Of a stretch of DNA of 64,000 nt, positions 1 through 64,000 are shown piece by piece. This stretch comes from Halobaculum saliterrae (GTDB taxonomy: Archaea > Halobacteriota > Halobacteria > Halobacteriales > Haloferacaceae): contig NZ_WUUS01000002.1 of the NCBI RefSeq assembly GCF_009831625.1, positions 372,001-436,000 on the forward strand, in the 5' to 3' direction. Below the pieces are notes generated by a model. That model worked only from the letters and a program-made list of their open reading frames with translations. It was not told the DNA's origin and did no database searches. Position 1 is the first letter of the stretch; each line of letters starts with the position of its first letter. The translations under genes were made by a program, and so were the position numbers.

Positions 1-628
1 CGATACGGTCGTTCACCTCGTCGTAGCTGCCCTGCGTCCCGTCGTCGTTGAGATGGGAGTTGCTCGCCAACAGGACCATGTCGGCGTTCTGTTCGCCGTT
101 CCGCTTCATCAGGAGCCGCGACAGCCCCATCACTGCGTTGAACTGGCGCTGTGCGGGCTCGTCGTAGTAGGGCCACGCCGCGAGCGCGACGTGGACGACG
201 CTGTCCATCCACGGCCTGAGGTTCGACGCGTCAGACCCGCCCGACAGCTGCTCGATCAGGTACGGGATCGACCCGTTTCCGGTGCCGCCGCCGAGCGTCG
301 TCATGTGCATGAACGCGTCGGCGCCGGTCATCCGCTCCTGGATGTCGCCGACGATGAGGTCGAGGTCCTCGCGGGCGCACTGCTCGCCCGCGATGAAGTT
401 GTTTCCGACGCCGCGTTTGGACCCGAACACCGTCGTGAACTCGGAGGTGTCATCGAGGGACGCCCGCTCGATGGTGTTCAGGATGTCCGCGCGGTTCGTG
501 TTCAACAGCGCGATGCGGTCGTCGATCCCGGGGTTGTCCTCCCGGGCGAGCAGTTGGGCCGCGATGCGGCCGCCGCCCTCGCCCGAGGAGATGACGCCCC
601 AGCGAGTGAACGTGTCCCGCTGCGACAT
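1..628 (-). CDS. FtsZ/tubulin-like GTPase (C-terminus beyond window)
   Basis: This is the most downstream visible gene of a minus-strand operon; its 3' end lies off the left edge, leaving 209 codons. Residues 10-22 form a glycine-rich nucleotide-binding loop (GVISSGEGGGRIA). Residues 113-119 are GGGTGNG, the tubulin/FtsZ signature. A segment resembling the FtsZ T6 region (ADMVLLASNSHL, Asn190) follows, where FtsZ has IVIPNDRL. The catalytic T7 loop would lie outside the window. The start ATG overlaps the stop of the upstream gene (TGATG), so the two are probably translationally coupled. It is neither canonical FtsZ nor an obvious CetZ, since neighbours and surrounding sequence differ. Family membership is well supported by motifs; the cellular role is unknown. 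Confidence 0.85.
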   Translation of the reverse strand, partial: MSQRDTFTRWGVISSGEGGGRIAAQLLAREDNPGIDDRIALLNTNRADILNTIERASLDDTSEFTTVFGSKRGVGNNFIAGEQCAREDLDLIVGDIQERMTGADAFMHMTTLGGGTGNGSIPYLIEQLSGGSDASNLRPWMDSVVHVALAAWPYYDEPAQRQFNAVMGLSRLLMKRNGEQNADMVLLASNSHLNDDGTQGSYDEVNDRI

Positions 629-2712
629 CAGGCGCTCACCTCCGTCTCTCCGACGTCGACGCCGGCGTCGAGGTCACGCAGCGTCGAGCGAATGAGGTCG
701 TCGGATGCCGGTACCGAGAGGAACTTTCGCCGCATTTCGTCGTATGTCATCGTGTCGCCCTCGCTCAGGTTGTGGGTCGTGATCGTGTCGAGTCGGGAAC
801 GGAACTGGTCGTGGTCGTACACGAGGACGCGTCCGTCGTCGAGCGTCGCCTCGTGACCCGCCTCCTCAGCCCACAGGACGAGCAGACAGGGGACGTACTC
901 GGCCGCGACGGGGATGTCGGAGTCGGGCGTGAGGTACTCCTCGGCCGCGAAGCCCTCCTCCAGCTTGGGAGCCACCGTCGGCAGTTGGCTCTCGACGTCG
1001 TCGACGTCGGCACCGCAGACGCGCTCGCGGAGGCCGATCTCAGCGAGCTCGAGTTTGACGGACTCGTCGTCCGCGACCTGTACGGTCGTCTCCTCGTCCG
1101 CGAACTCCTCGGTCGGCGTGGTCGCCGACACCGTGTACTCCCCGTACGGGATCTCCTCGAACGTCGCCTCCGTGGCGACGTACGTGGTCGCGGTCTCGCG
1201 CTCGTCGACCCCGTCGCCCGAGAGCGCGACCGTCAGGTCGTGTTCCTCCCCGGTCGAGGTCGCCATTTGTGCCGTGGCGGTCACCGTGTACGACTCGCCG
1301 CCGCCCTCGGCGACGACGGCCGGGACGGACGGGTCGAACTCGACCGCGCCGTTCCCGTCGGCGTACAGCTCGAGGAACGGCTCCGCGTCGCGGACCGGCA
1401 GGTCGTCGGCGGTCACGCGACCGTCCGTGCGCACGCCGTCGGCGATCCGGTCCTCAACCATCCCGTAGGAGTCGGCCACCGACGCCTTCGTCTCGGCCGC
1501 CTCGACGGCCTCCGTCAGTTCGCCCGCCGCGGCGAGCCACTCCTCGCGGAACTCGTCGAGATCCGCCGCCTCCCGCAGCCGCGCCTCGTAGTCGGTGGCG
1601 ACCGCCGGCGGCGCCGTGTAGAACCCCACGGGTACGTCGGCCTCGCGGATCACGTCGACGTCGGCCGCGAGCTCGGATTCGAGGGTCGCGACGACGTTCG
1701 TGGCGGCCCGTCGGACGTCCTCGCCGACCGTGTCCAGCTCGTCGCTCGCGAGCGCCGAGTCGATGCCTGCGAGCGTCTCCCGTGCCTCCTCGAACGTCCG
1801 GAGGTCGGCGTCCTCCGCGTACCTGTCGACGCCGACCGAGTCGACCGTCGAGAGGAGCCTGTCGATGCTGTCGCGGTCGGCGCTGAACGCGGCGCTCACC
1901 TCCGACTCGGCGTCGCCCTGCGCGTCGTCGATCGCCGCGCTGGCGCCGTCCCAGTCGGCGTCCTCGATGCACTCGCGTGCGGTGTCGAGGTGCGACTCGA
2001 TCCTCGCGTCGTCGCCGTCGTACTCCGCGACCGTGGACTCGATGCGGTCGACGGCGTCTCCGTAGACCGCGGCCGCCTCCTCCCGTGCCGTCGAGAGAAC
2101 CCGTTCCGTCTCACCGGGGGCGGCGCCGTCGGGAACGTCGTCGGACGTCACCGAGACCGGCACGTCGCTCCCGCCGAGCACCGACTCGTTCACCGAGCGC
2201 GCGCCCTGACGGGCGTGCTCGATCTGTTTCCGTCCGAACTCGGCGAACGACCGGTTCCGGTCGTCGGCAAACGCGCGGACGTCGCCCTCCAGCTTGTCGA
2301 ACTCCTGTACGCGTCCCGGCGAGTCGACCGAGATCGTCGCCGCGGCGACGTCGACTGCGACGCCGGCGTCCCCGAAGTCGTCAGCTATCTGTCGGGCCCT
2401 GGTGTCGAGTTCGCCCGGGTCCCACCGGTCGTGCTCCCGCGTGAGACGGTTGTACGTCGTCAGCTCGTCGCGGAAGGACTCGGCGGCCGCGCGAGCGGCC
2501 TCCTGCACGAAGTCTCCCTGACTGGTGTTGTCTCGAGTGAGCACGCCACGAACGTACAGTCCGATCGCGAGCACGACGGCGAGGGGCGCGCCCACGCCGA
2601 TGACGTACACGCCGATCTGCGAGCCGAGGTAGAGGAACGAGAGCAGGCCCACGAGCGCGGTCGCCAGGACGATACCACCGATGCCGAGTGCTGCCTTGTA
2701 CTGTCGCTTCAT
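628..2712 (-). CDS. two-TM coiled-coil protein with C-terminal beta domain
   Basis: 694 aa. Two hydrophobic segments near the N-terminus (about residues 8-28 and 34-54) anchor a long, acidic, mostly helical cytoplasmic part rich in Ala/Glu/Asp heptad-like stretches (about 65-400). A beta-rich stretch near 450-560 (SYTVTATAQMATSTGEEHDL and onward) resembles Ig-like or carboxypeptidase-regulatory domains. A small C-terminal helical region follows. The start was placed at MKRQYKAAL because its ATG overlaps the upstream stop by 4 bp (ATGA); a longer in-frame extension is only the antisense reading of the preceding gene. Lying between tubulin-like GTPase genes, it is a good candidate membrane anchor or adaptor for those polymers. 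I recognise no named family. Confidence 0.8.
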   Translation of the reverse strand: MKRQYKAALGIGGIVLATALVGLLSFLYLGSQIGVYVIGVGAPLAVVLAIGLYVRGVLTRDNTSQGDFVQEAARAAAESFRDELTTYNRLTREHDRWDPGELDTRARQIADDFGDAGVAVDVAAATISVDSPGRVQEFDKLEGDVRAFADDRNRSFAEFGRKQIEHARQGARSVNESVLGGSDVPVSVTSDDVPDGAAPGETERVLSTAREEAAAVYGDAVDRIESTVAEYDGDDARIESHLDTARECIEDADWDGASAAIDDAQGDAESEVSAAFSADRDSIDRLLSTVDSVGVDRYAEDADLRTFEEARETLAGIDSALASDELDTVGEDVRRAATNVVATLESELAADVDVIREADVPVGFYTAPPAVATDYEARLREAADLDEFREEWLAAAGELTEAVEAAETKASVADSYGMVEDRIADGVRTDGRVTADDLPVRDAEPFLELYADGNGAVEFDPSVPAVVAEGGGESYTVTATAQMATSTGEEHDLTVALSGDGVDERETATTYVATEATFEEIPYGEYTVSATTPTEEFADEETTVQVADDESVKLELAEIGLRERVCGADVDDVESQLPTVAPKLEEGFAAEEYLTPDSDIPVAAEYVPCLLVLWAEEAGHEATLDDGRVLVYDHDQFRSRLDTITTHNLSEGDTMTYDEMRRKFLSVPASDDLIRSTLRDLDAGVDVGETEVSA

Positions 2713-3752
2713 AGAATCACCGCCAGAAGGTCGCCGCCGCCGAGGACCGCGCCGACCGCAGCGACGACGAGCGCGAGCACGCCGATCGCCAGCGGCACCG
2801 CGATCTGTTTCAGGCTGTACTGTGTCGCCGTGGAGACGCCGCGATCGATCTCGACCTTCGAGAGCGTCCGCCGCGCGAGCAGGTACCCTGTCCCGCCGCC
2901 GACGACCAACCCGCCGATCAGCGTACCCACGAGCACGAGCAGAACGGTCGTGGCGGCGTTCCCCTCGCGCCGTTCGAGCGCGCCGAGGTACGCCTGCAGG
3001 TTCTCTCGCGTCGTCTCCTGGGCGGCCGAGCGCTCGTTCGCAACGCCCTCGATCACCGTGCGCGCGTCGTCGGCGTCCCCCGCCTCGGCGGCGGCGAACG
3101 TCGCCCGTTCGAGCCGCTGTCCGGCGGTCGTCAGGTTCGTCTCCTCGATGGTCGCCAACCGGTCCGACGGGTCGACCTCGAGGGCGTTCCCGTCGTCGGC
3201 CGCCGCAGCGAGCGTCGCGGAGGCGTTCGTCACGTCCGTTCGATGCGTCTCGAACGTCGAGTTCGCGTCCCGGTACGTGTCGAGGTCCGACTGGGACCCG
3301 AACTGGAGCGTCACCGACTCGCCGTCGACGCTGGTCGTCGTCGAGTACCCCCGCTGGACCCCGATCACCGGTCCCTCGAGGTTCGCCTTCTGGGTGACCG
3401 CCCCCGCGGGCGCGATCGAGTCCCCGTCGGCCGTCACACTGACGACGACGCTCGCCTCGCGCTCGGACTCGACCTCGATCCCCGAAACAGCGCCGGCATC
3501 GAAGCCCCACGCCACCCCGTACGGCTCCGGATCGTCGCCGGAGCAGACGAACAGCGTCAGCGTCGTTCCCGGGTAGACGGTCGCGTCCCCGACGCGTTCC
3601 TCCGTGTCGTAGTACGCGACGAGCCGGTTGTCGCCGACGCCCGCGCACGGGGCATCCGGGCTCGCCGCGCCGGCGGCGACGCCGGGGCCGACCGCCAGCG
3701 CCACCGCAACTATCGCGACGGCGAGCGCGGCGTTGGTGTGCGTCCCCACCAT
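2709..3752 (-). CDS. secreted/TM protein of the tubulin-like operon
   Basis: 347 aa. An N-terminal signal peptide (hydrophobic about 9-30, ending near AAGAAS) precedes an extracellular region with two cysteines (CAG and VCSG, possible disulfide), several N-x-S/T sequons and a helical stretch about 180-265. A TM segment lies at about 268-292, a short charged loop follows, and a second TM is near the C-terminus (about 318-342). The start MVGTHTNAAL sits 1 bp after the stop of the upstream small protein gene. The architecture places most of the protein outside the membrane, which is unusual for a partner of FtsZ-like proteins and suggests an envelope-spanning assembly. No family is recognised; the function is inferred only from operon membership. 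Confidence 0.78.
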   Translation of the reverse strand: MVGTHTNAALAVAIVAVALAVGPGVAAGAASPDAPCAGVGDNRLVAYYDTEERVGDATVYPGTTLTLFVCSGDDPEPYGVAWGFDAGAVSGIEVESEREASVVVSVTADGDSIAPAGAVTQKANLEGPVIGVQRGYSTTTSVDGESVTLQFGSQSDLDTYRDANSTFETHRTDVTNASATLAAAADDGNALEVDPSDRLATIEETNLTTAGQRLERATFAAAEAGDADDARTVIEGVANERSAAQETTRENLQAYLGALERREGNAATTVLLVLVGTLIGGLVVGGGTGYLLARRTLSKVEIDRGVSTATQYSLKQIAVPLAIGVLALVVAAVGAVLGGGDLLAVIL

Positions 3753-3753
3753 C

Positions 3754-4041
3754 TCAGCGCATCCCCCGGTTGCGATAGGCGAAGCCCGCGCCCGCGATGG
3801 CGCCGATCCCGACGCCGAGTCCGCCACCCAGGAGCGCGGGCGAGACGGGCGAGGACGCCATCGAGACGGCGGTTTCGGTCGTCTCGTACTGGTCCCGGAT
3901 GTCGTCGACGAGCGTGCCGATCGATCGGTCGTCGTCGCCCGTGTCCTGCGCGAGGCCGGTCGTCGCGAGCGCGCCACAGAGCAGAACGAGTCCGACCGCG
4001 AGCAGGACGGTCACGCCGCGGGTGCGACCGCAGCCGCTCAC
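3754..4041 (-). CDS. small signal-peptide/TM protein
   Basis: 95 aa. Residues 9-31 are a hydrophobic signal or TM segment followed by AQDTGDDD. A short helical ectodomain about 35-62 comes next, then a glycine-rich TM helix 68-88 (LLGGGLGVGIGAIAGAGFAY) and a basic tail RNRGMR. It overlaps the upstream tubulin-like gene by 4 bp (ATGA) and is followed after 1 bp by the next membrane protein gene. It may be a small membrane subunit that pairs with the following protein, which has similar topology (signal, ectodomain, TM). I do not recognise the family. Confidence 0.72.
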   Translation of the reverse strand: MSGCGRTRGVTVLLAVGLVLLCGALATTGLAQDTGDDDRSIGTLVDDIRDQYETTETAVSMASSPVSPALLGGGLGVGIGAIAGAGFAYRNRGMR

Positions 4042-5201
4042 ACCGTCACCCCCGCGGCGTGCTCGGCTGCGAGGTCCTCGATCTCGGCGATCCGGGAGAT
4101 GTCCTCCCGCGCGAACGTCAACAGCGTCGTGAACGACGCGAGGTTCCGCTTCGTCAGCGTCATCCCGATGTTGACCTCCGGACAGTAGGAGTCCAGCAGT
4201 CCCCGGATCACCGACACCTGGATCCGATAGTCGTCGTCGACGAGGTATGGCGCCGGCGCGCGAACCTGCCCGATGGCCTTCGCCGCGTCCGCGGGGTTCA
4301 CGTCCTCCACGCTGCGCTTCGAGACGGCCAGCCGCGAGAGCGTCGCACCGTCCACGGACTTGCGTCCGACGAACGGGAGGATGTAGCCGGGGAGCGACCG
4401 GGTCATCGTGACCGACCGTCCCAGCGTCGCGTAGCCGACCCCCCCGTCGTCGAGCGTGAGCGAGGTGACCACGTCCTGCAGGTCGATGACGGGCGCGTCG
4501 AGGTCGTCGTACTCGCCGGGGTTGATCCGCTCGAGTATCGGGCCGGAGATGAGGTCGACGATCGCCGAGGCGGCGTAGTCGTTGTACTCGTTGAAGCGCC
4601 CCTCCGCGGCGTCCTCGTAGGCGAGCCGCTGGTTGTCGATGAGGATGACGCCGTCGACGTGCTCCTCCAACCTGTCGAGGCCGTACATCGCGTTCGTCGC
4701 CTGTCGGGTGGCGCTCGGCCCGTCGTCCCCGGTCACCTGTCCCGCGGTGTTCGGGAGGACCGCGACCGCGATGACGTCAGTCGACGGCCCGCCGTACTCG
4801 GTGATGGCCTCCGCGAGGTGCGGGGCGATCCCGCATCCGGTTCCGCCGCCCAGCCCGAGGAACAGGAACGCGAACGGCGGCGAGCCCTCGCCGAACCGCT
4901 CCTGATAGGCGTCGACTAACTGCGGCTGTTGCCCCGCGATCGCGGCGTCGGCCTTCTCCGGGTCGCGGCCGAACCCGCCGGTCACCTCCTCCTCGAATCC
5001 AGCCGTCGTACCGGGAACGAGTCCGCTCCCCTCGGAGACGCCGTACCACGCCTCCCGTTCGATGTTCGAGAGGTTCTGAAGGTCCCGTATCGTCGAGTTG
5101 AACGCGACTGGCGTGGCCAGTTGGGCGACCCGCTGGTGACTGAAGACCGAGTCCACCAACGAACACCCGGCCTGACCCGCGCCGACAAAGAGATATGGCA
5201 T
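4038..5201 (-). CDS. FtsZ/tubulin-like GTPase
   Basis: 387 aa, close to FtsZ length. The N-terminus has the glycine loop VGAGQAGCS (6-14). Residues 118-124 are GGGTGCG, the tubulin signature with Cys in place of Asn. VDGVILIDNQRL (about 182-193) matches the FtsZ T6 segment, with Asn190 in the guanine-contact position. APVIDLQDVV (236-245) aligns with the FtsZ T7 loop (INVDFADV): the two acidic residues Asp240 and Asp243 are kept while the preceding Asn is lost. The protein is therefore probably a competent, assembly-stimulated GTPase. It starts an internal transcription unit: a TATA-like box lies upstream in the 86-bp gap. It overlaps the next gene by 4 bp. Confidence 0.88.
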   Translation of the reverse strand: MPYLFVGAGQAGCSLVDSVFSHQRVAQLATPVAFNSTIRDLQNLSNIEREAWYGVSEGSGLVPGTTAGFEEEVTGGFGRDPEKADAAIAGQQPQLVDAYQERFGEGSPPFAFLFLGLGGGTGCGIAPHLAEAITEYGGPSTDVIAVAVLPNTAGQVTGDDGPSATRQATNAMYGLDRLEEHVDGVILIDNQRLAYEDAAEGRFNEYNDYAASAIVDLISGPILERINPGEYDDLDAPVIDLQDVVTSLTLDDGGVGYATLGRSVTMTRSLPGYILPFVGRKSVDGATLSRLAVSKRSVEDVNPADAAKAIGQVRAPAPYLVDDDYRIQVSVIRGLLDSYCPEVNIGMTLTKRNLASFTTLLTFAREDISRIAEIEDLAAEHAAGVTV

Positions 5202-5231
5202 GGTCTACCTGTCACCGCCTTTCGGTATGGG

Positions 5232-5239
5232 AGATATAA
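5232..5239 (-). promoter_or_regulatory. TATA-like box, internal operon promoter
   Basis: On the minus strand the gap before the 4038-5201 gene contains GTTATATCTC about 30-35 bp before the ATG, the spacing of haloarchaeal promoters with leaderless or near-leaderless transcripts. It would let the downstream half of the operon be expressed apart from the first three genes. Confidence 0.5.
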
Positions 5240-5287
5240 CTCTACCGTCACATGTACAGATTGCGATAACTGGAGCGGTTGATTCGA

Positions 5288-6838
5288 CTATCCCCGGAGC
5301 CGTCTGAGCATCACGCTGTACTCGTTTCGCTCGTAGAGTCCCTCGACACGTTCGAGGAGGTCGTCGGTCGCCGAGGCGACCCCGCGGGCGCGGTCGTGTT
5401 CGCCGGCGGCGAGGGCGTCGCGCGCCCGGTCCTCCAACGACTCCGACAGCGAGAGGAAGAACATGGGAATGCTGTGGTTGTGATCCGTCCGGGAGTCGAC
5501 GTACCGGGAGCGGATCTCCGCACGGCGGTCCTCGAGCGCGTCGACGGCCGCCTCGGCGCCGGAAGCGTCCGCCTCCCGCGTCTGGCTCCCGTTCGCACCG
5601 GATCCGGCGGCGTCGACCCCCTGCTCGTTCGCGCCGAAGCCGGTCTCGTTCCCGCCGGTGGCGGCCACGCTCGATTCGAGGACCGGGAGCAGGTCCCGCT
5701 CGTAGAAGCGCACCTCCTCGCGAACCGCGTACGGAACGACTGCGTTGCTCGCGTCCGCACGGTCGAGCATCGCGCCGAGGCGGTCGACGCGGTCGGCGAG
5801 CGCAGACGCGACCGGGCCGTCGATCCCGCTCACGGTCTCCCCGAGCGATCGAACCCGGGCCCCCACGTCGTCGACGTCGACGTCGTCGGTGAGGTTTCGA
5901 ACCGTCGCCGCCCCGTTGAGCGCGTCCACCGCCGAGCGCAACGCCTCGGCGACGTCGTCCTCATCCCCGCTGGCGACGCCGTCGAGCAGGTCACGCGCCG
6001 GCTCACACTCCGCGCGGTTCGCCGAGCGGACCCTGCGTGCCGCCGCGGACCCGGGGTCGTCCCCGTCCGTTCCGTCGTCGGGAACGGCCTCCGCGAGGAG
6101 TTCGACCCGCTCGGTCAGGGAGGCGTCGGGGTCCGGCGTCCGGTGGCCCGCCGCACTCGCGAGCGCGCGGTCGACGGCGACTCGGGCGTCCCGGAGTTCC
6201 GTCTCCGACGCGTCGTCGGCTCGGTCACTGTCGGCGGCCGACTCGGCGAGTCGGGCGACGTCGGCGGCGAGGTCGTCGTCGACGCCGGTCAGCCGGCCGG
6301 CGGTTCGCTCCGGGTCGTCCAACTCGACGGCGCGGTCGATGTCGTCGGCGACCTCCAACCGGTCGACGGCCGCCTCCAGCGTCTCGCGCAGGTCTCCCTC
6401 GCCGGTCGAGCGCGGGCTCGTGAGCGCGTCGAGCAGCGCCGCCGCGCGGTGTCCGGCCGGCCGCCTCGATCGGGACACGTCGTCGGCGACGGACGCGACG
6501 ACGCCGTCGGCGTCGGACCCGTCCGCGCTGGATCCGGCGGATGCGGCTGCGCCGCCCCCGGCGGTGCGATCGATGCTGATCTGTCCGCGCTCGACCATCG
6601 TCGCGAGCTCCCGAGCTTTCGCTGCTGGCGGTGCGTCGTTCTCGACGCGGCCGTCCGGGCCGGCGATGTCGGCTGCCGCCGCCAGTCGGTCCATGGACTC
6701 CTCCAGCTCGCCGAGGGTTCGCTTGACGTCCCCCTCCGAGGGGCGGGCGCCCAGCTGCTCTGCGATCGCCTCGATGTCCGGGTCGTCCGAGCCGCCGAAC
6801 AGCCCCATGAACACGGTGGATATCGGTGGTCCCGACAT
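5288..6838 (-). CDS. acidic helical protein of the tubulin-like operon
   Basis: 516 aa, no signal peptide or TM. The sequence is extremely acidic and Ala/Arg/Asp/Glu rich, with long predicted helices and repeated LA-x2-V-x2-L patterns, ending in an amphipathic YSVMLRRLRG tail. A low-complexity Gly/Asn/Ala linker lies at about 395-425. The start is MSGPPIS, 3 bp after the stop of the upstream tubulin-like gene; MGLFGGSDD ten residues later is an alternative. It is followed by the 86-bp gap with an internal promoter. A soluble helical partner (bundler, adaptor or regulator) of the filaments is plausible but purely contextual; no homologue is recognised. Confidence 0.75.
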   Translation of the reverse strand: MSGPPISTVFMGLFGGSDDPDIEAIAEQLGARPSEGDVKRTLGELEESMDRLAAAADIAGPDGRVENDAPPAAKARELATMVERGQISIDRTAGGGAAASAGSSADGSDADGVVASVADDVSRSRRPAGHRAAALLDALTSPRSTGEGDLRETLEAAVDRLEVADDIDRAVELDDPERTAGRLTGVDDDLAADVARLAESAADSDRADDASETELRDARVAVDRALASAAGHRTPDPDASLTERVELLAEAVPDDGTDGDDPGSAAARRVRSANRAECEPARDLLDGVASGDEDDVAEALRSAVDALNGAATVRNLTDDVDVDDVGARVRSLGETVSGIDGPVASALADRVDRLGAMLDRADASNAVVPYAVREEVRFYERDLLPVLESSVAATGGNETGFGANEQGVDAAGSGANGSQTREADASGAEAAVDALEDRRAEIRSRYVDSRTDHNHSIPMFFLSLSESLEDRARDALAAGEHDRARGVASATDDLLERVEGLYERNEYSVMLRRLRG

Positions 6839-6841
6839 GGG

Positions 6842-8467
6842 TCACAGCATGTTTGACCGGCCGAGGCAGTCGAACAGCGGCTGCACCTCGTCCCACACGT
6901 CGCGGATCTGCTCCGCCTGCACGCTCTGTCCCTCGTCCTTGAGCCGTTTGGCGTGCTCGTACATCGACTCCAGCGAGGGCATCCGCGGGTTCCACAGCGT
7001 TCCCCACATGAACACGTCGTCGAGATAGGGGATGACGAGCTGGTTCAGCTGGACGTCCACCGTCTCGACGCCCGAACGCGAGTCGGCGTCGAGGAACTCC
7101 TCGCCGTTGAGGATCCCCTGAAGCGTCCCGTCGGTGACGTACTCCGAGACGTCGGCCATCTGCTCCTCCGGTCCGTAGATTATGAAGTTGCCGCCCCACG
7201 CCGTCGAGGGGTCGAAGTCGGCGAGCCGGTTCTGCAGCAGCGTGTTGCGCGTGAGCAGTTCCAGGCTCGACTCGGAGATGTCGTCCGAGCGCAGCCGCCC
7301 GAGCGCCGGCGCGAGCACGACGGCGGGCCGCTCCTCCGGCGCCATGTCGTGCGGGTACTTGTCCTCGACCAGCCGGAAGCTGTCGGCCACGTCGAAGACG
7401 CTGCCGCGGATGTTCATCGTCGCGTCGCGGTCGGTGAGCTGCGGCGTCGACGACATCGTGAACGCCTCGAGGAACGCCACCAGCGGCTTGTTGAGCTCCG
7501 CGAACTCGGGGGGATTGTAGCGTTCGATCCCCTCGATGCGCGGGTGGATGTCGGTGCTCGCACGCCGGAGGTGGTCGTTGTTGAACGGAATGATCGCGTC
7601 GGCCGTTCGCGAGATACGCGACAGCCCGATCACGCCGTTCGTCTTCGCGCGACCGCCGACGGCGGACTGCTGTCCCCCCTCGGAGGGAATCACGACCGAG
7701 CTGAGGATCGCCTGGTCGATGACGAGCCCCGACTCCTGGACCTCCTCGCGGAGCTTCTCGGCGATGACGGGCGTCGCGCCGCAGCCGGTGCCCTTCGTGA
7801 CGCTGTGGACGAGCATCACCGCCTGTGCGTCGCGGATGTCCTGGCTCGTCATGTCCCAGCGGTCGCGGAACGGGTTGCTCCCGTCGGCGAAGTCGGCCTC
7901 CGCCACCTTGGCACCGTTGCTCCAGCGGTACCCCATCCCGCTGTAGCCTTGCTTGCCGAACCCGATGATCGAGTTCGACAGCAGGTCATTGCGCGAGTAC
8001 TCCTTGAGCTCCTTCGCGTAGTACGTCTGCTCCAACTCGGCGATGTTGGTGTTGAGCAGCCCGTATCCGGCGAGTCCGCCCTGCCAGATGCGAGCGCGGT
8101 CCTCGTGGTTGCGCGCGAGCGTGTCCCGACGCAACAGCACCGCGTCGACGATGTTGTTCCCGGCGCCGCCGATCCCGATGAGGAACCACTTGCGCCCGTA
8201 CATCTCGCCGTCGTCGTCGTCCATCGAGACCGGGCCGAGGTCGCCGCCGTCGCCCGGGTCGTCCGGACCGCCGCCGCCCGAGGGGTCGGGGCCGTCGGCG
8301 TCGGCGGCCGCGTCCGCGCCCTCCTCGAACAGGTGCGTGAACCGGTCGCCGTAGATGGCTCGAACCGACGCCTGTGCGTCGCCGTGGGTGTTCAGAACGT
8401 GTTCCTCGATGCTGTCCGCCTCCCAGTCCGCCGGAGCGGTATAACAGATCTCGCAGGATTCAGGCAT
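6842..8467 (-). CDS. zinc-finger FtsZ/tubulin-like GTPase
   Basis: 541 aa. Residues 5-28 form a C2H2-like finger (C5, C8, H23, H28 within CEIC...H....H), followed by an acidic Gly/Asp linker to about 88. The GTPase domain starts with WFLIGIGGAGNN (94-105), very close to the FtsZ GVGGAGxN loop. KGTGCGATP (225-233) replaces the usual GGGTGxG, with Lys for the first Gly. TADAIIPFNNDHL (about 288-300) matches T6. GSVFDVADSF (355-364) matches T7, with Asp359 and Asp362 as the acidic pair. A C-terminal extension of about 170 residues follows. The fusion of a zinc finger to a tubulin-family GTPase is unusual and suggests nucleic-acid or protein tethering. It lies 22 bp after the upstream membrane gene and 3 bp before the next. 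Confidence 0.87.
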   Translation of the reverse strand: MPESCEICYTAPADWEADSIEEHVLNTHGDAQASVRAIYGDRFTHLFEEGADAAADADGPDPSGGGGPDDPGDGGDLGPVSMDDDDGEMYGRKWFLIGIGGAGNNIVDAVLLRRDTLARNHEDRARIWQGGLAGYGLLNTNIAELEQTYYAKELKEYSRNDLLSNSIIGFGKQGYSGMGYRWSNGAKVAEADFADGSNPFRDRWDMTSQDIRDAQAVMLVHSVTKGTGCGATPVIAEKLREEVQESGLVIDQAILSSVVIPSEGGQQSAVGGRAKTNGVIGLSRISRTADAIIPFNNDHLRRASTDIHPRIEGIERYNPPEFAELNKPLVAFLEAFTMSSTPQLTDRDATMNIRGSVFDVADSFRLVEDKYPHDMAPEERPAVVLAPALGRLRSDDISESSLELLTRNTLLQNRLADFDPSTAWGGNFIIYGPEEQMADVSEYVTDGTLQGILNGEEFLDADSRSGVETVDVQLNQLVIPYLDDVFMWGTLWNPRMPSLESMYEHAKRLKDEGQSVQAEQIRDVWDEVQPLFDCLGRSNML

Positions 8468-8489
8468 TTTGTGTACTCAGTTGGTGGGG

Positions 8490-10397
8490 TTACGTGTACT
8501 TTTCGCGGAAGCGTCGATGCGCCGTCGACATGGATCGCTCGATCGATTCGCCGTCGGCGGGCGTGAACTCGATGAACCCCGGCGGTTCGGGGCTCTGCAG
8601 GTCGACCGACTCGAACAGGTCGGACTGGCGTCCGGCGAACCGCTCGACGTTGACGAGCACGTCCCGCGTCGCGACCGAGTCGGGGAGGTCCTCGAGTCGG
8701 AACTGGGCGATCCGGTCGTCGCCGTCGGCGCCGTCCTCGAACTCGCGAAACGCGTACAACACCCCGTCGACGACCTCCTCCGGCGATGCGACGCGAACGG
8801 ACTCCCGGCCGGTGCCGGACTCGACCGCGTCGGACCGGCCGGATCGGTCGGCCGTGTCGTCCGGCGATGTGTCGTGCGCGGCCCCGGCGTCCGTGGAGCC
8901 GCCCGCCTCGTCCGTCCCGTCGTCGTAGGTGAACGAGATCCGGTCGCCGCCGGCGGCGACCGTCGCGTCGAGGCCGTCGTATCCGGCCCGTATTGCGGGA
9001 ACGATCGCCTCGATGTACCCGTCGGGGATCTCCGCCGGGATCGAGACGGACGCGTGGCGAGCGTCGATGCTCGCCTCCAGCGTCGACAGCAACTCGGCGG
9101 TCGTCACGAGCGTAGCAGCCCCCTCGGCGGCCGACTCGGCTGTCGAGCGTGCCTCGTCGAACTGACACTCGTGGAGGGAGTCGCGCGCCCGGTCGAGTTC
9201 GGTCCGCACGTCGCGTGCGCCGTCGAGGTCCGGGTCGCGGCCGTCGACCAACACCTCGCCGAGCCGGTCACCGAACGGAACGTCCATCGAGTCGAGCTGT
9301 CCGTCGAGCGTGTCGAGTCTGTCCTCCGCAGTCGAGATCGCCTCGACGACAGGGGCCTCCCGCTCGCGGACGTGCGCACGGACGCGCTGTCGATGTTCGT
9401 CGACGGCCTCGACGGCCGTGGCGACGGCGCCGAACGAGTCGCCCGTCCGTGCCAGCGACTCGAGTTCCTCGTCCACGTGGTCGAGGTGGACGGCGTCCCC
9501 GCCGCCGGGGATCGACAGCTCCCGGTGGTTCGTCGGGAGGTTGACGGTCCGATAGCGCTCGCCGTACTCCGACCGGACGACGAACTCCCCGTACTCGGTT
9601 CGGATCCCGCTGGCGAGCGCCCCCTGGAACCCGTCGGCGAGCTCCTCGATCCGTGCGTCCGAGTCGAGACCCGCCAGCTCCGATTCGACGCCGGCGCGGG
9701 CCGCCCGGGCGGCCTCGCCGTCGGACATCGTCCGGATCTCCTCGATGTCGTCGTCGATCCCGTCCAGCCGGTCGCGGAACTCCTCGGCGCCGTCCCGGAC
9801 GTCGCGAACGCCGCCGGGGGCGACGTTCGAGAGCGTCTCGAGCCCCTCGAACCGGGCGTCGAAGGCGGCGTCGAACGCCGAGCGTTCGTTCGCGACCTCG
9901 GCCTCCAGCCGTCCGAGGTCGCCGCCGGTCTCCTCGAGCACGACCTCGTTCCACGGGTACGTCGCCACCGCGTACAGCTGGAGGGCGGCCGCACACACCG
10001 GGACTGCGTAGAACGCGCCGAGCTGGATGAGCGGGATGTCCGCGGAGGCCAGCGGCGCGTACACGCCGAAGAACAGCGCGAAGAACAGCACCGCCGACAG
10101 CGTGGCCGCGCCGTACGCGGCCTCGCGGTGCTCGACGATCAGCATCGCGCCGCCCTGAGCGCCCCATGCAAGCGCGATGAGCAGGAACAGCCCCATCACG
10201 ACCGCCGAGCTGTCCTTGAACACCACCGCCGCCTCGAACAGCACCGGGATCGACAACACCGGATCCGCGATGGGCGTGAGCCCCGCCGAGTTCGACGTGT
10301 AGCCGAACAGCGCCAACAACGTCTGCACGAGCGCGACCACGAGCGGGATACCCGCCGCACCCCACGCGACCGTTTGCCCGTGCGCGGTTCTAGACAT
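8490..10397 (-). CDS. multi-TM coiled-coil protein, first gene of tubulin-like operon
   Basis: 635 aa. The first 145 residues hold about five hydrophobic segments (near 10-32, 45-60, 64-86, 96-116, 122-146). The remaining 490 residues are an acidic, mainly helical cytoplasmic region with long stretches suited to coiled coils, and a basic C-terminus (HRRFREKYT). It is the first gene of the operon: a TATA-like box lies about 30 bp upstream, giving a near-leaderless mRNA. It probably provides the membrane platform to which the GTPases and soluble partners attach, but that is inferred from order and architecture only. No named family is recognised. Confidence 0.8.
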   Translation of the reverse strand: MSRTAHGQTVAWGAAGIPLVVALVQTLLALFGYTSNSAGLTPIADPVLSIPVLFEAAVVFKDSSAVVMGLFLLIALAWGAQGGAMLIVEHREAAYGAATLSAVLFFALFFGVYAPLASADIPLIQLGAFYAVPVCAAALQLYAVATYPWNEVVLEETGGDLGRLEAEVANERSAFDAAFDARFEGLETLSNVAPGGVRDVRDGAEEFRDRLDGIDDDIEEIRTMSDGEAARAARAGVESELAGLDSDARIEELADGFQGALASGIRTEYGEFVVRSEYGERYRTVNLPTNHRELSIPGGGDAVHLDHVDEELESLARTGDSFGAVATAVEAVDEHRQRVRAHVREREAPVVEAISTAEDRLDTLDGQLDSMDVPFGDRLGEVLVDGRDPDLDGARDVRTELDRARDSLHECQFDEARSTAESAAEGAATLVTTAELLSTLEASIDARHASVSIPAEIPDGYIEAIVPAIRAGYDGLDATVAAGGDRISFTYDDGTDEAGGSTDAGAAHDTSPDDTADRSGRSDAVESGTGRESVRVASPEEVVDGVLYAFREFEDGADGDDRIAQFRLEDLPDSVATRDVLVNVERFAGRQSDLFESVDLQSPEPPGFIEFTPADGESIERSMSTAHRRFREKYT

Positions 10398-10423
10398 GTA
10401 CTACCTGCCACACACGGGCACAT

Positions 10424-10431
10424 GTATAAAA
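10424..10431 (-). promoter_or_regulatory. TATA-like box of the tubulin-like operon
   Basis: The minus strand reads TTTTATAC centred about 31 bp before the ATG at 10397, in an otherwise AT-enriched stretch (10398-10460). This is the expected position for a haloarchaeal promoter driving a transcript with only a few untranslated bases. The rest of the 296-bp gap to the divergent gene shows nothing else I can name. Confidence 0.6.
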
Positions 10432-10693
10432 CAGTTGACCGTATTTTTCATATATGAGAGTCGAGGAGAAACCGAGTCGTTCCGAACACCTCGACGGACA
10501 CGGGAATGCCGGCCGAGTAGGCGTGTCCTACCGGGATCGTTCGCGATAGCGGAACGGCTCCGATACGCTCGTGTCATCGACTGGCGATCCGGGATGAATG
10601 TTATGTAATTTCGTTCACATCGTCCGCCGATGCCAGTCAGGACCGGTGTTCGAGAGTCGGGGTCGAGATCCGAGACGGAGGCGGAGGACACCC

Positions 10694-11143
10694 GTGAGTA
10701 GCAGTCCGATCAACCGTGCGATCACCGACGAGTTCGACGTCCGACTCGTCGCGATCGCGGACGACGTCGAGACGGGCGGCGGGGGGTTCATGGAGGACGA
10801 CGACCCCGGAACGGCGACGGTGCTGTTCTTCGAGGTGGAGAACGTCGGCGACGAGCCCGTCGAGTGGTGGTACGACGAACACGACGTGCTCGACGAGGAC
10901 CGATTCCAGTACGCCACCGACGACTCGATCGGTGCCGGGTTCGGGGGACCACACGCCGTCGGCTGGCTCCCGCCGCACTGGTACGCGAAGATCCGGATCA
11001 GGCCGGGCGCCCGTGCGAGGTGCGTCACCGCCGTCTCCGAGTTCCCGTCGGACGCGACGATCGATCGCCTGTACTACGAGTACGGCGAGGTCGAGTACGA
11101 ACTGGCCGTCGACCGCGCGGAACTCGACTCGCCGCCTGTCTGA
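10694..11143 (+). CDS. hypothetical beta-sandwich-like protein
   Basis: 149 aa, soluble and acidic. The centre (FFEVENVGDEPVEW, then a Gly/Pro/His-rich loop GFGGPHAVGWLPPHW, then KIRIRPGARARCVTAV) has the look of an immunoglobulin-like fold with alternating strands. I chose the GTG start because a GGAGG ribosome-binding site lies 6 bp upstream and the acidic composition begins there; the longer in-frame reading is Arg-rich and untypical. It is transcribed divergently from the tubulin-like operon. Function unknown. Confidence 0.65.
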   Translation: MSSSPINRAITDEFDVRLVAIADDVETGGGGFMEDDDPGTATVLFFEVENVGDEPVEWWYDEHDVLDEDRFQYATDDSIGAGFGGPHAVGWLPPHWYAKIRIRPGARARCVTAVSEFPSDATIDRLYYEYGEVEYELAVDRAELDSPPV

Positions 11144-11338
11144 GTTCGGTCGACGGTCGCGACCCGCATCGACGCGGTCGTGGTGTCGGCGGTGTTGACA
11201 GTGTCGGTCGTCCGTCGATGGTTCACCGCGGGACACGGCAGGGTCTCGGTTGTTCCAGCCGTCAGGGCCGCTATTGTACCGACCTCCGGAGCCACGGGGA
11301 CACCTGCCGCCGGCGCGGGCCCACGCACCGGGACCGGA

Positions 11339-11641
11339 CTACTCGGAGGACCCTCGACCGGTCGACCCCGCCCCGTCGCGATCGAGCAGCGGGGTGTCGG
11401 GGTTCGCACAGCCGTCACGACCGCACACGCCGGCGTCGTCGCCGGCGCGCTCGACGCCCGGCGAGATCCCGCCGATGTACCAATCGAGCCCGTGGTCCGT
11501 CTCGCGTTCGTGGTCGTCCAGAGCCGTTCGTGCGGCCCGAAGCGACCCGAACGACTCCTCGTAGGAGCAGTCGTCGCAGCGGACGAGGACGCCGGTAGAC
11601 ATATCGAACCCATGACCCTCCAGATCCGTAAGTCGCACCAT
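11339..11641 (-). CDS. small zinc-binding protein (haloarchaeal hypothetical)
   Basis: 100 aa. The N-terminal half has CDDCSYEE followed by a helix with H...H (DDHERETDH), a C2-H2 arrangement typical of small haloarchaeal zinc-finger proteins. A second CxxxxC (CGRDGC) lies near residue 73, then a disordered Ser/Gly tail. The start may be MVRLTDLEGH or the internal MSTGVLVRC (11602). It is divergent from the MoCF-domain gene, with about 80 bp between. Such proteins probably mediate protein or nucleic-acid contacts; no specific role can be given. Confidence 0.65.
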   Translation of the reverse strand: MVRLTDLEGHGFDMSTGVLVRCDDCSYEESFGSLRAARTALDDHERETDHGLDWYIGGISPGVERAGDDAGVCGRDGCANPDTPLLDRDGAGSTGRGSSE

Positions 11642-11721
11642 CGGCGTCGCTCCGTGCCCCGCGGGCGTCGTCGACGTGTCCGTCGGGGAGCTTTTGTCGA
11701 CCGACTGCCTCGGTGCGTTCG

Positions 11722-12456
11722 ATGGACGTTGCCATCGTCACCGTCGGCGACGAGGTGCTCGCCGGGGAGACGACGAACACGAACGCCTCGTGGCTGGCCG
11801 GCGAGATCGCCGCTCGCGGCGGCCGGGTCCGACGGATACTCACGATGCCCGACGATCGGGCTGCGATAGCCGAGCGAGTGGGCGCGTGGAGCGACGCCTA
11901 CGACGGGGTGATCGTCACCGGCGGGCTCGGCGGCACGCACGACGACGTAACGGCGGACGCGATCGCCGACGCCTTCGAACGCGAGTTGGCCGTCCGCGAG
12001 GAGGTGCGGTCGGCCGTCGTCGAGACGGTCGCCGCCTACCGAGACGCGAACCCCGACCTCGTCGAGGCGCACGAGTTGGACATCGACGTGACCGCGTGGG
12101 CGTCGCTCCCGGCGGGCGCGCGCTACGTCCCGAACGACGAGGGGCTGTGTCCGGGATTCGTCCTCGGCAACGTGTACGCGATGCCGGGCGTGCCGAGCGA
12201 GGTGCGGGCGATCTTCGGGCGCGTCGCCGACGAGTTCGCCGGCGACGGGGTGGCACGGACGCTGTACACCCCACAGCCGGAGGGGTCGATGGTCGACACC
12301 CTCGACCGTGCGCGCGATCGCTTCGACGCCGCTGTCGGGAGCTACCCGGACACCGAGGGCCACAACCGGCTGACCGTCCGCGGCGACGACGCGGACGCCG
12401 TGGAGGAGGCGATCGGCTGGCTCGCCGAGCGCGTCGAGACGGTCGACCCGGAGTGA
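11722..12456 (+). CDS. MoCF/CinA-like molybdopterin-binding domain protein
   Basis: 244 aa. It has the MoaB/Mog/CinA N-terminal fold: VAIVTVGDEVLAGETTNTN at the start, VIVTGGLGGTHDD (the TGGLGPTxDD motif of the family, here GGTHDD) and MPGVPSEVRAIF (cf. PGVPxEM). The C-terminal amidase part of bacterial CinA is absent, as in most archaeal homologues. The start at MDVAIV was preferred over a GTG 9 bp upstream because an AT-rich promoter-like element (GCTTTTGT) sits about 28 bp before it. Family members bind molybdopterin or act in nicotinamide-nucleotide recycling; which applies here cannot be told. Confidence 0.88.
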   Translation: MDVAIVTVGDEVLAGETTNTNASWLAGEIAARGGRVRRILTMPDDRAAIAERVGAWSDAYDGVIVTGGLGGTHDDVTADAIADAFERELAVREEVRSAVVETVAAYRDANPDLVEAHELDIDVTAWASLPAGARYVPNDEGLCPGFVLGNVYAMPGVPSEVRAIFGRVADEFAGDGVARTLYTPQPEGSMVDTLDRARDRFDAAVGSYPDTEGHNRLTVRGDDADAVEEAIGWLAERVETVDPE

Positions 12457-12568
12457 GCCGAGGAGAGTCGGTTCGGGCGCCCCGGCCTCCAAACCGTCAG
12501 CTCCGACCCCGGCCCGGTTACACTCACGTCAGCGCGTGTTCAAGTCGCTCCAGCCCGTGGATGGTGTA

Positions 12569-13573
12569 ATGACAACCGTCACGCCCACCCCGGGAATCCA
12601 CCACGTCACTTGCGTCGCCGGCGACCCACAGCGGAACATGGACTTCTGGGCCGAGACGCTCGGCCTCCGACTCGTGAAGCGGTCCATCAACCAGGACGAC
12701 CCCGGCACGTACCACTTCTTCTTCGCCGACGCGGAGGGGACCCCCGGAACCAGCATGACGTTCTTCCCCTGGGAGAATCTCTCGCAAGGGAAGGTCGGCT
12801 CCGGCCAGGTGTCGCGAACCGCGTTCCGCGTGCCCGAGGGGAGCCTCGACTACTGGGAGGAGCGCTTCGACGAGCACGGCGTCGACTACGACGATCGCGT
12901 CGACCGCTTCGGCGAGACGGTCCTGCCGTTCCGCGACCCCGACGACCTTCCGGTCGAGCTGGTCGAGGTCGAGGTCCCGGACGACGACCCGACGGTCCCG
13001 TGGACCGAGTTCGTTCCCGCCGAACACGCGATCCGCGGCTTCCACTCGGTCACGCTGTGGCTCGCGAACCCCGACGCGACGATGGACCTGCTGCGGACGA
13101 TGGGGCTGGAGGAGGTCGCGACCGAGGAGTCGCCGGGCGACACGCCGGGCGACGAGCGAACCCGGTTCGCGGCCGCCGGCCCGGTCGGCACGTATGTCGA
13201 CGTGCTGCCGACGGTGCAGGCGGGACGACAGGGCCACGGCACCGTGCACCACGTCGCCTTCCAGACGCCCACCGACGACGACCAGTCCGCGATGCGTTCG
13301 GCCGTCCAGCAGGAGGGGCTGCGTCCGACCCAGCAGATCGACCGCCACTGGTTCCGCTCGGTGTACTTCCGGGAGCACAACGGCGTGCTGTTCGAGCTCG
13401 CGACGAGCGAGCCGGGCTACGACAGCGACGAGCCGCTCGAGGACCTCGGCGGCAGGCTGGTGCTGCCGGGGGAGTTCGAGGGCCGCCGCGAGGAGATAGA
13501 GTCACAGCTCACGGACGTGACGGTCCCGCGAGCCGAGGCGGCGGAGCCGGCCGAAGGTGAGGCCGACGACTGA
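12569..13573 (+). CDS. VOC-family ring-cleaving dioxygenase-like protein
   Basis: 334 aa with two tandem glyoxalase/VOC modules (about 8-140 and 153-290). Metal-ligand candidates are the His of GIHHVTCVAGD near the N-terminus, a His in the mid segment GTVHHVAFQTP, and the Glu of GVLFELATSEPG, the usual His-His-Glu facial triad. Proteins of this type are generally annotated as ring-cleaving dioxygenases, often with unproven substrates. The start is MTTVTPTPG; an ATG-like extension 33 bp upstream is less likely. No catabolic neighbours indicate the aromatic substrate. Confidence 0.85.
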   Translation: MTTVTPTPGIHHVTCVAGDPQRNMDFWAETLGLRLVKRSINQDDPGTYHFFFADAEGTPGTSMTFFPWENLSQGKVGSGQVSRTAFRVPEGSLDYWEERFDEHGVDYDDRVDRFGETVLPFRDPDDLPVELVEVEVPDDDPTVPWTEFVPAEHAIRGFHSVTLWLANPDATMDLLRTMGLEEVATEESPGDTPGDERTRFAAAGPVGTYVDVLPTVQAGRQGHGTVHHVAFQTPTDDDQSAMRSAVQQEGLRPTQQIDRHWFRSVYFREHNGVLFELATSEPGYDSDEPLEDLGGRLVLPGEFEGRREEIESQLTDVTVPRAEAAEPAEGEADD

Positions 13574-13596
13574 CGAACGCCGGGCCGTACCTCCAC

Positions 13597-14349
13597 TCAG
13601 AATCCGCCGTAGCGGAGGTACACCATGTCGGCGATAAGCAACAGCTGAAATAGTCCCTGCACGAGCCCCAAATTCGCGTTCTGCTGGCCGATCGCCGATA
13701 TGACGGCCGGGTCCGGTTCGGCGGAGATCATCTGCTTGTACATCCGGATCTCCCCGGGCAGCAGGAATCCGAACCCCTGGACCGACAGCACCGTCACGAT
13801 CCCGAGCGCGACCGCGATCACGGGGGTCGTCATCCGGAACCCGCCGATCGTCGTCGCGACCCACGCCAGCGACCCGACGGTCCCGACCACGAAGGCCGCC
13901 TGCCAGCGACGGTCGCCGAAGACGTTCATCCGATAGCCGAACAGCAGGAGGATCGGGATCACGTTCGCGGCGGTGAACAGCGGGAGCCACGAGTCCGCGT
14001 GGGGAAACACGCCGACCCGCTGCGCGAGCGTGATCCCGCCCGCGATCGTCGTGAACGCCAACGCCGGAAGGAGGAACGCCGTCTTCGGGGTCAGTCGCTC
14101 GAACACCGCCGCGCTTTGCTCCTCGTCGAGGCCGCCGACGACCGGACCGAGCACGGCGCCGATAAAGATGTCCGTTCCCGTCCACATGAGCCCCGCCATC
14201 ACGTGCACGTAGGTGTGGATCTGGACCGAGGCTCCGGTGAGCGCGTAGCCGAGCGCGAGCAACGGAACCGCCACGACTGCGACCGCGAACGCTGGGTTCC
14301 CGCGCCGTGCCAGTCCCCCGATCGTCCCTCGAACCGATGTCGTCGACAT
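13597..14349 (-). CDS. seven-TM predicted integral membrane protein
   Basis: 250 aa with about seven hydrophobic helices. The second contains HTYVHVMAGLMWTGTDIF, whose two histidines and aromatic residues resemble heme- or copper-linked membrane proteins of the DUF2269/CopD-like type. The start MSTTSVRG was chosen because ATAAACG lies about 30 bp upstream on the minus strand, giving a leaderless transcript; a Met ten residues earlier is unlikely. It is convergent with the VOC gene with a 23-bp gap. Function unknown; a heme- or metal-containing membrane protein is only a guess. Confidence 0.75.
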   Translation of the reverse strand: MSTTSVRGTIGGLARRGNPAFAVAVVAVPLLALGYALTGASVQIHTYVHVMAGLMWTGTDIFIGAVLGPVVGGLDEEQSAAVFERLTPKTAFLLPALAFTTIAGGITLAQRVGVFPHADSWLPLFTAANVIPILLLFGYRMNVFGDRRWQAAFVVGTVGSLAWVATTIGGFRMTTPVIAVALGIVTVLSVQGFGFLLPGEIRMYKQMISAEPDPAVISAIGQQNANLGLVQGLFQLLLIADMVYLRYGGF

Positions 14350-14451
14350 GTCGTTTCGGGGACGTGCGACCGGCGACATAAACGTGTCTCCGATTCGACA
14401 GCTGTCGCGTGCTGTCCGCCGGTCACTCGGACCGACGGATCACGACCGTCG

Positions 14452-14661
14452 CTACTCCTCGACCGTCACGGTGCCGTCGTCGCCGACGGTGACGATGTAT
14501 CCCCGATACCGAAACGTGACGTACCCTGACGTGTCGCGGAGAACCGCCGTCAGCGCGTCCGGGTCGACGACGGCCGAGAGTGGGGGTTCGAGTTGTTCGG
14601 GTGCGGTGTCGTCCCGCTCGGCGATCGTTTTGACGATCTCGTGAACAGTCTCGGAAGCCAA
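14452..14661 (-). CDS. stand-alone HalOD1 output-domain protein
   Basis: About 69 aa matching the haloarchaeal output domain 1 pattern: a helix (VHEIVKTIAERDDTAPEQL), PPLSAVVDPDALTAVL, then a beta hairpin ending in GYIVTVGDDGTVTVEE. HalOD1 is usually found fused to signalling proteins or alone and is thought to be an output or interaction module. The start is uncertain: no ATG lies at the expected place, so I used the TTG before ASETVHEI. It is divergent from the recombinase gene. Confidence 0.65.
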   Translation of the reverse strand: MASETVHEIVKTIAERDDTAPEQLEPPLSAVVDPDALTAVLRDTSGYVTFRYRGYIVTVGDDGTVTVEE

Positions 14662-14802
14662 GTTAGTGTAGAAGACAAGGAACACGTAGGCAAGAGTCTT
14701 GTCGTGTCGGGTGTCAGGCTCGCGGAACAGTCGTTCGGGGGACCGTTGTCGTTCGCCGCGTGCGGGGGAGTTATGACGCCGGGAGCGTCTATGTTCCCGT
14801 AG

Positions 14803-15948
14803 ATGAGCCCGAAGCCGGATCGGACGGGCGTCCCGGCGGACGTTGGAGCGACCACCCCGCTCGAGGACGCGCTTTCGGCGTTCGTCGCCCACGTGAGCAA
14901 GGGCGACTCGGGTCGCCACCGGGGCGAGGTGGAGCGCGTCGTCGGCGACTTCGTCGATCTCGCGGGCGACCGCGGCGTCTCGACGGCCAGTGATCTCTCG
15001 GACAGACTGCTCGAGGCGTACGCCGCCCACCTCGCGCGCCGGGCGTGGGCCAGAGAGGACGATCCCGACGAGGGGATCACGGGGCGAACGGCCCGTCAGT
15101 ATTACGCGCTGGTCCGTTCGTTCTGTACGTACCTCCACGAACGCGACGCCCTCGAGACCAACCCGGCGAAGTCGACGGTCGCGACGGACGCGCTCCCCGA
15201 TCGGTCGGTCGGCGTTCGCGACGACGACCGCGAGCAGTTCTGGAGCGCGGGCACCCGCGAGGCGATCGTCCGCTGGACTGACTGGCGCGCCGAGGACGCC
15301 ATCGATCACGGGTGGCTGGACCCGGCTCGGGCGGCACGGGACCGGGCGCTCGTCGCCGTACTCGCGTACTCGGGCGCTCGCGGTGCCGAACTGTTTCGCG
15401 ACCCCCAGAACGACCGACGCGGCGGGCTCCGGTGGCGCCACGTGGACCTCGACGGAGGGACGCTCCGAGTGTACGGCAAGACTCAGGAGTGGCAGCGGAC
15501 GCCACTGATGGAGCCCGGGATCGGACGCCTTCGGGCACACTATCGACGCCAGGATCCGCCGAGCAAGGAGTGGCCGGTCTTTCCGACCGGCCACCTCCCG
15601 AGCCTCTACCGGCTCGTTCGGGAGGCCGACGGTGTCGACGCCGAACCGACGAAGGACACCGTCCGGGAACTCCTGCGCGAACACGACCTCGTCCCGCCGG
15701 CGATCTCAACGGCGGGCGCGCGAACGCTCCTGGAGCGCCTCTCCGCCGAGAGCGGCGTCACCGAGGACGGCGAGGCGCTGCTCCCGCACGGCGCGCGGCG
15801 CGGCCTCGGCGACGAACTGTACGACACGAGCGCCGAACTCGCCCAGGAGGTGCTTCGCCACCAGTCGGTGGAGACGACGCACGCGAGCTATCGCGACGAC
15901 GACGTCGAGCGTCTCCGCGAGGCCGCGGAGGGAGCGCTCGACTCGTAG
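14803..15948 (+). CDS. tyrosine recombinase/integrase
   Basis: 381 aa with the two-domain layout of phage-type integrases. The N-terminal SAM-like core-binding region (about 20-125) has the pattern LSAFVAHVSKG...YYALVRSFCTYLHE. The catalytic part has the first Arg in YSGARGAELF, a His-x-x-Arg in PHGARRGLGDEL, and the final HQSVETTHASY with catalytic His and Tyr. All key residues appear intact. The ATG has a TATA-like GTTATG about 28 bp before it. It sits apart from any recognisable att site or tRNA, so it may be a chromosomal XerA-like protein, although the length and lack of phage neighbours leave an island integrase possible. Confidence 0.88.
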   Translation: MSPKPDRTGVPADVGATTPLEDALSAFVAHVSKGDSGRHRGEVERVVGDFVDLAGDRGVSTASDLSDRLLEAYAAHLARRAWAREDDPDEGITGRTARQYYALVRSFCTYLHERDALETNPAKSTVATDALPDRSVGVRDDDREQFWSAGTREAIVRWTDWRAEDAIDHGWLDPARAARDRALVAVLAYSGARGAELFRDPQNDRRGGLRWRHVDLDGGTLRVYGKTQEWQRTPLMEPGIGRLRAHYRRQDPPSKEWPVFPTGHLPSLYRLVREADGVDAEPTKDTVRELLREHDLVPPAISTAGARTLLERLSAESGVTEDGEALLPHGARRGLGDELYDTSAELAQEVLRHQSVETTHASYRDDDVERLREAAEGALDS

Positions 15949-16137
15949 CCGTGTCCGTCGAGTTCTGGAGCCACGGTGACCCCCAGCGATCTTCAGAACA
16001 GACGCAGTCGGAGGTCGCTCCCGGCTTCCGGGGATGAAGACGGCATCGCTCCGGCCGGTACCCGGTTCGGTCACAGGAGTCGCCGCGACGACGGGACCGA
16101 CTCGATGTCGGACGTCTGATCGCCGGCCAGCCACGAG

Positions 16138-16545
16138 TTACGCTGTCGCCAACCAGTCCTTCGCTTCCTCCTCGGTCGAGAAGACTCTGAACTCGTAATC
16201 CGGGTGGATGGCGCTCATGTTCTCCTCCACGTTTTCCATCTCCATGGCGGCGATCGTCGATTCACCGTAGACGCCGGCGCCACGGCGGACCCCGTGTTCG
16301 ACGAGTTGGAGCACCCAGTTCTCCGCGAGCCACTCCTTGTCGGCATCGTCGTGGGCGGTGATCTCCCGCGTGTCATCGATGTACTTCTCGGCGCCACGGT
16401 CGGCAATGATCTCCATGAACCGGCGCGAGTACTCTCGGAACTCGTCGCCGGCGACGAACCGCTTCCATTTGAAGACCGGGAGGTCCAGATTCGAGTCCCA
16501 TTTCACCGTATAGGCGTCCTCGGTTCCCAGTGTTCGCACCGACAT
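16138..16545 (-). CDS. STAS/SpoIIAA-like protein
   Basis: 135 aa with the alternating beta/alpha pattern of SpoIIAA-like (STAS-fold) proteins: a strand pair (YTVKWDSNLDLPVFKWKRF), an amphipathic helix (EFREYSRRFMEIIADRG), AEKYIDDTREITA and a C-terminal EFRVFSTEEEAKDWLAT segment. These usually act as small sensory or regulatory modules. It has its own promoter region (226-bp gap upstream to the divergent aldo/keto reductase). No partner kinase is nearby. Confidence 0.75.
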   Translation of the reverse strand: MSVRTLGTEDAYTVKWDSNLDLPVFKWKRFVAGDEFREYSRRFMEIIADRGAEKYIDDTREITAHDDADKEWLAENWVLQLVEHGVRRGAGVYGESTIAAMEMENVEENMSAIHPDYEFRVFSTEEEAKDWLATA

Positions 16546-16771
16546 ACGCTATCACTCTATCGGAAACTGACCCAAAACGCTGTGTGAACGATTGTCAATG
16601 TCGATAACTCGGGGCGTTCGTCGTGAGCGAGACGATGCGATGAGTTCGGCCGCCCGGCGAGCTACCGATGGGGGATCCGTTGAATCGAGTCACACGTAGT
16701 AGTGGCAGGTCCCCGTTCGTCGCGTGCCGCATGCTGAACCCTTTTCACTCGAAGCGACGAACCTGCTCTCG

Positions 16772-17782
16772 ATGACAGACCTCGCGGACATCGACATGGA
16801 GTTCGTTCAGCTCGGCGGCACGGGCATCCGGACGAGCGAACTGCAGTTCGGCACGTGGCGATTCGGCAAGGAGACCGAGGAGGGCAACGTCGAGATCGGC
16901 GAGAAGCGCGCCCACAAGCTGCTGGACGCCTACGCGGAGGCCGGCGGACGCTATATCGACACCGCCGACGTGTACGGCGGCGGCGAGAGCGAGCGCTGGA
17001 TCGGCGACTGGCTCGCCGACCGCGACCGTGAGCGCTACACGATCGCCTCCAAGATCTTCTGGCAGATCCGCGACGGCGACCCCAACAGCCGCGGCACGAA
17101 CCGGAAGAACATCCGCCATCGGATCGACGCGTTGCTCGACCGCCTCGGCACCGACTACGTGGACGTGCTGTACATCCACCGCTGGGACGACCAGACGGAC
17201 GCCCGAGAGATGATGAAGACGCTCAACGGCCTCGTCGAGGACGGAAAGGTCCACTACCTCGGTGCCTCGACGCTGCGACCCGACGCGTGGAAGGTCGCAC
17301 GTGCAAACCAGATCGCTCGCAACGAGGGCTGGGAGCCGTTCTCGGTGCTTCAGCCGCGGTACAACCTCGTCGACCGCGAGATCGAGGGAGACTACCTCGA
17401 GATGGCACGCCACGAGGACCTCGCCGTCTGTCCGTGGAGCCCGCTCGGGCAGGGGTTCCTCACCGGGAAGTACACACGCGAGGAGGGGCTGACCGGCGAG
17501 TCGCGTGCTGCCGAATCCGGCCGCTTCGCGGACGCGTACCTCACTGAGGAGAACTTCGACGTACACGACGAGCTCGACGCCGTCGCCGAGGAGGTCGACG
17601 CCTCGCCCGCACAGACCGCCCTCGCGTGGCTGATGCATCGCGACGGCGTCACGGCGCCGATCGTCGGCGCCCGAACGACCGAGCAGTTGGAGGAGAACCT
17701 CGCGGCCGCGACCATCGACCTCTCCGAGGAGCAGGTCGACCGACTCACCGAGGCGAAGGGCGGCCCCTACGCCGGCCTGTGA
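16772..17782 (+). CDS. aldo/keto reductase
   Basis: 336 aa TIM-barrel oxidoreductase, probably NADPH-dependent. The catalytic tetrad is visible: Asp and Tyr in IDTADVYGGGESE, Lys in IASKIFW, and His in VLYIHRWDD. The C-terminal PIVGARTTEQLEENLAA is the cofactor-binding segment of the family. The start MTDLADIDMEF was selected because a CCTTTTCAC element lies about 30 bp upstream; an earlier ATG (16724) lacks this. Substrate unknown. It is a single-gene unit with conventional codon use. Confidence 0.92.
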   Translation: MTDLADIDMEFVQLGGTGIRTSELQFGTWRFGKETEEGNVEIGEKRAHKLLDAYAEAGGRYIDTADVYGGGESERWIGDWLADRDRERYTIASKIFWQIRDGDPNSRGTNRKNIRHRIDALLDRLGTDYVDVLYIHRWDDQTDAREMMKTLNGLVEDGKVHYLGASTLRPDAWKVARANQIARNEGWEPFSVLQPRYNLVDREIEGDYLEMARHEDLAVCPWSPLGQGFLTGKYTREEGLTGESRAAESGRFADAYLTEENFDVHDELDAVAEEVDASPAQTALAWLMHRDGVTAPIVGARTTEQLEENLAAATIDLSEEQVDRLTEAKGGPYAGL

Positions 17783-17845
17783 CCCGGATCGCGGAACTTC
17801 CTCGTCTCGACGATTTTGCTCGGTCGTGAGAACTCGCTGCACAAG

Positions 17846-17881
17846 TTACCTTACGTACCTAAGTTGAGATAGCTACCTATT
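17846..17881. repeat. distal copy of ParA-region TACCT repeats
   Basis: This AT-rich spot contains TACCTTACG, TACCTAAG and GATAGCTACCTATT. The last 14-mer is identical to one at 30101-30114 upstream of parA, 12 kb away. The remainder of the 192-bp gap (17783-17974) holds a short GACAGCGG-type degenerate repeat and nothing else I can name. Confidence 0.5.
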
Positions 17882-17974
17882 CTTCCGTGTTCGGCCATCT
17901 CACGGGGTCTTTCGGGGACCGACGGCGACGTCGATAGTGACAGCGGCGACGACAACGATGGTGACAGCGGTGAC

Positions 17975-18697
17975 CTACAGTTCGATCGCCGCCAGTTCCG
18001 ACTCCAGTTCCGCGATCTCCTCGTTGTACGCCTCGACGAAGCCGCGGAACTTCGGGGCATACTTCCGCACGTCGGCCGCGGAGGGCGCCTCGTACTGCGA
18101 GAGGAGGTAGACGCCGCCGCTGCCGCCCGCACGGAGATACGAGACGCCGTCCCGGTCCCACTTCAACTCCCAGCGAGTGCCGTCGACGCGAGCGGCGTAT
18201 GTCCCGTAGTCACCCCCCTCGTAGCGGTGCAGTTCGCCGGCCATCCGGTCGCAGGTGTCGCGAACGGCGTCGAGCACGCGGTCGCGTTCGGCGACCGCCG
18301 TCTCCGTCGTCCTCGCATCCGGGAACTCCGTGGACACGTCGTCGAGGACGCCCTCCAGCGAGGCGACGTAGTCGTTGAAGCCGCGAACGAACGCGTCGTA
18401 GTCCGCGAGCGCCGTCGCCAAGGGTTCGGGCTCCGGGTCGCGCTTCGTCGAGATCACGTACACGTCCGCGCCGCTCTTCGGCGAGAACAGGAGATACTCC
18501 AAGTCGCCGCCCTCGTATTTCACCGTCCACGTGCCGCGGTCGGTGTCGACGTCCCGGCTGCCGTAGTCGCCGCCCTGCAGCAGCGCCAGTTGGTAGGCAA
18601 TCTGCCCTGCGTGCTCGCGGACCGCCTCGACTATCTCGTCGCGTCGGTCGGCGACCGCGTCCGCATCGGCGGGGTCGACCGGAGGCCAGTCAGTCAC
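17975..18697 (-). CDS. hypothetical protein with duplicated domain
   Basis: 240 aa made of two similar halves. Each has a helix, then GGDYGS/GGDYGT, a WTVKYEGG/WELKWDRDG strand, a Leu/Tyr strand pair (YLLFSPKSGADVYVIS; YLRAGGSGGVYLLS) and a closing helix (FVRGFNDYVASLEG; FVEAYNEEIAELES). This looks like an internal tandem duplication. The GTG start (VTDWPPVD) is supported by GGTTATGCC about 30 bp upstream; the longer in-frame reading is Arg/Ser-rich and unlike the rest. No function is known to me. Confidence 0.75.
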   Translation of the reverse strand: MTDWPPVDPADADAVADRRDEIVEAVREHAGQIAYQLALLQGGDYGSRDVDTDRGTWTVKYEGGDLEYLLFSPKSGADVYVISTKRDPEPEPLATALADYDAFVRGFNDYVASLEGVLDDVSTEFPDARTTETAVAERDRVLDAVRDTCDRMAGELHRYEGGDYGTYAARVDGTRWELKWDRDGVSYLRAGGSGGVYLLSQYEAPSAADVRKYAPKFRGFVEAYNEEIAELESELAAIEL

Positions 18698-18785
18698 GGC
18701 TGTAGGTGACGCTGGCGAGGCATAACCACGCCGGTGTGGGTCGCCGGAACGGCGGTCCCGATCGGCGGTTCTCGTCCCGGCCGGA

Positions 18786-19013
18786 TCAGCTGTGCGTGAA
18801 GATGTACGCCTGTCCGTCGTCGACGCCGACGCAGAGGTCCAACTGCTTCGAGAGATCCAGGCTCGTGGGATTCTGCTTGCAGACGACGAGGTCGTCGAAC
18901 GGGTCGCCGCAGGCGGGACACGCGACCGCAACGGTGTTCTGGTACGACTTGATCGCGGCGTTGTCCTCACGCTTGGTCAGCGACGTGAGCAGTTCCTCCG
19001 TGTCGATGTCCAT
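18786..19013 (-). CDS. small CxxC protein, flagella-cluster-protein-like
   Basis: 75 aa. It contains QNTVAVACPACGDPFDDLVVC, a CPxC pair with a further Cys, followed by DLCVGVDDGQAYIFTH. It resembles the small haloarchaeal proteins often named flagella cluster protein (DUF7385-like). The start MDIDTEELL was preferred over a Met seven residues upstream. It lies between two other minus-strand genes but has its own gaps. Probable metal-binding adaptor; role unproven. Confidence 0.7.
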   Translation of the reverse strand: MDIDTEELLTSLTKREDNAAIKSYQNTVAVACPACGDPFDDLVVCKQNPTSLDLSKQLDLCVGVDDGQAYIFTHS

Positions 19014-19093
19014 GCGAGTCGATACGAGCCCCACCTAATCAATCATCAGGACCGGACAGTCCGCAGGCACCGTTGCGCGCTCGATCGAGCGGC

Positions 19094-20017
19094 TCACACT
19101 CGCTCGATCACCGTCTCCGCGAACCGCGTCAGCTCCGCCTCGGGGTCGTCGCCGCCGGCGGGCGAGACGAGGACGTGGTCGACGCCCATCTCGTCGAGCC
19201 CGCGGAAGTACTCGACGAACCACTCCGCGCCGGCACAATAGCCGAGGTGACGCTGTTCAGGGTCCATTTCGGGATCGTCTGCGAGTTCGGTCCGAACCGC
19301 CATCGCGTACGGCTTGCCGCCGGCGGCCGCTCGCCAGTCGTCGAGGTACGACTCCAGCGTCGACTCCGGGAGGTGATAGAAGAACCAACCGTCGCCGCGG
19401 TCCGCGATCCACTCGATCGACTGCCGTGCGAATCCGGTCGGGAGCATCGGGATCGACTCGCCGACGGGCTTCGGGACCACGTCGAGGTCGCCGTCGAGTT
19501 CTCCCCACGAGCCGTCGACCTCCGGGAAGTCGTCGCTCCAGACCGTCCGCAGGAGGTCGATCGACTCGCGAAACCGCTCGCCGCGCTCGTCGATGTCGAC
19601 GCCGAACGCCGGGAACTCCGGGTCGCGGTCGCCGGTAGCGACGCCCAGCACCAGCCGCCCGTCGGAGAGGTGGTCCACCGTCGCGGCGCTCTTGGCGACG
19701 TGCAGCGGGTGTCGCAGCGGGAGCACGACGCTCGCGGTACCGATCGCGATCTCGTCGGTGTGGGCGGCGACGTGGCCGAGCCACGGCCACGTGTCGTACG
19801 TCTGGCCCGCGTCGCCGAACCGCGGCCAGTACAGCGGCACGTCGCGTGCCCACAGCCCGTCGAACCCGACCGACTCGGCGTGGGCAGCCAGCGTCATCTC
19901 CTCGTGAACGGAGGGGCGCGACTCGCGAGCGTCAGTCAGGGGGAATCCTGTTCCGAACGTCAGATCGTCGCTGGCGAACAGACGGCCGTACCCGGGATGT
20001 TCACTCCAGTCTGTCAC
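19094..20017 (-). CDS. LLM-class flavin-dependent oxidoreductase
   Basis: 307 aa luciferase-like monooxygenase-fold protein. Family features are GFDGLWARDVPLYWPRF near 50-66, IAIGTASVVLPLRHPLHVAKSAATVDHLSDGRLVLGVATG (the typical core), a central GERFRESIDLLRTVW, and C-terminal EYFRGLDEMGVDHVLVSPAG. Relatives use FMN or coenzyme F420; haloarchaea have F420, so either is possible. It is a single gene with no substrate clues nearby. Confidence 0.88.
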   Translation of the reverse strand: MTDWSEHPGYGRLFASDDLTFGTGFPLTDARESRPSVHEEMTLAAHAESVGFDGLWARDVPLYWPRFGDAGQTYDTWPWLGHVAAHTDEIAIGTASVVLPLRHPLHVAKSAATVDHLSDGRLVLGVATGDRDPEFPAFGVDIDERGERFRESIDLLRTVWSDDFPEVDGSWGELDGDLDVVPKPVGESIPMLPTGFARQSIEWIADRGDGWFFYHLPESTLESYLDDWRAAAGGKPYAMAVRTELADDPEMDPEQRHLGYCAGAEWFVEYFRGLDEMGVDHVLVSPAGGDDPEAELTRFAETVIERV

Positions 20018-20152
20018 GCTCCACCGTCCGCTCCCGGGGCGTTTGGGGTTGGTGGTCCCGGACCCGGCGGAATGGGAACCGCATCCGAGGTGCCGGAAAC
20101 CGAGCGACGATCGCCGGGACCCCGATCATGTCCCTCACCGCTCCGTCCTCGT
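20018..20152. other. intergenic flank of the mobile element
   Basis: No gene is seen between the LLM oxidoreductase start and the left end of the element at 20153. The last eight bases (GTCCTCGT, 20145-20152) are the left copy of the probable target-site duplication. Confidence 0.5.
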
Positions 20153-20414
20153 GGCTCTGTTGAAATCATATTGGTCCGACACGATTCCCGCTGAAACAGC
20201 CCTTAGTTAGAGATGACTCACTTATTGACCCAAACCGCCAACCCACCGAGATAGTATCAGAAACTCGGCAGAAAAATATAGAGGACGGATGTAGTAGCCT
20301 ACTATCCTTCGTTTCAGTGGTAAGCAAGTGGCCTGGCCGATAGGAAGGGTCTGACTTTCTATCAGAAATTTCAGACGAGAACCTGTGAAAGAGAATTCTA
20401 ACCGTGGCGCTGAT

Positions 20415-20819
20415 TCAGTACGTAATGACTTCTAATCCGTCGACGCCATAGAAATCAGTGTCATTCGAAATAACGGGTTCATCCAGTAGAAGCCCATGTG
20501 CGGCGACAACGGAATCTGCCCCGTCGAGTTTCGCTGCTGAATCGGACTTGATGTGATTCCCATTCAACTCACCCGCCCGGCGAGCTACTTGAGGGGTCAG
20601 ATCCAACTTGGATCGACTCGCAATAAGTCGATCGTAGAGCATCCGCAGCTGCTCGGCCGTTTCGGGGTCAGCTGCGTTCCCGATTCCAGTATACGCCTCC
20701 CAGATGACAGCGGTTGGGATTCGGATCGGCTTCTCCTGTTCTTCAAGTTCTAGTGCTTTCATTCTCGCGTTCTCGTTCCGATCAACGAGTGCCCCGAGAT
20801 ACTGTGTATCCAGAATCAT
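20415..20819 (-). CDS. vapC: VapC-type PIN-domain toxin
   Basis: 134 aa PIN-domain ribonuclease. Acidic metal ligands are visible in MILDTQYL (Asp4), AVIWEAYTG (Glu41), LDGADSVVAA (about Asp100) and ISNDTDFYGV (Asp near 119). The start overlaps the antitoxin stop by 4 bp (ATGA), the usual TA organisation with the antitoxin first. Such toxins cleave tRNA or rRNA; the target here is unknown. The gene is cargo of the 20153-21272 element and is less GC-rich than its surroundings. Confidence 0.88.
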   Translation of the reverse strand: MILDTQYLGALVDRNENARMKALELEEQEKPIRIPTAVIWEAYTGIGNAADPETAEQLRMLYDRLIASRSKLDLTPQVARRAGELNGNHIKSDSAAKLDGADSVVAAHGLLLDEPVISNDTDFYGVDGLEVITY

Positions 20820-21031
20820 TCGTGCGTGGGTGACGTCGCACCCACGGCTCCGTCTGTCGCCTCCTCGACACTGAAATTCAGGTCAAGTTCGGCAGCGTCG
20901 TCCGCAAAGTCTGTAAGAGAGTATCCGCCAACGAGCCGGTCAAGCGTCTCGGAGAGGGTTTCTCCCTCCTTATTCTCGCTTTTCACCCGTGCGTAAAGGT
21001 CCTCGCTGATCCGGATCTGTTTCGTTCCCAT
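20816..21031 (-). CDS. vapB: VapB-like antitoxin
   Basis: 71 aa. The N-terminus (KQIRISEDLYARVKSENKEG) looks like a ribbon-helix-helix strand and helix. An ETLSETLDRLVGGYSL helix follows, then an acidic C-terminal tail that would thread into the PIN toxin. The start MGTKQIRI is preferred over a Met ten residues upstream. It probably represses its own operon. The 240 bp upstream run to the element's right end and contain no further gene. Confidence 0.8.
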   Translation of the reverse strand: MGTKQIRISEDLYARVKSENKEGETLSETLDRLVGGYSLTDFADDAAELDLNFSVEEATDGAVGATSPTHE

Positions 21032-21279
21032 ATACGCCCGTTGACGCCGTTGACAGTTCAACCTACCGCCACGCGTTAGAGCTGGCTTCTGTATCGACCG
21101 ATTCAGCCGTCTATCTCAAAACGTGAAGCCCGTGGCCGAGACGCACCCTGAATGCAGCAGATTCGCGTGAAATCAACAAAATCTGTCAAAATCTACGGCG
21201 ATACATTCGCTGTTCTGTCAACCGGCAGGTTCAGCAGGACAGTTGTCGAACTATTAGGATTTCTACAGAGCTGTCCCCG

Positions 21280-22419
21280 TTACGTCGCCTCGAACGTCGC
21301 CACGATCCCGGCGTGATCCGAGGGCCACACTGAGCCGCTCCGGCCGTCGCTGTCACCGTTGCTGTCGCCGTCGACCCGGACGCGGTCGGTTCGCCTGTGG
21401 TTCACCCGGCTGACGTCCGTGGCCCGAAGGTCGCCCCGTCGGAGGACCGCGTCGATCCGTCTGCTCAACTGCGACCGATCGTTGCGGAGGTCCGGCGACT
21501 GGCAGCACGTGTTGCCCTTCGCTTGGGGATTGACCCGGTCATAAGAATCGGTGAAGCTGTCGGTGAGCATGTCGTACGCGGCGGGCTCGTACCCCGGGCC
21601 GCTGTTGAGGTCACCACAAAGGACGACGGGGTTCGATCCCCGGAGACCGTCGAGCAGCTCGCGCGCCTGCACGACGCGGAGGAACGACGACACCGACTCC
21701 AGATGCGTCGAGACCGCTGTGAACTCGGCCCCGTCCGTCGCGACATCGGCCCGCGCGTATCCCCGGCGGAGTGCGACCTCCTGCTCGGTGCCCGGAACCG
21801 TCAGCGAGAGGTCCATATCGTAGGACTTCGTGACGACGTCGTTCACGTCGACGCCGGCCCGCACGAGGAGCGCGTTCCTGTCGGTGACGCGCAGGTCGAC
21901 CGACCCGTCGTTGGTCTCAGCGGGGAGTTCCGCGTCGGAGGTGGCCGTCACCGCCGCGCGATCGTATCGGAGGCCTCGCGCCTCCAGCGCCCGCTCGACT
22001 TCCGCGAGGAGGTCGACGACCTCGGTGGAGGCGCGGTCCCCACCAGTCGACGCGAAGTCACCCGGCTCCTGTTTCCTGAACAGCGACGCCTCCTGCAGCG
22101 CGACCACGTCGGCGTCCGTTGCCGCCACCGCCGCGGCGACGGCGTCCGCCCGCGCCCGGTACTCCGCGGGCTCGATCTCGGTCAGGAACTGGCCGACGAT
22201 ACGGCGAAGCTGCCGATACGAGGACGCACCGAGCAGCCTCGAGTAGTCGAGTCCGAGATAGACGTTCTGTGTCAGCACAGTCGTTTGCGGTGGCGTCGCC
22301 GCCCGGCCTACCGGCAGACCGCTCCCCGCGACGGCGGCCCCTACCGCTCCCGTCAGTCCCTGGAGGACGGCCCGACGGGTCGACCCCGGGTCCGGTTCGC
22401 TTGACTCGTATGGACTCAC
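21280..22419 (-). CDS. secreted endonuclease/exonuclease/phosphatase-family protein
   Basis: 379 aa. The N-terminus has a twin-arginine signal (STRRAVLQGLTGAVG followed by a hydrophobic core and AxA-like site), so it is exported folded. The mature part has the EEP-family motifs in order: TQNVYLGLD, ALQEAS (catalytic Glu), STHLES, CGDLNSGPG (Asp/Asn), RRIDAVL and WPSDHAGIVATF (Ser-Asp-His). It could hydrolyse extracellular DNA or phosphodiesters, releasing phosphate. Its stop codon lies exactly at the right boundary of the vapBC element. It probably has its own promoter in the 264-bp gap upstream. Confidence 0.88.
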   Translation of the reverse strand: MSPYESSEPDPGSTRRAVLQGLTGAVGAAVAGSGLPVGRAATPPQTTVLTQNVYLGLDYSRLLGASSYRQLRRIVGQFLTEIEPAEYRARADAVAAAVAATDADVVALQEASLFRKQEPGDFASTGGDRASTEVVDLLAEVERALEARGLRYDRAAVTATSDAELPAETNDGSVDLRVTDRNALLVRAGVDVNDVVTKSYDMDLSLTVPGTEQEVALRRGYARADVATDGAEFTAVSTHLESVSSFLRVVQARELLDGLRGSNPVVLCGDLNSGPGYEPAAYDMLTDSFTDSYDRVNPQAKGNTCCQSPDLRNDRSQLSRRIDAVLRRGDLRATDVSRVNHRRTDRVRVDGDSNGDSDGRSGSVWPSDHAGIVATFEAT

Positions 22420-22683
22420 ACCGGTCGCTCGAACCTGAGTCGCTTCGTTATACGGAGAGAATTTGTCCGTAGTGGATCGGTATCATCGGCAATGTAGAGA
22501 GTCGAGTTCCGTTGTGAGTGTCGCGGGGGGGTCGGTCTTTCGGCGGGTGATGGGTCGACCGCGTGTACGAGAGTACAGACTGGGTATGGTCGACGATTGG
22601 CTCTGCCGAGGGCCGACGACGGAGAACTCGGTGACTCCCGGTCGACGTACAAACGTCAAGTGCCTCCCTCGCGGACACCCGGT

Positions 22684-23169
22684 ATGGCCGACGTGGACAT
22701 CGACGACGTGGACAAGGCGATCCTGTACGCACTCCAGGAGGACGCTCGAAACATGTCGTCCGGAGACATCGCGGAGCGAACGGGTACCTCGGACAGTACT
22801 GTCCGCAAGCGTATCCAGCGTCTCCAGTCGGACGGCGTGATCAAGGGATACAGCGCAAGCGTCGACTATCAGAAATCGGGCTATCCGCTCCGAATGTTGC
22901 TCTACTGTACCGCGACGATCTCCGAACGTGGCGACCTGATCCCCGATATCCTCGGAATAGACGGCGTTGTATCGGTCCAGGAGCTGGTCACCGGTGAACA
23001 GAACCTCCTCGTGACTGTCGTCGGCGAGACGGACAGCGAGGTCACGCCCGTCGCACAGGAGCTGATCGATATGGGACTCACCGTCGCCGACGAGGTCCTC
23101 GTGCGAACCCACGAGACGACCCCGTTCGGCGAGTTCGACGCCACCGATCGGACGACGGACGACGCCTAG
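22684..23169 (+). CDS. Lrp/AsnC-family transcriptional regulator
   Basis: 161 aa. Residues 1-60 are a winged helix-turn-helix (VDKAILYALQEDARNMSSGDIAERTGTSDSTVRKRIQRLQSDGVIKGY). The C-terminal alpha/beta RAM-like domain (SVQELVTGEQNLLVTVVGETDS) would bind an amino acid or other small effector and mediate oligomerisation. The start MADVDIDD is preferred over an ATG 87 bp upstream whose reading is atypical. It is convergent with, and overlaps by 4 bp, the amidohydrolase gene, which may be a target. Confidence 0.9.
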   Translation: MADVDIDDVDKAILYALQEDARNMSSGDIAERTGTSDSTVRKRIQRLQSDGVIKGYSASVDYQKSGYPLRMLLYCTATISERGDLIPDILGIDGVVSVQELVTGEQNLLVTVVGETDSEVTPVAQELIDMGLTVADEVLVRTHETTPFGEFDATDRTTDDA

Positions 23170-24182
23170 ACGACGACCCGCTCGACGTCCAGTTCGGTCG
23201 CGCGCCGGACGACCGCCTCGACCGGATCAACCGAGTCGGCCAGGTTGTCCGAATCCCCGTCGAGGACGATGAACGCGGCACGCCGGCCCGGGGCGATAAC
23301 GCCACAGTCGAGTCCGGCGATCTCAGCGCCGGCCACGGTAGCCATCCGTAGCACTTCCCGGGCAGTCACGTCGAACCGTTTCGCTGTGTACGCCATTTCC
23401 CGAAACATCGACGGAGGGTTCAGCATCACGTTGTCTGTCCCGAGCGCGACAGTCGTGTGATCGAGTAACTCCCGGATCGGTGGCGTTCCGACGTCGAGCA
23501 CGGTGTTCGCTCTCGGGCAGACCGCGATCGGCACCGACCGTTCCTCGACCCGTTCGAGATGCTCCCGTTCCGCGTGCACCATGTGGACGAGGAGTTCCGG
23601 CTCCAGATCGAGCGCCGGGTGGATGTCCGTCGCGTCGGGTTCGCCGGCATGGATGGCGAATGGGACGCCCCGCTCCCGGCAAGCCGCACGTTGGTCGGCG
23701 AAGTCGTTGTCGTTCGCCCCGGACGCGCCGTATCCGTCGGCGACATCGAGCACGGAGCTATCGCCGCTGCCGAACACGAACGGGTCGATGTCCAGCGGCG
23801 TTGCGGCCTCGCGAAGCGCGCGGGCTCCGGGCGTCCCCGACTCGCGGAAGTCGAGACAGGAGACCGTCCCGGTTCGCTGCATGAATCGGAGCGTCCGGCG
23901 CATCGCCGTCACGAGCTCGGACCGATCGGCCGCGTCCAGTCGTCGGTGTTTCAGGCTCCCCGGCGGCGCCACGGCCTCCTCGAGCCCGAGGCCGACGGCC
24001 GCTTCCTTCGCGACGGAATCGCCCAAGTGCGTGTGTGCGTTAACGAACGCCGGCAGTACGATGTCGGTCGACGTCGTTCCCGTCTCCTCGACGGACTCGA
24101 TCCGCCCGTCCTCGACGACGACCCGTCCACGGACCGGTTCGAACGACCGCCCGGCGAGAACAGTCCCCGAGAGTTCCTCCAT
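23166..24182 (-). CDS. amidohydrolase-family metal-dependent hydrolase
   Basis: 338 aa TIM-barrel metal hydrolase of the chlorohydrolase/cytosine-deaminase type. Motifs: VNAHTHLGD (metal HxH), FAIHAGEPD and LLVHMVHAERE (further His), and ALGTDNVML (catalytic Asp). The N- and C-terminal beta segments (VVVEDGRIESVEE; GVIAPGRRAAFIVLDGDSDN) form the composite beta-sandwich. It probably deaminates or hydrolyses a nitrogenous heterocycle; the substrate cannot be told. It is convergent with the Lrp gene by 4 bp. Confidence 0.9.
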   Translation of the reverse strand: MEELSGTVLAGRSFEPVRGRVVVEDGRIESVEETGTTSTDIVLPAFVNAHTHLGDSVAKEAAVGLGLEEAVAPPGSLKHRRLDAADRSELVTAMRRTLRFMQRTGTVSCLDFRESGTPGARALREAATPLDIDPFVFGSGDSSVLDVADGYGASGANDNDFADQRAACRERGVPFAIHAGEPDATDIHPALDLEPELLVHMVHAEREHLERVEERSVPIAVCPRANTVLDVGTPPIRELLDHTTVALGTDNVMLNPPSMFREMAYTAKRFDVTAREVLRMATVAGAEIAGLDCGVIAPGRRAAFIVLDGDSDNLADSVDPVEAVVRRATELDVERVVV

Positions 24183-24497
24183 GCCGATACACCCGAGTCG
24201 AATAACGATATGGGTTCCTGAATCAACAGCGCGAACGGTCCGGTAACCGCCTCGGGGTTCGAAGCGTCATGTCCGAGGGGTCGATGGAGAGTTCCCCGGA
24301 CGGACGGTCGCGCCCGGACGGAGCTCTCCTGTGGTAGCCTCGGTAGCGAACGAAGAGTACCGCCCTCGAAACCATAATGTTCTATAATACAAGATATTCG
24401 AACGTTTTGTGAGTATAGAAGGGATTATTAGGCAATCTGTTCTCATGGGGCGTAGAGACGAACGAGAACGGGATCCGGTCCCGTCTCGGTCGCTCGG
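24183..24497. other. regulatory gap upstream of dabB
   Basis: 315 bp between the divergent amidohydrolase and dabB. The centre (24370-24440) is AT-rich with several TATA-like stretches (ATAATAC, GAGTATAG, GGGATTATTAG) 60-130 bp before the dabB start, implying a leader or several start sites. No convincing gene: the short reading through it lacks haloarchaeal composition. Confidence 0.45.
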
Positions 24498-25997
24498 ATG
24501 GATCAGACGATGTCAGGACGGAGTTCGAAACCGACGGTCGGAGCGCTGCCGGACACGACGGTGGAATCGCCGTTCGTGCCCGTTGTACTGACGTGGGTGG
24601 TGTGGTCGCTGTTCGCGGCCAGCGTCGCGCTTCTCATCGCTCGATCCCGGATCGGCGGACCGTGGGAGGTCCCCGGCGTGATCGCCGTCGACGGGCTGAC
24701 CGTTCTGATGTGGGTGGTCGTGACCTTCTTCAGCGGTATCGTCCACAGCTACTCCCGCCGGTACATGGCCGGCAGCGAACATGTGACGAAGTTCTTCGCC
24801 ACGATGTTCGCCTTCACGGCGTCCGTCATGGCACTGGTCGCGGCCGACCACGTCGCCCTGTTCGGACTCCTCTGGCTGGCGATGGGGCTGGCAATGGCGA
24901 CCCTCATCGGAACCGTCAGCGGCTGGAACCAAGCGCGGGCGGCCGCCGGCGTCGCGCGAAGGTACTTCCTCGCCAGCAGCGCGCTCCTCGGTGTCGCGCT
25001 GACGTCGCTGTGGTGGGCGACCGGGTCGACGACGATCTCCGGGATCGGTGCGGCCGCCGACACGCTCGGCGGCCCAGTGTGGCTCGTCGCCGCCGGCGCG
25101 CTCGTGATCGCGGCGATGATCCAGTCCGCCCTGATCCCGTTCCACGGCTGGCTGCTCTCCTCGATGACCGCACCGACCCCCGCGTCGGCGCTGATGCACG
25201 CCGGGTTCGTCAACGCCGGCGGCGTCCTGCTGACCCGCTTCGCCCCGGTCATCACGGTCGACTCCACGCTCATGCTCGCGGTGGTCGCCGTCGGCGCGGC
25301 CAGCGCGAGCGGCGGGAAGCTGCTGAAGTCGGTCCAGACGGACGTCAAGGGCAAACTCGGCTGTTCGACGGTCGGCCAGATGGGCTTCATGATACTGCAG
25401 GTCGGCCTCGGCTTCTTCGGGGCCGCGATCACCCACCTCGTCCTTCACGGGTTCTACAAGGCCTACCAGTTCCTCAGTTCGGGCGAACAGGTCGAACACA
25501 CGAGCCCGAGTGAGACGACCGAGCACACGATCGGCGGCATCACGGATGTCCGTGGCCTCGTCGTGGCGTTGCTGACTGGTCTCGGCGGCGGCGTGGTGTT
25601 CACGGTGGTGACCGGAAAGGGGGCAACCGTCGACAGCGGCCTCCTGTTGACGTTCTTCGTCGTCTTCACTACGCTGCACGCCGCTCGCAGCGCGGTTCAA
25701 CACACCTCGCTTTCGCGGACGGCCCGCTACGGGGCCGTCCCGCTGGTCTTCTTCCCGGCCATCCTCGTCTACGCCGTCGTGTACGAGGGCGTCACGGGGC
25801 TTCTGGCGGTCGGCACGGCGACGACCGAGTTGACCCTGCTCCACGGTGTCATCGCAGTCGGTTTCGTCGCCATCTACGTGGCCATCGAGACCGGCGTTCA
25901 TGAACACAGCCAGCGTCTGTACGTGGCACTGCTGAACGCGACTCAACCGTCGTCGGCGACGGTCCTGACATCCACGGAGGAGTACAATGAGTACTGA
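24498..25997 (+). CDS. dabB: DabB-like membrane subunit (NuoL/MrpA-like)
   Basis: 499 aa polytopic protein of the NADH-quinone oxidoreductase subunit 5 / antiporter family. Conserved features include FSGIVHSYSRRYM, ALIPFHGWLLSSMTAPTPASALMHAGFVNAGG (the proton-pumping core with the HAGFVNAG motif), LLKSVQTDVKGKLGCSTVGQMGFM and HGFYKAYQF. About 13-14 TM segments. Its immediate partner is a dabA gene, overlapping by 11 bp, and no other complex I genes are present. This fits the two-gene DAB system, in which DabB couples the cation gradient to DabA for inorganic-carbon uptake. The start is MDQTMSGRSS; the internal MSGRSS is possible. Confidence 0.9.
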   Translation: MDQTMSGRSSKPTVGALPDTTVESPFVPVVLTWVVWSLFAASVALLIARSRIGGPWEVPGVIAVDGLTVLMWVVVTFFSGIVHSYSRRYMAGSEHVTKFFATMFAFTASVMALVAADHVALFGLLWLAMGLAMATLIGTVSGWNQARAAAGVARRYFLASSALLGVALTSLWWATGSTTISGIGAAADTLGGPVWLVAAGALVIAAMIQSALIPFHGWLLSSMTAPTPASALMHAGFVNAGGVLLTRFAPVITVDSTLMLAVVAVGAASASGGKLLKSVQTDVKGKLGCSTVGQMGFMILQVGLGFFGAAITHLVLHGFYKAYQFLSSGEQVEHTSPSETTEHTIGGITDVRGLVVALLTGLGGGVVFTVVTGKGATVDSGLLLTFFVVFTTLHAARSAVQHTSLSRTARYGAVPLVFFPAILVYAVVYEGVTGLLAVGTATTELTLLHGVIAVGFVAIYVAIETGVHEHSQRLYVALLNATQPSSATVLTSTEEYNEY

Positions 25998-28428
25998 ACC
26001 CGCCATCCGCGACAGTATCGACGACGCGGCGACCACCGTCGGCTCCCTCTGGCCCATCCACTCGTTCGTGACGGCCAATCCCCTCTCGGGATTCGAGGAC
26101 GAACCGTTCGACGAGGCGATCGAACAGGCGACGGCACTGCTGGGCGGCCGTGGGTACCCCAGCGCCGAGACGTTCGCGACGGCGCTGGATCGCGGGCAGA
26201 TCGATCCGGAGATTCTCGAGGCGGAACTCGTCGATGCGGGATTCGAGGACTCCCCCGAGACGCTCCTCGATCGGATGGCCGACGCCAGCGACACCACATC
26301 CGCCGAGGACGGTGTCGCCGCCGCCGACGGGGCCGGTGACGCGGACGCGGTCCCAGCCCACGTCGATCGGGTGCTGACGAAGTGGCTGTCGGCGTTCCTG
26401 GAGGAGGGCAGCGCCCACTGGTCGATGCCGAACCGCGAGGCGGGGTTCTACGCCGCCTTCCGTGGAGTGGCCGACCACGACGGCGATATCCCTGACGACG
26501 GGATCATGGCCGACCTCCCCGAGACACCGATCGAGACCATCGAGACGGTGCTGAAGCCGTATTCGGAGCGCGAGTGGGAATCCATCTTCGAGGAGCAACT
26601 GGCCGCCCTCCCGGGCTGGACGGGGTTCATCAAGCGTCGTGTCGACGACGGGGGCGAGTGGCAGTCGACGTACCCGATCTCGTTGGAAGGATACCTCGCG
26701 GCGCGTCTGGCACTCTTGGATGCCGTCGGCGGCGACCTCGATCCCTCGGGGAACGATGTCGTCGACGCCGAGCCCGGCGACGAACCCGCTCCGGCGTTCC
26801 TGCGCGCGTGGGAGGCAACCTATCGCAGTGAACTCGTTGAGACCGTCGCCGCGCAGAGCCGGTCGATGACCGACGGAGATACCTCGGAGCGCCCGGACGC
26901 GCAAATGGTTTTCTGTATCGACACCCGCTCGGAGGTCATCCGTCGCCACATCGAGGCGAGTGGCGACTACGAGACCCACGGATACGCCGGCTTCTTCGGT
27001 ATCCCGATGGAGTATCGGGGATACGACGCCGACGAGTCGGTCGACGCCTGCCCACCGATCCTCGATCCCCAGTACTACATCACCGAGTTCTCGATCGACG
27101 ACGAGACGAAGGAACGCTACGACCGGTGGTCGGGTATCCGCGATGCCGCCGACGAAGTCATCGAGATGTTGGAGGCCAACGCCGCCACGGCCTACGGCTA
27201 CGTCGAGACTGCCGGGAGCGGCTACGCCCTCTCGCTGGCCGCCCGGACGCTCGTTCCCGGGCGCGTCCGCGACCTGTTCGACACGACCGCCGGGCTGGTA
27301 CCCGACAGTCACGAGTTCTGTCGCCCGTTCGTCGACCACCAACACACGTACTCCGGCGACCTCCCGGTGGGGTTGACCACCGAGGAGAAGGTCGAGTATG
27401 CCGCCACCGCCTTCGAGTTGATGGGCTGGGAGGAGTTCGGTCGGCTCGTCGTCTTCGCGGGCCACGCGAGCGAGACGGCCAACAACCCCTACGGATCGAG
27501 CTTGGACTGCGGTGCCTGTGCCGGTAACCCGGGCGGCCCGAACGCCCGCGTGATGGCGGCGGTTTGCAACGACGCCGAGGTCAAAACCCAACTCCGCGAG
27601 CGCGGCTTCGATGTTCCCGACGACACCGTCTTCCTCGCCGGCCAACACAACACGACGACCGACGAGGTCGAACTCTACGCTACCGACGTGCCCGAGAGCC
27701 ACGCGGACGACCTCGACCAGTTGCGTTCCGACCTCGAAAGCGCCCGCGAGAACGCGGCCGCCGAGCGCGCCGAAACGATGGGATCCGACGGTTCGAGGGC
27801 CGTCGGGGAGACGAATCGGCGCGCTGCGGACTGGGCCGAGACGCGTCCCGAGTGGGGACTGGCCGGCAACGCCGGCTTTGTCGTCGGTCCCCGCGAGTTG
27901 ACCGAGGACGTCGACCTCGACGGCCGCGCGTTCCTCCACTCGTACGACTGGTCGACCGACCCTGACGGCGACGCGCTGGAGGGAATCCTCACCGGGCCGC
28001 TCGTCGTCACCCAGTGGATCAATAGCCAGTACTACTTCTCGACGGTCGACAACGCGGTCTACGGGAGCGGTTCGAAGGTGACGCAGAACCCCGTCGGAAA
28101 CGTCGGCGTCTATCAGGGCAACGGGGGCGATCTGATGACCGGGCTCCCGCTGCAGTCCCTGATGGCCGCTGACGACGAGCCATTCCATCAACCGCTCCGT
28201 CTCTCGACTGTCGTCCACGCGCCAGTCGACCGCGTGACCGGCGTCCTTGCTGACCACGAGGAGCTGACCCAATTACTCGACAACGACTGGCTCTCCCTGA
28301 CGGTCGTCGATCCGACACGGGATCACCGAGCGTTCCACTACGAGGAGGAGCTGGAGTGGGTGTCGGGACACGAGCTGCTCGAATCCCCACCCGAAAGACC
28401 GGTCGCTCCCGCCGCCGGGGACGACTAA
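25987..28428 (+). CDS. dabA: DabA-like carbonic-anhydrase-type subunit (DUF2309)
   Basis: 813 aa cytoplasmic protein of the YbcC/DUF2309 family. The N-terminus has WPIHSFVTANPLSGFED, a hallmark of the family. The putative zinc site is intact: Cys310 and Asp312 in VFCIDTRSEV, His493 in FAGHASETANNPYGSSLDCGACAG, and Cys508 in the same block. DabA is related to beta-carbonic anhydrases and works with DabB to convert CO2 to bicarbonate in a vectorial, energy-driven way. The start codon lies inside dabB, so translation is coupled. A nested hairpin follows the stop. No carboxylase gene is in the window, so the use of the carbon (anaplerosis or other) is open. Confidence 0.92.
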   Translation: MSTEPAIRDSIDDAATTVGSLWPIHSFVTANPLSGFEDEPFDEAIEQATALLGGRGYPSAETFATALDRGQIDPEILEAELVDAGFEDSPETLLDRMADASDTTSAEDGVAAADGAGDADAVPAHVDRVLTKWLSAFLEEGSAHWSMPNREAGFYAAFRGVADHDGDIPDDGIMADLPETPIETIETVLKPYSEREWESIFEEQLAALPGWTGFIKRRVDDGGEWQSTYPISLEGYLAARLALLDAVGGDLDPSGNDVVDAEPGDEPAPAFLRAWEATYRSELVETVAAQSRSMTDGDTSERPDAQMVFCIDTRSEVIRRHIEASGDYETHGYAGFFGIPMEYRGYDADESVDACPPILDPQYYITEFSIDDETKERYDRWSGIRDAADEVIEMLEANAATAYGYVETAGSGYALSLAARTLVPGRVRDLFDTTAGLVPDSHEFCRPFVDHQHTYSGDLPVGLTTEEKVEYAATAFELMGWEEFGRLVVFAGHASETANNPYGSSLDCGACAGNPGGPNARVMAAVCNDAEVKTQLRERGFDVPDDTVFLAGQHNTTTDEVELYATDVPESHADDLDQLRSDLESARENAAAERAETMGSDGSRAVGETNRRAADWAETRPEWGLAGNAGFVVGPRELTEDVDLDGRAFLHSYDWSTDPDGDALEGILTGPLVVTQWINSQYYFSTVDNAVYGSGSKVTQNPVGNVGVYQGNGGDLMTGLPLQSLMAADDEPFHQPLRLSTVVHAPVDRVTGVLADHEELTQLLDNDWLSLTVVDPTRDHRAFHYEEELEWVSGHELLESPPERPVAPAAGDD

Positions 28429-28469
28429 CCGGGGTCCCTCATCTACCGGAACGGAAGTTCCGGGACCCG
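28429..28469. terminator. nested hairpin after dabA
   Basis: Directly after the dabA stop an outer near-complementary pair (CCGGGGTCCC with GGGACCCGG) encloses a perfect inner stem CCGGAAC-GGAA-GTTCCGG (28446-28463). There is no T-run, so it may act as an RNA-stability or termination element, or as a binding site. Confidence 0.35.
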
Positions 28470-28614
28470 GACGACAAGTTCCAGAGGATGGTCGGAACGT
28501 CCGTGAGTTCGATCGCCGAACGGCTCGGGTTACCACGGACTCCTGTCAAACCAAGCGTGCGCTTTCCACGTGCCCGACCACGATCTTCGTATATCGAATG
28601 AGGGTGTATCGATT

Positions 28615-29133
28615 TCACCCCTCGTCGGTATCCGAACGGACCCCTCGGGCCTCCAGCACCTTGTCGGCGACCTCTTCGGCGTGATCGGCGAGCACTCGCA
28701 GCGCCGCGTCGTGGAGCTCTCGCTTCGAGGCGTCCCTGACGTCGTGACGGCGCAACGTCGGCTCGACGTCGATCGCGAGCGCGTCCTCGAACACGTCCCA
28801 CGCACCCTGTCGCGCGTACAGCGGCCGCTGTTTCGCCTTCTCGAATCCGAACGCCGGCTTCGAAGTCACCGCGGTGTCGTCCTCGTCACCGCCGGGCGTC
28901 CCGGTGGCCGAACCGTCCGTACGGTCCGAATCGGGGTCCCCGGTTCGCGGGGTCGTATCGGCGTCGACATCGGTGGACATCGGTCCGGCGTCCGACGCAT
29001 CCGGTCCGTCGAGATCCTCGGTCTCGTCCCGCGTATCCGACGTGTCGCTCTCGGCCTGTTCGATCTGTTCGATCTGTTCCTCCTGTTCGGCCTGCTCAGC
29101 CTGTTCGGCCTGATCGAGGTCGTCGAACGCCAT
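28615..29133 (-). CDS. ParA-partner protein, acidic with Glu/Gln repeats
   Basis: 172 aa. The N-terminus has tandem EQAEQAEQEEQIEQIEQAE repeats, likely a short coiled coil or sticky helix. A long Asp/Thr/Gly-rich disordered linker (about 30-88) follows, then a compact basic-acidic helical domain (FGFEKAKQRPLYARQGAWDV ... RELHDAALRVLADHAEEVA). It starts within the stop of parA (TGATG). Proteins of this layout follow ParA on haloarchaeal plasmids and are taken to be the adaptor or centromere-binding partner, though no classical ParB motif is visible. Confidence 0.75.
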   Translation of the reverse strand: MAFDDLDQAEQAEQAEQEEQIEQIEQAESDTSDTRDETEDLDGPDASDAGPMSTDVDADTTPRTGDPDSDRTDGSATGTPGGDEDDTAVTSKPAFGFEKAKQRPLYARQGAWDVFEDALAIDVEPTLRRHDVRDASKRELHDAALRVLADHAEEVADKVLEARGVRSDTDEG

Positions 29134-30023
29134 CAGACCGTCACCTCGCGTTCACGGACCACCCCGCCAGTCTCGACGATCGCGGCCAACTCGCCGTAAC
29201 AGGAGAGTTGGTCGCAGCTGTCGTCGTAGTCCCGAAGCGGCAGTCCCGCGTCGTTGGCGTCGTCGATGGCCGATCGATACCGGATCCCGGGCAGCGGCCC
29301 GTCGTATGACCCGTCGTCGATGGCCGCCCAGTCGTCCTCGGATATCCGGCAGAAGTTCGGAACGACGGAGTCGGCGATCCCCATCGAGTTGATCTCCTCA
29401 AGCAGCGCACGGTCCCGGCGATCCTGATCCAGCCGCTGTGACAGTCCCGACGGGACGACCGCGAGGATGTCCAGCTCGAAGTACTGCCGTGCCTCCTTGA
29501 CCAGTCGATTGACGGTGTTGTAAATGCCGGAATCGTACCCGGTCTCCGGACGCACGGGAATGATCAGGTTGTTGGTCGCGTACAGGGCGTTCTCGTTGAG
29601 TTTCCCCTGGTTCGCGGGGCAGTCGACGACGATGTAGTCGTACTCGTCGCCGAGAAGGGGTTCGACGACGCGGGCATCCAGCCTCGTCGATCCGCCCATC
29701 GCGTTCTTCAACTGGGTCTGGACGTCCTCGAGGTCCCGATGCGCCGGGAGCAGGTCGAGCCCGTCGACGACGGAGACGATCGCCTCTGTCGGATCCCCGT
29801 CGTCGAGGAGTACCTCATGGACGTGGTTCGTCTCGGCCTCGTACTGTTCGGTGAAGCCGAGATTCTGTGTCATGTGTCCGTTGTCGTCGAGGTCGATGAC
29901 CAGGGCGGACTCGTTCCTGTGTGCCAGTTCGCGCGCGAGGTTTATCGCCGTCGTCGTCTTCGCGAATCCGCCCTTGAGGACGCCGACCGCGACGGCACGC
30001 GGTTGTGTGTCGTGTTCGGACAT
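29133..30023 (-). CDS. parA: ParA/Soj-family partition ATPase
   Basis: 296 aa. It has a deviant Walker A LKGGFAKTTTAINLA (KGGxxKT, about 17-23), Walker A' LVIDLDDNGHMTQNLGF, and Walker B-like YDYIVVDCPANQGKLNENAL, all as in ParA ATPases that segregate low-copy replicons. It lacks an N-terminal helix-turn-helix, so it is of the short type (Ib-like). It is the first gene of a two-gene partition operon; an inverted repeat and a field of short repeats lie just upstream, likely operator and centromere. Confidence 0.92.
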   Translation of the reverse strand: MSEHDTQPRAVAVGVLKGGFAKTTTAINLARELAHRNESALVIDLDDNGHMTQNLGFTEQYEAETNHVHEVLLDDGDPTEAIVSVVDGLDLLPAHRDLEDVQTQLKNAMGGSTRLDARVVEPLLGDEYDYIVVDCPANQGKLNENALYATNNLIIPVRPETGYDSGIYNTVNRLVKEARQYFELDILAVVPSGLSQRLDQDRRDRALLEEINSMGIADSVVPNFCRISEDDWAAIDDGSYDGPLPGIRYRSAIDDANDAGLPLRDYDDSCDQLSCYGELAAIVETGGVVREREVTV

Positions 30024-31037
30024 GGTGGGTCGTTCGTCGATTACCGGCCGACGGTGTCGTGCCGTGACAGCTCCTGAGCGAGGTAGTTCAGCTCGCTCAC
30101 GATAGCTACCTATTGTGCGGTAGGTGTCTGTGTTGTCGTCTCAATGCTGTCCGGTGTAGTCGGTTCCCGTCGAACCAGCCGGTTCTCGAGTCGTATCAGG
30201 GAGTATCGGCCCATCCTACAAGAAGGTACGCAAGACATCTGAACCAGATAATATAGGTACCTCACCTAAGCCACCTACCTTAGCTAAGTTCGCTGAGATA
30301 GGTACGCTATCTGCGGTTGGTATGGTAGGTGGTGTAGCGATTCCAGAACCGAGAGACTGATCCGTTCGGGCAGTTCGCCTCTGCAGCTATCCTAACTATT
30401 TCTACTATCTCAGGTACCTTAGCTACCTTAGCTCAGAGAGACACTGGAGAATAGTTTCCAGGTATGGATATTGTAGCTGCTCGGGAATCGAACATGTGGT
30501 TCGAATGGAACGGGTTCCAACTGACGGTCAGGATTCGGACGTCTCGGTTCGCACCCCTCCGACATCGGATCGCAGTTAGGCAGTCAACGATTCCGCTCTC
30601 GATACTCCGTGGTCAGATCGTCATCGACGCTATGGACACGGGGCCGACCGGAGGTTTGGTGTCGAACAGGGCCCCCCTCGGATCAGGAGCTGAAAGAACT
30701 CACGGGGGTGCATGGAGTCATGGCTCATCAGTGGACCGATGACATCCGCGATCGATTCGCGCATGTAGCGGTGGAACCTCCGCTGGCGATCCTGGTTTGC
30801 GTTCGAGGTGTGTGGTCAGATAGGATCGTTCGCTGTTTCGATGGAGTCGTTGAGGGCAAACCCTGGAGGTGTTAAGAACGAACCATGTCGCCGTCGATGT
30901 CGTTCTCACTTACGCGCCCACCCCGAAGGCCCGTGAGGCGGTTTCTGCTGTTTGACCGGATTGTTGCGATCCTCAGAGATAGTGTTCGACCAAGGTCACG
31001 TTAGTTCGAACCACGGTGGCCGCTGTGCCACCCGCCC
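30024..31037. promoter_or_regulatory. ParA upstream repeat region, candidate centromere
   Basis: About 1 kb without a convincing gene. A perfect 8-bp inverted repeat TGAGCGAG-N9-CTCGCTCA spans 30075-30099, about 52 bp before parA. Farther up, many short TACCT/AGGTA elements occur: GATAGCTACCTATT (30101-30114), TAGGTACCT (30254-30262), TACCTTAGCTAAG (30276-30288, containing the palindrome CTTAGCTAAG), AGGTACGCTATCT, and two abutting TACCTTAGC copies (30415-30432). The AT content is clearly above the window average. The clustering upstream of parA fits a parS-type site; 30450-31037 shows nothing else I can support. Confidence 0.6.
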
Positions 31038-31352
31038 ATGTACCTCATTTCGATATATCATTGCGGCGCGACCGAGCCTATCGCATACGCGCCAGATATG
31101 GAAAGCTTCGTCACCGAGCCGCCGACAACGGATATCGACCTCTTCGTTTGTGAGGGATCACCCTTCGTCGGTCACAACCACCTCCCGGCAGACAGACTGG
31201 AAGCCACAATAGCGGATCTTGACGCTGAGAGAACCGTCCTCGTTAACGCTAGTGAACATGCACGTCGTGAACACACTGTCGAATTAGAGGAGCATGCGGA
31301 CGCTATCGGTTGTGAACTGAGCGTGGACTTCAACGAGTACACTATACCGTAG
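31038..31352 (+). pseudogene. possible C-terminal fragment of an MBL-fold protein
   Basis: 104 codons. The reading resembles the last third of metallo-beta-lactamase-fold hydrolases: AYAPDMESF (cf. the Asp-containing YAPDT segment), DIDLFVCEGSPFVGHNHL, and LDAERTVLVNASEHARREHT, then a short domain end. The N-terminal HxHxDH metal motif is missing and nothing upstream supplies it, so it is probably a remnant. It could be a small gene in its own right. It lies in the repeat-rich region between parA and the decayed genes. Confidence 0.4.
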
Positions 31353-31514
31353 CCGCAGGTTTCAATTTCCTCAGCGAGAGCTCGACCGGTAAGTGAGCTC
31401 ACCAAGTTAGTAGAACTTCCAGTCTTCTAGTCCGCTATTCTGTGAGATCTCATCACCGCGGTAGAGCTAGGGGCTCGCGAAAGCTAAGAGCAGATAGTCT
31501 CGGTGGCGAGTGTA

Positions 31515-31904
31515 TCAGCGATCGATTTGCCGAACCCACAACCCGAGTCCGCCTAGTATAACTCCCGCCACTGCCCGCCAGAGAACTCGCGTAGCCGTGC
31601 CTACCAACGGCTCTGTGCTACCTCGCGCTCCGTTCCAATACAGTTCGAGTAGGAACAGACCGATCAGTATCACTCCAACCCCATAGAGACTGGCTGCGAT
31701 CGTCTCTTTAGCTGTCGATCGGGTGTAGAGAACTGTAGCCAAACCCACAGCGAGTAGAGGGATAAGGATCCCGTAGTTGGCGATGAGATCGAACAGTATT
31801 GCGAATACCGTCGGAACGCCGACGATCACGAGTAGACGACGACGCCTGGTCTCCGCCACGAACTCAACGACGTGGTTGACGATAGTCCGTGGACGCTTGT
31901 TCAT
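31515..31904 (-). CDS. small four-TM membrane protein
   Basis: 129 aa. A basic N-terminus (MNKRPRTIVNHVVEFVAETRRRR) precedes about four TM helices (LLVIVGVPTVFAILFDLIA; YGILIPLLAVGLATVL; IAASLYGVGVILIGLFLLEL; AVAGVILGGLGLW). The start was set by a GGAG ribosome-binding site 5 bp upstream; a longer in-frame extension is not membrane-like. AT content is higher than in chromosomal neighbours, as for the genes around it. Function unknown. Confidence 0.65.
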   Translation of the reverse strand: MNKRPRTIVNHVVEFVAETRRRRLLVIVGVPTVFAILFDLIANYGILIPLLAVGLATVLYTRSTAKETIAASLYGVGVILIGLFLLELYWNGARGSTEPLVGTATRVLWRAVAGVILGGLGLWVRQIDR

Positions 31905-32067
31905 ATGTCTCCACGGTGCTTTGTGGGCAAATCTCTTCGCTACGTGCGCAGACCCACTTCGCAGAATCGGTCTTCTGTTTCTGTACCCACCTATCGCCGC
32001 AGTAATCTCAGAGTCCCGCGAGGGGGACAGTGTAGGTTCTACTGAGATCACTCGGTTTTCAGCCGAG

Positions 32068-32442
32068 TCACCTGAGACGAACCGACGGACGGGTATTGAG
32101 AGGTTCTACCATGCGCTTGTGGCTGACGTATCCGTCGTCGGAACGATCAAGTACTCGATTGATCACCTCCATCGCGTTCACTAGTTTCCTATCGGCGTCC
32201 TCGCGACAGCAAGCGGTATCGAATCTATCCGTCGTCTCGAATTCATACATCCCCGTCGTCAGCCCGAGTACCCATCTCGGATCGACGTTGTTCTGACCGC
32301 CGGAGCAGATTCGCTTGCCAGAAACTCGGACGGCCTTTGTCTCGGCCCCGTACTCGGCCAGCCGCTTGTACTCGATCCGTGAATCAGTCTGTTCAGTGAC
32401 GGTCCACGATACCGGGAGCAATTCGGTGGTACGTTCGTACAC
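32068..32442 (-). CDS. hypothetical protein
   Basis: 124 aa, soluble, with mixed alpha/beta composition (WTVTEQTDSRIEYKRLAEYGAE ... KAVRVSGKRICSGG ... LVNAMEVINRVLDRSDDGYV). It follows the small zinc-ribbon gene after 8 bp on the same strand, so the two are probably co-transcribed. I recognise no family; composition and gene spacing suggest it is real. Confidence 0.5.
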   Translation of the reverse strand: MYERTTELLPVSWTVTEQTDSRIEYKRLAEYGAETKAVRVSGKRICSGGQNNVDPRWVLGLTTGMYEFETTDRFDTACCREDADRKLVNAMEVINRVLDRSDDGYVSHKRMVEPLNTRPSVRLR

Positions 32443-32450
32443 TGTATTGC

Positions 32451-32633
32451 TCAGGCGGAGGGACTAGTCACCCTACCAGTCAAGGCGTTCAGTTCTTCCG
32501 ACCCACAGTGGCAGCCACTGATCCCAATGATACTCACCCGCCCGTCCTCCCACATCCACGCTGTATAGGCTGAGTTGCACCCATTGCACCGAACAATGAC
32601 TCGCTCCTTCTCCGCTTTGAACGCTCCCGGCAT
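32451..32633 (-). CDS. small zinc-ribbon protein
   Basis: 60 aa. CNGC near residue 16 and CHCG near residue 41 form two knuckles of a zinc ribbon with strands between them (AYTAWMWEDGRVSIIGISG). It precedes the hypothetical protein gene by 8 bp. Haloarchaeal genomes carry many such mini-proteins; their functions range from regulation to stress adaptation, and none can be assigned here. Confidence 0.65.
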   Translation of the reverse strand: MPGAFKAEKERVIVRCNGCNSAYTAWMWEDGRVSIIGISGCHCGSEELNALTGRVTSPSA

Positions 32634-32686
32634 TATACTCTCCCGTTACGTGCGGGTTCGGAGACCCACGGTCTGTAACTCATCAT

Positions 32687-33001
32687 TTATCCTGCCTGGA
32701 TGACTTGCTGTGAATCCCTGTCGTACTCGAGTACACCCAATTCGTCCATCTTTGGGAAGTGATTGTGGTGGAGAGAGATCTCCACGTGTGTTACGTTCTC
32801 CTCGTCGGGGTGATCAGTATCGACTTCTCGGCCAGCGATCTCCGCAGCCACATTTCCAAGATCCATGGGGGGAGACCGTTCATCGAGGGCAGCTAGTGCC
32901 AAGCGCCGTCGCTCGGATCGCAGGACGTCATATGTGTCGTCGTCTGTCAGTCCGCGCAGGCTCCGCGCGGTCGTTTGGAAATTCATGGCTGTGGGTGTCA
33001 T
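32687..33001 (-). CDS. winged-helix DNA-binding protein (DUF7344-like)
   Basis: 104 aa. Pattern TDDDTYDVLRSERRRLALAALDERSPPMDLGNVAAEIAGRE, then a linker and VTHVEISLHHNHFPKMDELGVLEYDRDSQQVI, is the common haloarchaeal HTH layout for short regulators. The start MTPTAMNF is used; MNFQTTARS (32986) also fits, since an ACAAAAC box lies about 28 bp before it. Probably a transcription regulator of the accessory region. Confidence 0.75.
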   Translation of the reverse strand: MTPTAMNFQTTARSLRGLTDDDTYDVLRSERRRLALAALDERSPPMDLGNVAAEIAGREVDTDHPDEENVTHVEISLHHNHFPKMDELGVLEYDRDSQQVIQAG

Positions 33002-33305
33002 GATCGTTTTGTCACACGGGGTGGCTGGCAACGTGTTGGCTGAGTGGTTGACTGCCTGTTTCTACAGAATGGTTCGATGGAAATGAAGCTACGACCTATC
33101 AGATTAGGCAGTTCTACGTATCGCGGTAAAACAGAGATTAGAGCCCTCTATTGACATCATATCCAAGCATTAGTAGAATAATTACCAGCTGAATATACAA
33201 AGCCCTCAGCCGCACTTCCATCAACGGAAATCGATAACATTGCGATGTCGGTTGGTTAAGACGAACCACAGACCGCTACGTACAGGGCAACCACCGACCC
33301 CCGAG

Positions 33306-33491
33306 TCAGACAGGAAGCCCCCGTTTGTAGACCACCCAGTACGAGAGCGGAATCGTTACCAGCAGGATGACTGGAACGGTGAGCAGCTGCGTGAACGGGT
33401 CAGGAGGAGTGAGCATGGCCCCTATGGCAAAACCGAGGCTCACCAACAATACAGCGAATATCAGGAACCGAATCAACAACGGGTTGTTCAT
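33306..33491 (-). CDS. small two-TM protein (DUF7534-like)
   Basis: 61 aa with two TM helices (LLIRFLIFAVLLVSLGFAIGAML; LLTVPVILLVTIPLSYWVVY) joined by PPDPFTQ, a motif shared by a family of haloarchaeal mini membrane proteins. The start MNNPLL is preferred because ATTAATAG lies about 28 bp upstream. Function unknown. Confidence 0.65.
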   Translation of the reverse strand: MNNPLLIRFLIFAVLLVSLGFAIGAMLTPPDPFTQLLTVPVILLVTIPLSYWVVYKRGLPV

Positions 33492-33816
33492 ACCTGCCGG
33501 GTACACCTTTACCGCTATTAATCTCGTCCACCTCGTTGAATACGCTATCTCTGTGAGATCTCATCCCTGTGTTCGTCATGTCCGCTCTGTACCAAGGAAT
33601 TCAGTATCGAATCCCCCAATGTCCACCGAGAACGCCCGTTTCGTCCCCGAGACCGAGCCGGAGAGTCCGGGCACCGACCCGAACGGACGTGCGCGGAGTC
33701 GAGTCGGCGATAACCGACTCGCAGTCACCGACACTCACCGACGAAACCGTGTTCAGTGATCGGAGCCCACGTTCGCCTCGCACGATCCGCGCTGGGATCG
33801 GGTCACTCCAAGAGTC
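33492..33816. other. gap without clear gene
   Basis: About 325 bp. A 46-codon reading from 33618 (MSTENARFVPETEPESPG...) has haloarchaeal-like acidic composition but no promoter or homologue known to me. Otherwise I see nothing. Confidence 0.3.
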
Positions 33817-34365
33817 TCAGCGGTCCCCCAACTCGATCCCCCGATCCCGTACGGCCGTGACGAATGCTGCCGTCGCCGCCGGTGAGTTGCCCGCGTCGTG
33901 GAACAGCAGGATGCCGACGTTCAATTCACGGGCTAGCGTCCGCACGGACTTTGAGACGGTGTCGGCTGGTGCTGCATCGTTCGCGACGTTTGTTTCGTGG
34001 AGTCGGTCGTATGCCTGGACGATCCCACACTCGACGTCGGCGACCCTTCGATTCGTGTGGCCTTTCGCTTCGACGACCACCAGCGGCGGATCTCACCGAG
34101 GCGGTCCACGGTCAGTAACTCGTCACTTAGCAGTCGAATGCCGACGAGGTCGGGGTAGCTGGAGCCGACGCGGACGTTGGACGTGGTTGAAGGGCGCCAG
34201 TTCGTCCGTGATGGCCGAATCGATGGACTCGTGAGCGAGCCACTGGTCGGACGAGAACTATGTATCGACGACTACGTACTCGTCTTCGGCGTCGGCGGGG
34301 AACAGGCAGCGCTTCGTGTGCGCCAGCACGCGCGGTTCCGACATCGGCAACGCCGCACTTGCCAT
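33817..34365 (-). pseudogene. decayed PD-(D/E)XK nuclease-like gene
   Basis: Joining three frames gives a coherent protein: MASAALPMSEPRVLAHTKRC..., an in-frame TAG after EYVVVDT, continuing FSSDQWLAHESIDSAITDEL, a frameshift to VRVGSSYPDLVGIRLLSDELL, and a second frameshift to PPLVVVEAKGHTNRRVADVE... up to the stop. SYPDLVG with VVVEAKG is the Asp ... Glu-x-Lys pattern of PD-(D/E)XK nucleases. With one nonsense and two frameshift lesions it is inactive. The only intact reading is the last 87 codons (from the GTG at 34080). It is part of a cluster of decayed genes that also includes the two entries to its right. Confidence 0.7.
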
Positions 34366-34456
34366 GACGGTAGAATGCTATCACCAACTCATGAAGACGG
34401 TGTACCTCGCTGAGGAGAAGTTGTAAGTCATTATCGCGGTAATCATTATTTAGAGT

Positions 34457-35851
34457 ATGACCTTTTACGACCGCACGGTGAACTCGACGCCCTCGAAACG
34501 GCGTTCGAATCACCGAAGCATGACTTCTACGTAGTCTACGGTCGCCGCCGCGTCGGAAAGACGGAACTCCTCAAAGAGTTCTGTACCGGCCGGCCGCACA
34601 TCTACTTCCTCGCGTCCCAGGAGGCTGAAAATCGACAGCGTGAGAAGTTCGTTGAGAAGGTTGCTGATTACTTCGACGACCGCGTCCCCCGCATTGACGG
34701 CTGGGACGAGGCCTTTGACTACTCTCGGCGACAAACTCGCTATTGAACGACACGTCGTCGTCATCGACGAGTTCCCCTACCTAGTCGATGAGAACGACTC
34801 GCTTCCGTCCTACCTCCAGTCCTTCGTTGATGAGCAACTCTAAGATACGGACTCGATGCTGGTACTATGTGGCTCCAGCGTGAGTACGATGGAGTCGGAG
34901 GTACTCGGCTACGAGGGCCCGTTGTATGGTCGGCGAACGGGGCAGATCGACGTGCAGCCCTTCTCATTCCAGCAAGCCCGAGACGTAATCGCATACGATA
35001 TCGAGGACGCGATCCGGTCGTTCGCGGTCACAGGTGGAACGCCGATGTATCTCACACTCATCGACTATGACCGATCCCTCGATGAGAACATCAGAACACA
35101 GATCCTCTCGCCGACAGCCGTACTCTACAACGAACCCGAGTTCCTGCTCCGGACTGAGCTGCGCAATCCTGCCCGATACATGAGCATCCTCGAGGCTGTC
35201 GCTACCGGGCATACGACCCCCAACGAGATCGCCGGTACTACCGGAATCGGTTCCGGTCCCTTATCGAAGTACCTCCAAACGCTCCGGCGTCTGCGTCTCA
35301 TCGACCGCGACGTTCCTGTGACTGCTTCGGCAAAGCAGTCGAAGCGGTCGCGGTACCGGGTTGCCGACGAGCTCCTTCGGTTCTGGTTCCGTTTCGTCGA
35401 ACCGAATCGCTCCAGTATCGAAGAGGCCCCAGAAATCGTCTACGAGGGGACAATCGAACCAAATTTCCCCGATCACGTCGCAACGACATTTGAGGATATT
35501 TGTCAAGAAGGCGTGTGGGAAGCGATCCGGCGTAGCGAACTTGGACCGTACGCTGAGGTTGGGCGGTGGTGGTACGGAGAAGACGAAATCGACATCGTCG
35601 GACTTGCTCCAGACGATGATCGTATTCTGCTCGCCGAGTGCAAATGGACGACTGAACCGGTCGGCCACTCACTCGTCAGCTCGCTGCGTGACAAAGCGGA
35701 CCGCGTCCTGTGGGGACCACCTACTCGGGACGAAGAGTTCGCCCTCTTCTCAAGGAGTGGTTTCGCCGAGGGGATTGCCGATCAACTCAACGACAACTGG
35801 TCTCTGTTCAGCCCTGAGGACCTAAAGACATTGTTTCTTACTGACAATTAG
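34457..35851 (+). pseudogene. decayed archaeal ATPase (AAA + DUF234)
   Basis: The protein can be reassembled as MTFYDR.. / ELDALETAFESPKHDFYVVYGRRRVGKTELLKEF (Walker A GRRRVGKT) ... DGWDEAFDY, a frameshift near 34723 to LGDKLAIERHVVVIDEFPYLV (Walker B), a TAA nonsense codon at 34841, then the intact 331-codon tail from 34856 with SGPLSKYLQTLRRLRLIDRDVP (winged helix) and the nuclease-like DUF234 end (YGEDEIDIVGLAPDDDRILLAECKW). A further frameshift lies near 34478. The C-terminal part could still be translated. The intact family members are common archaeal ATPases of unclear role, possibly tied to mobile elements. Confidence 0.82.
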
Positions 35852-35907
35852 ACAAAATAAAATGCAATGATTTTGAATGGACGACGAGCGAACCGACTGC
35901 GATACCC

Positions 35908-36150
35908 TTACTGGTTCGTTAACGTGTCTGCCAGGTCAAATTGCGGTCTGACATCCGATCTCACGTAGGTTTCGAGTGTTTTCTGAAGCGTCTGCGGACG
36001 AACATTCCGAGAGTCAAACTGGTCACCTGGGATGAGTATCACGTCGGTGTCCCGCTCGCGGGCCTGCGAGAGGAAATGATGGAAGCTGAGGCCAGCGTCT
36101 GTCTCCCGCTGCTTGAGTCCGTACTGTCGGCGACCGAGGTGGATGTCTGC
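35908..36150 (-). pseudogene. Mre11-like N-terminal fragment
   Basis: 80 codons beginning ADIHLGRRQYGLKQRETDAG and containing VILIPGDQFDSRNVRPQTLQ. DIHLG with GDxFD are the first two metal-binding motifs of Mre11 nucleases. The upstream start region is out of frame (a TGA immediately precedes), the third motif (GNHD) and everything after are missing, and the tail (YVRSDVRPQFDLADTLTNQ) does not look like Mre11. It is thus a truncated, non-functional piece, the third decayed gene in a row. Confidence 0.7.
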
Positions 36151-36236
36151 TCAGTAGTGACCTGAAGGGTGAATTCTGCAGAATCTCTGTGTTTGTTTCG
36201 AACGGAAATATAGGAAGTACCGATGAGTAGGGGTGC

Positions 36237-36422
36237 TTATCGCTCAGACGTGACGCACAGGACGACAAGTGCCAGTCCAGCAGATGTCGCCGACAACGTT
36301 TCCCAGCTCCCTGTCTTCGCCGCATGATAGGTGGCTGTACAAACCGTTAAGATACCTACCAGAGACACGGCTATCCCCACTTTCTCGTCAACAACGTGTT
36401 TCGGTACCGAATATACACTCAT
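36237..36422 (-). CDS. small two-TM membrane protein
   Basis: 61 aa with two hydrophobic helices (VGIAVSLVGILTVCTATYHAA and LSATSAGLALVVLCVTS). A TTTAAATAT box (36448-36456) about 28 bp before the ATG supports a leaderless mRNA and the chosen start. No recognised family. AT-rich surroundings match the rest of this accessory region. Confidence 0.55.
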   Translation of the reverse strand: MSVYSVPKHVVDEKVGIAVSLVGILTVCTATYHAAKTGSWETLSATSAGLALVVLCVTSER

Positions 36423-36910
36423 GAAATGAAGTTTTTATGTGTTTGACTTTAAATATTCTACTTTCTCTTCGGCGTCTGCCAAGTCCCTCGTCTAGTCTTA
36501 GCAATTCGCAGGTCGCTGTGTCTACTGCGACGGTGAGATGTTACATAGGTACAAGATCAGAATCCACTGCTTAGTAGACCAGCGAATTGGTCGAGTCTCA
36601 AGTGTGGATGAACAATTCAACGACTATATAAACGGGTATTCCTCCGTCTCAACCCAATATCACGGAGAGCGTTCGGTTAATCGCGACAGTGATTGATAGA
36701 CGGACCAAGGTCTTCGCCTCATCGTTCGAGTCTGTGATCCCCGAGCCACGGTGGTCGACTGCGGTGTCGATTCGATTTCCGACGGCGGTAACACGGGTGT
36801 AACTGGGTGACGTGAACGCCCGGAAACGGGTAAGTCGTCTCGGGTCGTAGTCGTCCTTGAGAACTCCTATCCAACCGCTGTCCGACACCGGACGGCGGAC
36901 ATTCGAATCA
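36423..36910. other. AT-rich gap
   Basis: About 490 bp with a promoter for the 36237-36422 gene at its left end. A 79-codon minus-strand reading (36649-36888) starts at GTG, but its composition is not convincing. No repeat or RNA gene seen. Confidence 0.35.
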
Positions 36911-37264
36911 ATGACCGGAACCCATCAGACGCAATCGACGACGGAATCGACCGAGAACGGAGCGGCGACGACGGAGGCGACCACCGATACGTCCGCATCG
37001 GACTCCGAACCGTTCGCGGATCTCCCGCCGAGTGCGAAGCTCGTACACTTCGTTCTCGACCGTGACGACGAGCGGACTCAGACCCAGCTTGTCGACGAAA
37101 CCGCACTGTCAGCACGCACCGTTCGAACGGCACTCGGTCGACTCGAGGACGCCGGGTTGGTCGACGAGTCGATCTGTCTTCGCGACGCTCGGAAGCGCGT
37201 GTACTCGCTGACCGACGCCGGGGCAACTGTCGGCGACGGATCGGAAGTCGAACTCGAGGCGTGA
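36911..37264 (+). CDS. MarR-like winged-helix regulator
   Basis: 117 aa. After a disordered, acidic N-terminal 40 residues rich in Thr/Glu, the sequence LPPSAKLVHFVLDRDDERTQTQLVDETALSARTVRTALGRLEDAGLVDESICLRDARKRVYSLT is a clear MarR/winged-helix domain. The start MTGTHQTQ is preferred over an upstream ATG. It lies in the replicon-maintenance zone and may regulate nearby accessory genes; no operator could be assigned. Confidence 0.75.
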   Translation: MTGTHQTQSTTESTENGAATTEATTDTSASDSEPFADLPPSAKLVHFVLDRDDERTQTQLVDETALSARTVRTALGRLEDAGLVDESICLRDARKRVYSLTDAGATVGDGSEVELEA

Positions 37265-37476
37265 ACGGTACCGAGGTCTGACCGGCCCCCGGTTCGTGCG
37301 GTCGATTCAGGGCGCTATTGGCCAGTCTTTCGGAACGGTTCCGGTAGCTTGACCTGTGGCAAGTAGCCGCGAAGCGATCGCGGGACCCTCGAGTCTATTT
37401 ACTTCGCAGAGAGCATATGAACGAACACACCACCGTACGTCGATCGGGCAGTACTCGGGCGGTTATCGGGGACCCG

Positions 37477-38061
37477 TTACGCTTCGTCGGCCATCCCGCC
37501 GAAGACTGCCTCCGCGTCGCTCGGGACGTCGAAGTCGTGGTAGTGTTCGCCCTTCTCCTTCGAGAGGATATTGAGTGCCGCGGCGGCGCCGTCGCCGGCG
37601 GAGATGACCGCCTGCCACTCCTCGATGCGAACCATCGCACCCGTCGCGTAGGCGCCGTCGACGCTCGTCTCCATGGTCACGTCGACGTCGACGACGTCGC
37701 CGTCGAACGCACACCCGAGCGACTCCGCGAGATCGCGGTTCGCGCCGGTCGCGAGCACGAGATACCGTCCCTCGACCGCGTCCCCGTCGGTGGCGACGTG
37801 GAAGCCGTCATCGGTCTCCTCGACGCCGGTCGCCTTGGTTCCCTGACGCCGATCGACTCCGAACGAGTCGACTTGCTCGCGGAGCGTCTCCATGTATGCG
37901 GAGCCGTCGATCGACCCGATACCGGGGTAGTTGAACAGGTGAGCCTTGTGCATCCACGTCCCGTCCGTGTCGAGAACCGTCGACTCCAGTCCGTTCTTCT
38001 GTGCGAACAACGCTGCGGTCAGGCCGGCGGGGCCGCCGCCGACGATAACGACATCAGTCAC
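37477..38061 (-). CDS. short NAD(P)/FAD-dependent oxidoreductase
   Basis: 194 aa. The N-terminus VTDVVIVGGGPAGLTAALFAQKNG is a Rossmann FAD-binding motif. LVLATGAN and GAYATGAM (with GDGAAAALNILS near the end) match the thioredoxin-reductase-like family. The redox CxxC motif and the inserted NADPH domain are absent, so it is not a thioredoxin reductase; similar short proteins are widespread in haloarchaea. The GTG start is supported by CTATAACC about 28 bp upstream. Substrate unknown. Confidence 0.8.
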   Translation of the reverse strand: MTDVVIVGGGPAGLTAALFAQKNGLESTVLDTDGTWMHKAHLFNYPGIGSIDGSAYMETLREQVDSFGVDRRQGTKATGVEETDDGFHVATDGDAVEGRYLVLATGANRDLAESLGCAFDGDVVDVDVTMETSVDGAYATGAMVRIEEWQAVISAGDGAAAALNILSKEKGEHYHDFDVPSDAEAVFGGMADEA

Positions 38062-38156
38062 ACACGTAGGATCGGTTCGCACGGTTATAGTCGTGGTTCA
38101 ACCGGAAGGGGGTCTCACCCGGCGACAGTGACATACATGAACTGGACGACGGGCCG

Positions 38157-38471
38157 TTACTCGTCGGAATCGCCGGTGTCGGACGGTCGGCGTAGGCCGT
38201 TCTCTCCGGGGGCCGGAAGCGATTCGTGATGGAGGTGAAACCACTCAGCGAGCGATCCGCGCGTCCCTTTCGTCTCGACCGTTACCGATCCATCGAATCC
38301 CCACTCGGCGCGGTCGGCGTCCTCGCCGAAGGCCAAGGGAACGTCCACTTGGAGGTCCTCGGCCGAGAGTTGGATCCCGCCCTCACGTTCGATGCTCTCG
38401 TCGATCATCTGTTCGAGGAGCGTGATCCACTCCTCGGGAACCCTGCGCGATTCGAGAGTGTCGTGGTCCAT
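38157..38471 (-). CDS. hypothetical acidic protein
   Basis: 104 aa, very acidic. Features are EEWITLLEQMIDESIEREGGIQLSAEDLQVDVPLAFGEDADRAEWGFDGSVTVETKGTRG and a C-terminal HLHHES. The alternating strands around FDGSVTVETKG suggest a small alpha/beta fold. Typical haloarchaeal composition makes it a likely real gene. No family recognised. Confidence 0.6.
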   Translation of the reverse strand: MDHDTLESRRVPEEWITLLEQMIDESIEREGGIQLSAEDLQVDVPLAFGEDADRAEWGFDGSVTVETKGTRGSLAEWFHLHHESLPAPGENGLRRPSDTGDSDE

Positions 38472-38853
38472 ACGTCACCCTTGGACCTCCTCCTACCTGT
38501 TGGTTTCCGTGGATCGGCAGTGAGTCGGCACGCTCTCAGGTCGCAGGCTAGCGACACCACGATGTCCGGAGTACGAACGAACCACCTCTAGCGATCTGAT
38601 CACCACAGTGTAGAGCCGGGGGCGCAGTCACGACCGGTGGGGGATCACACCACCGTGTCCGCTGTTACTGTATACCGATGGCGAGAACGGCGGACGGAGT
38701 GGTGTTTTTTCGAGAGGGGTTCGACCGAGGAACCCGGGACAGGTTATCACAGAATACCACGGTGAAGAGTATCGAGACCGTCGGAAGCAACCGTTATCGT
38801 GTCCGACAAGGGATCTCAGCACGCCCTCGTTCGGACGGAGACGAGAGACGACA
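38472..38853. other. left part of the origin-like region
   Basis: No gene seen. One copy of the 17-bp box (CCACCGTGTCCGCTGTT) lies at 38650-38666, 204 bp before the first unit of the tandem array (38854), which equals six 34-bp periods. Readings through it are by-products of the repeats. Confidence 0.5.
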
Positions 38854-39108
38854 CCATCGTGTCCGCTGTTCGACCGTGTCATCGTCCCCACCGTGTCCGC
38901 CGTTTGTCCGGATCTTCGACTCCACCGTGTCCGCCGTTCGATCGGGTCGTCGACACCACCGTGTCCGCCGTTTGCCCGGGTCTTCGACTCCACCGTGTCC
39001 GCCGTTCGATCGGGTCGTCGACTCCACCGTGTCCGCCGTTTGTCCAGGTCGTCGACTCCACGGTGTCCGCCGTTTACCCGGGTCGTCGACCCCATCGAAT
39101 CCATCGTT
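38854..39108 (+). repeat. 34-bp-period array of 17-bp origin boxes
   Basis: The box CCACCGTGTCCGCCGTT (first copy CCATCGTGTCCGCTGTT) begins at 38854, 38888, 38922, 38956, 38990, 39024 and 39058, exactly every 34 bp. A degenerate eighth copy starts at 39092. The 17-bp spacers alternate between a CGATCGG type and a TGTCCGG type over the first six units, so the higher-order unit is 68 bp. All copies face the same way. The array lies 3' of the minus-strand orc1/cdc6 gene. The even 34-bp spacing, close to three helical turns, fits cooperative binding of an initiator. I take it as one arm of a replication origin. Confidence 0.85.
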
Positions 39109-39311
39109 ATAGTCGTTCGAGTCGGGACAGCCGGATTCGATTGGACACCAGCTCGTCCGCCGTTGTTGGGCACGGGTCCCCTTGGGGAGCAGCAGGTCTG
39201 ACTACGAGTGATGGACTCAGAGAGAGGTAGGATCTAGATTTAGGTTCGTAGTGTATATCGTTACGGGAGGCGTTCTATCACCGAAATCAGGGACGCCTGA
39301 CTATAGTCAAG

Positions 39312-40580
39312 TCAGTCCTCCGAAACGAAGTCGGTGATGCGGACGTCGTTGAGTTCGTCGCTCGGATCGTCGGCGAGGAAGTCCTTCACCGATCGGTGGA
39401 CGCCGACGTCCTGTACGGTGTCCGCCATCGCGTCCAGGAGCAGGTCGACGTCCATGTCGAGCGCGTACTCGCGGTAGGTACCGCCGCGGCGGCCCTCGTT
39501 CCGTTCGGTCACCGAGATGATCCCGAGCATCGCCAGTTCCGAGAGGTGATCCCGCATCCGACGGGGGACGAGGGGATCGCGATCGGCCATCTCGGCGAAG
39601 CGCGTGTATCGCGGACGGATATCTCGTGAGCGAACGGGAGCCTCGTTCTCGAGATCCAACGTGAGGAGGGCGTAGAGGACGAGATGCCCGTGTTGGGTTA
39701 GGCCGGTTATCCCCTCCTTGATTCGACCCCGCTCGAGCGCCCGTCGTCCACGTTCGACGTGTTCCTCGGCGACTCGCTCTGTCTCGTCGTCGCGAGCGAG
39801 GTCGCCAGCCTTCATCAGGAGGTCGATAGATTGGCGAGCGTCGCCGGCGTCCTTCGCGCCGTAGGCGGCACACAACGGAATGACGCCGGGATCGAGGACC
39901 CCGTCGTGGAACGCGACCTCGACGCGCTGTTCGAGGATCTTCTGGAGGTCGGTGGCGTCGTAGGCCGGAAAGTGGATCTCCTGTTCACACAACGAGGATC
40001 GGACCTTCGGGGAGAGGTCGTCGCGAAACGAGAAGTCGTTGGAGATGCCGACGATGCCGACCTTCGCCGTCGAGAGGTTCCCGTTCGCTCGAGCGCGGGG
40101 GAGCTGATAGAGGATGGAGTCGTCCTCGACGTGGTCGACCTCGTCGAGAACGATGAGGATCGTGCCGCCACACACGTCGAGTTCGTTCCAGAGCATCTCG
40201 TAGACGCTCGCCCTCGGATAGCCGGTCGTGGATATCTGTTCGGTGTCGTCGCGGAACTCGTTGACGAGTCTGGTCGCGACCTGATACGACGACGTGAGCC
40301 CGTCACAGTTGAGCGCGATGACGGTGAGTTCGATGTCGTCGTACTGGGCGGCGTCCTCCTTGAGGTGCTCCAGCAGGTACCGCGTCGCCGCGGTCTTCCC
40401 GACGCCCGTTTTGCCGTAGAGGAAGACGTTGTTCGGCTGCTCCCCGTTGATCACGGGTTGAAGCGCGGCGCGGTAGGTGTCGAGCTCCTCGTCGCGACCG
40501 ACCAACTGCTCGGGTTGGTAGTCCTCACGGAGTGCGTCGCGGTCGCGGTAGATGTCTGTGTCCCGCTCGAACATCCCCAT
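39312..40580 (-). CDS. orc1: Orc1/Cdc6 replication initiator
   Basis: 422 aa. AAA+ domain: Walker A YGKTGVGKTAAT (GKTGVGKT, 56-63), Walker B ILIVLDEVDHVED (about 141-153), sensor-1 VGISNDFSF and sensor-2 region DAGDARQSIDLL. A C-terminal winged helix (about 300-395) contains LVPRRMRDHLSELAMLGIISVTER. The N-terminus FERDTDIYRDRDALREDYQPEQLVGRDEEL is typical. A TATA-like TTTTATC box is about 33 bp upstream of the ATG and directly abuts a 17-bp box (40619), so the protein may repress its own gene. It probably binds the boxes on both sides to start replication. Confidence 0.95.
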   Translation of the reverse strand: MGMFERDTDIYRDRDALREDYQPEQLVGRDEELDTYRAALQPVINGEQPNNVFLYGKTGVGKTAATRYLLEHLKEDAAQYDDIELTVIALNCDGLTSSYQVATRLVNEFRDDTEQISTTGYPRASVYEMLWNELDVCGGTILIVLDEVDHVEDDSILYQLPRARANGNLSTAKVGIVGISNDFSFRDDLSPKVRSSLCEQEIHFPAYDATDLQKILEQRVEVAFHDGVLDPGVIPLCAAYGAKDAGDARQSIDLLMKAGDLARDDETERVAEEHVERGRRALERGRIKEGITGLTQHGHLVLYALLTLDLENEAPVRSRDIRPRYTRFAEMADRDPLVPRRMRDHLSELAMLGIISVTERNEGRRGGTYREYALDMDVDLLLDAMADTVQDVGVHRSVKDFLADDPSDELNDVRITDFVSED

Positions 40581-40618
40581 TGGTGGTTGTCAAACGATAC
40601 ATGGGATGAGTGATAAAA

Positions 40619-41474
40619 CCACCGTGTCCGCAGCGTCCGCTGTTTCCGCTGTTCCGACGTTACTTAAATACTTCTTAAAGGCCCGTGATCACACACCCAC
40701 CCCACCATGTCCGCAGTTGTTGAGATCGAAGCCGGGGGAGGGGGCGTCGGAGCCTTAATAAATAGAAATATTTAATACCTATCTGTGAGAGCTAGTCCGT
40801 ACGACAACCTAGTAGTATCATTTGGTTTGGCAGAAGTAGATTGAGAGCGAGCGAACACGACCGATTCGGGGATCCCTCGATCTTTCTCTCGGAAGTTACG
40901 GCAAAGAACTCCGCGACACGGTCGACCCGTCCGTTCTCTCACTCGAACAGCGGACATAGTGGGGGGAGGGTGTTCGAGTGGCTTCGACTGTGAACAACTC
41001 TTCCAGATGACGTGAGAACGCCGATATCGTCTGTTGCTTTCCCACCCAGCCTTCGAACCTCCGAGAGAACACCACCATGTCCGCTGTTCTCCCGACACGA
41101 CAGCCGATAGAACAGCGGACATAGTGGTGTGTTCTTCGCAACGTCCGCCGCAGTCCGATGGTTCTCCGGTGTCTCGGTCGAACGTTGATGCGGCATCTAG
41201 TGTCCGATTCGAACACCACCGTGTCCGCAGCTATACTCCAGCTTCCACTGAGTCCGGGGGCCTGATCGTCTCGATCCGCCCATCAGTCGAGTCTCGATCG
41301 GAGTTGGCACCAATCTCGGTGGATCCGGAACGACTGAGAGGTGTGGACCGTGAAATCGATCCGACGTGTTCGTATGGAACTGCGGACATCGTGGGGTCTC
41401 TGTGAACTCCTCCCCGGCTTCCTCAGTCGAACAGAGTTTCGATCACGGAACCCCAGTTACTGCGGACATTGTGG
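40619..41474. repeat. mixed-orientation origin boxes upstream of orc1
   Basis: Copies of the 17-bp box (CCACCRTGTCCGCWGTT-like) occur at 40619-40635 (+), 40702-40718 (+), 40946-40962 (-), 41072-41088 (+), 41111-41127 (-), 41216-41232 (+), 41378-41394 (-) and 41458-41474 (-). Two (41072 and 41111) form an inverted pair 22 bp apart. Between them are AT-rich stretches (40660-40680 and 40755-40800, e.g. TTAATAAATAGAAATATTTAATA) suitable as an unwinding element. The 1-kb region has no credible gene. This is the most likely replication origin proper. Confidence 0.82.
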
Positions 41475-41632
41475 TGTAGGCAACGAACCGGTGGAGGAAT
41501 CGACCCCGAACGAGAACGTGATGTCTCCCCGACGAAAGGAACCGGGTAGTGTGCTTTCTGGTCGAATCACTGAACGGTCCCTGCTTTACGAACAGGTAGG
41601 ATTAACATAACTGCGGCGTGAATCCTGATTGA

Positions 41633-42193
41633 ATGGAGATATCAGAGGATCTACGCTGTGTATTCAGCGGCGAGGTGGAACGTCGCAACGGGACGTACGT
41701 CGTCGAGGTGCCGGAGCGGGAGGTCGAACTCGACACGATTCGTCCCGACCGTGTCTATCGCGTCGCCATTCTGGGAGGACACAAGGGGGACGGCGGCAAG
41801 GAAGGTGTCGCCGAGGCGATCGATTCATCGTCTCCCGCTGCGGAGCGGAGCGAGGGAATGGACTCAGCGGCGACCGGACGATCGGATCACACGGGACCCG
41901 AGTCGAACCCTGGAGAGGATACCGAACAGGGAGCGCGATCGTCCGGCAGTACGAGCGACACCGAACGGACGGCGGAGCCGGAGCCCCCGGTCGATCGAGG
42001 CGACGAGGTAACCGTCGACATTGAGGGGATCGGCGATCAAGGCGACGGGATCGCCCGCGTCGACCGTGGGTACGTTATCATCGTCCCGGACACGGAGAAG
42101 GGCGAACGGGTACAGATCAGAGTCACGAGTGTCAAGCAGAACGTCGCGTTCGCGGAGGTCGTCGAGCGCGTCGAACGGCACCACTACGAGTAA
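41633..42193 (+). CDS. TRAM-domain protein
   Basis: 186 aa. The N-terminal 50 residues form a small beta domain (DLRCVFSGEVERRNGTYVVEVPEREVEL). A long disordered acidic linker (about 57-120) follows. The C-terminal 65 residues are a TRAM domain (VDRGDEVTVDIEGIGDQGDG ... RGYVIIVPDTEKGERVQIRVTSVKQNVAFAEVV), an OB-like RNA-binding module. Haloarchaea have many such small TRAM proteins, proposed to act as cold-shock-like RNA chaperones. It lies next to the origin region. Confidence 0.88.
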   Translation: MEISEDLRCVFSGEVERRNGTYVVEVPEREVELDTIRPDRVYRVAILGGHKGDGGKEGVAEAIDSSSPAAERSEGMDSAATGRSDHTGPESNPGEDTEQGARSSGSTSDTERTAEPEPPVDRGDEVTVDIEGIGDQGDGIARVDRGYVIIVPDTEKGERVQIRVTSVKQNVAFAEVVERVERHHYE

Positions 42194-42812
42194 CGTCAGG
42201 GCCCGCCGATGGGTCGCTGTGAGCCGGGCGTCCGGATCCTCGTTCGCAACGTTCCTCCTACGACTCTCGATCCTGCGGACATGCTATCAGTTATTCTACA
42301 CTTATTGGCACTGAGACAGTTCCGTATGGAGCAACCCACCCCCGTCGGCGGATATCGGACACGTCCCCGTCGGAGCCAGTCGAGGCGTGAATTGAACGAC
42401 GGAACCTCTGAATGCGGACGTGATCCGCTTCGAATACGGCCGAACCCGAAAGTCGTCCCACTATCTGGAGGACTGTTGACCGCCGAGAGCGAACGTGTAC
42501 GTCGCACACGGGGCCTGTCGTAAAACTGCAAACCGCCGAAATCCGGTGGATACTCTACCGAGATCCGATAGTCAACTCGGCAGAACCGGACGAAACCCCG
42601 TCCGAACCGGGTGGCTACGATCCGGAATCGGAGTTGAAGTATCCACGAACCAGAGCCGAGACGATACTTTCCGAATGCAATCTGCTATCCAACAAACTGC
42701 ATCCGAAACGAAGTGATCGGCTATCAACCACTATCTTATATGAAATACTGTAACAAAATTCAAATATAATTGAACTAGAAATATAATGTGGGACGTGTTT
42801 CCTCGAAATGGT
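42194..42812. other. gap upstream of TAXI transporter
   Basis: About 620 bp with no gene I can support. The last 80 bp are AT-rich (CTTATATG, CAAATATAAT, AGAAATATAATG), a strong promoter zone for the TAXI operon. No repeats seen. Confidence 0.4.
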
Positions 42813-43862
42813 ATGCCATCTGAAGAGACAAGGCGGACGTTCATGCGGACGACCGGCATCGCCGGCGTCGGCGGTATCACAGCGCTCGCCGGGTGTGGCG
42901 GCAACGGCGGGGGCAACGAAAGCGGCGACACCGAGGCCGACGGCGACGGCGGCGGAAACGGCGACACCGAGACGCCCACGGAAGACGACAGCGATGGAGG
43001 GGGAACCAGTGGTCGCCTGAGCTGGCACGCGGGCGGCACGGGCGGCACGTACTACCCGCTATCCAACGAGATCAAGACGATCGTCGAGGCCAACACGGAC
43101 TTCTCGTTGAACGTCCAGTCCACGGGCGCGAGCGTCGAGAACGTCGGGAGCCTCGCGAGCGGCTCCGCCGACTTCGCGCTCATCCAGAACGACATCGCGT
43201 ACTTCGCGAAGAACGGCACCGGCATCGACGTGTTCCAGGACAACGCGATCGAGGACCTCCGAGGGGTCGCGACGCTCTACCCCGAGACGATCACGATCGT
43301 CACGCTCCAAGGAAACGGGATCGAGACGCTGAGCGACCTCAGCGGCGCCACGATCAACACCGGCGACCTCGGATCCGGGACGCAGGTGAATGCGAACCAG
43401 ATCCTCGAGTCCGTCGGCATCACCGACTACACCGAGCAGAACGCCGGGTTCGCACAGGCCTCCGAACAGCTCGCGAACGGCGACATCGACGCGGCGTTCG
43501 TCGTCGGCGGCTGGCCAGTCGGGGCGATCGAGGACCTCGCGAACACGAACGACGTCCAGTTCGTGCCCATCGACGGGGAGAACCGCCAGGCTGTCAAGGA
43601 CGACGCCTCCTGGTTCGCCGACGACACGATCCCCGGCGGAACCTACAGCGGCGTCGACGAGGACGTCCAGACGGTGGCGGTTCAGGCGATGATCGCCACT
43701 CACACCGGCGTCGAGGCCGGGACGGTCGAGGCGGTCACAGCGGCCATCTTCGACAACCTCGATGAGCTGTCGATCAAGACGGACTTCATCACCGTCGACA
43801 GCGCTCAGGACGGCATGTCGATCGAACTCCACGAGGGGGCAGCAGCGTACTTCGACGCCTGA
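42813..43862 (+). CDS. TAXI-family TRAP transporter binding protein
   Basis: 349 aa. TAT-lipoprotein signal: RRTFMRTTGIAGVGG with lipobox ALAGC (Cys near residue 28), then a Gly/Asp-rich linker. The mature part has the TAXI pattern: HAGGTGGTYYPLSNEIKTIV, NVQSTGASVENV, DFALIQNDIAYFA and GDLGSGTQVNANQIL. It binds a carboxylate-type solute (for TAXI proteins glutamate or similar) at the outer membrane face. The start at MPSEETRRTF is preferred over an ATG 27 bp upstream because an ATATAATG box lies about 28 bp before it. It heads the TRAP operon. Confidence 0.93.
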   Translation: MPSEETRRTFMRTTGIAGVGGITALAGCGGNGGGNESGDTEADGDGGGNGDTETPTEDDSDGGGTSGRLSWHAGGTGGTYYPLSNEIKTIVEANTDFSLNVQSTGASVENVGSLASGSADFALIQNDIAYFAKNGTGIDVFQDNAIEDLRGVATLYPETITIVTLQGNGIETLSDLSGATINTGDLGSGTQVNANQILESVGITDYTEQNAGFAQASEQLANGDIDAAFVVGGWPVGAIEDLANTNDVQFVPIDGENRQAVKDDASWFADDTIPGGTYSGVDEDVQTVAVQAMIATHTGVEAGTVEAVTAAIFDNLDELSIKTDFITVDSAQDGMSIELHEGAAAYFDA

Positions 43863-44007
43863 ACGGGCGACTGACTCGACCCGGAGTCGGCACGTGGTCG
43901 CGACGGGGGCGGCGTGGGCGCGGGCATGAGACGTGCCCCGTCCGCCGACCCCGGCGGAGACCGTCATACCGGTGCCGACAACGAGACGATCGAACTCGAT
44001 CCAATCG

Positions 44008-44520
44008 GTGACTCACACACGGACCCTCCGACGGCACGGCGTCGCGCTGCTGATAGCGGCGGCCCTCGTCGTCGCGGGGGTCGTCGTCGGTGCCGCCGCC
44101 GCGCCCCCGACCGGACTGGTTCTGATCGTCGAGGACGCCGAAACGGGCGAACACTACGTCACCCACCCCGTCGACGACGGGAGCACTGTCGCTCTGGAAT
44201 ACATGCACAGCGTCGAGAAGTCCCGCGTGTACGACGAGTACCGTGTGGACGGCGAGTCCCTCGTGAACACCCGCATGGAGTTCGAGTCGTACGGCTGGGG
44301 CCTGCCCTCCGGGGCGAACGTCACGAACCGGAACGGGACGCTGGTGTACGAGCCGGACGAGCCGATAACCGAACTCGAGACGCTGCTGGTATCCCCCGGT
44401 CGGATAGCCGGGCACACGCTGATCGTCGACGGACGACAGTACGACTTGGTTTCCGAAACGGACGCCAGAGACGTTCGGATCCACGTCGAGCGGCGCACCT
44501 TGGCGGACGTATTCGGATGA
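44008..44520 (+). CDS. DUF1850 membrane-anchored protein
   Basis: 170 aa. One TM near the N-terminus (VALLIAAALVVAGVVVGAAAA) is followed by the DUF1850 body: HPVDDGSTVALEYMHSVEKSRVYDEYRVDG and FESYGWGLPSG. DUF1850 genes regularly sit between TAXI binding proteins and their fused permeases. The GTG start (VTHTRTLRRHG) was preferred over GTG 43933. Its stop overlaps a copy of the repeated ATGAGCACG motif that also starts the next gene. Confidence 0.85.
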   Translation: MTHTRTLRRHGVALLIAAALVVAGVVVGAAAAPPTGLVLIVEDAETGEHYVTHPVDDGSTVALEYMHSVEKSRVYDEYRVDGESLVNTRMEFESYGWGLPSGANVTNRNGTLVYEPDEPITELETLLVSPGRIAGHTLIVDGRQYDLVSETDARDVRIHVERRTLADVFG

Positions 44521-44579
44521 GCACGAACGACTGACACCCCCATGAGCCCGAACGACGGACCCCCATGAGCACAAACGAC
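44517..44579 (+). repeat. triplicated ATGAGC start-region repeat
   Basis: Three near-identical units begin with ATGAGCACGAACGAC, ATGAGCCCGAACGAC and ATGAGCACAAACGAC at 44517, 44542 and 44565 (periods 25 and 23 bp), with GACNCCCC-like joins. The first two open tiny readings that end within 27 bp; the third is the permease start. They look like slippage duplications of the translation-initiation region. Confidence 0.7.
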
Positions 44580-47303
44580 CCACCGAACGACGACAGGACG
44601 GACGGCACCGAGCCCGTGACCGACGAGGAGATCGAGGAGCTCTCCGCGGAGGAGGCGGATGAACTCATCGACGAGATCGAACGCCGACGGTCGCTGTCGG
44701 GCGTCGCGGCCGTCGCGGTGTCGGTCATCGGGATCGCCTTCTCGGTGTTCCAACTGTACCTCGCGGCACGGAGCTTCACCTTCACGATCCCGCTCCCGCT
44801 CGTGGCGGACATCCAGGTGTCGCTGCAACTACTCCAGGCGAACGCGATCCACGTCGCGTTCGCGCTGGTGCTCACCTTCCTCCTGTTCCCGGCGAGCATG
44901 GGCGACGGGTTCGTCGCCCGTACCTTGGGACGCTCCGTCGAGGGGACCGGGAACCGTCTCGGACGGGACAACCCGGCCTCTCGCGGGTTCGATGGAGTTC
45001 GGCGCGGGTTCCGGTGGGGGTTCGTCGACCCGGATCGCGACCGAGTCACTCCCTTCGACGTCGTCTGTATCGCCACGGCTATTCTCACGGCGATCTACTT
45101 CATGACGGAGTTCTCGGAGATCCGGGACATCCGCTTCTTCGGGCTCGAGGCGGGGCGCCCAGTCACGGAGGTGTACCCGTTCCTCGAGCCGGTCCTCGGC
45201 GGCGTCCCCGTCGTCAACGAGTTCTCCTACGCGTTCGCGCTGGGCATCGCCGGCGTCCTGTTGGTACTCGAGGCGACCCGACGGACGCTTGGACTGCCCC
45301 TGATGATCATCGTGGCGACGTTCATCGTCTACGCGCGGTGGGGCTACCTCATCAGCGGGAACACGCCGCTTCTCGGCCTCCTCGCGATCCCGGAGCTGAC
45401 GTGGCCCGACATCGTCCAGAACCTCTGGTACAACACGGAGAACGGCGTCTTCGGGATACCGGTCACCGTCTCGGTCAGCTTCATCTACATCTTCATCCTG
45501 TTCGGGTCGTTCCTGGAAATGAGCGGCGCTGGCCAGTGGTTTATCGATCTCGCGTACGCCGCAACCGGCGGGCGCAAGGGCGGACCGGCGAAGGCGAGTA
45601 TCCTCGCCAGCGGATTCATGGGCACCATCTCGGGCTCGTCGATCGCGAACACGGTGACGACCGGCGCGTTCACGATCCCGTTGATGAAGCGATCCGGGTA
45701 CTCGCCGGAGTTCGCAGGGGCGGTCGAGTCATCGGCGTCCTCGGGGGGCCAGATCCTCCCGCCCGTGATGGGCGCGGCGGCGTTCCTCATGGTCCAGTAC
45801 ACGGCGACGCCGTTCGCGGAGATCATCATCCTCGCGACGATCCCGGCGATCGTGTTCTTCTTCGGCGTCTGGGTGATGGTTCACTTCAAGGCGGTCCAGC
45901 AGGGGATCGGCGGCATCCCCGATGCGGACCAGGAATCGATGGTCGACCACCTCAAGCACGGGTGGTTCTATCTGGTGCCGATCTTCCTCCTGCTGTACTA
46001 CCTCATCATCGAGCGCCTCTCCGTCTCGCGGTCGGCGTGGTTCACCCTCGTCGCGCTCGTCGCGCTGATCACGGTGATCGCCGCCTACAGCGACGAGACC
46101 CGAGTCACCCTCGCCGCCACGCTCGCAGTCCTCGTGGGCGCCGAGTTCGCCAGCCTCGTGGTCGCGGGTGTCCCCGTCATCGCTCTCCTCGGCGGTGACG
46201 GCGGAGCTGGACTCCCACCCGCGGAGGCGGCTTCGGCGCTCGTCGGTCGGATCGGCTGGTATGGAATGCTCGCGGGCATCCTGACGATGCTGATACACAG
46301 CGACGTGCAGTCGAAGGTGCTCGATCTGAACCCGACCGTGCAGAACGCGGCGGAGTCGGCGGGTGAGCGGACGGGACGTGACCTCGGCGACAACCAACTG
46401 TTCCGGGTCGGCACGTTCGTCGTCACCTCGATGGAGGAGGGCGCCCGAACGGCCGTGCCGGTCGTGGTCGCCGTCGCGGCCGCGGGTATCATTCCCGGCG
46501 TCATCAGCGTCTCCGGGCTCGGCCCGAACCTCACCTCGCTGTTGCTGGCGCTCTCGGGCGGTTCCATCGTCGTGATGCTGGTCGTGACGGCCATCTCCAG
46601 CATCATCCTCGGGATGGGGATGCCGACGACCGTCACGTACATCATCCTGATCTCGATGCTCGCGACGCCGCTGGTGGAGTTCGGCATCCCCCTGCTCGCG
46701 GCGCACCTGTTCATCCTCTACTTCGGCGTGATCGCCGACATCACCCCGCCCGTCGCGGTCGCCGCCTACGCGGCCAGCGGCGTCGCCAAGTCCGACCCGT
46801 TCGAGACGGGGGTGAAGGCGTTCTCGCTGTCGCTGAACAAGGCCATCGTGCCGTTCGCGTTCGTGCTCGCGCCGGGGGTCGTCCTGTTGCGCGAGAAGGC
46901 CGACGCGGCGAACCTCCCGGTTCGCGAGCAGTACCGCGTCGTCGGGTTCGCGGATCTCGCGGAGCTGTCCTACTCGGTTCCGGAGATACTGATCCCGGTC
47001 GTCGGCGTCTTCCTCGGAGTCGTCGCGCTCGGCGGGACCGTCATCGGAACGATGTACACACGTATCGGCCGGGTCGAACGCGCCGCGTTCGGGCTCAGTT
47101 CCCTCCTGCTGATGGCGCCGCGACTGCTCTCGACCGCCGTCTTCGACCTTCTCGGGTTCGTCGGCGTGACCGTCACCGTCAACGCGCTCCTGCTCGACCT
47201 GACGCTCCGTGCGGCCGGACTGATCGTGTTCGTCGCGCTGGCGGTGCGAAACCGTCGGAAGGTCCCGGCGGCGGGCGACAGCACGGAGCCGGCCTCCGCG
47301 TAG
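44565..47303 (+). CDS. fused TRAP (TAXI) transporter permease
   Basis: 912 aa, the usual size of TAXI-type fused DctQ/DctM permeases. A cytoplasmic acidic N-terminus (about 45 aa) precedes about 18 TM segments. The large-subunit core has GGRKGGPAKASILASGFMGTISGSSIANTVTTGAFTIPLMKRSG, AGAVESSASSGGQILPPVMGAAAFLM and GMGMPTTVTYIILISMLA, hallmarks of the DctM domain. It should import the TAXI solute using the sodium gradient. The start is the last of three near-identical ATGAGC repeats. Confidence 0.94.
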   Translation: MSTNDPPNDDRTDGTEPVTDEEIEELSAEEADELIDEIERRRSLSGVAAVAVSVIGIAFSVFQLYLAARSFTFTIPLPLVADIQVSLQLLQANAIHVAFALVLTFLLFPASMGDGFVARTLGRSVEGTGNRLGRDNPASRGFDGVRRGFRWGFVDPDRDRVTPFDVVCIATAILTAIYFMTEFSEIRDIRFFGLEAGRPVTEVYPFLEPVLGGVPVVNEFSYAFALGIAGVLLVLEATRRTLGLPLMIIVATFIVYARWGYLISGNTPLLGLLAIPELTWPDIVQNLWYNTENGVFGIPVTVSVSFIYIFILFGSFLEMSGAGQWFIDLAYAATGGRKGGPAKASILASGFMGTISGSSIANTVTTGAFTIPLMKRSGYSPEFAGAVESSASSGGQILPPVMGAAAFLMVQYTATPFAEIIILATIPAIVFFFGVWVMVHFKAVQQGIGGIPDADQESMVDHLKHGWFYLVPIFLLLYYLIIERLSVSRSAWFTLVALVALITVIAAYSDETRVTLAATLAVLVGAEFASLVVAGVPVIALLGGDGGAGLPPAEAASALVGRIGWYGMLAGILTMLIHSDVQSKVLDLNPTVQNAAESAGERTGRDLGDNQLFRVGTFVVTSMEEGARTAVPVVVAVAAAGIIPGVISVSGLGPNLTSLLLALSGGSIVVMLVVTAISSIILGMGMPTTVTYIILISMLATPLVEFGIPLLAAHLFILYFGVIADITPPVAVAAYAASGVAKSDPFETGVKAFSLSLNKAIVPFAFVLAPGVVLLREKADAANLPVREQYRVVGFADLAELSYSVPEILIPVVGVFLGVVALGGTVIGTMYTRIGRVERAAFGLSSLLLMAPRLLSTAVFDLLGFVGVTVTVNALLLDLTLRAAGLIVFVALAVRNRRKVPAAGDSTEPASA

Positions 47304-47416
47304 CCGACGGGTTGGGTGGGATCTCCCGTTCGGTTTCCGCCTCCGTCTCCCTGTGCTCGGACCCGCTGCCGACAGACGTTTGTCCGTCGGTTCCCGGATC
47401 CACATCGGCGCCAGTG

Positions 47417-47965
47417 ATGCTCCCACGTGAGGACCTCGCCGACCTGCTTCAACTCGACCACGACCGCTTCCGCACCCGCGTTCCCGCGGTCCTGGACGTC
47501 GACGAGTACGACACCGAGCGGCTCGACCGACTGGGGGACTCGAGACCTCCCGACCACGAAGCGGTCGTGGATGGCGACTCCGGATCGCTCGCGGCTCACG
47601 AGGGGGCCTACGTGGACCGGATCCGCGTCCTCGACGACGCGTCGGTGGGAATCACGCTCGCCGGACCGGCGTACGCGGACAACCCGGTCGTGTACGCGAA
47701 CCGGACGCTCCGTGAGCTGACGGGCTACTCCCTCGATGACCTCCGGGGAGAGAACCTCCGAGTGTTGCAGGGCCCCGACACGGACCCCGAACCCGTGTCG
47801 GAGCTTCGCGAGGCGCTGTCGACGTGGAATCGAGTGACGACGACGGTGACGAACTACCGGGCGGACGGATCGACGTTCCGGAACCGCGTGACGCTCGTCC
47901 CCGTCACGGACCGCGCCGGAACCGTCGTGAACTGGCTCGGGTTTCAGGCGGCCGTCGAGGAGTGA
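47417..47965 (+). CDS. LOV-like PAS-domain protein without photoactive Cys
   Basis: 182 aa. After about 65 residues of acidic N-terminus comes one PAS domain: VGITLAGPAYADNPVVYANR, FTGYS-like LTGYSLDD, GENLRVLQGPDTDP, YRADGSTFRNRVTLVPVTD and VVNWLGFQAAVEE. It matches LOV domains closely except that the flavin-binding motif GxNCRFLQ reads GENLRVLQ, with Leu114 where the adduct-forming Cys should be. It therefore cannot form the usual cysteinyl photo-adduct but might still bind flavin. There is no output domain. The start MLPRED has a GACGTTTGTC box about 30 bp upstream. Confidence 0.85.
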   Translation: MLPREDLADLLQLDHDRFRTRVPAVLDVDEYDTERLDRLGDSRPPDHEAVVDGDSGSLAAHEGAYVDRIRVLDDASVGITLAGPAYADNPVVYANRTLRELTGYSLDDLRGENLRVLQGPDTDPEPVSELREALSTWNRVTTTVTNYRADGSTFRNRVTLVPVTDRAGTVVNWLGFQAAVEE

Positions 47966-48002
47966 GCGTCGGGGGATCCCGACGGCGCTTCCCGACCGGC
48001 CG

Positions 48003-49085
48003 CTAGCCCTCCATCCCGGAGAAGGAGAGCCCGCCCTCGATGTACCGCTGTGCGAAGAGGTACACGAGCATGACCGGAGACGCGAACGTGAGCGCGAACG
48101 CCGAGAAGCGCGCCCACGGGATCGAGTACTCGTCGATCAGTGCGAACAACCCGACCGGGAGCGTGAACTTGTCGGCCGACAGCATCGTCTGCGCGACGAC
48201 GAACTCCATCCATCCCGTGAGGAAGGTAAAGATCGTGACCGTCGCCAGTCCGGCCGCCGACAGCGGGAGGATGACCTCCGTGACGACGCGCCACGGCGGC
48301 GCGCCGTCGACGAGGGCGGCCTCCTCGTAGCTGACGGGAATGCCGTCCATGTACGTCTTCAGCAGCCACGTGTTGAACGGCACGGCCGTCGCCGCGTAGT
48401 AGGCGGCGAGCGCGAGTCGGTTGTTGTTCAGCCCCACCTGCACGAACATCGCGTACAGGGCGATGAGCGAGGCGATACCGAGGCCGCCGCCCACCTGCGT
48501 GAACAGCACGTACCCGAACAATACTTTCCGGCGCATGATGAACTTCCGACGCGACAGCGCGTACGCGGCCGGGACGATGACGCACATCGCGAGGATGAGC
48601 GTCGGCACCGACACGATGACGCTGTTCACGAAGTACTGCTTGAAGTCCGAGGGGTTGTCGACGCCGTGGTCGCTGGCGTCGAGGAACGCGATCTCGGGCG
48701 TGTTGAACACCAGCGCCAGATCGCTGAACGGGACGTTCAGCGAGATGGTCAACGCCGGCACGATCAGGTCTCCCAGGACCCACACGAACGGCTGTATCGA
48801 GGGGTTCTCCGGGAAGAAACTGAACCCGCCGGCGGCGTAGACGCTGCCGCCAGTGCCAGAGATCGCGGACATCGCGATCCAGTAGATGGGGAACAACAGG
48901 AGGGCGACGACGAGCATCGCGAACGCCGTCGCTCCCGCGGTCCGTCCGATCTGGAGCGCCGACAGCTCTCCACGGCGATACGCCCTGACGGTGTACCGCG
49001 CCTCGACGGCGAGTTCCCGCGGCGTGTTCGCGAGGGTACGCAGGTCGTCGGCGATCTTCTCGGCGACGAGCGAGACGAGACTCAC
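48003..49085 (-). CDS. malG: maltodextrin ABC transporter permease (MalG-like)
   Basis: 360 aa with six TM segments and the ABC-permease EAA loop (YEEAALVDGAPPWRVVTEVILPLS). An unusual N-terminal cytoplasmic extension (about 55 aa, helical and charged) precedes the first TM (FAMLVVALLLFPIYWIAMSA). The GTG start overlaps the malF stop (GTGA), consistent with coupled translation; a longer reading is antisense noise. It is the last gene of the malE-malF-malG operon. Confidence 0.9.
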   Translation of the reverse strand: MSLVSLVAEKIADDLRTLANTPRELAVEARYTVRAYRRGELSALQIGRTAGATAFAMLVVALLLFPIYWIAMSAISGTGGSVYAAGGFSFFPENPSIQPFVWVLGDLIVPALTISLNVPFSDLALVFNTPEIAFLDASDHGVDNPSDFKQYFVNSVIVSVPTLILAMCVIVPAAYALSRRKFIMRRKVLFGYVLFTQVGGGLGIASLIALYAMFVQVGLNNNRLALAAYYAATAVPFNTWLLKTYMDGIPVSYEEAALVDGAPPWRVVTEVILPLSAAGLATVTIFTFLTGWMEFVVAQTMLSADKFTLPVGLFALIDEYSIPWARFSAFALTFASPVMLVYLFAQRYIEGGLSFSGMEG

Positions 49086-50038
49086 GCCTCGTCCACCCCG
49101 TCTGCGAGCCGACCCTTCTTCACGTTCAGCCACATGAACGCGCCGATGAACGCGACGGCGACGAGCATGATCGCGGCGCCCTGCCCGTACTGGCTGAACT
49201 GGAACGCCTCGCGGTAGCCGTAGACGATGATCAGTTCGTTCAGTCTGGCGGGGCCGCCCTCGTTGAACGCGTACGGGATGAGGAACTGCTGGAACGACGC
49301 CGCAGCGGTCAGGATCGACGCGAACAGCACCGGCCGCTTCACGCTCGGCAACGTCACGTGGAGGAAGCGCGAGAAGTAGCCCGCACCGTCCACCATCGCC
49401 GCCTCGTGGAGTTCCTTCGGCACGTCCTGAAGCGCACTCACGGTGATGATCACCATGAACGGGTACGCCAGCCACATCTCGGTGACGTTGTACGCGAAGA
49501 AGGCCGCCCAGCGCTCGTTCAGCCACGCGACGGTGCCGGCGCCGAGCCAGCTCAGGAGCTGGTTCGCGAGCCCGAACTGGGCGGAGCTGAAGATCCCGCG
49601 CCAGATGGTGATCGTGAAGATCGCGGGGAGCCCCATCGGAACGATGAGCAGCGACCGGAGGTACCGAGCCCCGCGAACGCGCCGGTTCGTGACGACGAGG
49701 GCCACGCCGAGCCCGAGCCCGATCTTCAACACGAGGCTCGTGGCGACGAACAGCCACGTCGTGCCCAGGGAGTTCCAGAACTTCCCGTCCGACAGCACGG
49801 CCGCGTAGTTCTGGAGCCCGACGAACGTCGCCTCGCCGAAGGTGAGGAACCCGCCGCCGGCGAAGAGGTTCGACGGCCGGGCGTTCGTGAACGAGATCCC
49901 GAGGAGGTACAGCATCGGGAAGAACATGAACGCCGCGAACAGGAACAACCCCGGAAGGACGAGGAGCAGCGACACGTCCTCGCGTTCGATGGCCGGGATC
50001 GCGGCCGCCCGGTCGGCGATTCGGCTTGTGGTGCTCAT
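49082..50038 (-). CDS. malF: maltodextrin ABC transporter permease (MalF-like)
   Basis: 318 aa, six TM helices, EAA loop HEAAMVDGAGYFSRFLHVTLPSV. It lacks the large periplasmic loop of E. coli MalF, as is usual in archaeal MalF-type permeases. It starts 4 bp after the malE stop and overlaps malG by 4 bp. With MalG it forms the channel powered by the MalK ATPase encoded divergently at 54209. Confidence 0.9.
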   Translation of the reverse strand: MSTTSRIADRAAAIPAIEREDVSLLLVLPGLFLFAAFMFFPMLYLLGISFTNARPSNLFAGGGFLTFGEATFVGLQNYAAVLSDGKFWNSLGTTWLFVATSLVLKIGLGLGVALVVTNRRVRGARYLRSLLIVPMGLPAIFTITIWRGIFSSAQFGLANQLLSWLGAGTVAWLNERWAAFFAYNVTEMWLAYPFMVIITVSALQDVPKELHEAAMVDGAGYFSRFLHVTLPSVKRPVLFASILTAAASFQQFLIPYAFNEGGPARLNELIIVYGYREAFQFSQYGQGAAIMLVAVAFIGAFMWLNVKKGRLADGVDEA

Positions 50039-50042
50039 GGAC

Positions 50043-51335
50043 CTACTCCCAGTTGCTCCGGATTGTCTCCTCCGCTTCGACCATGGCGTCGCTCACGGAC
50101 ATGTTGCCGTCGAGGGCCTTGCCGAACCCGGTCTCCAGGGGCCCCCACACGTCGCCCATGCGCGGATGGGTCGGCATCGGGACGCCCTGCTGAACGGCCT
50201 CCGAGAAGCCCTGCACCGACGCCGGGAGGTCGTCATCGCCGGCGAGGTTCTCGTGGACCGGGATGAAGCCGTGGCTCTCGGCGTCGGCCAGCAGCTGCTC
50301 CTCGTTGGTGACGTACCACTCGACGAACTCGCGTGCGGCCGCGGCGTCGGACTCGGACTTCTCCATCCCCTTCGCGAAGTACCACAGCTGGATCCCGGTG
50401 TACGGGCTCGGCTCGGAGCCGTCGGCGGTCGGGAAGCTCGTGACGCCCACGTCGACCCCCTTCTCCCGTGCCGTGCCGAGGAACCACGGGCCGTTGATCG
50501 CGAACGGCGCGTTCCCCTCGGAGAAGGCGGCCGCCTGCGGGCCGTACTGCGTGTCGTTCGGCATGTACGGGACGAACGTGTCGAGGATGTACTGGAAGCC
50601 CTTGACGGTCTCATCGTTGCTGAGGCCCAACATCTCATCGGCCTCCGGGTCGAAGTAGTAGCCGCCGAACGCCTGGGCGAAGCCGCTCATGAAGTACGCG
50701 TTGAGCGGGTAGCCGAGTCCGTAGGTGCCGTTGTCGGGGTCGTGGTACTCCTCCATCACGTCGACCATCTCGCTCACCGTCTCCGGCGGCGAGTCGACGT
50801 ACTCCTTGTTGTACAGCAGCGAGACCGTCTCGGCGGCGAACGGGAGCCCGACGGTCGCGCCGTCGAACTGCGCGGCCTCGGCGGCGGCATCGGTGAACGT
50901 GTCCATGCTCACCGAGAGGTTCCCGCTCTGGTCGGAGAGGAACCCGCGCTGGTAGTAGTCGCCGACCCAGTCGTGTGCCCACTCGAACACCTGCGGCCCC
51001 TGTCCGGCGGGGATCGCCGACTGGGTCTTCTGTTCCAGGTCCGAGAGGTCCGACCCCTCGACGGTGTGTCGCGACTGCGAGTTGAACTCCTCGATCAGCC
51101 CCTTCAGCGTCTCACCCTCCGCGGAGGAGCGTGCGTACCACGTGGTCGCGGTACCCGGGTCGACGGCCGGCTCGGTGGTCTGTGTCGCCGTCGAGTCTCC
51201 ACCGTCTCCGCCGTCCCCTCCGTCCGATCCACCCGCCGTCGGGGTCCCCTGCTCCTCGACGCCGACGCAGCCCGCCAGCGCTGCAACGGCCGCCATGCCG
51301 CCCATCTTCAGCAGCCTCCTGCGATCTGTTGTCAT
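50043..51335 (-). CDS. malE: maltose/maltodextrin-binding lipoprotein
   Basis: 430 aa. TAT signal RRRLLKMGGMAAVAALAGC (lipobox Cys23), Gly/Asp/Thr linker, then an extracellular solute-binding family 1 domain: GQGPQVFEWAHDWVGDYYQRGFL, ATVGLPFAAETVSLLYNKEYVD and FAINGPWFLGTAREKGVDVGVTSFP. The last part resembles the maltose-binding protein family closely. It would deliver maltodextrins to MalFG. A promoter (TACCTTAAACC) and an inverted repeat (51350-51366) precede it. Confidence 0.92.
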   Translation of the reverse strand: MTTDRRRLLKMGGMAAVAALAGCVGVEEQGTPTAGGSDGGDGGDGGDSTATQTTEPAVDPGTATTWYARSSAEGETLKGLIEEFNSQSRHTVEGSDLSDLEQKTQSAIPAGQGPQVFEWAHDWVGDYYQRGFLSDQSGNLSVSMDTFTDAAAEAAQFDGATVGLPFAAETVSLLYNKEYVDSPPETVSEMVDVMEEYHDPDNGTYGLGYPLNAYFMSGFAQAFGGYYFDPEADEMLGLSNDETVKGFQYILDTFVPYMPNDTQYGPQAAAFSEGNAPFAINGPWFLGTAREKGVDVGVTSFPTADGSEPSPYTGIQLWYFAKGMEKSESDAAAAREFVEWYVTNEEQLLADAESHGFIPVHENLAGDDDLPASVQGFSEAVQQGVPMPTHPRMGDVWGPLETGFGKALDGNMSVSDAMVEAEETIRSNWE

Positions 51336-51349
51336 GGTGTGAACACCCG

Positions 51350-51366
51350 ATGAATAAGTAGTTCAT
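51350..51366. promoter_or_regulatory. candidate operator ATGAA-N7-TTCAT
   Basis: A perfect 5-bp inverted repeat with 7-bp spacer lies between the malE TATA-like box (51367-51377) and the start codon. A related ACGAA-N7-TTCAC occurs at 54139-54155, in the divergent glucoamylase/malK promoter region. Position suggests a repressor site, possibly for the TrmB-type protein at 61757. Confidence 0.35.
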
Positions 51367-51424
51367 ACCTTAAACCTTCGGGTACGACCGTGCAGGATCG
51401 GTAGGATCGTCCTACTCTCCCGTG

Positions 51425-54103
51425 TCACTCGACGACCGAGACGACCGCACGGGCACCGGCGACGGCCGTTTCCGCCGCGGACTGACCGGGATCCCCGGCG
51501 GCGACGACGAGGGTGTTGCGACCGGAATCGAGCGACACGGATGTCTCGAAGGACCCGCCGTTCACGGAGAGGAGTTCGGCGTCGCCGTCGACGGCGACCG
51601 CGACGACCGGAGCGTCCGTCTCGCCAGCGATCGTCACCTCCGTGGAGTCGACGGTGTTGTCCGGGAGAGACACGTCGAGCGTCGGTTCCTCCGGCGGACC
51701 GTAGTCGTATCGTTCTCGGACGGCCGCCGGAGTTCCGGACGGTCGGCCGGCGTCGATGCCGTTGGCGAGGCGCACGAACGCGGCGTGGCTCCACGACAGC
51801 GGCGTCGCGCTACCCGTCCCCTCACCGAACGCCCAGTCGTAGTCGGTTCCGTCTTCGCGGTCCCACACCTGTTCGGGGAGCAGTCGTCCCTCGTTCGCGA
51901 AGCCCGCGAGCGTCGAGAGCAGGGCCGTCGGGCGGTCTGGTCCGGACTCGGTTCCGGCGGCGAGCTCGTACTCGGCGCGTTCTCCGGTGAGAAGCGGCCA
52001 CAGGCGACCGTGCGTGTCGGTTCCAACGGGGAACGGCGCACCGTTCTCGCCCTCGCCGTAGCCGTCGCCGGTGTAGCGGTGGAACGCCGGTCCGTGAGGT
52101 GTCTCCACGCGGATGTCCTCGTCGACGACGGCGACCGACTGCTCGATCACCTCGTCGTCTGCCGGGAACACGCCCAACCTGACGAGTTCGAGGAAGCCGG
52201 CGTCGATCACGTTCCGCTCGTCGAACGTGCGACCGCCGTTCGCCAGCGACCGCTCGGTTCCGTCGTCGGGATCGCGGTTGCCGTTGATCCTGAAGTAGTA
52301 CGGCGGGTTGTGCCGGTCGGTTCCCTCGCGGGTGACGCACCACTCCCGTACCCCTCGGCGGAAGCGGTCGGCGGTCGCGAGCCACACCAGTGTGTCCGCT
52401 GTTCTTCCCCGCTCGATTGCGACGTCGGCGGCCGAGACGAGCCCCGCGATCTCGGCGGCGATGGTTGAGGGAGACAGTCCGCCCTCCTCCTCCCAGCGCT
52501 CCTGCCCGGTACCCGGTCCGTTCCGGAGGACGTAGTCCGCGGAGGTGGCCACGTCGGCGTAGCCGAACGCGAGGTCGTCGAACGAGCGCCCGTGTTCGCC
52601 GGAGACGCGCCGCGCCAACACGAGCGGGAAGGCGACCTCATCGAGTTGCTCGCCGCCCCACCGAGTTCGACCGTCGACGTAGGTGTTCTGTGGAACGAAC
52701 CCGCCCTCCCGCTGTTGCACGTCGAACAGGTACTCGGCCGCGGCGATCGCCGCCTCCGGCTTCCCCATCGCCTCGAGCGCAGTGAACGACTGGTAGAGGT
52801 CCCGCGACCAGACGTAATGATAGCCCACGTCCGACGGATCCGTCGCCGGAACGACCTCGCCCCACGGGACACACGGGCTCGCGACGCCGGCGCCGGGATA
52901 CGTCGCGTCCTCGGCGGCACGAAGCGCCATCGCGCTCGTCCGATACAGCGGTTCGAGTGTCGCGTCCCCGGCGACGCTGTCGGGCACGTCGACGCCGTCA
53001 AGCCACGAGCGCCACCCGGCGCGGTACGACTCCCGCGCGTCCTCGAACCCGTCGGCGACGGACTCGCGCGCGACTGCGACGGCGGCGGTCGGATCGGGTC
53101 CCTCTGCGAACCCGAGCGCGAGGGTCGCGTCGGTCGATCCGGACCCCAACCGCCCGACCAACGCGGCGTTCCCCGACGCCTCGCGCGAGCGCTCGCTCTC
53201 GATCCCACGTCGCAACAGCCGCGCGGTCGCAGGATCGCCCACCGGCGTCACGGTGGCCCACTCGAACCCTGGATCCGCGGCGAGGCCGAGCGACACGTCG
53301 TACCCGTCGCCGTCGCCATCGCGGACGACGCCGCCGTCGCTCGTGTCTGTCACCGACAGGACGGCGTGGCCGTCGGCGGTCGCCCGGGCGTGGCGGTCCC
53401 CGGCCGTGCCGGTCGTCACGGCGGGACGACAGACAGCGTACACGGAGAGGTCCTCGCCGCCGGCGTCGAATGTCACGTCCGCGACCACGGCGTCTCGCTC
53501 GGGATCGGCGACGTACTCCACGTCGAGCGTCCACGCGCGAGAGGCGGACTCGAACTCGTGGCGGTAACAGAGCGCGTCGTCGGCGGTCGGGACCACCGTT
53601 CGCTTGACGTCATCCTCGACCCGCCGGTCCAACTCGGCGGTCCGGGCGGCGTACCCCTCGCCGTCGGCGACAAGGAAGTCGAGCCGTCGAACGTTCAGGA
53701 GGTCGACGCGCGGGAACCGAACCCCGGTGAGGGCGCCGCGGGTCAGGGTGTACCAGACTCGCCCGTCGTCGTCGCCGCCGGCGGCGCCGGCACCGGACCC
53801 GTTGCCGACCGCGGTGCCGACGCCGACCTTCTCGCCGGTCGTCCAGAACGGGGCGAGCTCGATATCGTCCGCCTCGGGTCGCGGAGTGGAGGTGCCGCCG
53901 TCGGAGGGTGTCCGCGTCCCCTCACCCGAATCCGTGGCGCCGGTACCGGCGTTCTCGGAGCCCGACCCGCCGCAGCCGGCGAGTCCCCCGAGCCCGGTCG
54001 CGGCCGCGCCCGCGAGAAACTCCCTGCGAGCCGGGATACCCTCCCGATCGGCGCCACGACTGCCCGGTTCCGTCTCGTCGCGCTCCGTGTCGCGTCCCGT
54101 CAT
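51425..54103 (-). CDS. secreted GH15 glucoamylase-type lipoprotein
   Basis: 892 aa. TAT lipoprotein signal (RREFLAGAAATGLGGLAGC) then a Ser/Thr/Gly linker. An N-terminal supersandwich beta domain (about 85-360) precedes the (alpha/alpha)6 barrel with YHYVWSRDLYQSFTALEAMG, GGFVPQNTYVDGRTRWGGEQLDEVAFPL (GH15 catalytic Glu region) and SPLSW-like TPLSWSHAAFVRLA. A C-terminal beta domain (about 815-890) follows. It should release glucose or short dextrins from starch outside the cell. The start MTGRDTER has a TTTTTACC box 28 bp upstream. Confidence 0.92.
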   Translation of the reverse strand: MTGRDTERDETEPGSRGADREGIPARREFLAGAAATGLGGLAGCGGSGSENAGTGATDSGEGTRTPSDGGTSTPRPEADDIELAPFWTTGEKVGVGTAVGNGSGAGAAGGDDDGRVWYTLTRGALTGVRFPRVDLLNVRRLDFLVADGEGYAARTAELDRRVEDDVKRTVVPTADDALCYRHEFESASRAWTLDVEYVADPERDAVVADVTFDAGGEDLSVYAVCRPAVTTGTAGDRHARATADGHAVLSVTDTSDGGVVRDGDGDGYDVSLGLAADPGFEWATVTPVGDPATARLLRRGIESERSREASGNAALVGRLGSGSTDATLALGFAEGPDPTAAVAVARESVADGFEDARESYRAGWRSWLDGVDVPDSVAGDATLEPLYRTSAMALRAAEDATYPGAGVASPCVPWGEVVPATDPSDVGYHYVWSRDLYQSFTALEAMGKPEAAIAAAEYLFDVQQREGGFVPQNTYVDGRTRWGGEQLDEVAFPLVLARRVSGEHGRSFDDLAFGYADVATSADYVLRNGPGTGQERWEEEGGLSPSTIAAEIAGLVSAADVAIERGRTADTLVWLATADRFRRGVREWCVTREGTDRHNPPYYFRINGNRDPDDGTERSLANGGRTFDERNVIDAGFLELVRLGVFPADDEVIEQSVAVVDEDIRVETPHGPAFHRYTGDGYGEGENGAPFPVGTDTHGRLWPLLTGERAEYELAAGTESGPDRPTALLSTLAGFANEGRLLPEQVWDREDGTDYDWAFGEGTGSATPLSWSHAAFVRLANGIDAGRPSGTPAAVRERYDYGPPEEPTLDVSLPDNTVDSTEVTIAGETDAPVVAVAVDGDAELLSVNGGSFETSVSLDSGRNTLVVAAGDPGQSAAETAVAGARAVVSVVE

Positions 54104-54208
54104 GACGTGCCACCCCACGCCCATAGGTAAAAAGAACGACGAAATACCACTTCACAAATCGCGGTCAGAGGGAAAGAGCTAAACCGTGGTACCCGATCAC
54201 ATCGGACC
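54104..54208. promoter_or_regulatory. divergent promoter, glucoamylase/malK
   Basis: 105 bp between two divergent genes. TTTTTACC (54125-54132, minus strand) and GCTAAACC (54178-54185, plus strand) are each about 28 bp from the ATG they serve. ACGAA-N7-TTCAC (54139-54155) lies between them and resembles the malE operator candidate. Confidence 0.5.
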
Positions 54209-55363
54209 ATGGCCACCGTCCGATTGGAGAACCTGCGGAAGACCTTCGACAGCGGCCGGCTCGTCGCGGTCGACGACCTCTCGCTGTCGGTCGACGACGG
54301 GGAGTTCCTCACGGTCGTCGGGCCGTCCGGGTGTGGGAAGTCGACGACCCTCCGGATGATCGCCGGGCTGGAGCGCCCGACCAGCGGGAGCGTCGTCATC
54401 GACGGCGAGGACGTAACCGACCAGCACGCGCGCAAGCGAGACGTGGCGATGGTGTTCCAGAACTACGCGCTGTACCCCCACAAGACGGTCATGGGGAACA
54501 TGGAGTTCGGGCTCCGGATGAGCACCGACCTCTCGAAGGAGGACCGTCGCGAGCGGGTCCGCGAGACGGCCGAGATGATGGACATCGAGGAGCTGCTGGA
54601 GGACAAGCCGAGCGAGCTCTCCGGTGGGCAGAAACAGCGCGTCGCGCTCGGGCGCGCCATCGTCCGCGAGCCGGACGTCTTCCTGTTCGACGAGCCGCTG
54701 TCGAACCTCGACGCGAAGCTCCGAACCTCGATGCGCACCGAGATCCAGCGCCTCCAGGACGAACTGGACATCACGGCGATCTACGTCACCCACGATCAGG
54801 AGGAGGCGATGACGATGGGCGACAAGATCGCTATCCTCGACGACGGCGAACTCCAACAGACCGGCCGCCCGACCGACGTGTACGACGACCCCACCAACGA
54901 GTTCGTCGGCGGCTTCGTCGGGTCGCCGTCGATGAACGTGCTCGACGCCGTCGTCGACAACACCGACGCCGGGGTCACCATCCGCGGCGTCTCCGCCGAC
55001 TTCGCCTACGACCTCTCCCCCGAGTTCGCGGACGTCCTCGAGGGTGTCGAGGAGGTTCGGATGGGCATCCGTCCGGAGGACATCCGCGTCGCGGAGGCGG
55101 GCGACGCCAGCATCGCCACGACCGTCGACGTGGTCGAGCCGATCGGCTCCGACAACTACCTCTACCTCGACCTCGGCCCGGAGTTCATCGCCCGCGTCGC
55201 CAGCGGGATCACGCCCGACGCCGGCGAGGGGATCGAGATCACGTTCGACGAGACCGACGTCCACCTCTTCGACCCGAGCACCGGGAAGTCGCTCACTCAC
55301 GGCGTCGCCGTCGCGGGCTCGGACGCCAGCACGCCCGCCGAGGCCGAGCCGACCGCGGACTGA
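54209..55363 (+). CDS. malK: MalK/UgpC-type ABC transporter ATPase
   Basis: 384 aa. Walker A GPSGCGKST (38-46), Q-loop MVFQNYALYPHKTV, signature LSGGQKQRVALGRAIV, Walker B VFLFDEPLSNLDAKLR and switch His in YVTHDQEEAM. The C-terminal TOBE/OB region (about 240-375) is that of carbohydrate-importer ATPases. It lies apart from the malEFG operon and is divergent from the glucoamylase gene, a frequent haloarchaeal arrangement. It powers the MalEFG importer, and may serve other sugar importers too. Confidence 0.95.
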   Translation: MATVRLENLRKTFDSGRLVAVDDLSLSVDDGEFLTVVGPSGCGKSTTLRMIAGLERPTSGSVVIDGEDVTDQHARKRDVAMVFQNYALYPHKTVMGNMEFGLRMSTDLSKEDRRERVRETAEMMDIEELLEDKPSELSGGQKQRVALGRAIVREPDVFLFDEPLSNLDAKLRTSMRTEIQRLQDELDITAIYVTHDQEEAMTMGDKIAILDDGELQQTGRPTDVYDDPTNEFVGGFVGSPSMNVLDAVVDNTDAGVTIRGVSADFAYDLSPEFADVLEGVEEVRMGIRPEDIRVAEAGDASIATTVDVVEPIGSDNYLYLDLGPEFIARVASGITPDAGEGIEITFDETDVHLFDPSTGKSLTHGVAVAGSDASTPAEAEPTAD

Positions 55364-55534
55364 CGGCTCCGACCGTTCGGCGGCGGCTACCGAGTCTCCG
55401 TGGACAGCGACAGGCCTCTCCACGATCGACCTGTCAGCCGATCCGATGAGTGACACCGGAGTTACCGCCTGTCATCGATGTCCGCGAGCGCTTATGCCGG
55501 TCTCGACGCTACGCGTACACAGCCGATTTCGACC

Positions 55535-56191
55535 ATGTCTCAAGAGAAATCCGACTACGCTGACGACACCGACCTCGACGCGACGCTCGACGAACTCCCG
55601 GACGAGGGGACGATCGAGGAGACCGCCGACAACCTCCGAGCCAACGGGTTCGAGGTCGTGGTCGTGGACTCCGCAGACGAGGCCCTGGAGACGATCCAGT
55701 CACGGATCCCCGCCGGCGCTTCCGTGATGAACGGGCACTCGACGACGCTCGAGGAGGTCGGCTTCGCCGAGTACCTCTCGGAGGGCGACCACGAGTGGGA
55801 GAGCCTCGCCGACGAGATCTGGGGCATCGACGACGACGAGGAGCGGCAGGCCGCCCGACGGAAGTCCCAGACGGCGGACTACTTCCTCGGCGGCATCAAC
55901 GCGATCGCCCGGACCGGCGAGCTCGTCGCTGCGGACCGCTCCGGAAGCCGGATCGGCGCGTACCCCTTCGCCGCGGGGAACGTCCTCATCGTCAGCGGCG
56001 TCAACAAGATCGTGCCGACGCTCGACGACGCCCTCGACCGACTGGAGTCGGTTGCGTATCCGCTGGAGAACGAACGTGCGAAGGAGGCGTACGGCGTCGA
56101 GTCCGAGATCGCGAAACAGCTCATCTTCCGGCAGGAACTCGAGCAGGACCGGACGACAGTGGTGCTCGTCCGCGAGCAGCTCGGGTACTGA
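55535..56191 (+). CDS. LUD-domain (LutC/YkgG-like) protein
   Basis: 218 aa. ADNLRANGFEVVVVDSADEALETI, IPAGASVMNGHSTTLEEVGF and ADYFLGGINAIARTGELVAADRSGSRIGAYPFAAGNVLIVSGVNKIVPTLDDAL match LUD-domain proteins, seen in lactate-utilisation complexes and as stand-alone proteins in haloarchaea. The start MSQEKSD is preferred over an earlier in-frame codon. No LutA/LutB partners are present, so a role in lactate oxidation is uncertain. Confidence 0.87.
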   Translation: MSQEKSDYADDTDLDATLDELPDEGTIEETADNLRANGFEVVVVDSADEALETIQSRIPAGASVMNGHSTTLEEVGFAEYLSEGDHEWESLADEIWGIDDDEERQAARRKSQTADYFLGGINAIARTGELVAADRSGSRIGAYPFAAGNVLIVSGVNKIVPTLDDALDRLESVAYPLENERAKEAYGVESEIAKQLIFRQELEQDRTTVVLVREQLGY

Positions 56192-56255
56192 ATAGACCGA
56201 CTCGATTCCTCCCTCCGTTCTGAGAGGCGCGGCCCGTGGGTCCCGAGCGGCCGGT

Positions 56256-58385
56256 TCAGTCGTCGGCCGGAACCGGGTCCTCGTCGCGGTCCGCGAACGC
56301 GCCGAGATCGTTCAACAGCGCCGTCGACGCCAGCCTGATCGCGTGAGGCCAGCCCAGCGGCGTCGCGCTGTCGGGGGTCCCGTCGTCGAAGAACTGCTCG
56401 GGGAGGAACCCGCCGGGAACCGTGAGCGGGCCGTCCGGCCCGACGAGATCGAGCAGTTCGCGCGACCGGTCGACGAACGCCTCGGATCTGGCGTCGTCGG
56501 CGTCGGCGAGGAGCGCGGCGACCTCCGCGGCGGCGTTCGCGCCCCACGCCGTCGAGACGGTCCAGATCTTCTCGTGCCCCTGACCGCGCTGGCGCCAGCC
56601 GTCGCCCTCGTAGCGGACCAACCCGGCGACGTCGCTCGCGTCGGGATCGTGGAACAGGCCGTCGACCGTCGCGTCGACGTGCGAGACGAGTCGGTCGCGA
56701 CGGACGTCGTCGACATCGCCGATCGCGGCGTACGCGCGGTGGGCGTCGGCGAGCGCGAACGTCGCCGAATCGTAGCGTCCGTCGAGGCTGCCGTCGTCGC
56801 GCTCGCGCACCGCGAACGCGCCGCGGTCGGGAACCCACAGGTCGTCGAGGGAGTCGTACAGCAGCGCCGCGCGATCGGCCGCCTCGACCGCCCGCCCGAA
56901 CCGTTCCGCCCCCAGCGCCGCGACCGCGGAGAACGCGGCGAGGAAGCGCGCGGCGGTGTGGGTGAACCGGCCCCCCGCGTCCTCCCAGGCGTTCTGACAG
57001 GCGACCGGGCGGTGGTCGTCGGCCACCGACGCGATCAGTCCGTCGAGACCGTCGTCGATGGCCCCGGCGATCTCCCCGGCGAGCGGGTCGTCCTCCGGCA
57101 GGCGGTCGAGCAGTCGAGCGAGGAACGCGACGACGCTCGCTGTCTGGTCCGCCTGGTACTCCACGTTCTCGCCGGCCTCCATCCGGGCGTTCGCCCACCC
57201 CGGCGCCAGCGCGCCGTTGCGTGGCCACACGCGGTGGGGCCAGGTGCCGTCGGGGAGCTGCGTGTCGAGATACGCTCGCGCGCTCCGGCGGTGCCAGTCC
57301 TCGAGGCCGAGGTCGAACGCCGCGTCGGCGTCCAGCAGGAACCCGGATATCTCGGCGTCGTCCCGGAACCAGGTGTAGCCGTACCCGCCCGAGTGGACGT
57401 AGTGCGGATCGAAGTCGGGGCCGGCGATCCGCATCCCGGTCGGCGCCGACAGCAGCGACAGCACGCGGAGGTCGTCGACGGCCGCGTTCGTGCGCGGTAC
57501 GCCCGACGGGACCGTCACTGCGGCGTCGCCGTCGACTGCGAGGTCTCGGAGCTTCTGCACGTCGGCGACGTCCTCGACCAGGTCGTCCACGGTCTCGAGT
57601 GCCGCCTCGCGGTCGGTCTCAACGCCGTCGGTGAGCAGCGTCGCGACCGCGGCGACGCCGTCGGCGAACCCCGTCGACGCGACGACGTGGCCGCCGAGGT
57701 GGTCCTCCTCGCGTCGATCGCCGAGGGAGTCGGCGCCACGTTCGTGTGGCTCGGGGGCGAGCACGGCGTCGGGGCCGGCCGGGAGCCCGCCGCCGATCAC
57801 GTCGAGGTCTGGTGCCGCGAGGAAGTCGCGCTCGCGGTCGTGGAACACCTCCACCGCGCGCGAGTGATGGAGCTGCCCTACTCGCGCGTCGCGGCCCTCG
57901 GGGGCGAACGTACAGCCGACGAGCAGCGACGCGTCGAGGCTGTCCGCGAGTTCGGCGTCGTCGAACGCGACGCGCGTCACGTGGGCCTCGCCCGCGTCCG
58001 TCTCGACTGCGAGGTCGAACCGACGGACGCCGCCGACCGGCGTCTCGTGAACGGTCTCGACCAGCGTCGTCGACGCGTGATACGACTGCTCGCCCTCGCC
58101 GGGTTCGATAACGGCGGTCCCGTCGTCGGCGCGCCGAACCGCGTCGTCGTCCCAGTCGAGATCCGCGGGCGGGTCATCGATCCGGAGCGCGAACCGGGAG
58201 TCGGCGAGGCCGAAGCGCCCGGACAGCGGGTACCCGAAGTCGCGGACCCCCCCGTCGGGCGCGACGTGGAGCAGGCGGCCGCCGGCGCCCGAGAACAGCC
58301 CGGCGGTGGTACGCCGCTCGCCGGGGAACCGGGTCGGGTGATCCCGGTTGCGTTTGTGGTCGTCGAGTGCGTCACGTAGTCGCAT
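56256..58385 (-). CDS. intracellular GH15 glucoamylase/glucodextranase-type enzyme
   Basis: 709 aa without signal peptide. N-terminal beta domain (about 15-250), then an (alpha/alpha)6 barrel with PHYVHSGGYGYTWFRDDAEISGFL (GH15 motif WxRD), DGTWPHRVWPRNGALAPGW and VEYQADQTAS (acid/base Glu region), and GHEKIWTVSTAWGANAAAEVA. It probably trims imported maltodextrins from the non-reducing end. MRLRDALDDHK is chosen as start because TATTATGA lies 28 bp upstream. It is divergent from the GH13 gene. Confidence 0.9.
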   Translation of the reverse strand: MRLRDALDDHKRNRDHPTRFPGERRTTAGLFSGAGGRLLHVAPDGGVRDFGYPLSGRFGLADSRFALRIDDPPADLDWDDDAVRRADDGTAVIEPGEGEQSYHASTTLVETVHETPVGGVRRFDLAVETDAGEAHVTRVAFDDAELADSLDASLLVGCTFAPEGRDARVGQLHHSRAVEVFHDRERDFLAAPDLDVIGGGLPAGPDAVLAPEPHERGADSLGDRREEDHLGGHVVASTGFADGVAAVATLLTDGVETDREAALETVDDLVEDVADVQKLRDLAVDGDAAVTVPSGVPRTNAAVDDLRVLSLLSAPTGMRIAGPDFDPHYVHSGGYGYTWFRDDAEISGFLLDADAAFDLGLEDWHRRSARAYLDTQLPDGTWPHRVWPRNGALAPGWANARMEAGENVEYQADQTASVVAFLARLLDRLPEDDPLAGEIAGAIDDGLDGLIASVADDHRPVACQNAWEDAGGRFTHTAARFLAAFSAVAALGAERFGRAVEAADRAALLYDSLDDLWVPDRGAFAVRERDDGSLDGRYDSATFALADAHRAYAAIGDVDDVRRDRLVSHVDATVDGLFHDPDASDVAGLVRYEGDGWRQRGQGHEKIWTVSTAWGANAAAEVAALLADADDARSEAFVDRSRELLDLVGPDGPLTVPGGFLPEQFFDDGTPDSATPLGWPHAIRLASTALLNDLGAFADRDEDPVPADD

Positions 58386-58487
58386 GTTGCGATCGGGTGG
58401 GTCCCGGGTCATAATACTTGTTGTAATCCTATTTCAATCGTTCACGATTCCGGAACGCTCAAGCACCACGGGGAAGCGCACACGGCC

Positions 58488-60866
58488 ATGACCGAACACG
58501 CCGACTCCGCCGCACGCGACGGAGGGGGTCCGAGCCCAGCCCCAGACGACCCGACGCACCATCCCGGGCCGCCGCGCACGACCAGCGTGGGCGAGTCGAT
58601 CGAGCTCGCGCCGCGGAACCTCGACGCCGTCGTCGACGTCGGGCCGGACGGGGCGGCGACCGAGAACGACGGACACGGGCGGTTCTCGTGGGTCATCGTC
58701 GACGCGCCGGCCGACAGCGATGCGTCACTCGACCCCGCCGACACATCCGGCCAGGCCGCCGGTGACAGCGCCGTGACTCACTTCGCGCCGGACGTTCCCG
58801 GCACCTACCGGGTCGAGTTGACCGCTCCCGACGGCGCCCACGAACAGACGGTCCGTGCGTACCCGGACGAGCGGGCGGACGCGACGCTGCGCGTCGGGAA
58901 AGGCGACTTCGACGCGCCGACGGCGCGCGTGACCCCGGATCGGGTCTCTGTCGCCGGGCCGTTCAACGACTGGAACGTCGCCGAGATCCGGCCGTACGAC
59001 GACGGCGAGTTCCTCGCGATCGACGTGCGCCTCCCGCCGGGAGAGCACCTCTACTCGTTCGCGCTGGACGACCGGCTCGCGGACGGCGTGATGGGCGAAC
59101 ACGCCGTCCCCGGTCCCGGCCGTCCCAGACTCCACCTCGACGCCGCGGACGAGGGCGACGAGGTCGTCGTCTCCGCGGACGCGGAGGCGGCGCCCGGCGG
59201 TCCCGATCCGGCGGCGACCCCCGAAGGCGAGCAGCCGACCGTCGAATGGCTGTTCGACGGTCGTGACGGCCTCTCGGCCGACCACGAGTCGGTCACTATC
59301 GACGGCGACACGGTGCGCATCGACCGGACGGCGCTCCCCGCCGACGGCGTCGCGCGGGTCCATGCCGTGCCCGTCGCCGACCGGTACGGCGTGATGGACA
59401 CCGTCGAACTCTCCGCGACGGACGGCGGATCCCACGGGGATGACTCGACGACGGCGGTCCGACCCAACGACCCGCCGGAGTGGGCGTCGTCGCCGACGAT
59501 CTACGAGGTGTTCGTCCGGTCGTTCGCGGGTGAGACGCCCGACACGACGTTCCGGGAGATCGAGCGGCGAGTGCCGTACATCGATTCCCTCCACGTCGAC
59601 GTGCTGTGGCTCACGCCGGTGCTCCAGAGCCCGACGACCCACGGCTACCACATCACGGACTTCTCCCGGACGGCCGACGACCTCGGCACGCGCGCGGAGT
59701 TCGAGTCGTTGGTCGAGACGTGTCACGACCACGGGATCCGGGTGGTGTTCGACCTTGTGATCAACCACACCTCGCGGGACCATCCCGCGTTCCAGCTCCA
59801 CTCGGCCGGCGTCGACGCGTTCGCCGAACAGTACCCCCGTCGCCCGGCCGCGGAGAACCCCTCCGACGTGGAGTGGGCCGGGGAGGGGACGCCCTCGTTC
59901 CGCTTCAACTGGGAGCGGATCCCCGACCTGAACTACGACTCGCCGACAGTCCGCGCGTGGATGCTGTCGGTCGTCGACGAGTGGGCCGACGTGGTCGACG
60001 GCTTCCGGTGCGACGTGGCGTGGGGCGTCCCGCACGGCTTCTGGAAGGAGGTCGCCGAGCGCCTTCGCAGGCGCAGCCCCGAGTTCCTCCTGCTCGACGA
60101 GACGATCCCGCGGGATCCGTTCATGCACGAGGCGGAGTTCGACATGCACTACGACACGACCCTGTACGACACGCTCCGCCGGATCGGCTCGGGCGACGTC
60201 GACGCCGACGCCGTCCTCGACGCGATCGACGCCTCCGCGGTGCAGGGCTTCCCGCGTGCGGCCGTCCAGATGCGCTACGTCGAGAACCACGACGAGGACC
60301 GGTATCGCGCGGAGTGCGGAACCGAGGCGCTCCGGGCGGCTGCGGCGGCGACGTTCACGCTCCCGGGCGCGCCGATGGTGTACTACGGACAGGAGCGCGG
60401 AATGACCGACTACCGCGGCGAGATGTCGTGGCACGACGGCGACACCGAACTCACCGACTACCACCGCAGGCTGGCGGCTGCCCGCCGCGAGCACGACGCG
60501 TTGCGCGCCGGGACGGTCGCCCGGATCGGCTACGAGGTCCGTGGCGACGACGTCGGAGCAGGGAACGGAACCGGCGGCGCCCTCGGGATCGTCGGCGGCG
60601 ACGATGGGAGCGCCGGAGCCGGCGGCGCCGGCGCGGAGGCGGTCACCGCGTACGTTCGTGAGTCGAGCGAGGAGCGACTCGCAGTCGCGATCAACTTCGG
60701 CGCCGGGGAGGCGACCGTCGAGCTCGCGGACCCGGTCGATCCGACCGACCTCATCACGGGACACGACGTGGGTGCCGACGGTGACGACGGCTCCGAGGAC
60801 GGTGTCGAGGGTGGTTCGACCCGTGTCGTCCGCGTCGACGACGTCGTCGTGTGCCGGCTCCGTTGA
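58488..60866 (+). CDS. GH13 alpha-amylase-family enzyme
   Basis: 792 aa, cytoplasmic. An acidic, disordered N-terminus and beta domains (about 50-320), including a glycogen-binding-like VSVAGPFNDWNVAEIRPYDDGEF, precede the TIM barrel. GH13 regions: DLVINHTS (I), GFRCDVAWG (II, nucleophile Asp), LLLDETIP (III, acid Glu) and VENHDEDR (IV). The extra N-terminal domain is like that of cyclomaltodextrinases and neopullulanases. A Gly/Asp insertion lies near 705-730. It should hydrolyse or transfer imported maltodextrins. Confidence 0.93.
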   Translation: MTEHADSAARDGGGPSPAPDDPTHHPGPPRTTSVGESIELAPRNLDAVVDVGPDGAATENDGHGRFSWVIVDAPADSDASLDPADTSGQAAGDSAVTHFAPDVPGTYRVELTAPDGAHEQTVRAYPDERADATLRVGKGDFDAPTARVTPDRVSVAGPFNDWNVAEIRPYDDGEFLAIDVRLPPGEHLYSFALDDRLADGVMGEHAVPGPGRPRLHLDAADEGDEVVVSADAEAAPGGPDPAATPEGEQPTVEWLFDGRDGLSADHESVTIDGDTVRIDRTALPADGVARVHAVPVADRYGVMDTVELSATDGGSHGDDSTTAVRPNDPPEWASSPTIYEVFVRSFAGETPDTTFREIERRVPYIDSLHVDVLWLTPVLQSPTTHGYHITDFSRTADDLGTRAEFESLVETCHDHGIRVVFDLVINHTSRDHPAFQLHSAGVDAFAEQYPRRPAAENPSDVEWAGEGTPSFRFNWERIPDLNYDSPTVRAWMLSVVDEWADVVDGFRCDVAWGVPHGFWKEVAERLRRRSPEFLLLDETIPRDPFMHEAEFDMHYDTTLYDTLRRIGSGDVDADAVLDAIDASAVQGFPRAAVQMRYVENHDEDRYRAECGTEALRAAAAATFTLPGAPMVYYGQERGMTDYRGEMSWHDGDTELTDYHRRLAAARREHDALRAGTVARIGYEVRGDDVGAGNGTGGALGIVGGDDGSAGAGGAGAEAVTAYVRESSEERLAVAINFGAGEATVELADPVDPTDLITGHDVGADGDDGSEDGVEGGSTRVVRVDDVVVCRLR

Positions 60867-60932
60867 ACACGGAACTTCCCGACCGGGGCGCCGACCGAAC
60901 TCCCTTTTCCCCGTCGGGCCGAAGTCGACCCC

Positions 60933-61574
60933 ATGAACGACCCGGCGGACGATCGGGAGGACGCGGCAGACCCGGTCGACACGGGCGACGCGATAGACAC
61001 GGCTGACGCGATCGACACGGTCGATGACTCACGAGTCACCGACGATGGCGAGGAGGGGCGGCCGGACGAGCCGGCCCGAACCGTCGGGGAACTCGTCGAG
61101 TACTGTCGGCTTCAGGCCGGACTGCTCGCGGGCCGCGTCGAGACGATGGCCGAGGAGGCGACCGACCGGATCGACGAGATCGACGAGGAGATCGCGGCCC
61201 TCCGTGAGGATCTCGATGCGGCGGACGGTGACGTCTCCGACGGTGTCGCCGGCGGCGACGGAGACGGGAGCGAGATCGGATCGGGCGGCGACGACGGGGA
61301 CATGGCGGCGGCGCTGGCGGACGCGGAGTCCGACCTCCAGCGCAAACAGGCGATGGTCGAGGCGACCGAGTCGCGGATGCGGCTGTTTCAGGAGCTGTCG
61401 ACCGCCTACCTCGAACTCGCCGAGGACCTGATCGAGTCGTTGGAGTCGGGGGACGCCGACCCCGACGAGGCCGTCTCGCGAGTCGTCTCCTTCGAGGTCG
61501 AACGGGACGCGCCCGCGTACTTCGAGGAACGGGAGACGCTGGCCGAGGTCGCCGCCGAGAACGGCGAGGACTGA
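60933..61574 (+). CDS. acidic coiled-coil protein
   Basis: 213 aa. N-terminal low-complexity repeats of DAIDTADAIDTVD type (10-35), a helix RTVGELVEYCRLQAGLLAGRVETMAEEATDRIDEIDEEIAALREDLD with heptads, a Gly/Asp linker, and a second long helix (ALADAESDLQRKQAMVEATESRMRLFQELSTAYLELAEDLIESLE). It lies 66 bp after the GH13 gene on the same strand and before the TrmB gene. Function unknown; perhaps a scaffold or regulator of the sugar module. Confidence 0.65.
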   Translation: MNDPADDREDAADPVDTGDAIDTADAIDTVDDSRVTDDGEEGRPDEPARTVGELVEYCRLQAGLLAGRVETMAEEATDRIDEIDEEIAALREDLDAADGDVSDGVAGGDGDGSEIGSGGDDGDMAAALADAESDLQRKQAMVEATESRMRLFQELSTAYLELAEDLIESLESGDADPDEAVSRVVSFEVERDAPAYFEERETLAEVAAENGED

Positions 61575-61756
61575 CCGGGTCCCGGGGGCACGTGTGGCTC
61601 CGAACCGCGTCAGCGCACGCGGTCCTCTTCGCCGTCCACGACCGTGAGACCCGAACCGTTGTGGGGAGACAGTCGCCAGTCCATAGCGCGGACACGCCGA
61701 CGCGGGCGGGCGCACGGACCGGGAGTTATACGGTTCCCCGTCGGCCTGTGTGGGCT

Positions 61757-62863
61757 ATGACCACGGGCCCCGGCGACCTCTCCGGCGCGAACGCGGCAGG
61801 CGACGTCGACGTGGAGGCGCTGTTGAAGCGGTTCGGACTCTCCGACAAGGAGATCGACACGTATCTGACGCTCCTCGAGCACGGGGAGGCGAAGGCCAGC
61901 ACCGTCGCGGAGGCGGCCGGCGTCTCGAAGCGGTACGTGTACAGCGCCAGCGAGGAGCTGGAGGCCCGGGGGTTCGTCACCGTCAACGACCACGTCACGC
62001 CGACAACCATCCGCGCGAACCCGCCCGGAGAGGTCGTCGACCGCCTCGCGAACGACGCCAAGTCGATGCGGCCGGCGCTGGAGGCCCGGTTCTCCCGGGA
62101 GGAGGCCGCCACCGAGCCGTTCGAGGTGGTCAAGTCCCGCGTCACGGTCGTCAAGCGGATCCGTCGGGCCATCGCCGAGGCGAGCGAGGAGGTGACGCTG
62201 TCGTTCCCGCTGGACCGCCTCGACGAGGTCACCGACGACCTCCGGGACGCCGTCGACCGGGGCGTGCTGGTGTTGTTACTGCTCACGGGCGCCGACGAGG
62301 GCGAAGCCGACCTCGGGGAACGCCTCTCCGGCGTCGCCACCGCGGCTCGGACGTGGGGACAGCCCATGCCGTCGATGCTCACCGTCGACGGGCGGACGGG
62401 GGTCGTCGCCCCTGCGGAGATGGTCGCACGAACGAACAGCGGCACGCAGGCCATCGTCTTCACCCAACAGCAGCTCGGTCCGGTCATCGTCGGCTCGTTC
62501 CTGGGCAACTACTGGCCGGCTGCCGCCGAGGCGGTCGTGACGGAGCCCGCGCCGCTGCCGGCGACGTACACGAACTTCCGACACGCCGTGTTGCAGGCGG
62601 AGCTACACCGTCGGTCGTCGGACGCCGTCGCCGCGCACGTCTCGGGCCGCCGAACGGACAGCGGCGACCCCGTCGAGACGAGCGGCGAGGTCGTCGAGGT
62701 CAGTCAGGGACTCGTCTCGCCCGCGAACAACGAGTTCCCGGTCCAGCACTCGCTGACGATCGAGGTCGACGACGAGCGGATCTCCGTCGGCGGGAAGGGC
62801 GCCTTCGTCGAGGACGTGGAGGCGACGGAGATCCGCCTCGAGCCGTCTGTCGCCGGCGAGTGA
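61757..62863 (+). CDS. trmB: TrmB-family sugar-sensing transcription regulator
   Basis: 368 aa. N-terminal winged helix: LLKRFGLSDKEIDTYLTLLEHGEAKASTVAEAAGVSKRYVYSASEELEARGFVTV. A central helical linker and a C-terminal sugar-binding domain (TRTNSG-like VARTNSGTQAIVFTQQQLGPVIVGSFLGNYWPAAAEAV) follow. TrmB proteins sense maltose/glucose and repress or activate sugar transport and glycolysis genes. Its location beside malEFGK and amylase genes makes it the best candidate for their control. A GTTATACG box 28 bp upstream supports the start. Confidence 0.92.
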   Translation: MTTGPGDLSGANAAGDVDVEALLKRFGLSDKEIDTYLTLLEHGEAKASTVAEAAGVSKRYVYSASEELEARGFVTVNDHVTPTTIRANPPGEVVDRLANDAKSMRPALEARFSREEAATEPFEVVKSRVTVVKRIRRAIAEASEEVTLSFPLDRLDEVTDDLRDAVDRGVLVLLLLTGADEGEADLGERLSGVATAARTWGQPMPSMLTVDGRTGVVAPAEMVARTNSGTQAIVFTQQQLGPVIVGSFLGNYWPAAAEAVVTEPAPLPATYTNFRHAVLQAELHRRSSDAVAAHVSGRRTDSGDPVETSGEVVEVSQGLVSPANNEFPVQHSLTIEVDDERISVGGKGAFVEDVEATEIRLEPSVAGE

Positions 62864-62960
62864 GCCGGACGCTCGAAAACGTGTCGGTCGGATCGGACGG
62901 GTCGAACGAGCGAATGGAACCTGACGCAGGGATCGGCCGGCCGACCGGCCCTCGGGAACC

Positions 62961-63260
62961 TCACTCCCGGTACAGCGAGTATGTGATGAACCCGAACCCG
63001 AGCATGGTGAGGGCGCTCTGGACCAACACCCCATAGAGGATGACCGGCTGCGAGGGGCTCAGGGGGAGCAGATCGCCCACGAGGTCGACCCCGCCGCCCA
63101 GGATACTTCCGGCAGTGACGATCGCGAACCCCAGCGCCAGCGAGCGGAGTTCCGCGGCGCCCGTCCGACGGTAGGCGGTCCACGAGAGATACGTGATCGT
63201 CGCGCCGAAGACGAACGTCAGCGTCTTGGTCGCCGCGATGGCGATGGTGAGGTGGCTCAT
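62961..63260 (-). CDS. three-TM membrane protein (DUF7521-like)
   Basis: 99 aa with about three TM helices (TIAIAATKTLTFVFGATITYLSW; LALGFAIVTAGSILGGGVDL; PVILYGVLVQSALTMLGFGFITYSLY). The start MSHLTIA lies 4 bp inside the upstream regulator gene. This pair (short winged-helix regulator plus small membrane protein) recurs in haloarchaea. Role unknown; sensing at the membrane is a guess. Confidence 0.8.
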   Translation of the reverse strand: MSHLTIAIAATKTLTFVFGATITYLSWTAYRRTGAAELRSLALGFAIVTAGSILGGGVDLVGDLLPLSPSQPVILYGVLVQSALTMLGFGFITYSLYRE

Positions 63261-63643
63261 TGGTCCGCACCCCTGCGGACCTCTCCCCACATGCTCGCGA
63301 GGCGATCGGCGGCGTCCTCGGCCGGGCGTTCGATCTCCACGTCGAGGCTTCGGTCCTCGGCGAGCGCGACGATCACCTCGTTGAAGTCCGTTCGATAGCG
63401 GGTCGCGTGGTGGCCGTCCTGCCTGACCTCAACGCCCTCTGCTAACAACTGTGCCTCGGAAAGCAGGTCCAGCTTTCGGTATGTCGTCGACATGGGTATC
63501 TCACACTCCTCTGACACCTCCCCCGCGGTCAAGGGTTCCTCTAGGTGCTCGATAATCGTCCGACAGTCCTCGTCGTCGAGCGCGTCGAGGACCGACTGGA
63601 GGTTCGGCCCGGGTTCGGCCCCCGGCCGAGAGTCGCGCACCAT
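63257..63643 (-). CDS. winged-helix (ArsR-like) regulator
   Basis: 128 aa. LQSVLDALDDEDCRTIIEHLEEPLTAGEVSEECEIPMSTTYRKLDLLSEAQLLAEGVEVRQDG is a clear winged-helix domain with recognition helix MSTTYRKLDLL. It overlaps the downstream membrane protein gene by 4 bp and is divergent from the TAT lipoprotein gene at 63756, which it may regulate. Confidence 0.85.
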   Translation of the reverse strand: MVRDSRPGAEPGPNLQSVLDALDDEDCRTIIEHLEEPLTAGEVSEECEIPMSTTYRKLDLLSEAQLLAEGVEVRQDGHHATRYRTDFNEVIVALAEDRSLDVEIERPAEDAADRLASMWGEVRRGADQ

Positions 63644-63755
63644 ACGGGCGAGTTACTCGGTCTGTGGTATAGGTTGCTTGGTTCGGTCACGCGAATCCCA
63701 GTAATTGGAAACCAGCAGTACCCCCTAACATATTCCCCCCATACCGTCGAAGTAC

Positions 63756-64000
63756 ATGGTGAATATCGGCGCACCCGGATCCGAGATGAGTCGACGCGAG
63801 TTCCTGGCGGCCACCGGCGCGACGGGCGCGTCGGCGGCGTTCGCGGGGTGTAACGCACCGACCTCCGCTGGCGGACGGACGGCGGTCGGGACCGACGCGG
63901 CTTCACCGCAGACCGACTCGGACCTTCCGACCACCTCGCCGCCCGAGGTCGTCAACGTCGACGAGCAGGGCGGATCGGTGACGATGAAGACGCTCCCGGC
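63756..64000 (+). CDS. TAT lipoprotein, 5' fragment (multicopper-oxidase-like)
   Basis: 81 codons visible, cut by the window edge. SRREFLAATGATGAS with lipobox AFAGC is a twin-arginine lipoprotein signal, followed by a Thr/Ser/Pro linker and PPEVVNVDEQGGSVTMKTLP. That last segment recalls the beginning of haloarchaeal multicopper oxidases and nitrite-reductase-like proteins, but the copper motifs are outside the window. The start ATG has an ACATATT box 28 bp upstream; a Met ten residues later is possible. Confidence 0.6.
   Translation, partial: MVNIGAPGSEMSRREFLAATGATGASAAFAGCNAPTSAGGRTAVGTDAASPQTDSDLPTTSPPEVVNVDEQGGSVTMKTLP

Follow-up and report, generated by a model that had tools for sequence, protein, structure and literature searches.

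The window, as we call the whole stretch of 64,000 nucleotides analyzed here, comes from Halobaculum saliterrae and carries an orc1/cdc6 initiator gene with copies of a 17-bp origin box (ORB) on both of its flanks (Table 1). The nearest solved structure to the predicted protein is 2v1u. No other Orc-family gene was found on its 454,224-bp contig, and the 24 kb around it are homologous to Halobaculum plasmids. In same-genus genomes the gene lies on contigs of 250–487 kb, whose lengths and coordinates correspond to Halobaculum plasmid records. Since the contig combines one Orc gene with homology to these plasmids, the comparison places the window on a Halobaculum megaplasmid of ~454 kb. No clear origin signal was seen at the locus in the GC or keto skew of the contig. 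A ParA-like ATPase (PF13614; window 29484–29999, C2:401484–401999) lies ~9 kb from the array described below and is possibly a partition gene of the megaplasmid.

Table 1 Features around the initiator gene, in window coordinates.
Feature	Coordinates	Strand	Basis or description
Intergenic region downstream of orc, holds the array	38472..39311	.	11 boxes (≤2 mismatches) in the 900 bp after the stop codon
Lone perfect ORB downstream of orc (CCACCGTGTCCGCTGTT)	38650..38666	+	Box search
Tandem ORB array	38854..39108	+	Seven 17-bp boxes, then a degenerate one; period exactly 34 bp
orc1/cdc6 initiator gene, 422 aa	39312..40580	-	TIGR02928 (441 bits); AAA, Cdc6 lid and Cdc6_C winged helix
ORB merged with 9-bp repeat, immediately before the orc start	40619..40655	+	Kept in 8/8 Halobaculum loci compared
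Left ORB of inverted pair around AT-rich region	40702..40718	+	Box search, Halobaculum comparison
Putative unwinding region	40719..40945	.	AT-rich; holds conserved TAGTCCGTA element
Right ORB of inverted pair, conserved G-string (GTGGGGGGAG)	40946..40962	-	Box search, Halobaculum comparison
Convergent ORB pair 41072 (+) / 41111 (-), starts 39 bp apart	41072..41127	.	Conserved in Halobaculum
Outer upstream ORBs 41216 (+), 41378 (-), 41458 (-)	41216..41474	.	Box search

Downstream of the gene, the box CCACCGTGTCCGCCGTT begins at positions 38854, 38888, 38922, 38956, 38990, 39024, and 39058 of the plus strand, a step of exactly 34 bp each time, and the eighth, degenerate box follows at 39092. Five of the seven boxes are identical; relative to the array consensus, box 1 carries two changes and box 7 one. 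The array is the top-scoring tandem repeat that Tandem Repeats Finder reports in the window (7.2 copies and a score of 324 at period 34; 3.6 copies, 88% match and a score of 366 at period 68). The box starts and the repeat search thus bear out the initial annotation, which had described seven boxes every 34 bp plus a degenerate one within 38854–39108, and the range is correct with the eighth box included. It had also described spacers alternating between CGATCGG and TGTCCGG types in a 68-bp super-unit. The alternation holds for spacers 1–6, and the super-unit spans the first six units; spacer 7 departs from it, beginning TACCCGG rather than with the CGATCGG type. Outside this range there are more boxes, one at 38650 and eight within 40619–41474. 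The array is GC-rich (34–36% AT), and its boxes lack the extended G-string (ACTCCACC context), so their affinity for Orc is possibly lower.

Across the window we found 30 box matches with up to three mismatches, compared with 6.0 ± 2.3 in dinucleotide shuffles, an enrichment far beyond chance. The 3.78-Mb genome holds eight exact matches, all clustered about the adjacent Orc gene at no more than 2.5 kb from each other. Of 382 class-level genomes, 98 encode an Orc closely related to this one. We compared the flanks of 88 Orc loci, the window included, counting boxes at up to two mismatches. The median was seven boxes upstream (within 1300 bp) and three downstream (within 900 bp), where mononucleotide shuffles gave an expectation of ~0.02 per downstream flank; inside the Orc genes of all 88 loci there was one match in total. 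Nearly all orthologs have ORBs on either side of the gene. The orc flanks of pHH400 from Haloarcula hispanica contain nine matching boxes, six upstream and three downstream. Because the box recurs on the Orc flanks of these 88 loci and of pHH400, we identify it by comparison as the ORB of the adjacent Orc1/Cdc6 family and its copies as putative binding sites, which supports the earlier proposal that they are origin boxes for the adjacent Orc.

The same comparison assigns the locus to the oriP family. The pHH400 oriP-cdc6K pair replicates autonomously (PMC3528665), and in H. hispanica neither oriP nor cdc6K could be deleted, so that the pair is experimentally essential (PMC3936714). The window Orc is orthologous to the pHH400 protein (75% identity over 416 aa). 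Both genes are flanked on both sides by the same ORB and belong to megaplasmids of similar size, with a single Orc gene and Halobaculum plasmid homology on the 454,224-bp contig studied here, and inverted ORBs at 40702 (+) and 40946 (-) enclose an AT-rich stretch, as expected of this type of origin. The downstream sides differ: pHH400 has only three downstream ORBs, with starts 57–67 bp apart and no tandem array.

Upstream of orc, AT content reaches 58–66% at 40750–40849, against ~40% around it. In an alignment of eight Halobaculum loci the conserved islands on this side are the ORBs themselves, with the inverted pair ~190–244 bp apart and the convergent pair ~38–48 bp apart. Judging from this conservation, the origin core is likely to lie upstream of orc, at 40619–41474, and the array itself is probably not the core. 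Downstream, identity to the window falls to 39–53%, compared with 48–58% upstream, and the sister loci hold 1–7 irregularly spaced boxes and lack the array. Since this side aligns less well and its boxes are irregular in the sisters, the array belongs to the variable accessory side of the locus rather than to its conserved core. The 11 downstream boxes of the window compare with a median of three in the 88 orthologous loci.

The array carries marks of its own history. Its 17-bp spacers resemble one another, sharing 10–16 of 17 positions, and the spacer most similar to a given one is often two places away, a pattern that duplication of a 68-bp unit would produce. Minor states number 3 over the box columns and 20 over the spacer columns (column shuffle P = 0.004). 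Spacers that are repeated but diverging, beside boxes that stay intact, indicate tandem duplication, after which selection kept the boxes while the spacers drifted. Other classes of repeat or element fit poorly. A CRISPR array would have unique spacers, whereas these repeat one another; no Rfam match to a structured RNA was obtained at the array; and a coding repeat is disfavored by a period not divisible by three and by H. halobium, which has no annotated CDS between orc and the next gene. A viral origin was also considered, and of 14 pattern matches in viral contigs none came with a match to the window Orc in the DNA examined. We found no DNA-level relatives of the array in plasmids.

Dense downstream clusters of this box occur in two more lineages. 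Tandem Repeats Finder was also applied to 164 further loci near Orc genes, the genome that holds the window being counted separately, and showed an array of the box only in L090 and L241, which are the same locus, from an uncultured haloarchaeon. This array resembles that of the window in its Orc family (74%), box, side, and orientation, and it too is a tandem repeat with conserved boxes. It differs in having eight boxes, a period of 39 bp (38–41), and spacers, themselves repeated, that are unrelated to those of the window. It is absent from the congener L180, so an independent origin is likely. The other cluster, at L238, has eleven downstream boxes in the same orientation, several of them 45–46 bp apart, with unrelated spacers. 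The exact 34-bp period is therefore, as far as these loci go, not conserved across lineages, and the array is best described as a known kind of downstream ORB cluster in a lineage-specific and exactly periodic form. Tandem repeats of ~55 bp (L278 2771–2960) and 31/62 bp (L273 1189–1378) were also noted beside other Halobaculum Orc genes.

The known cluster is oriC2D of H. hispanica, in which 11 ORBs lie within 722 bp downstream of cdc6E and show no origin activity (PMC3936714); it also runs counter to the initial statement that haloarchaeal ORBs are usually fewer. oriC2D lowers the level of an oriC2 plasmid, a construct with two of its ORBs has an intermediate effect, and it can be deleted only together with oriC2 (PMC3936714). 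Its authors infer that oriC2D titrates Cdc6E and propose a wide occurrence of this strategy (PMC3936714; PMC4010727). In both oriC2D and the window, many ORBs follow the cognate orc/cdc6 gene directly on its downstream side, with an active origin upstream in the former and the likely core upstream in the latter. Their density is comparable by the published description, 11 ORBs in 722 bp against 11 boxes in 900 bp. The two loci differ in that oriC2D belongs to a different Orc and to a main chromosome and has an experimentally tested function; in the window, seven boxes form an exact 34-bp tandem array. Initiator sites grouped into clusters able to restrain initiation are also known from E. coli datA, a comparison drawn in PMC4010727, and in the iterons of bacterial plasmids. 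We use these as a working analogy only, since their initiators (DnaA and Rep) are unrelated and there is no homology. The seven boxes at 34 bp do match iterons in being regular, directly repeated initiator sites, but the initiator beside them is an Orc1/Cdc6 protein rather than one of Rep type.

Given its position relative to gene and origin and its number of boxes, both like those of oriC2D, titration is the best-supported mechanism for the array, although at the level of sequence handcuffing would look the same. We think it probable, with room for doubt, that the array is a tandemly duplicated ORB cluster that titrates Orc, with an oriP-type core upstream. In such a scheme, expansion of a 34/68-bp unit in this lineage would have produced a tandem cluster of ORBs downstream of orc; these would bind Orc and act as an initiator sink; and by competing for Orc with the upstream core they would hold initiation down and thereby keep megaplasmid copy number low. 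Orc binding, titration, and the effect on copy number are inferred here by analogy with oriC2D, and the copy-number role raised in the initial annotation is plausible by comparison. The scheme bears on a wider question, as the case for initiator titration in archaeal control of initiation is built mainly on a single tested locus. This Orc family forms a natural series, with one initiator, one box, and 0 to 11 downstream boxes depending on the species, and it includes at least two tandem arrays, probably of independent origin. With such a series one can ask whether the number of ORBs or their spacing sets megaplasmid copy number.

The extra boxes might instead have no regulatory effect, the array being a neutral minisatellite that caught an ORB. 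Its absence from all sister species and the repetition among its spacers would fit, as would the ORB-free tandem repeats found near several other Orc genes (29 bp × 4.2 at L196; 26 bp × 3.0 at L183). However, we consider neutrality unlikely, given box columns far more conserved than the spacers, two more lineages in which this box forms dense clusters of matching side and orientation, and a family in which downstream ORBs are common. If the boxes do act, the 34-bp geometry might be functionally required, through iteron-like handcuffing or a cooperative Orc filament; the initial annotation had taken the exact spacing to imply a filament on one DNA face. H. halobium has a single 34-bp-spaced pair on the same flank, and the array has no indels despite ~20 minor-state differences in its spacers, which is weak evidence for a length constraint. 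At 10.5 bp per turn, though, 34 bp makes 3.24 turns of B-DNA, not an integral number, and the other clusters, at 39 bp (also 38 and 41) and 45–46 bp, make 3.71 and ~4.3 turns, so that same-face helical phasing does not follow from the spacing. No period was significant among the downstream same-strand spacings (p = 0.14 over the scan); a series of 23, 34, and 45 bp, which looks like an 11.3-bp step, was not significant either. The exact period can be explained without protein geometry, since the spacers are themselves repeats. Handcuffing or a filament is thus improbable in our estimation, and we give equally little credence to the more specific proposal that the 34-bp spacing was selected so that Orc forms a phased multimer on the array, a switch-like archaeal counterpart of iteron copy-number control. 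If it were true, 34 bp would represent three turns underwound to ~11.3 bp per turn.

Two further readings give the array other roles. As part of an active origin or as an enhancer, it would load extra Orc and stimulate initiation, and the ORBs that flank the gene on either side in nearly all orthologs are compatible with this. We nevertheless find a stimulatory role hard to credit. The downstream cluster of H. hispanica is inhibitory (PMC3936714), the architecture conserved in Halobaculum, inverted ORBs around an AT-rich region, is upstream, and the array is GC-rich. The last reading makes the array the partition site, or centromere, of a ParA-type system rather than a site for Orc. Plasmid centromeres are often short tandem repeats, and the ParA-like ATPase lies on the same contig, but the array box is that of the upstream core and tracks the Orc gene across species, and no ParA was among the neighboring genes tested, at 34.8–47.3 kb. 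A centromere therefore seems to us very improbable, and titration by a duplicated ORB cluster remains our preferred interpretation.

The upstream flank showed several minor features. The promoter-proximal ORB and a 9-bp tandem repeat (TGTCCGCAG/CGTCCGCTG/TTTCCGCTG) overlap in each of the eight Halobaculum loci; this conserved overlap suggests autoregulation of orc, and the element is a probable promoter or autoregulatory site. Of 88 orthologs, 54 have the 9-bp element TAGTCCGTA (window ~40793–40801; matches of at least 8/9) at 185–221 bp upstream of orc, compared with 5 of 517 control segments. Its distance to the orc start is nearly fixed and it falls within the AT-rich region; TCCG is common to this element and the ORB core, and it may represent a mini-ORB or an unwinding element. 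Finally, the upstream convergent ORB pairs of the 88 orthologs fall into two distance classes, ~35–41 and 45–50 bp, with none at 42–44 bp. The classes lie about one helical turn apart, in a comparison from which shared ancestry of the sites was only partly removed.
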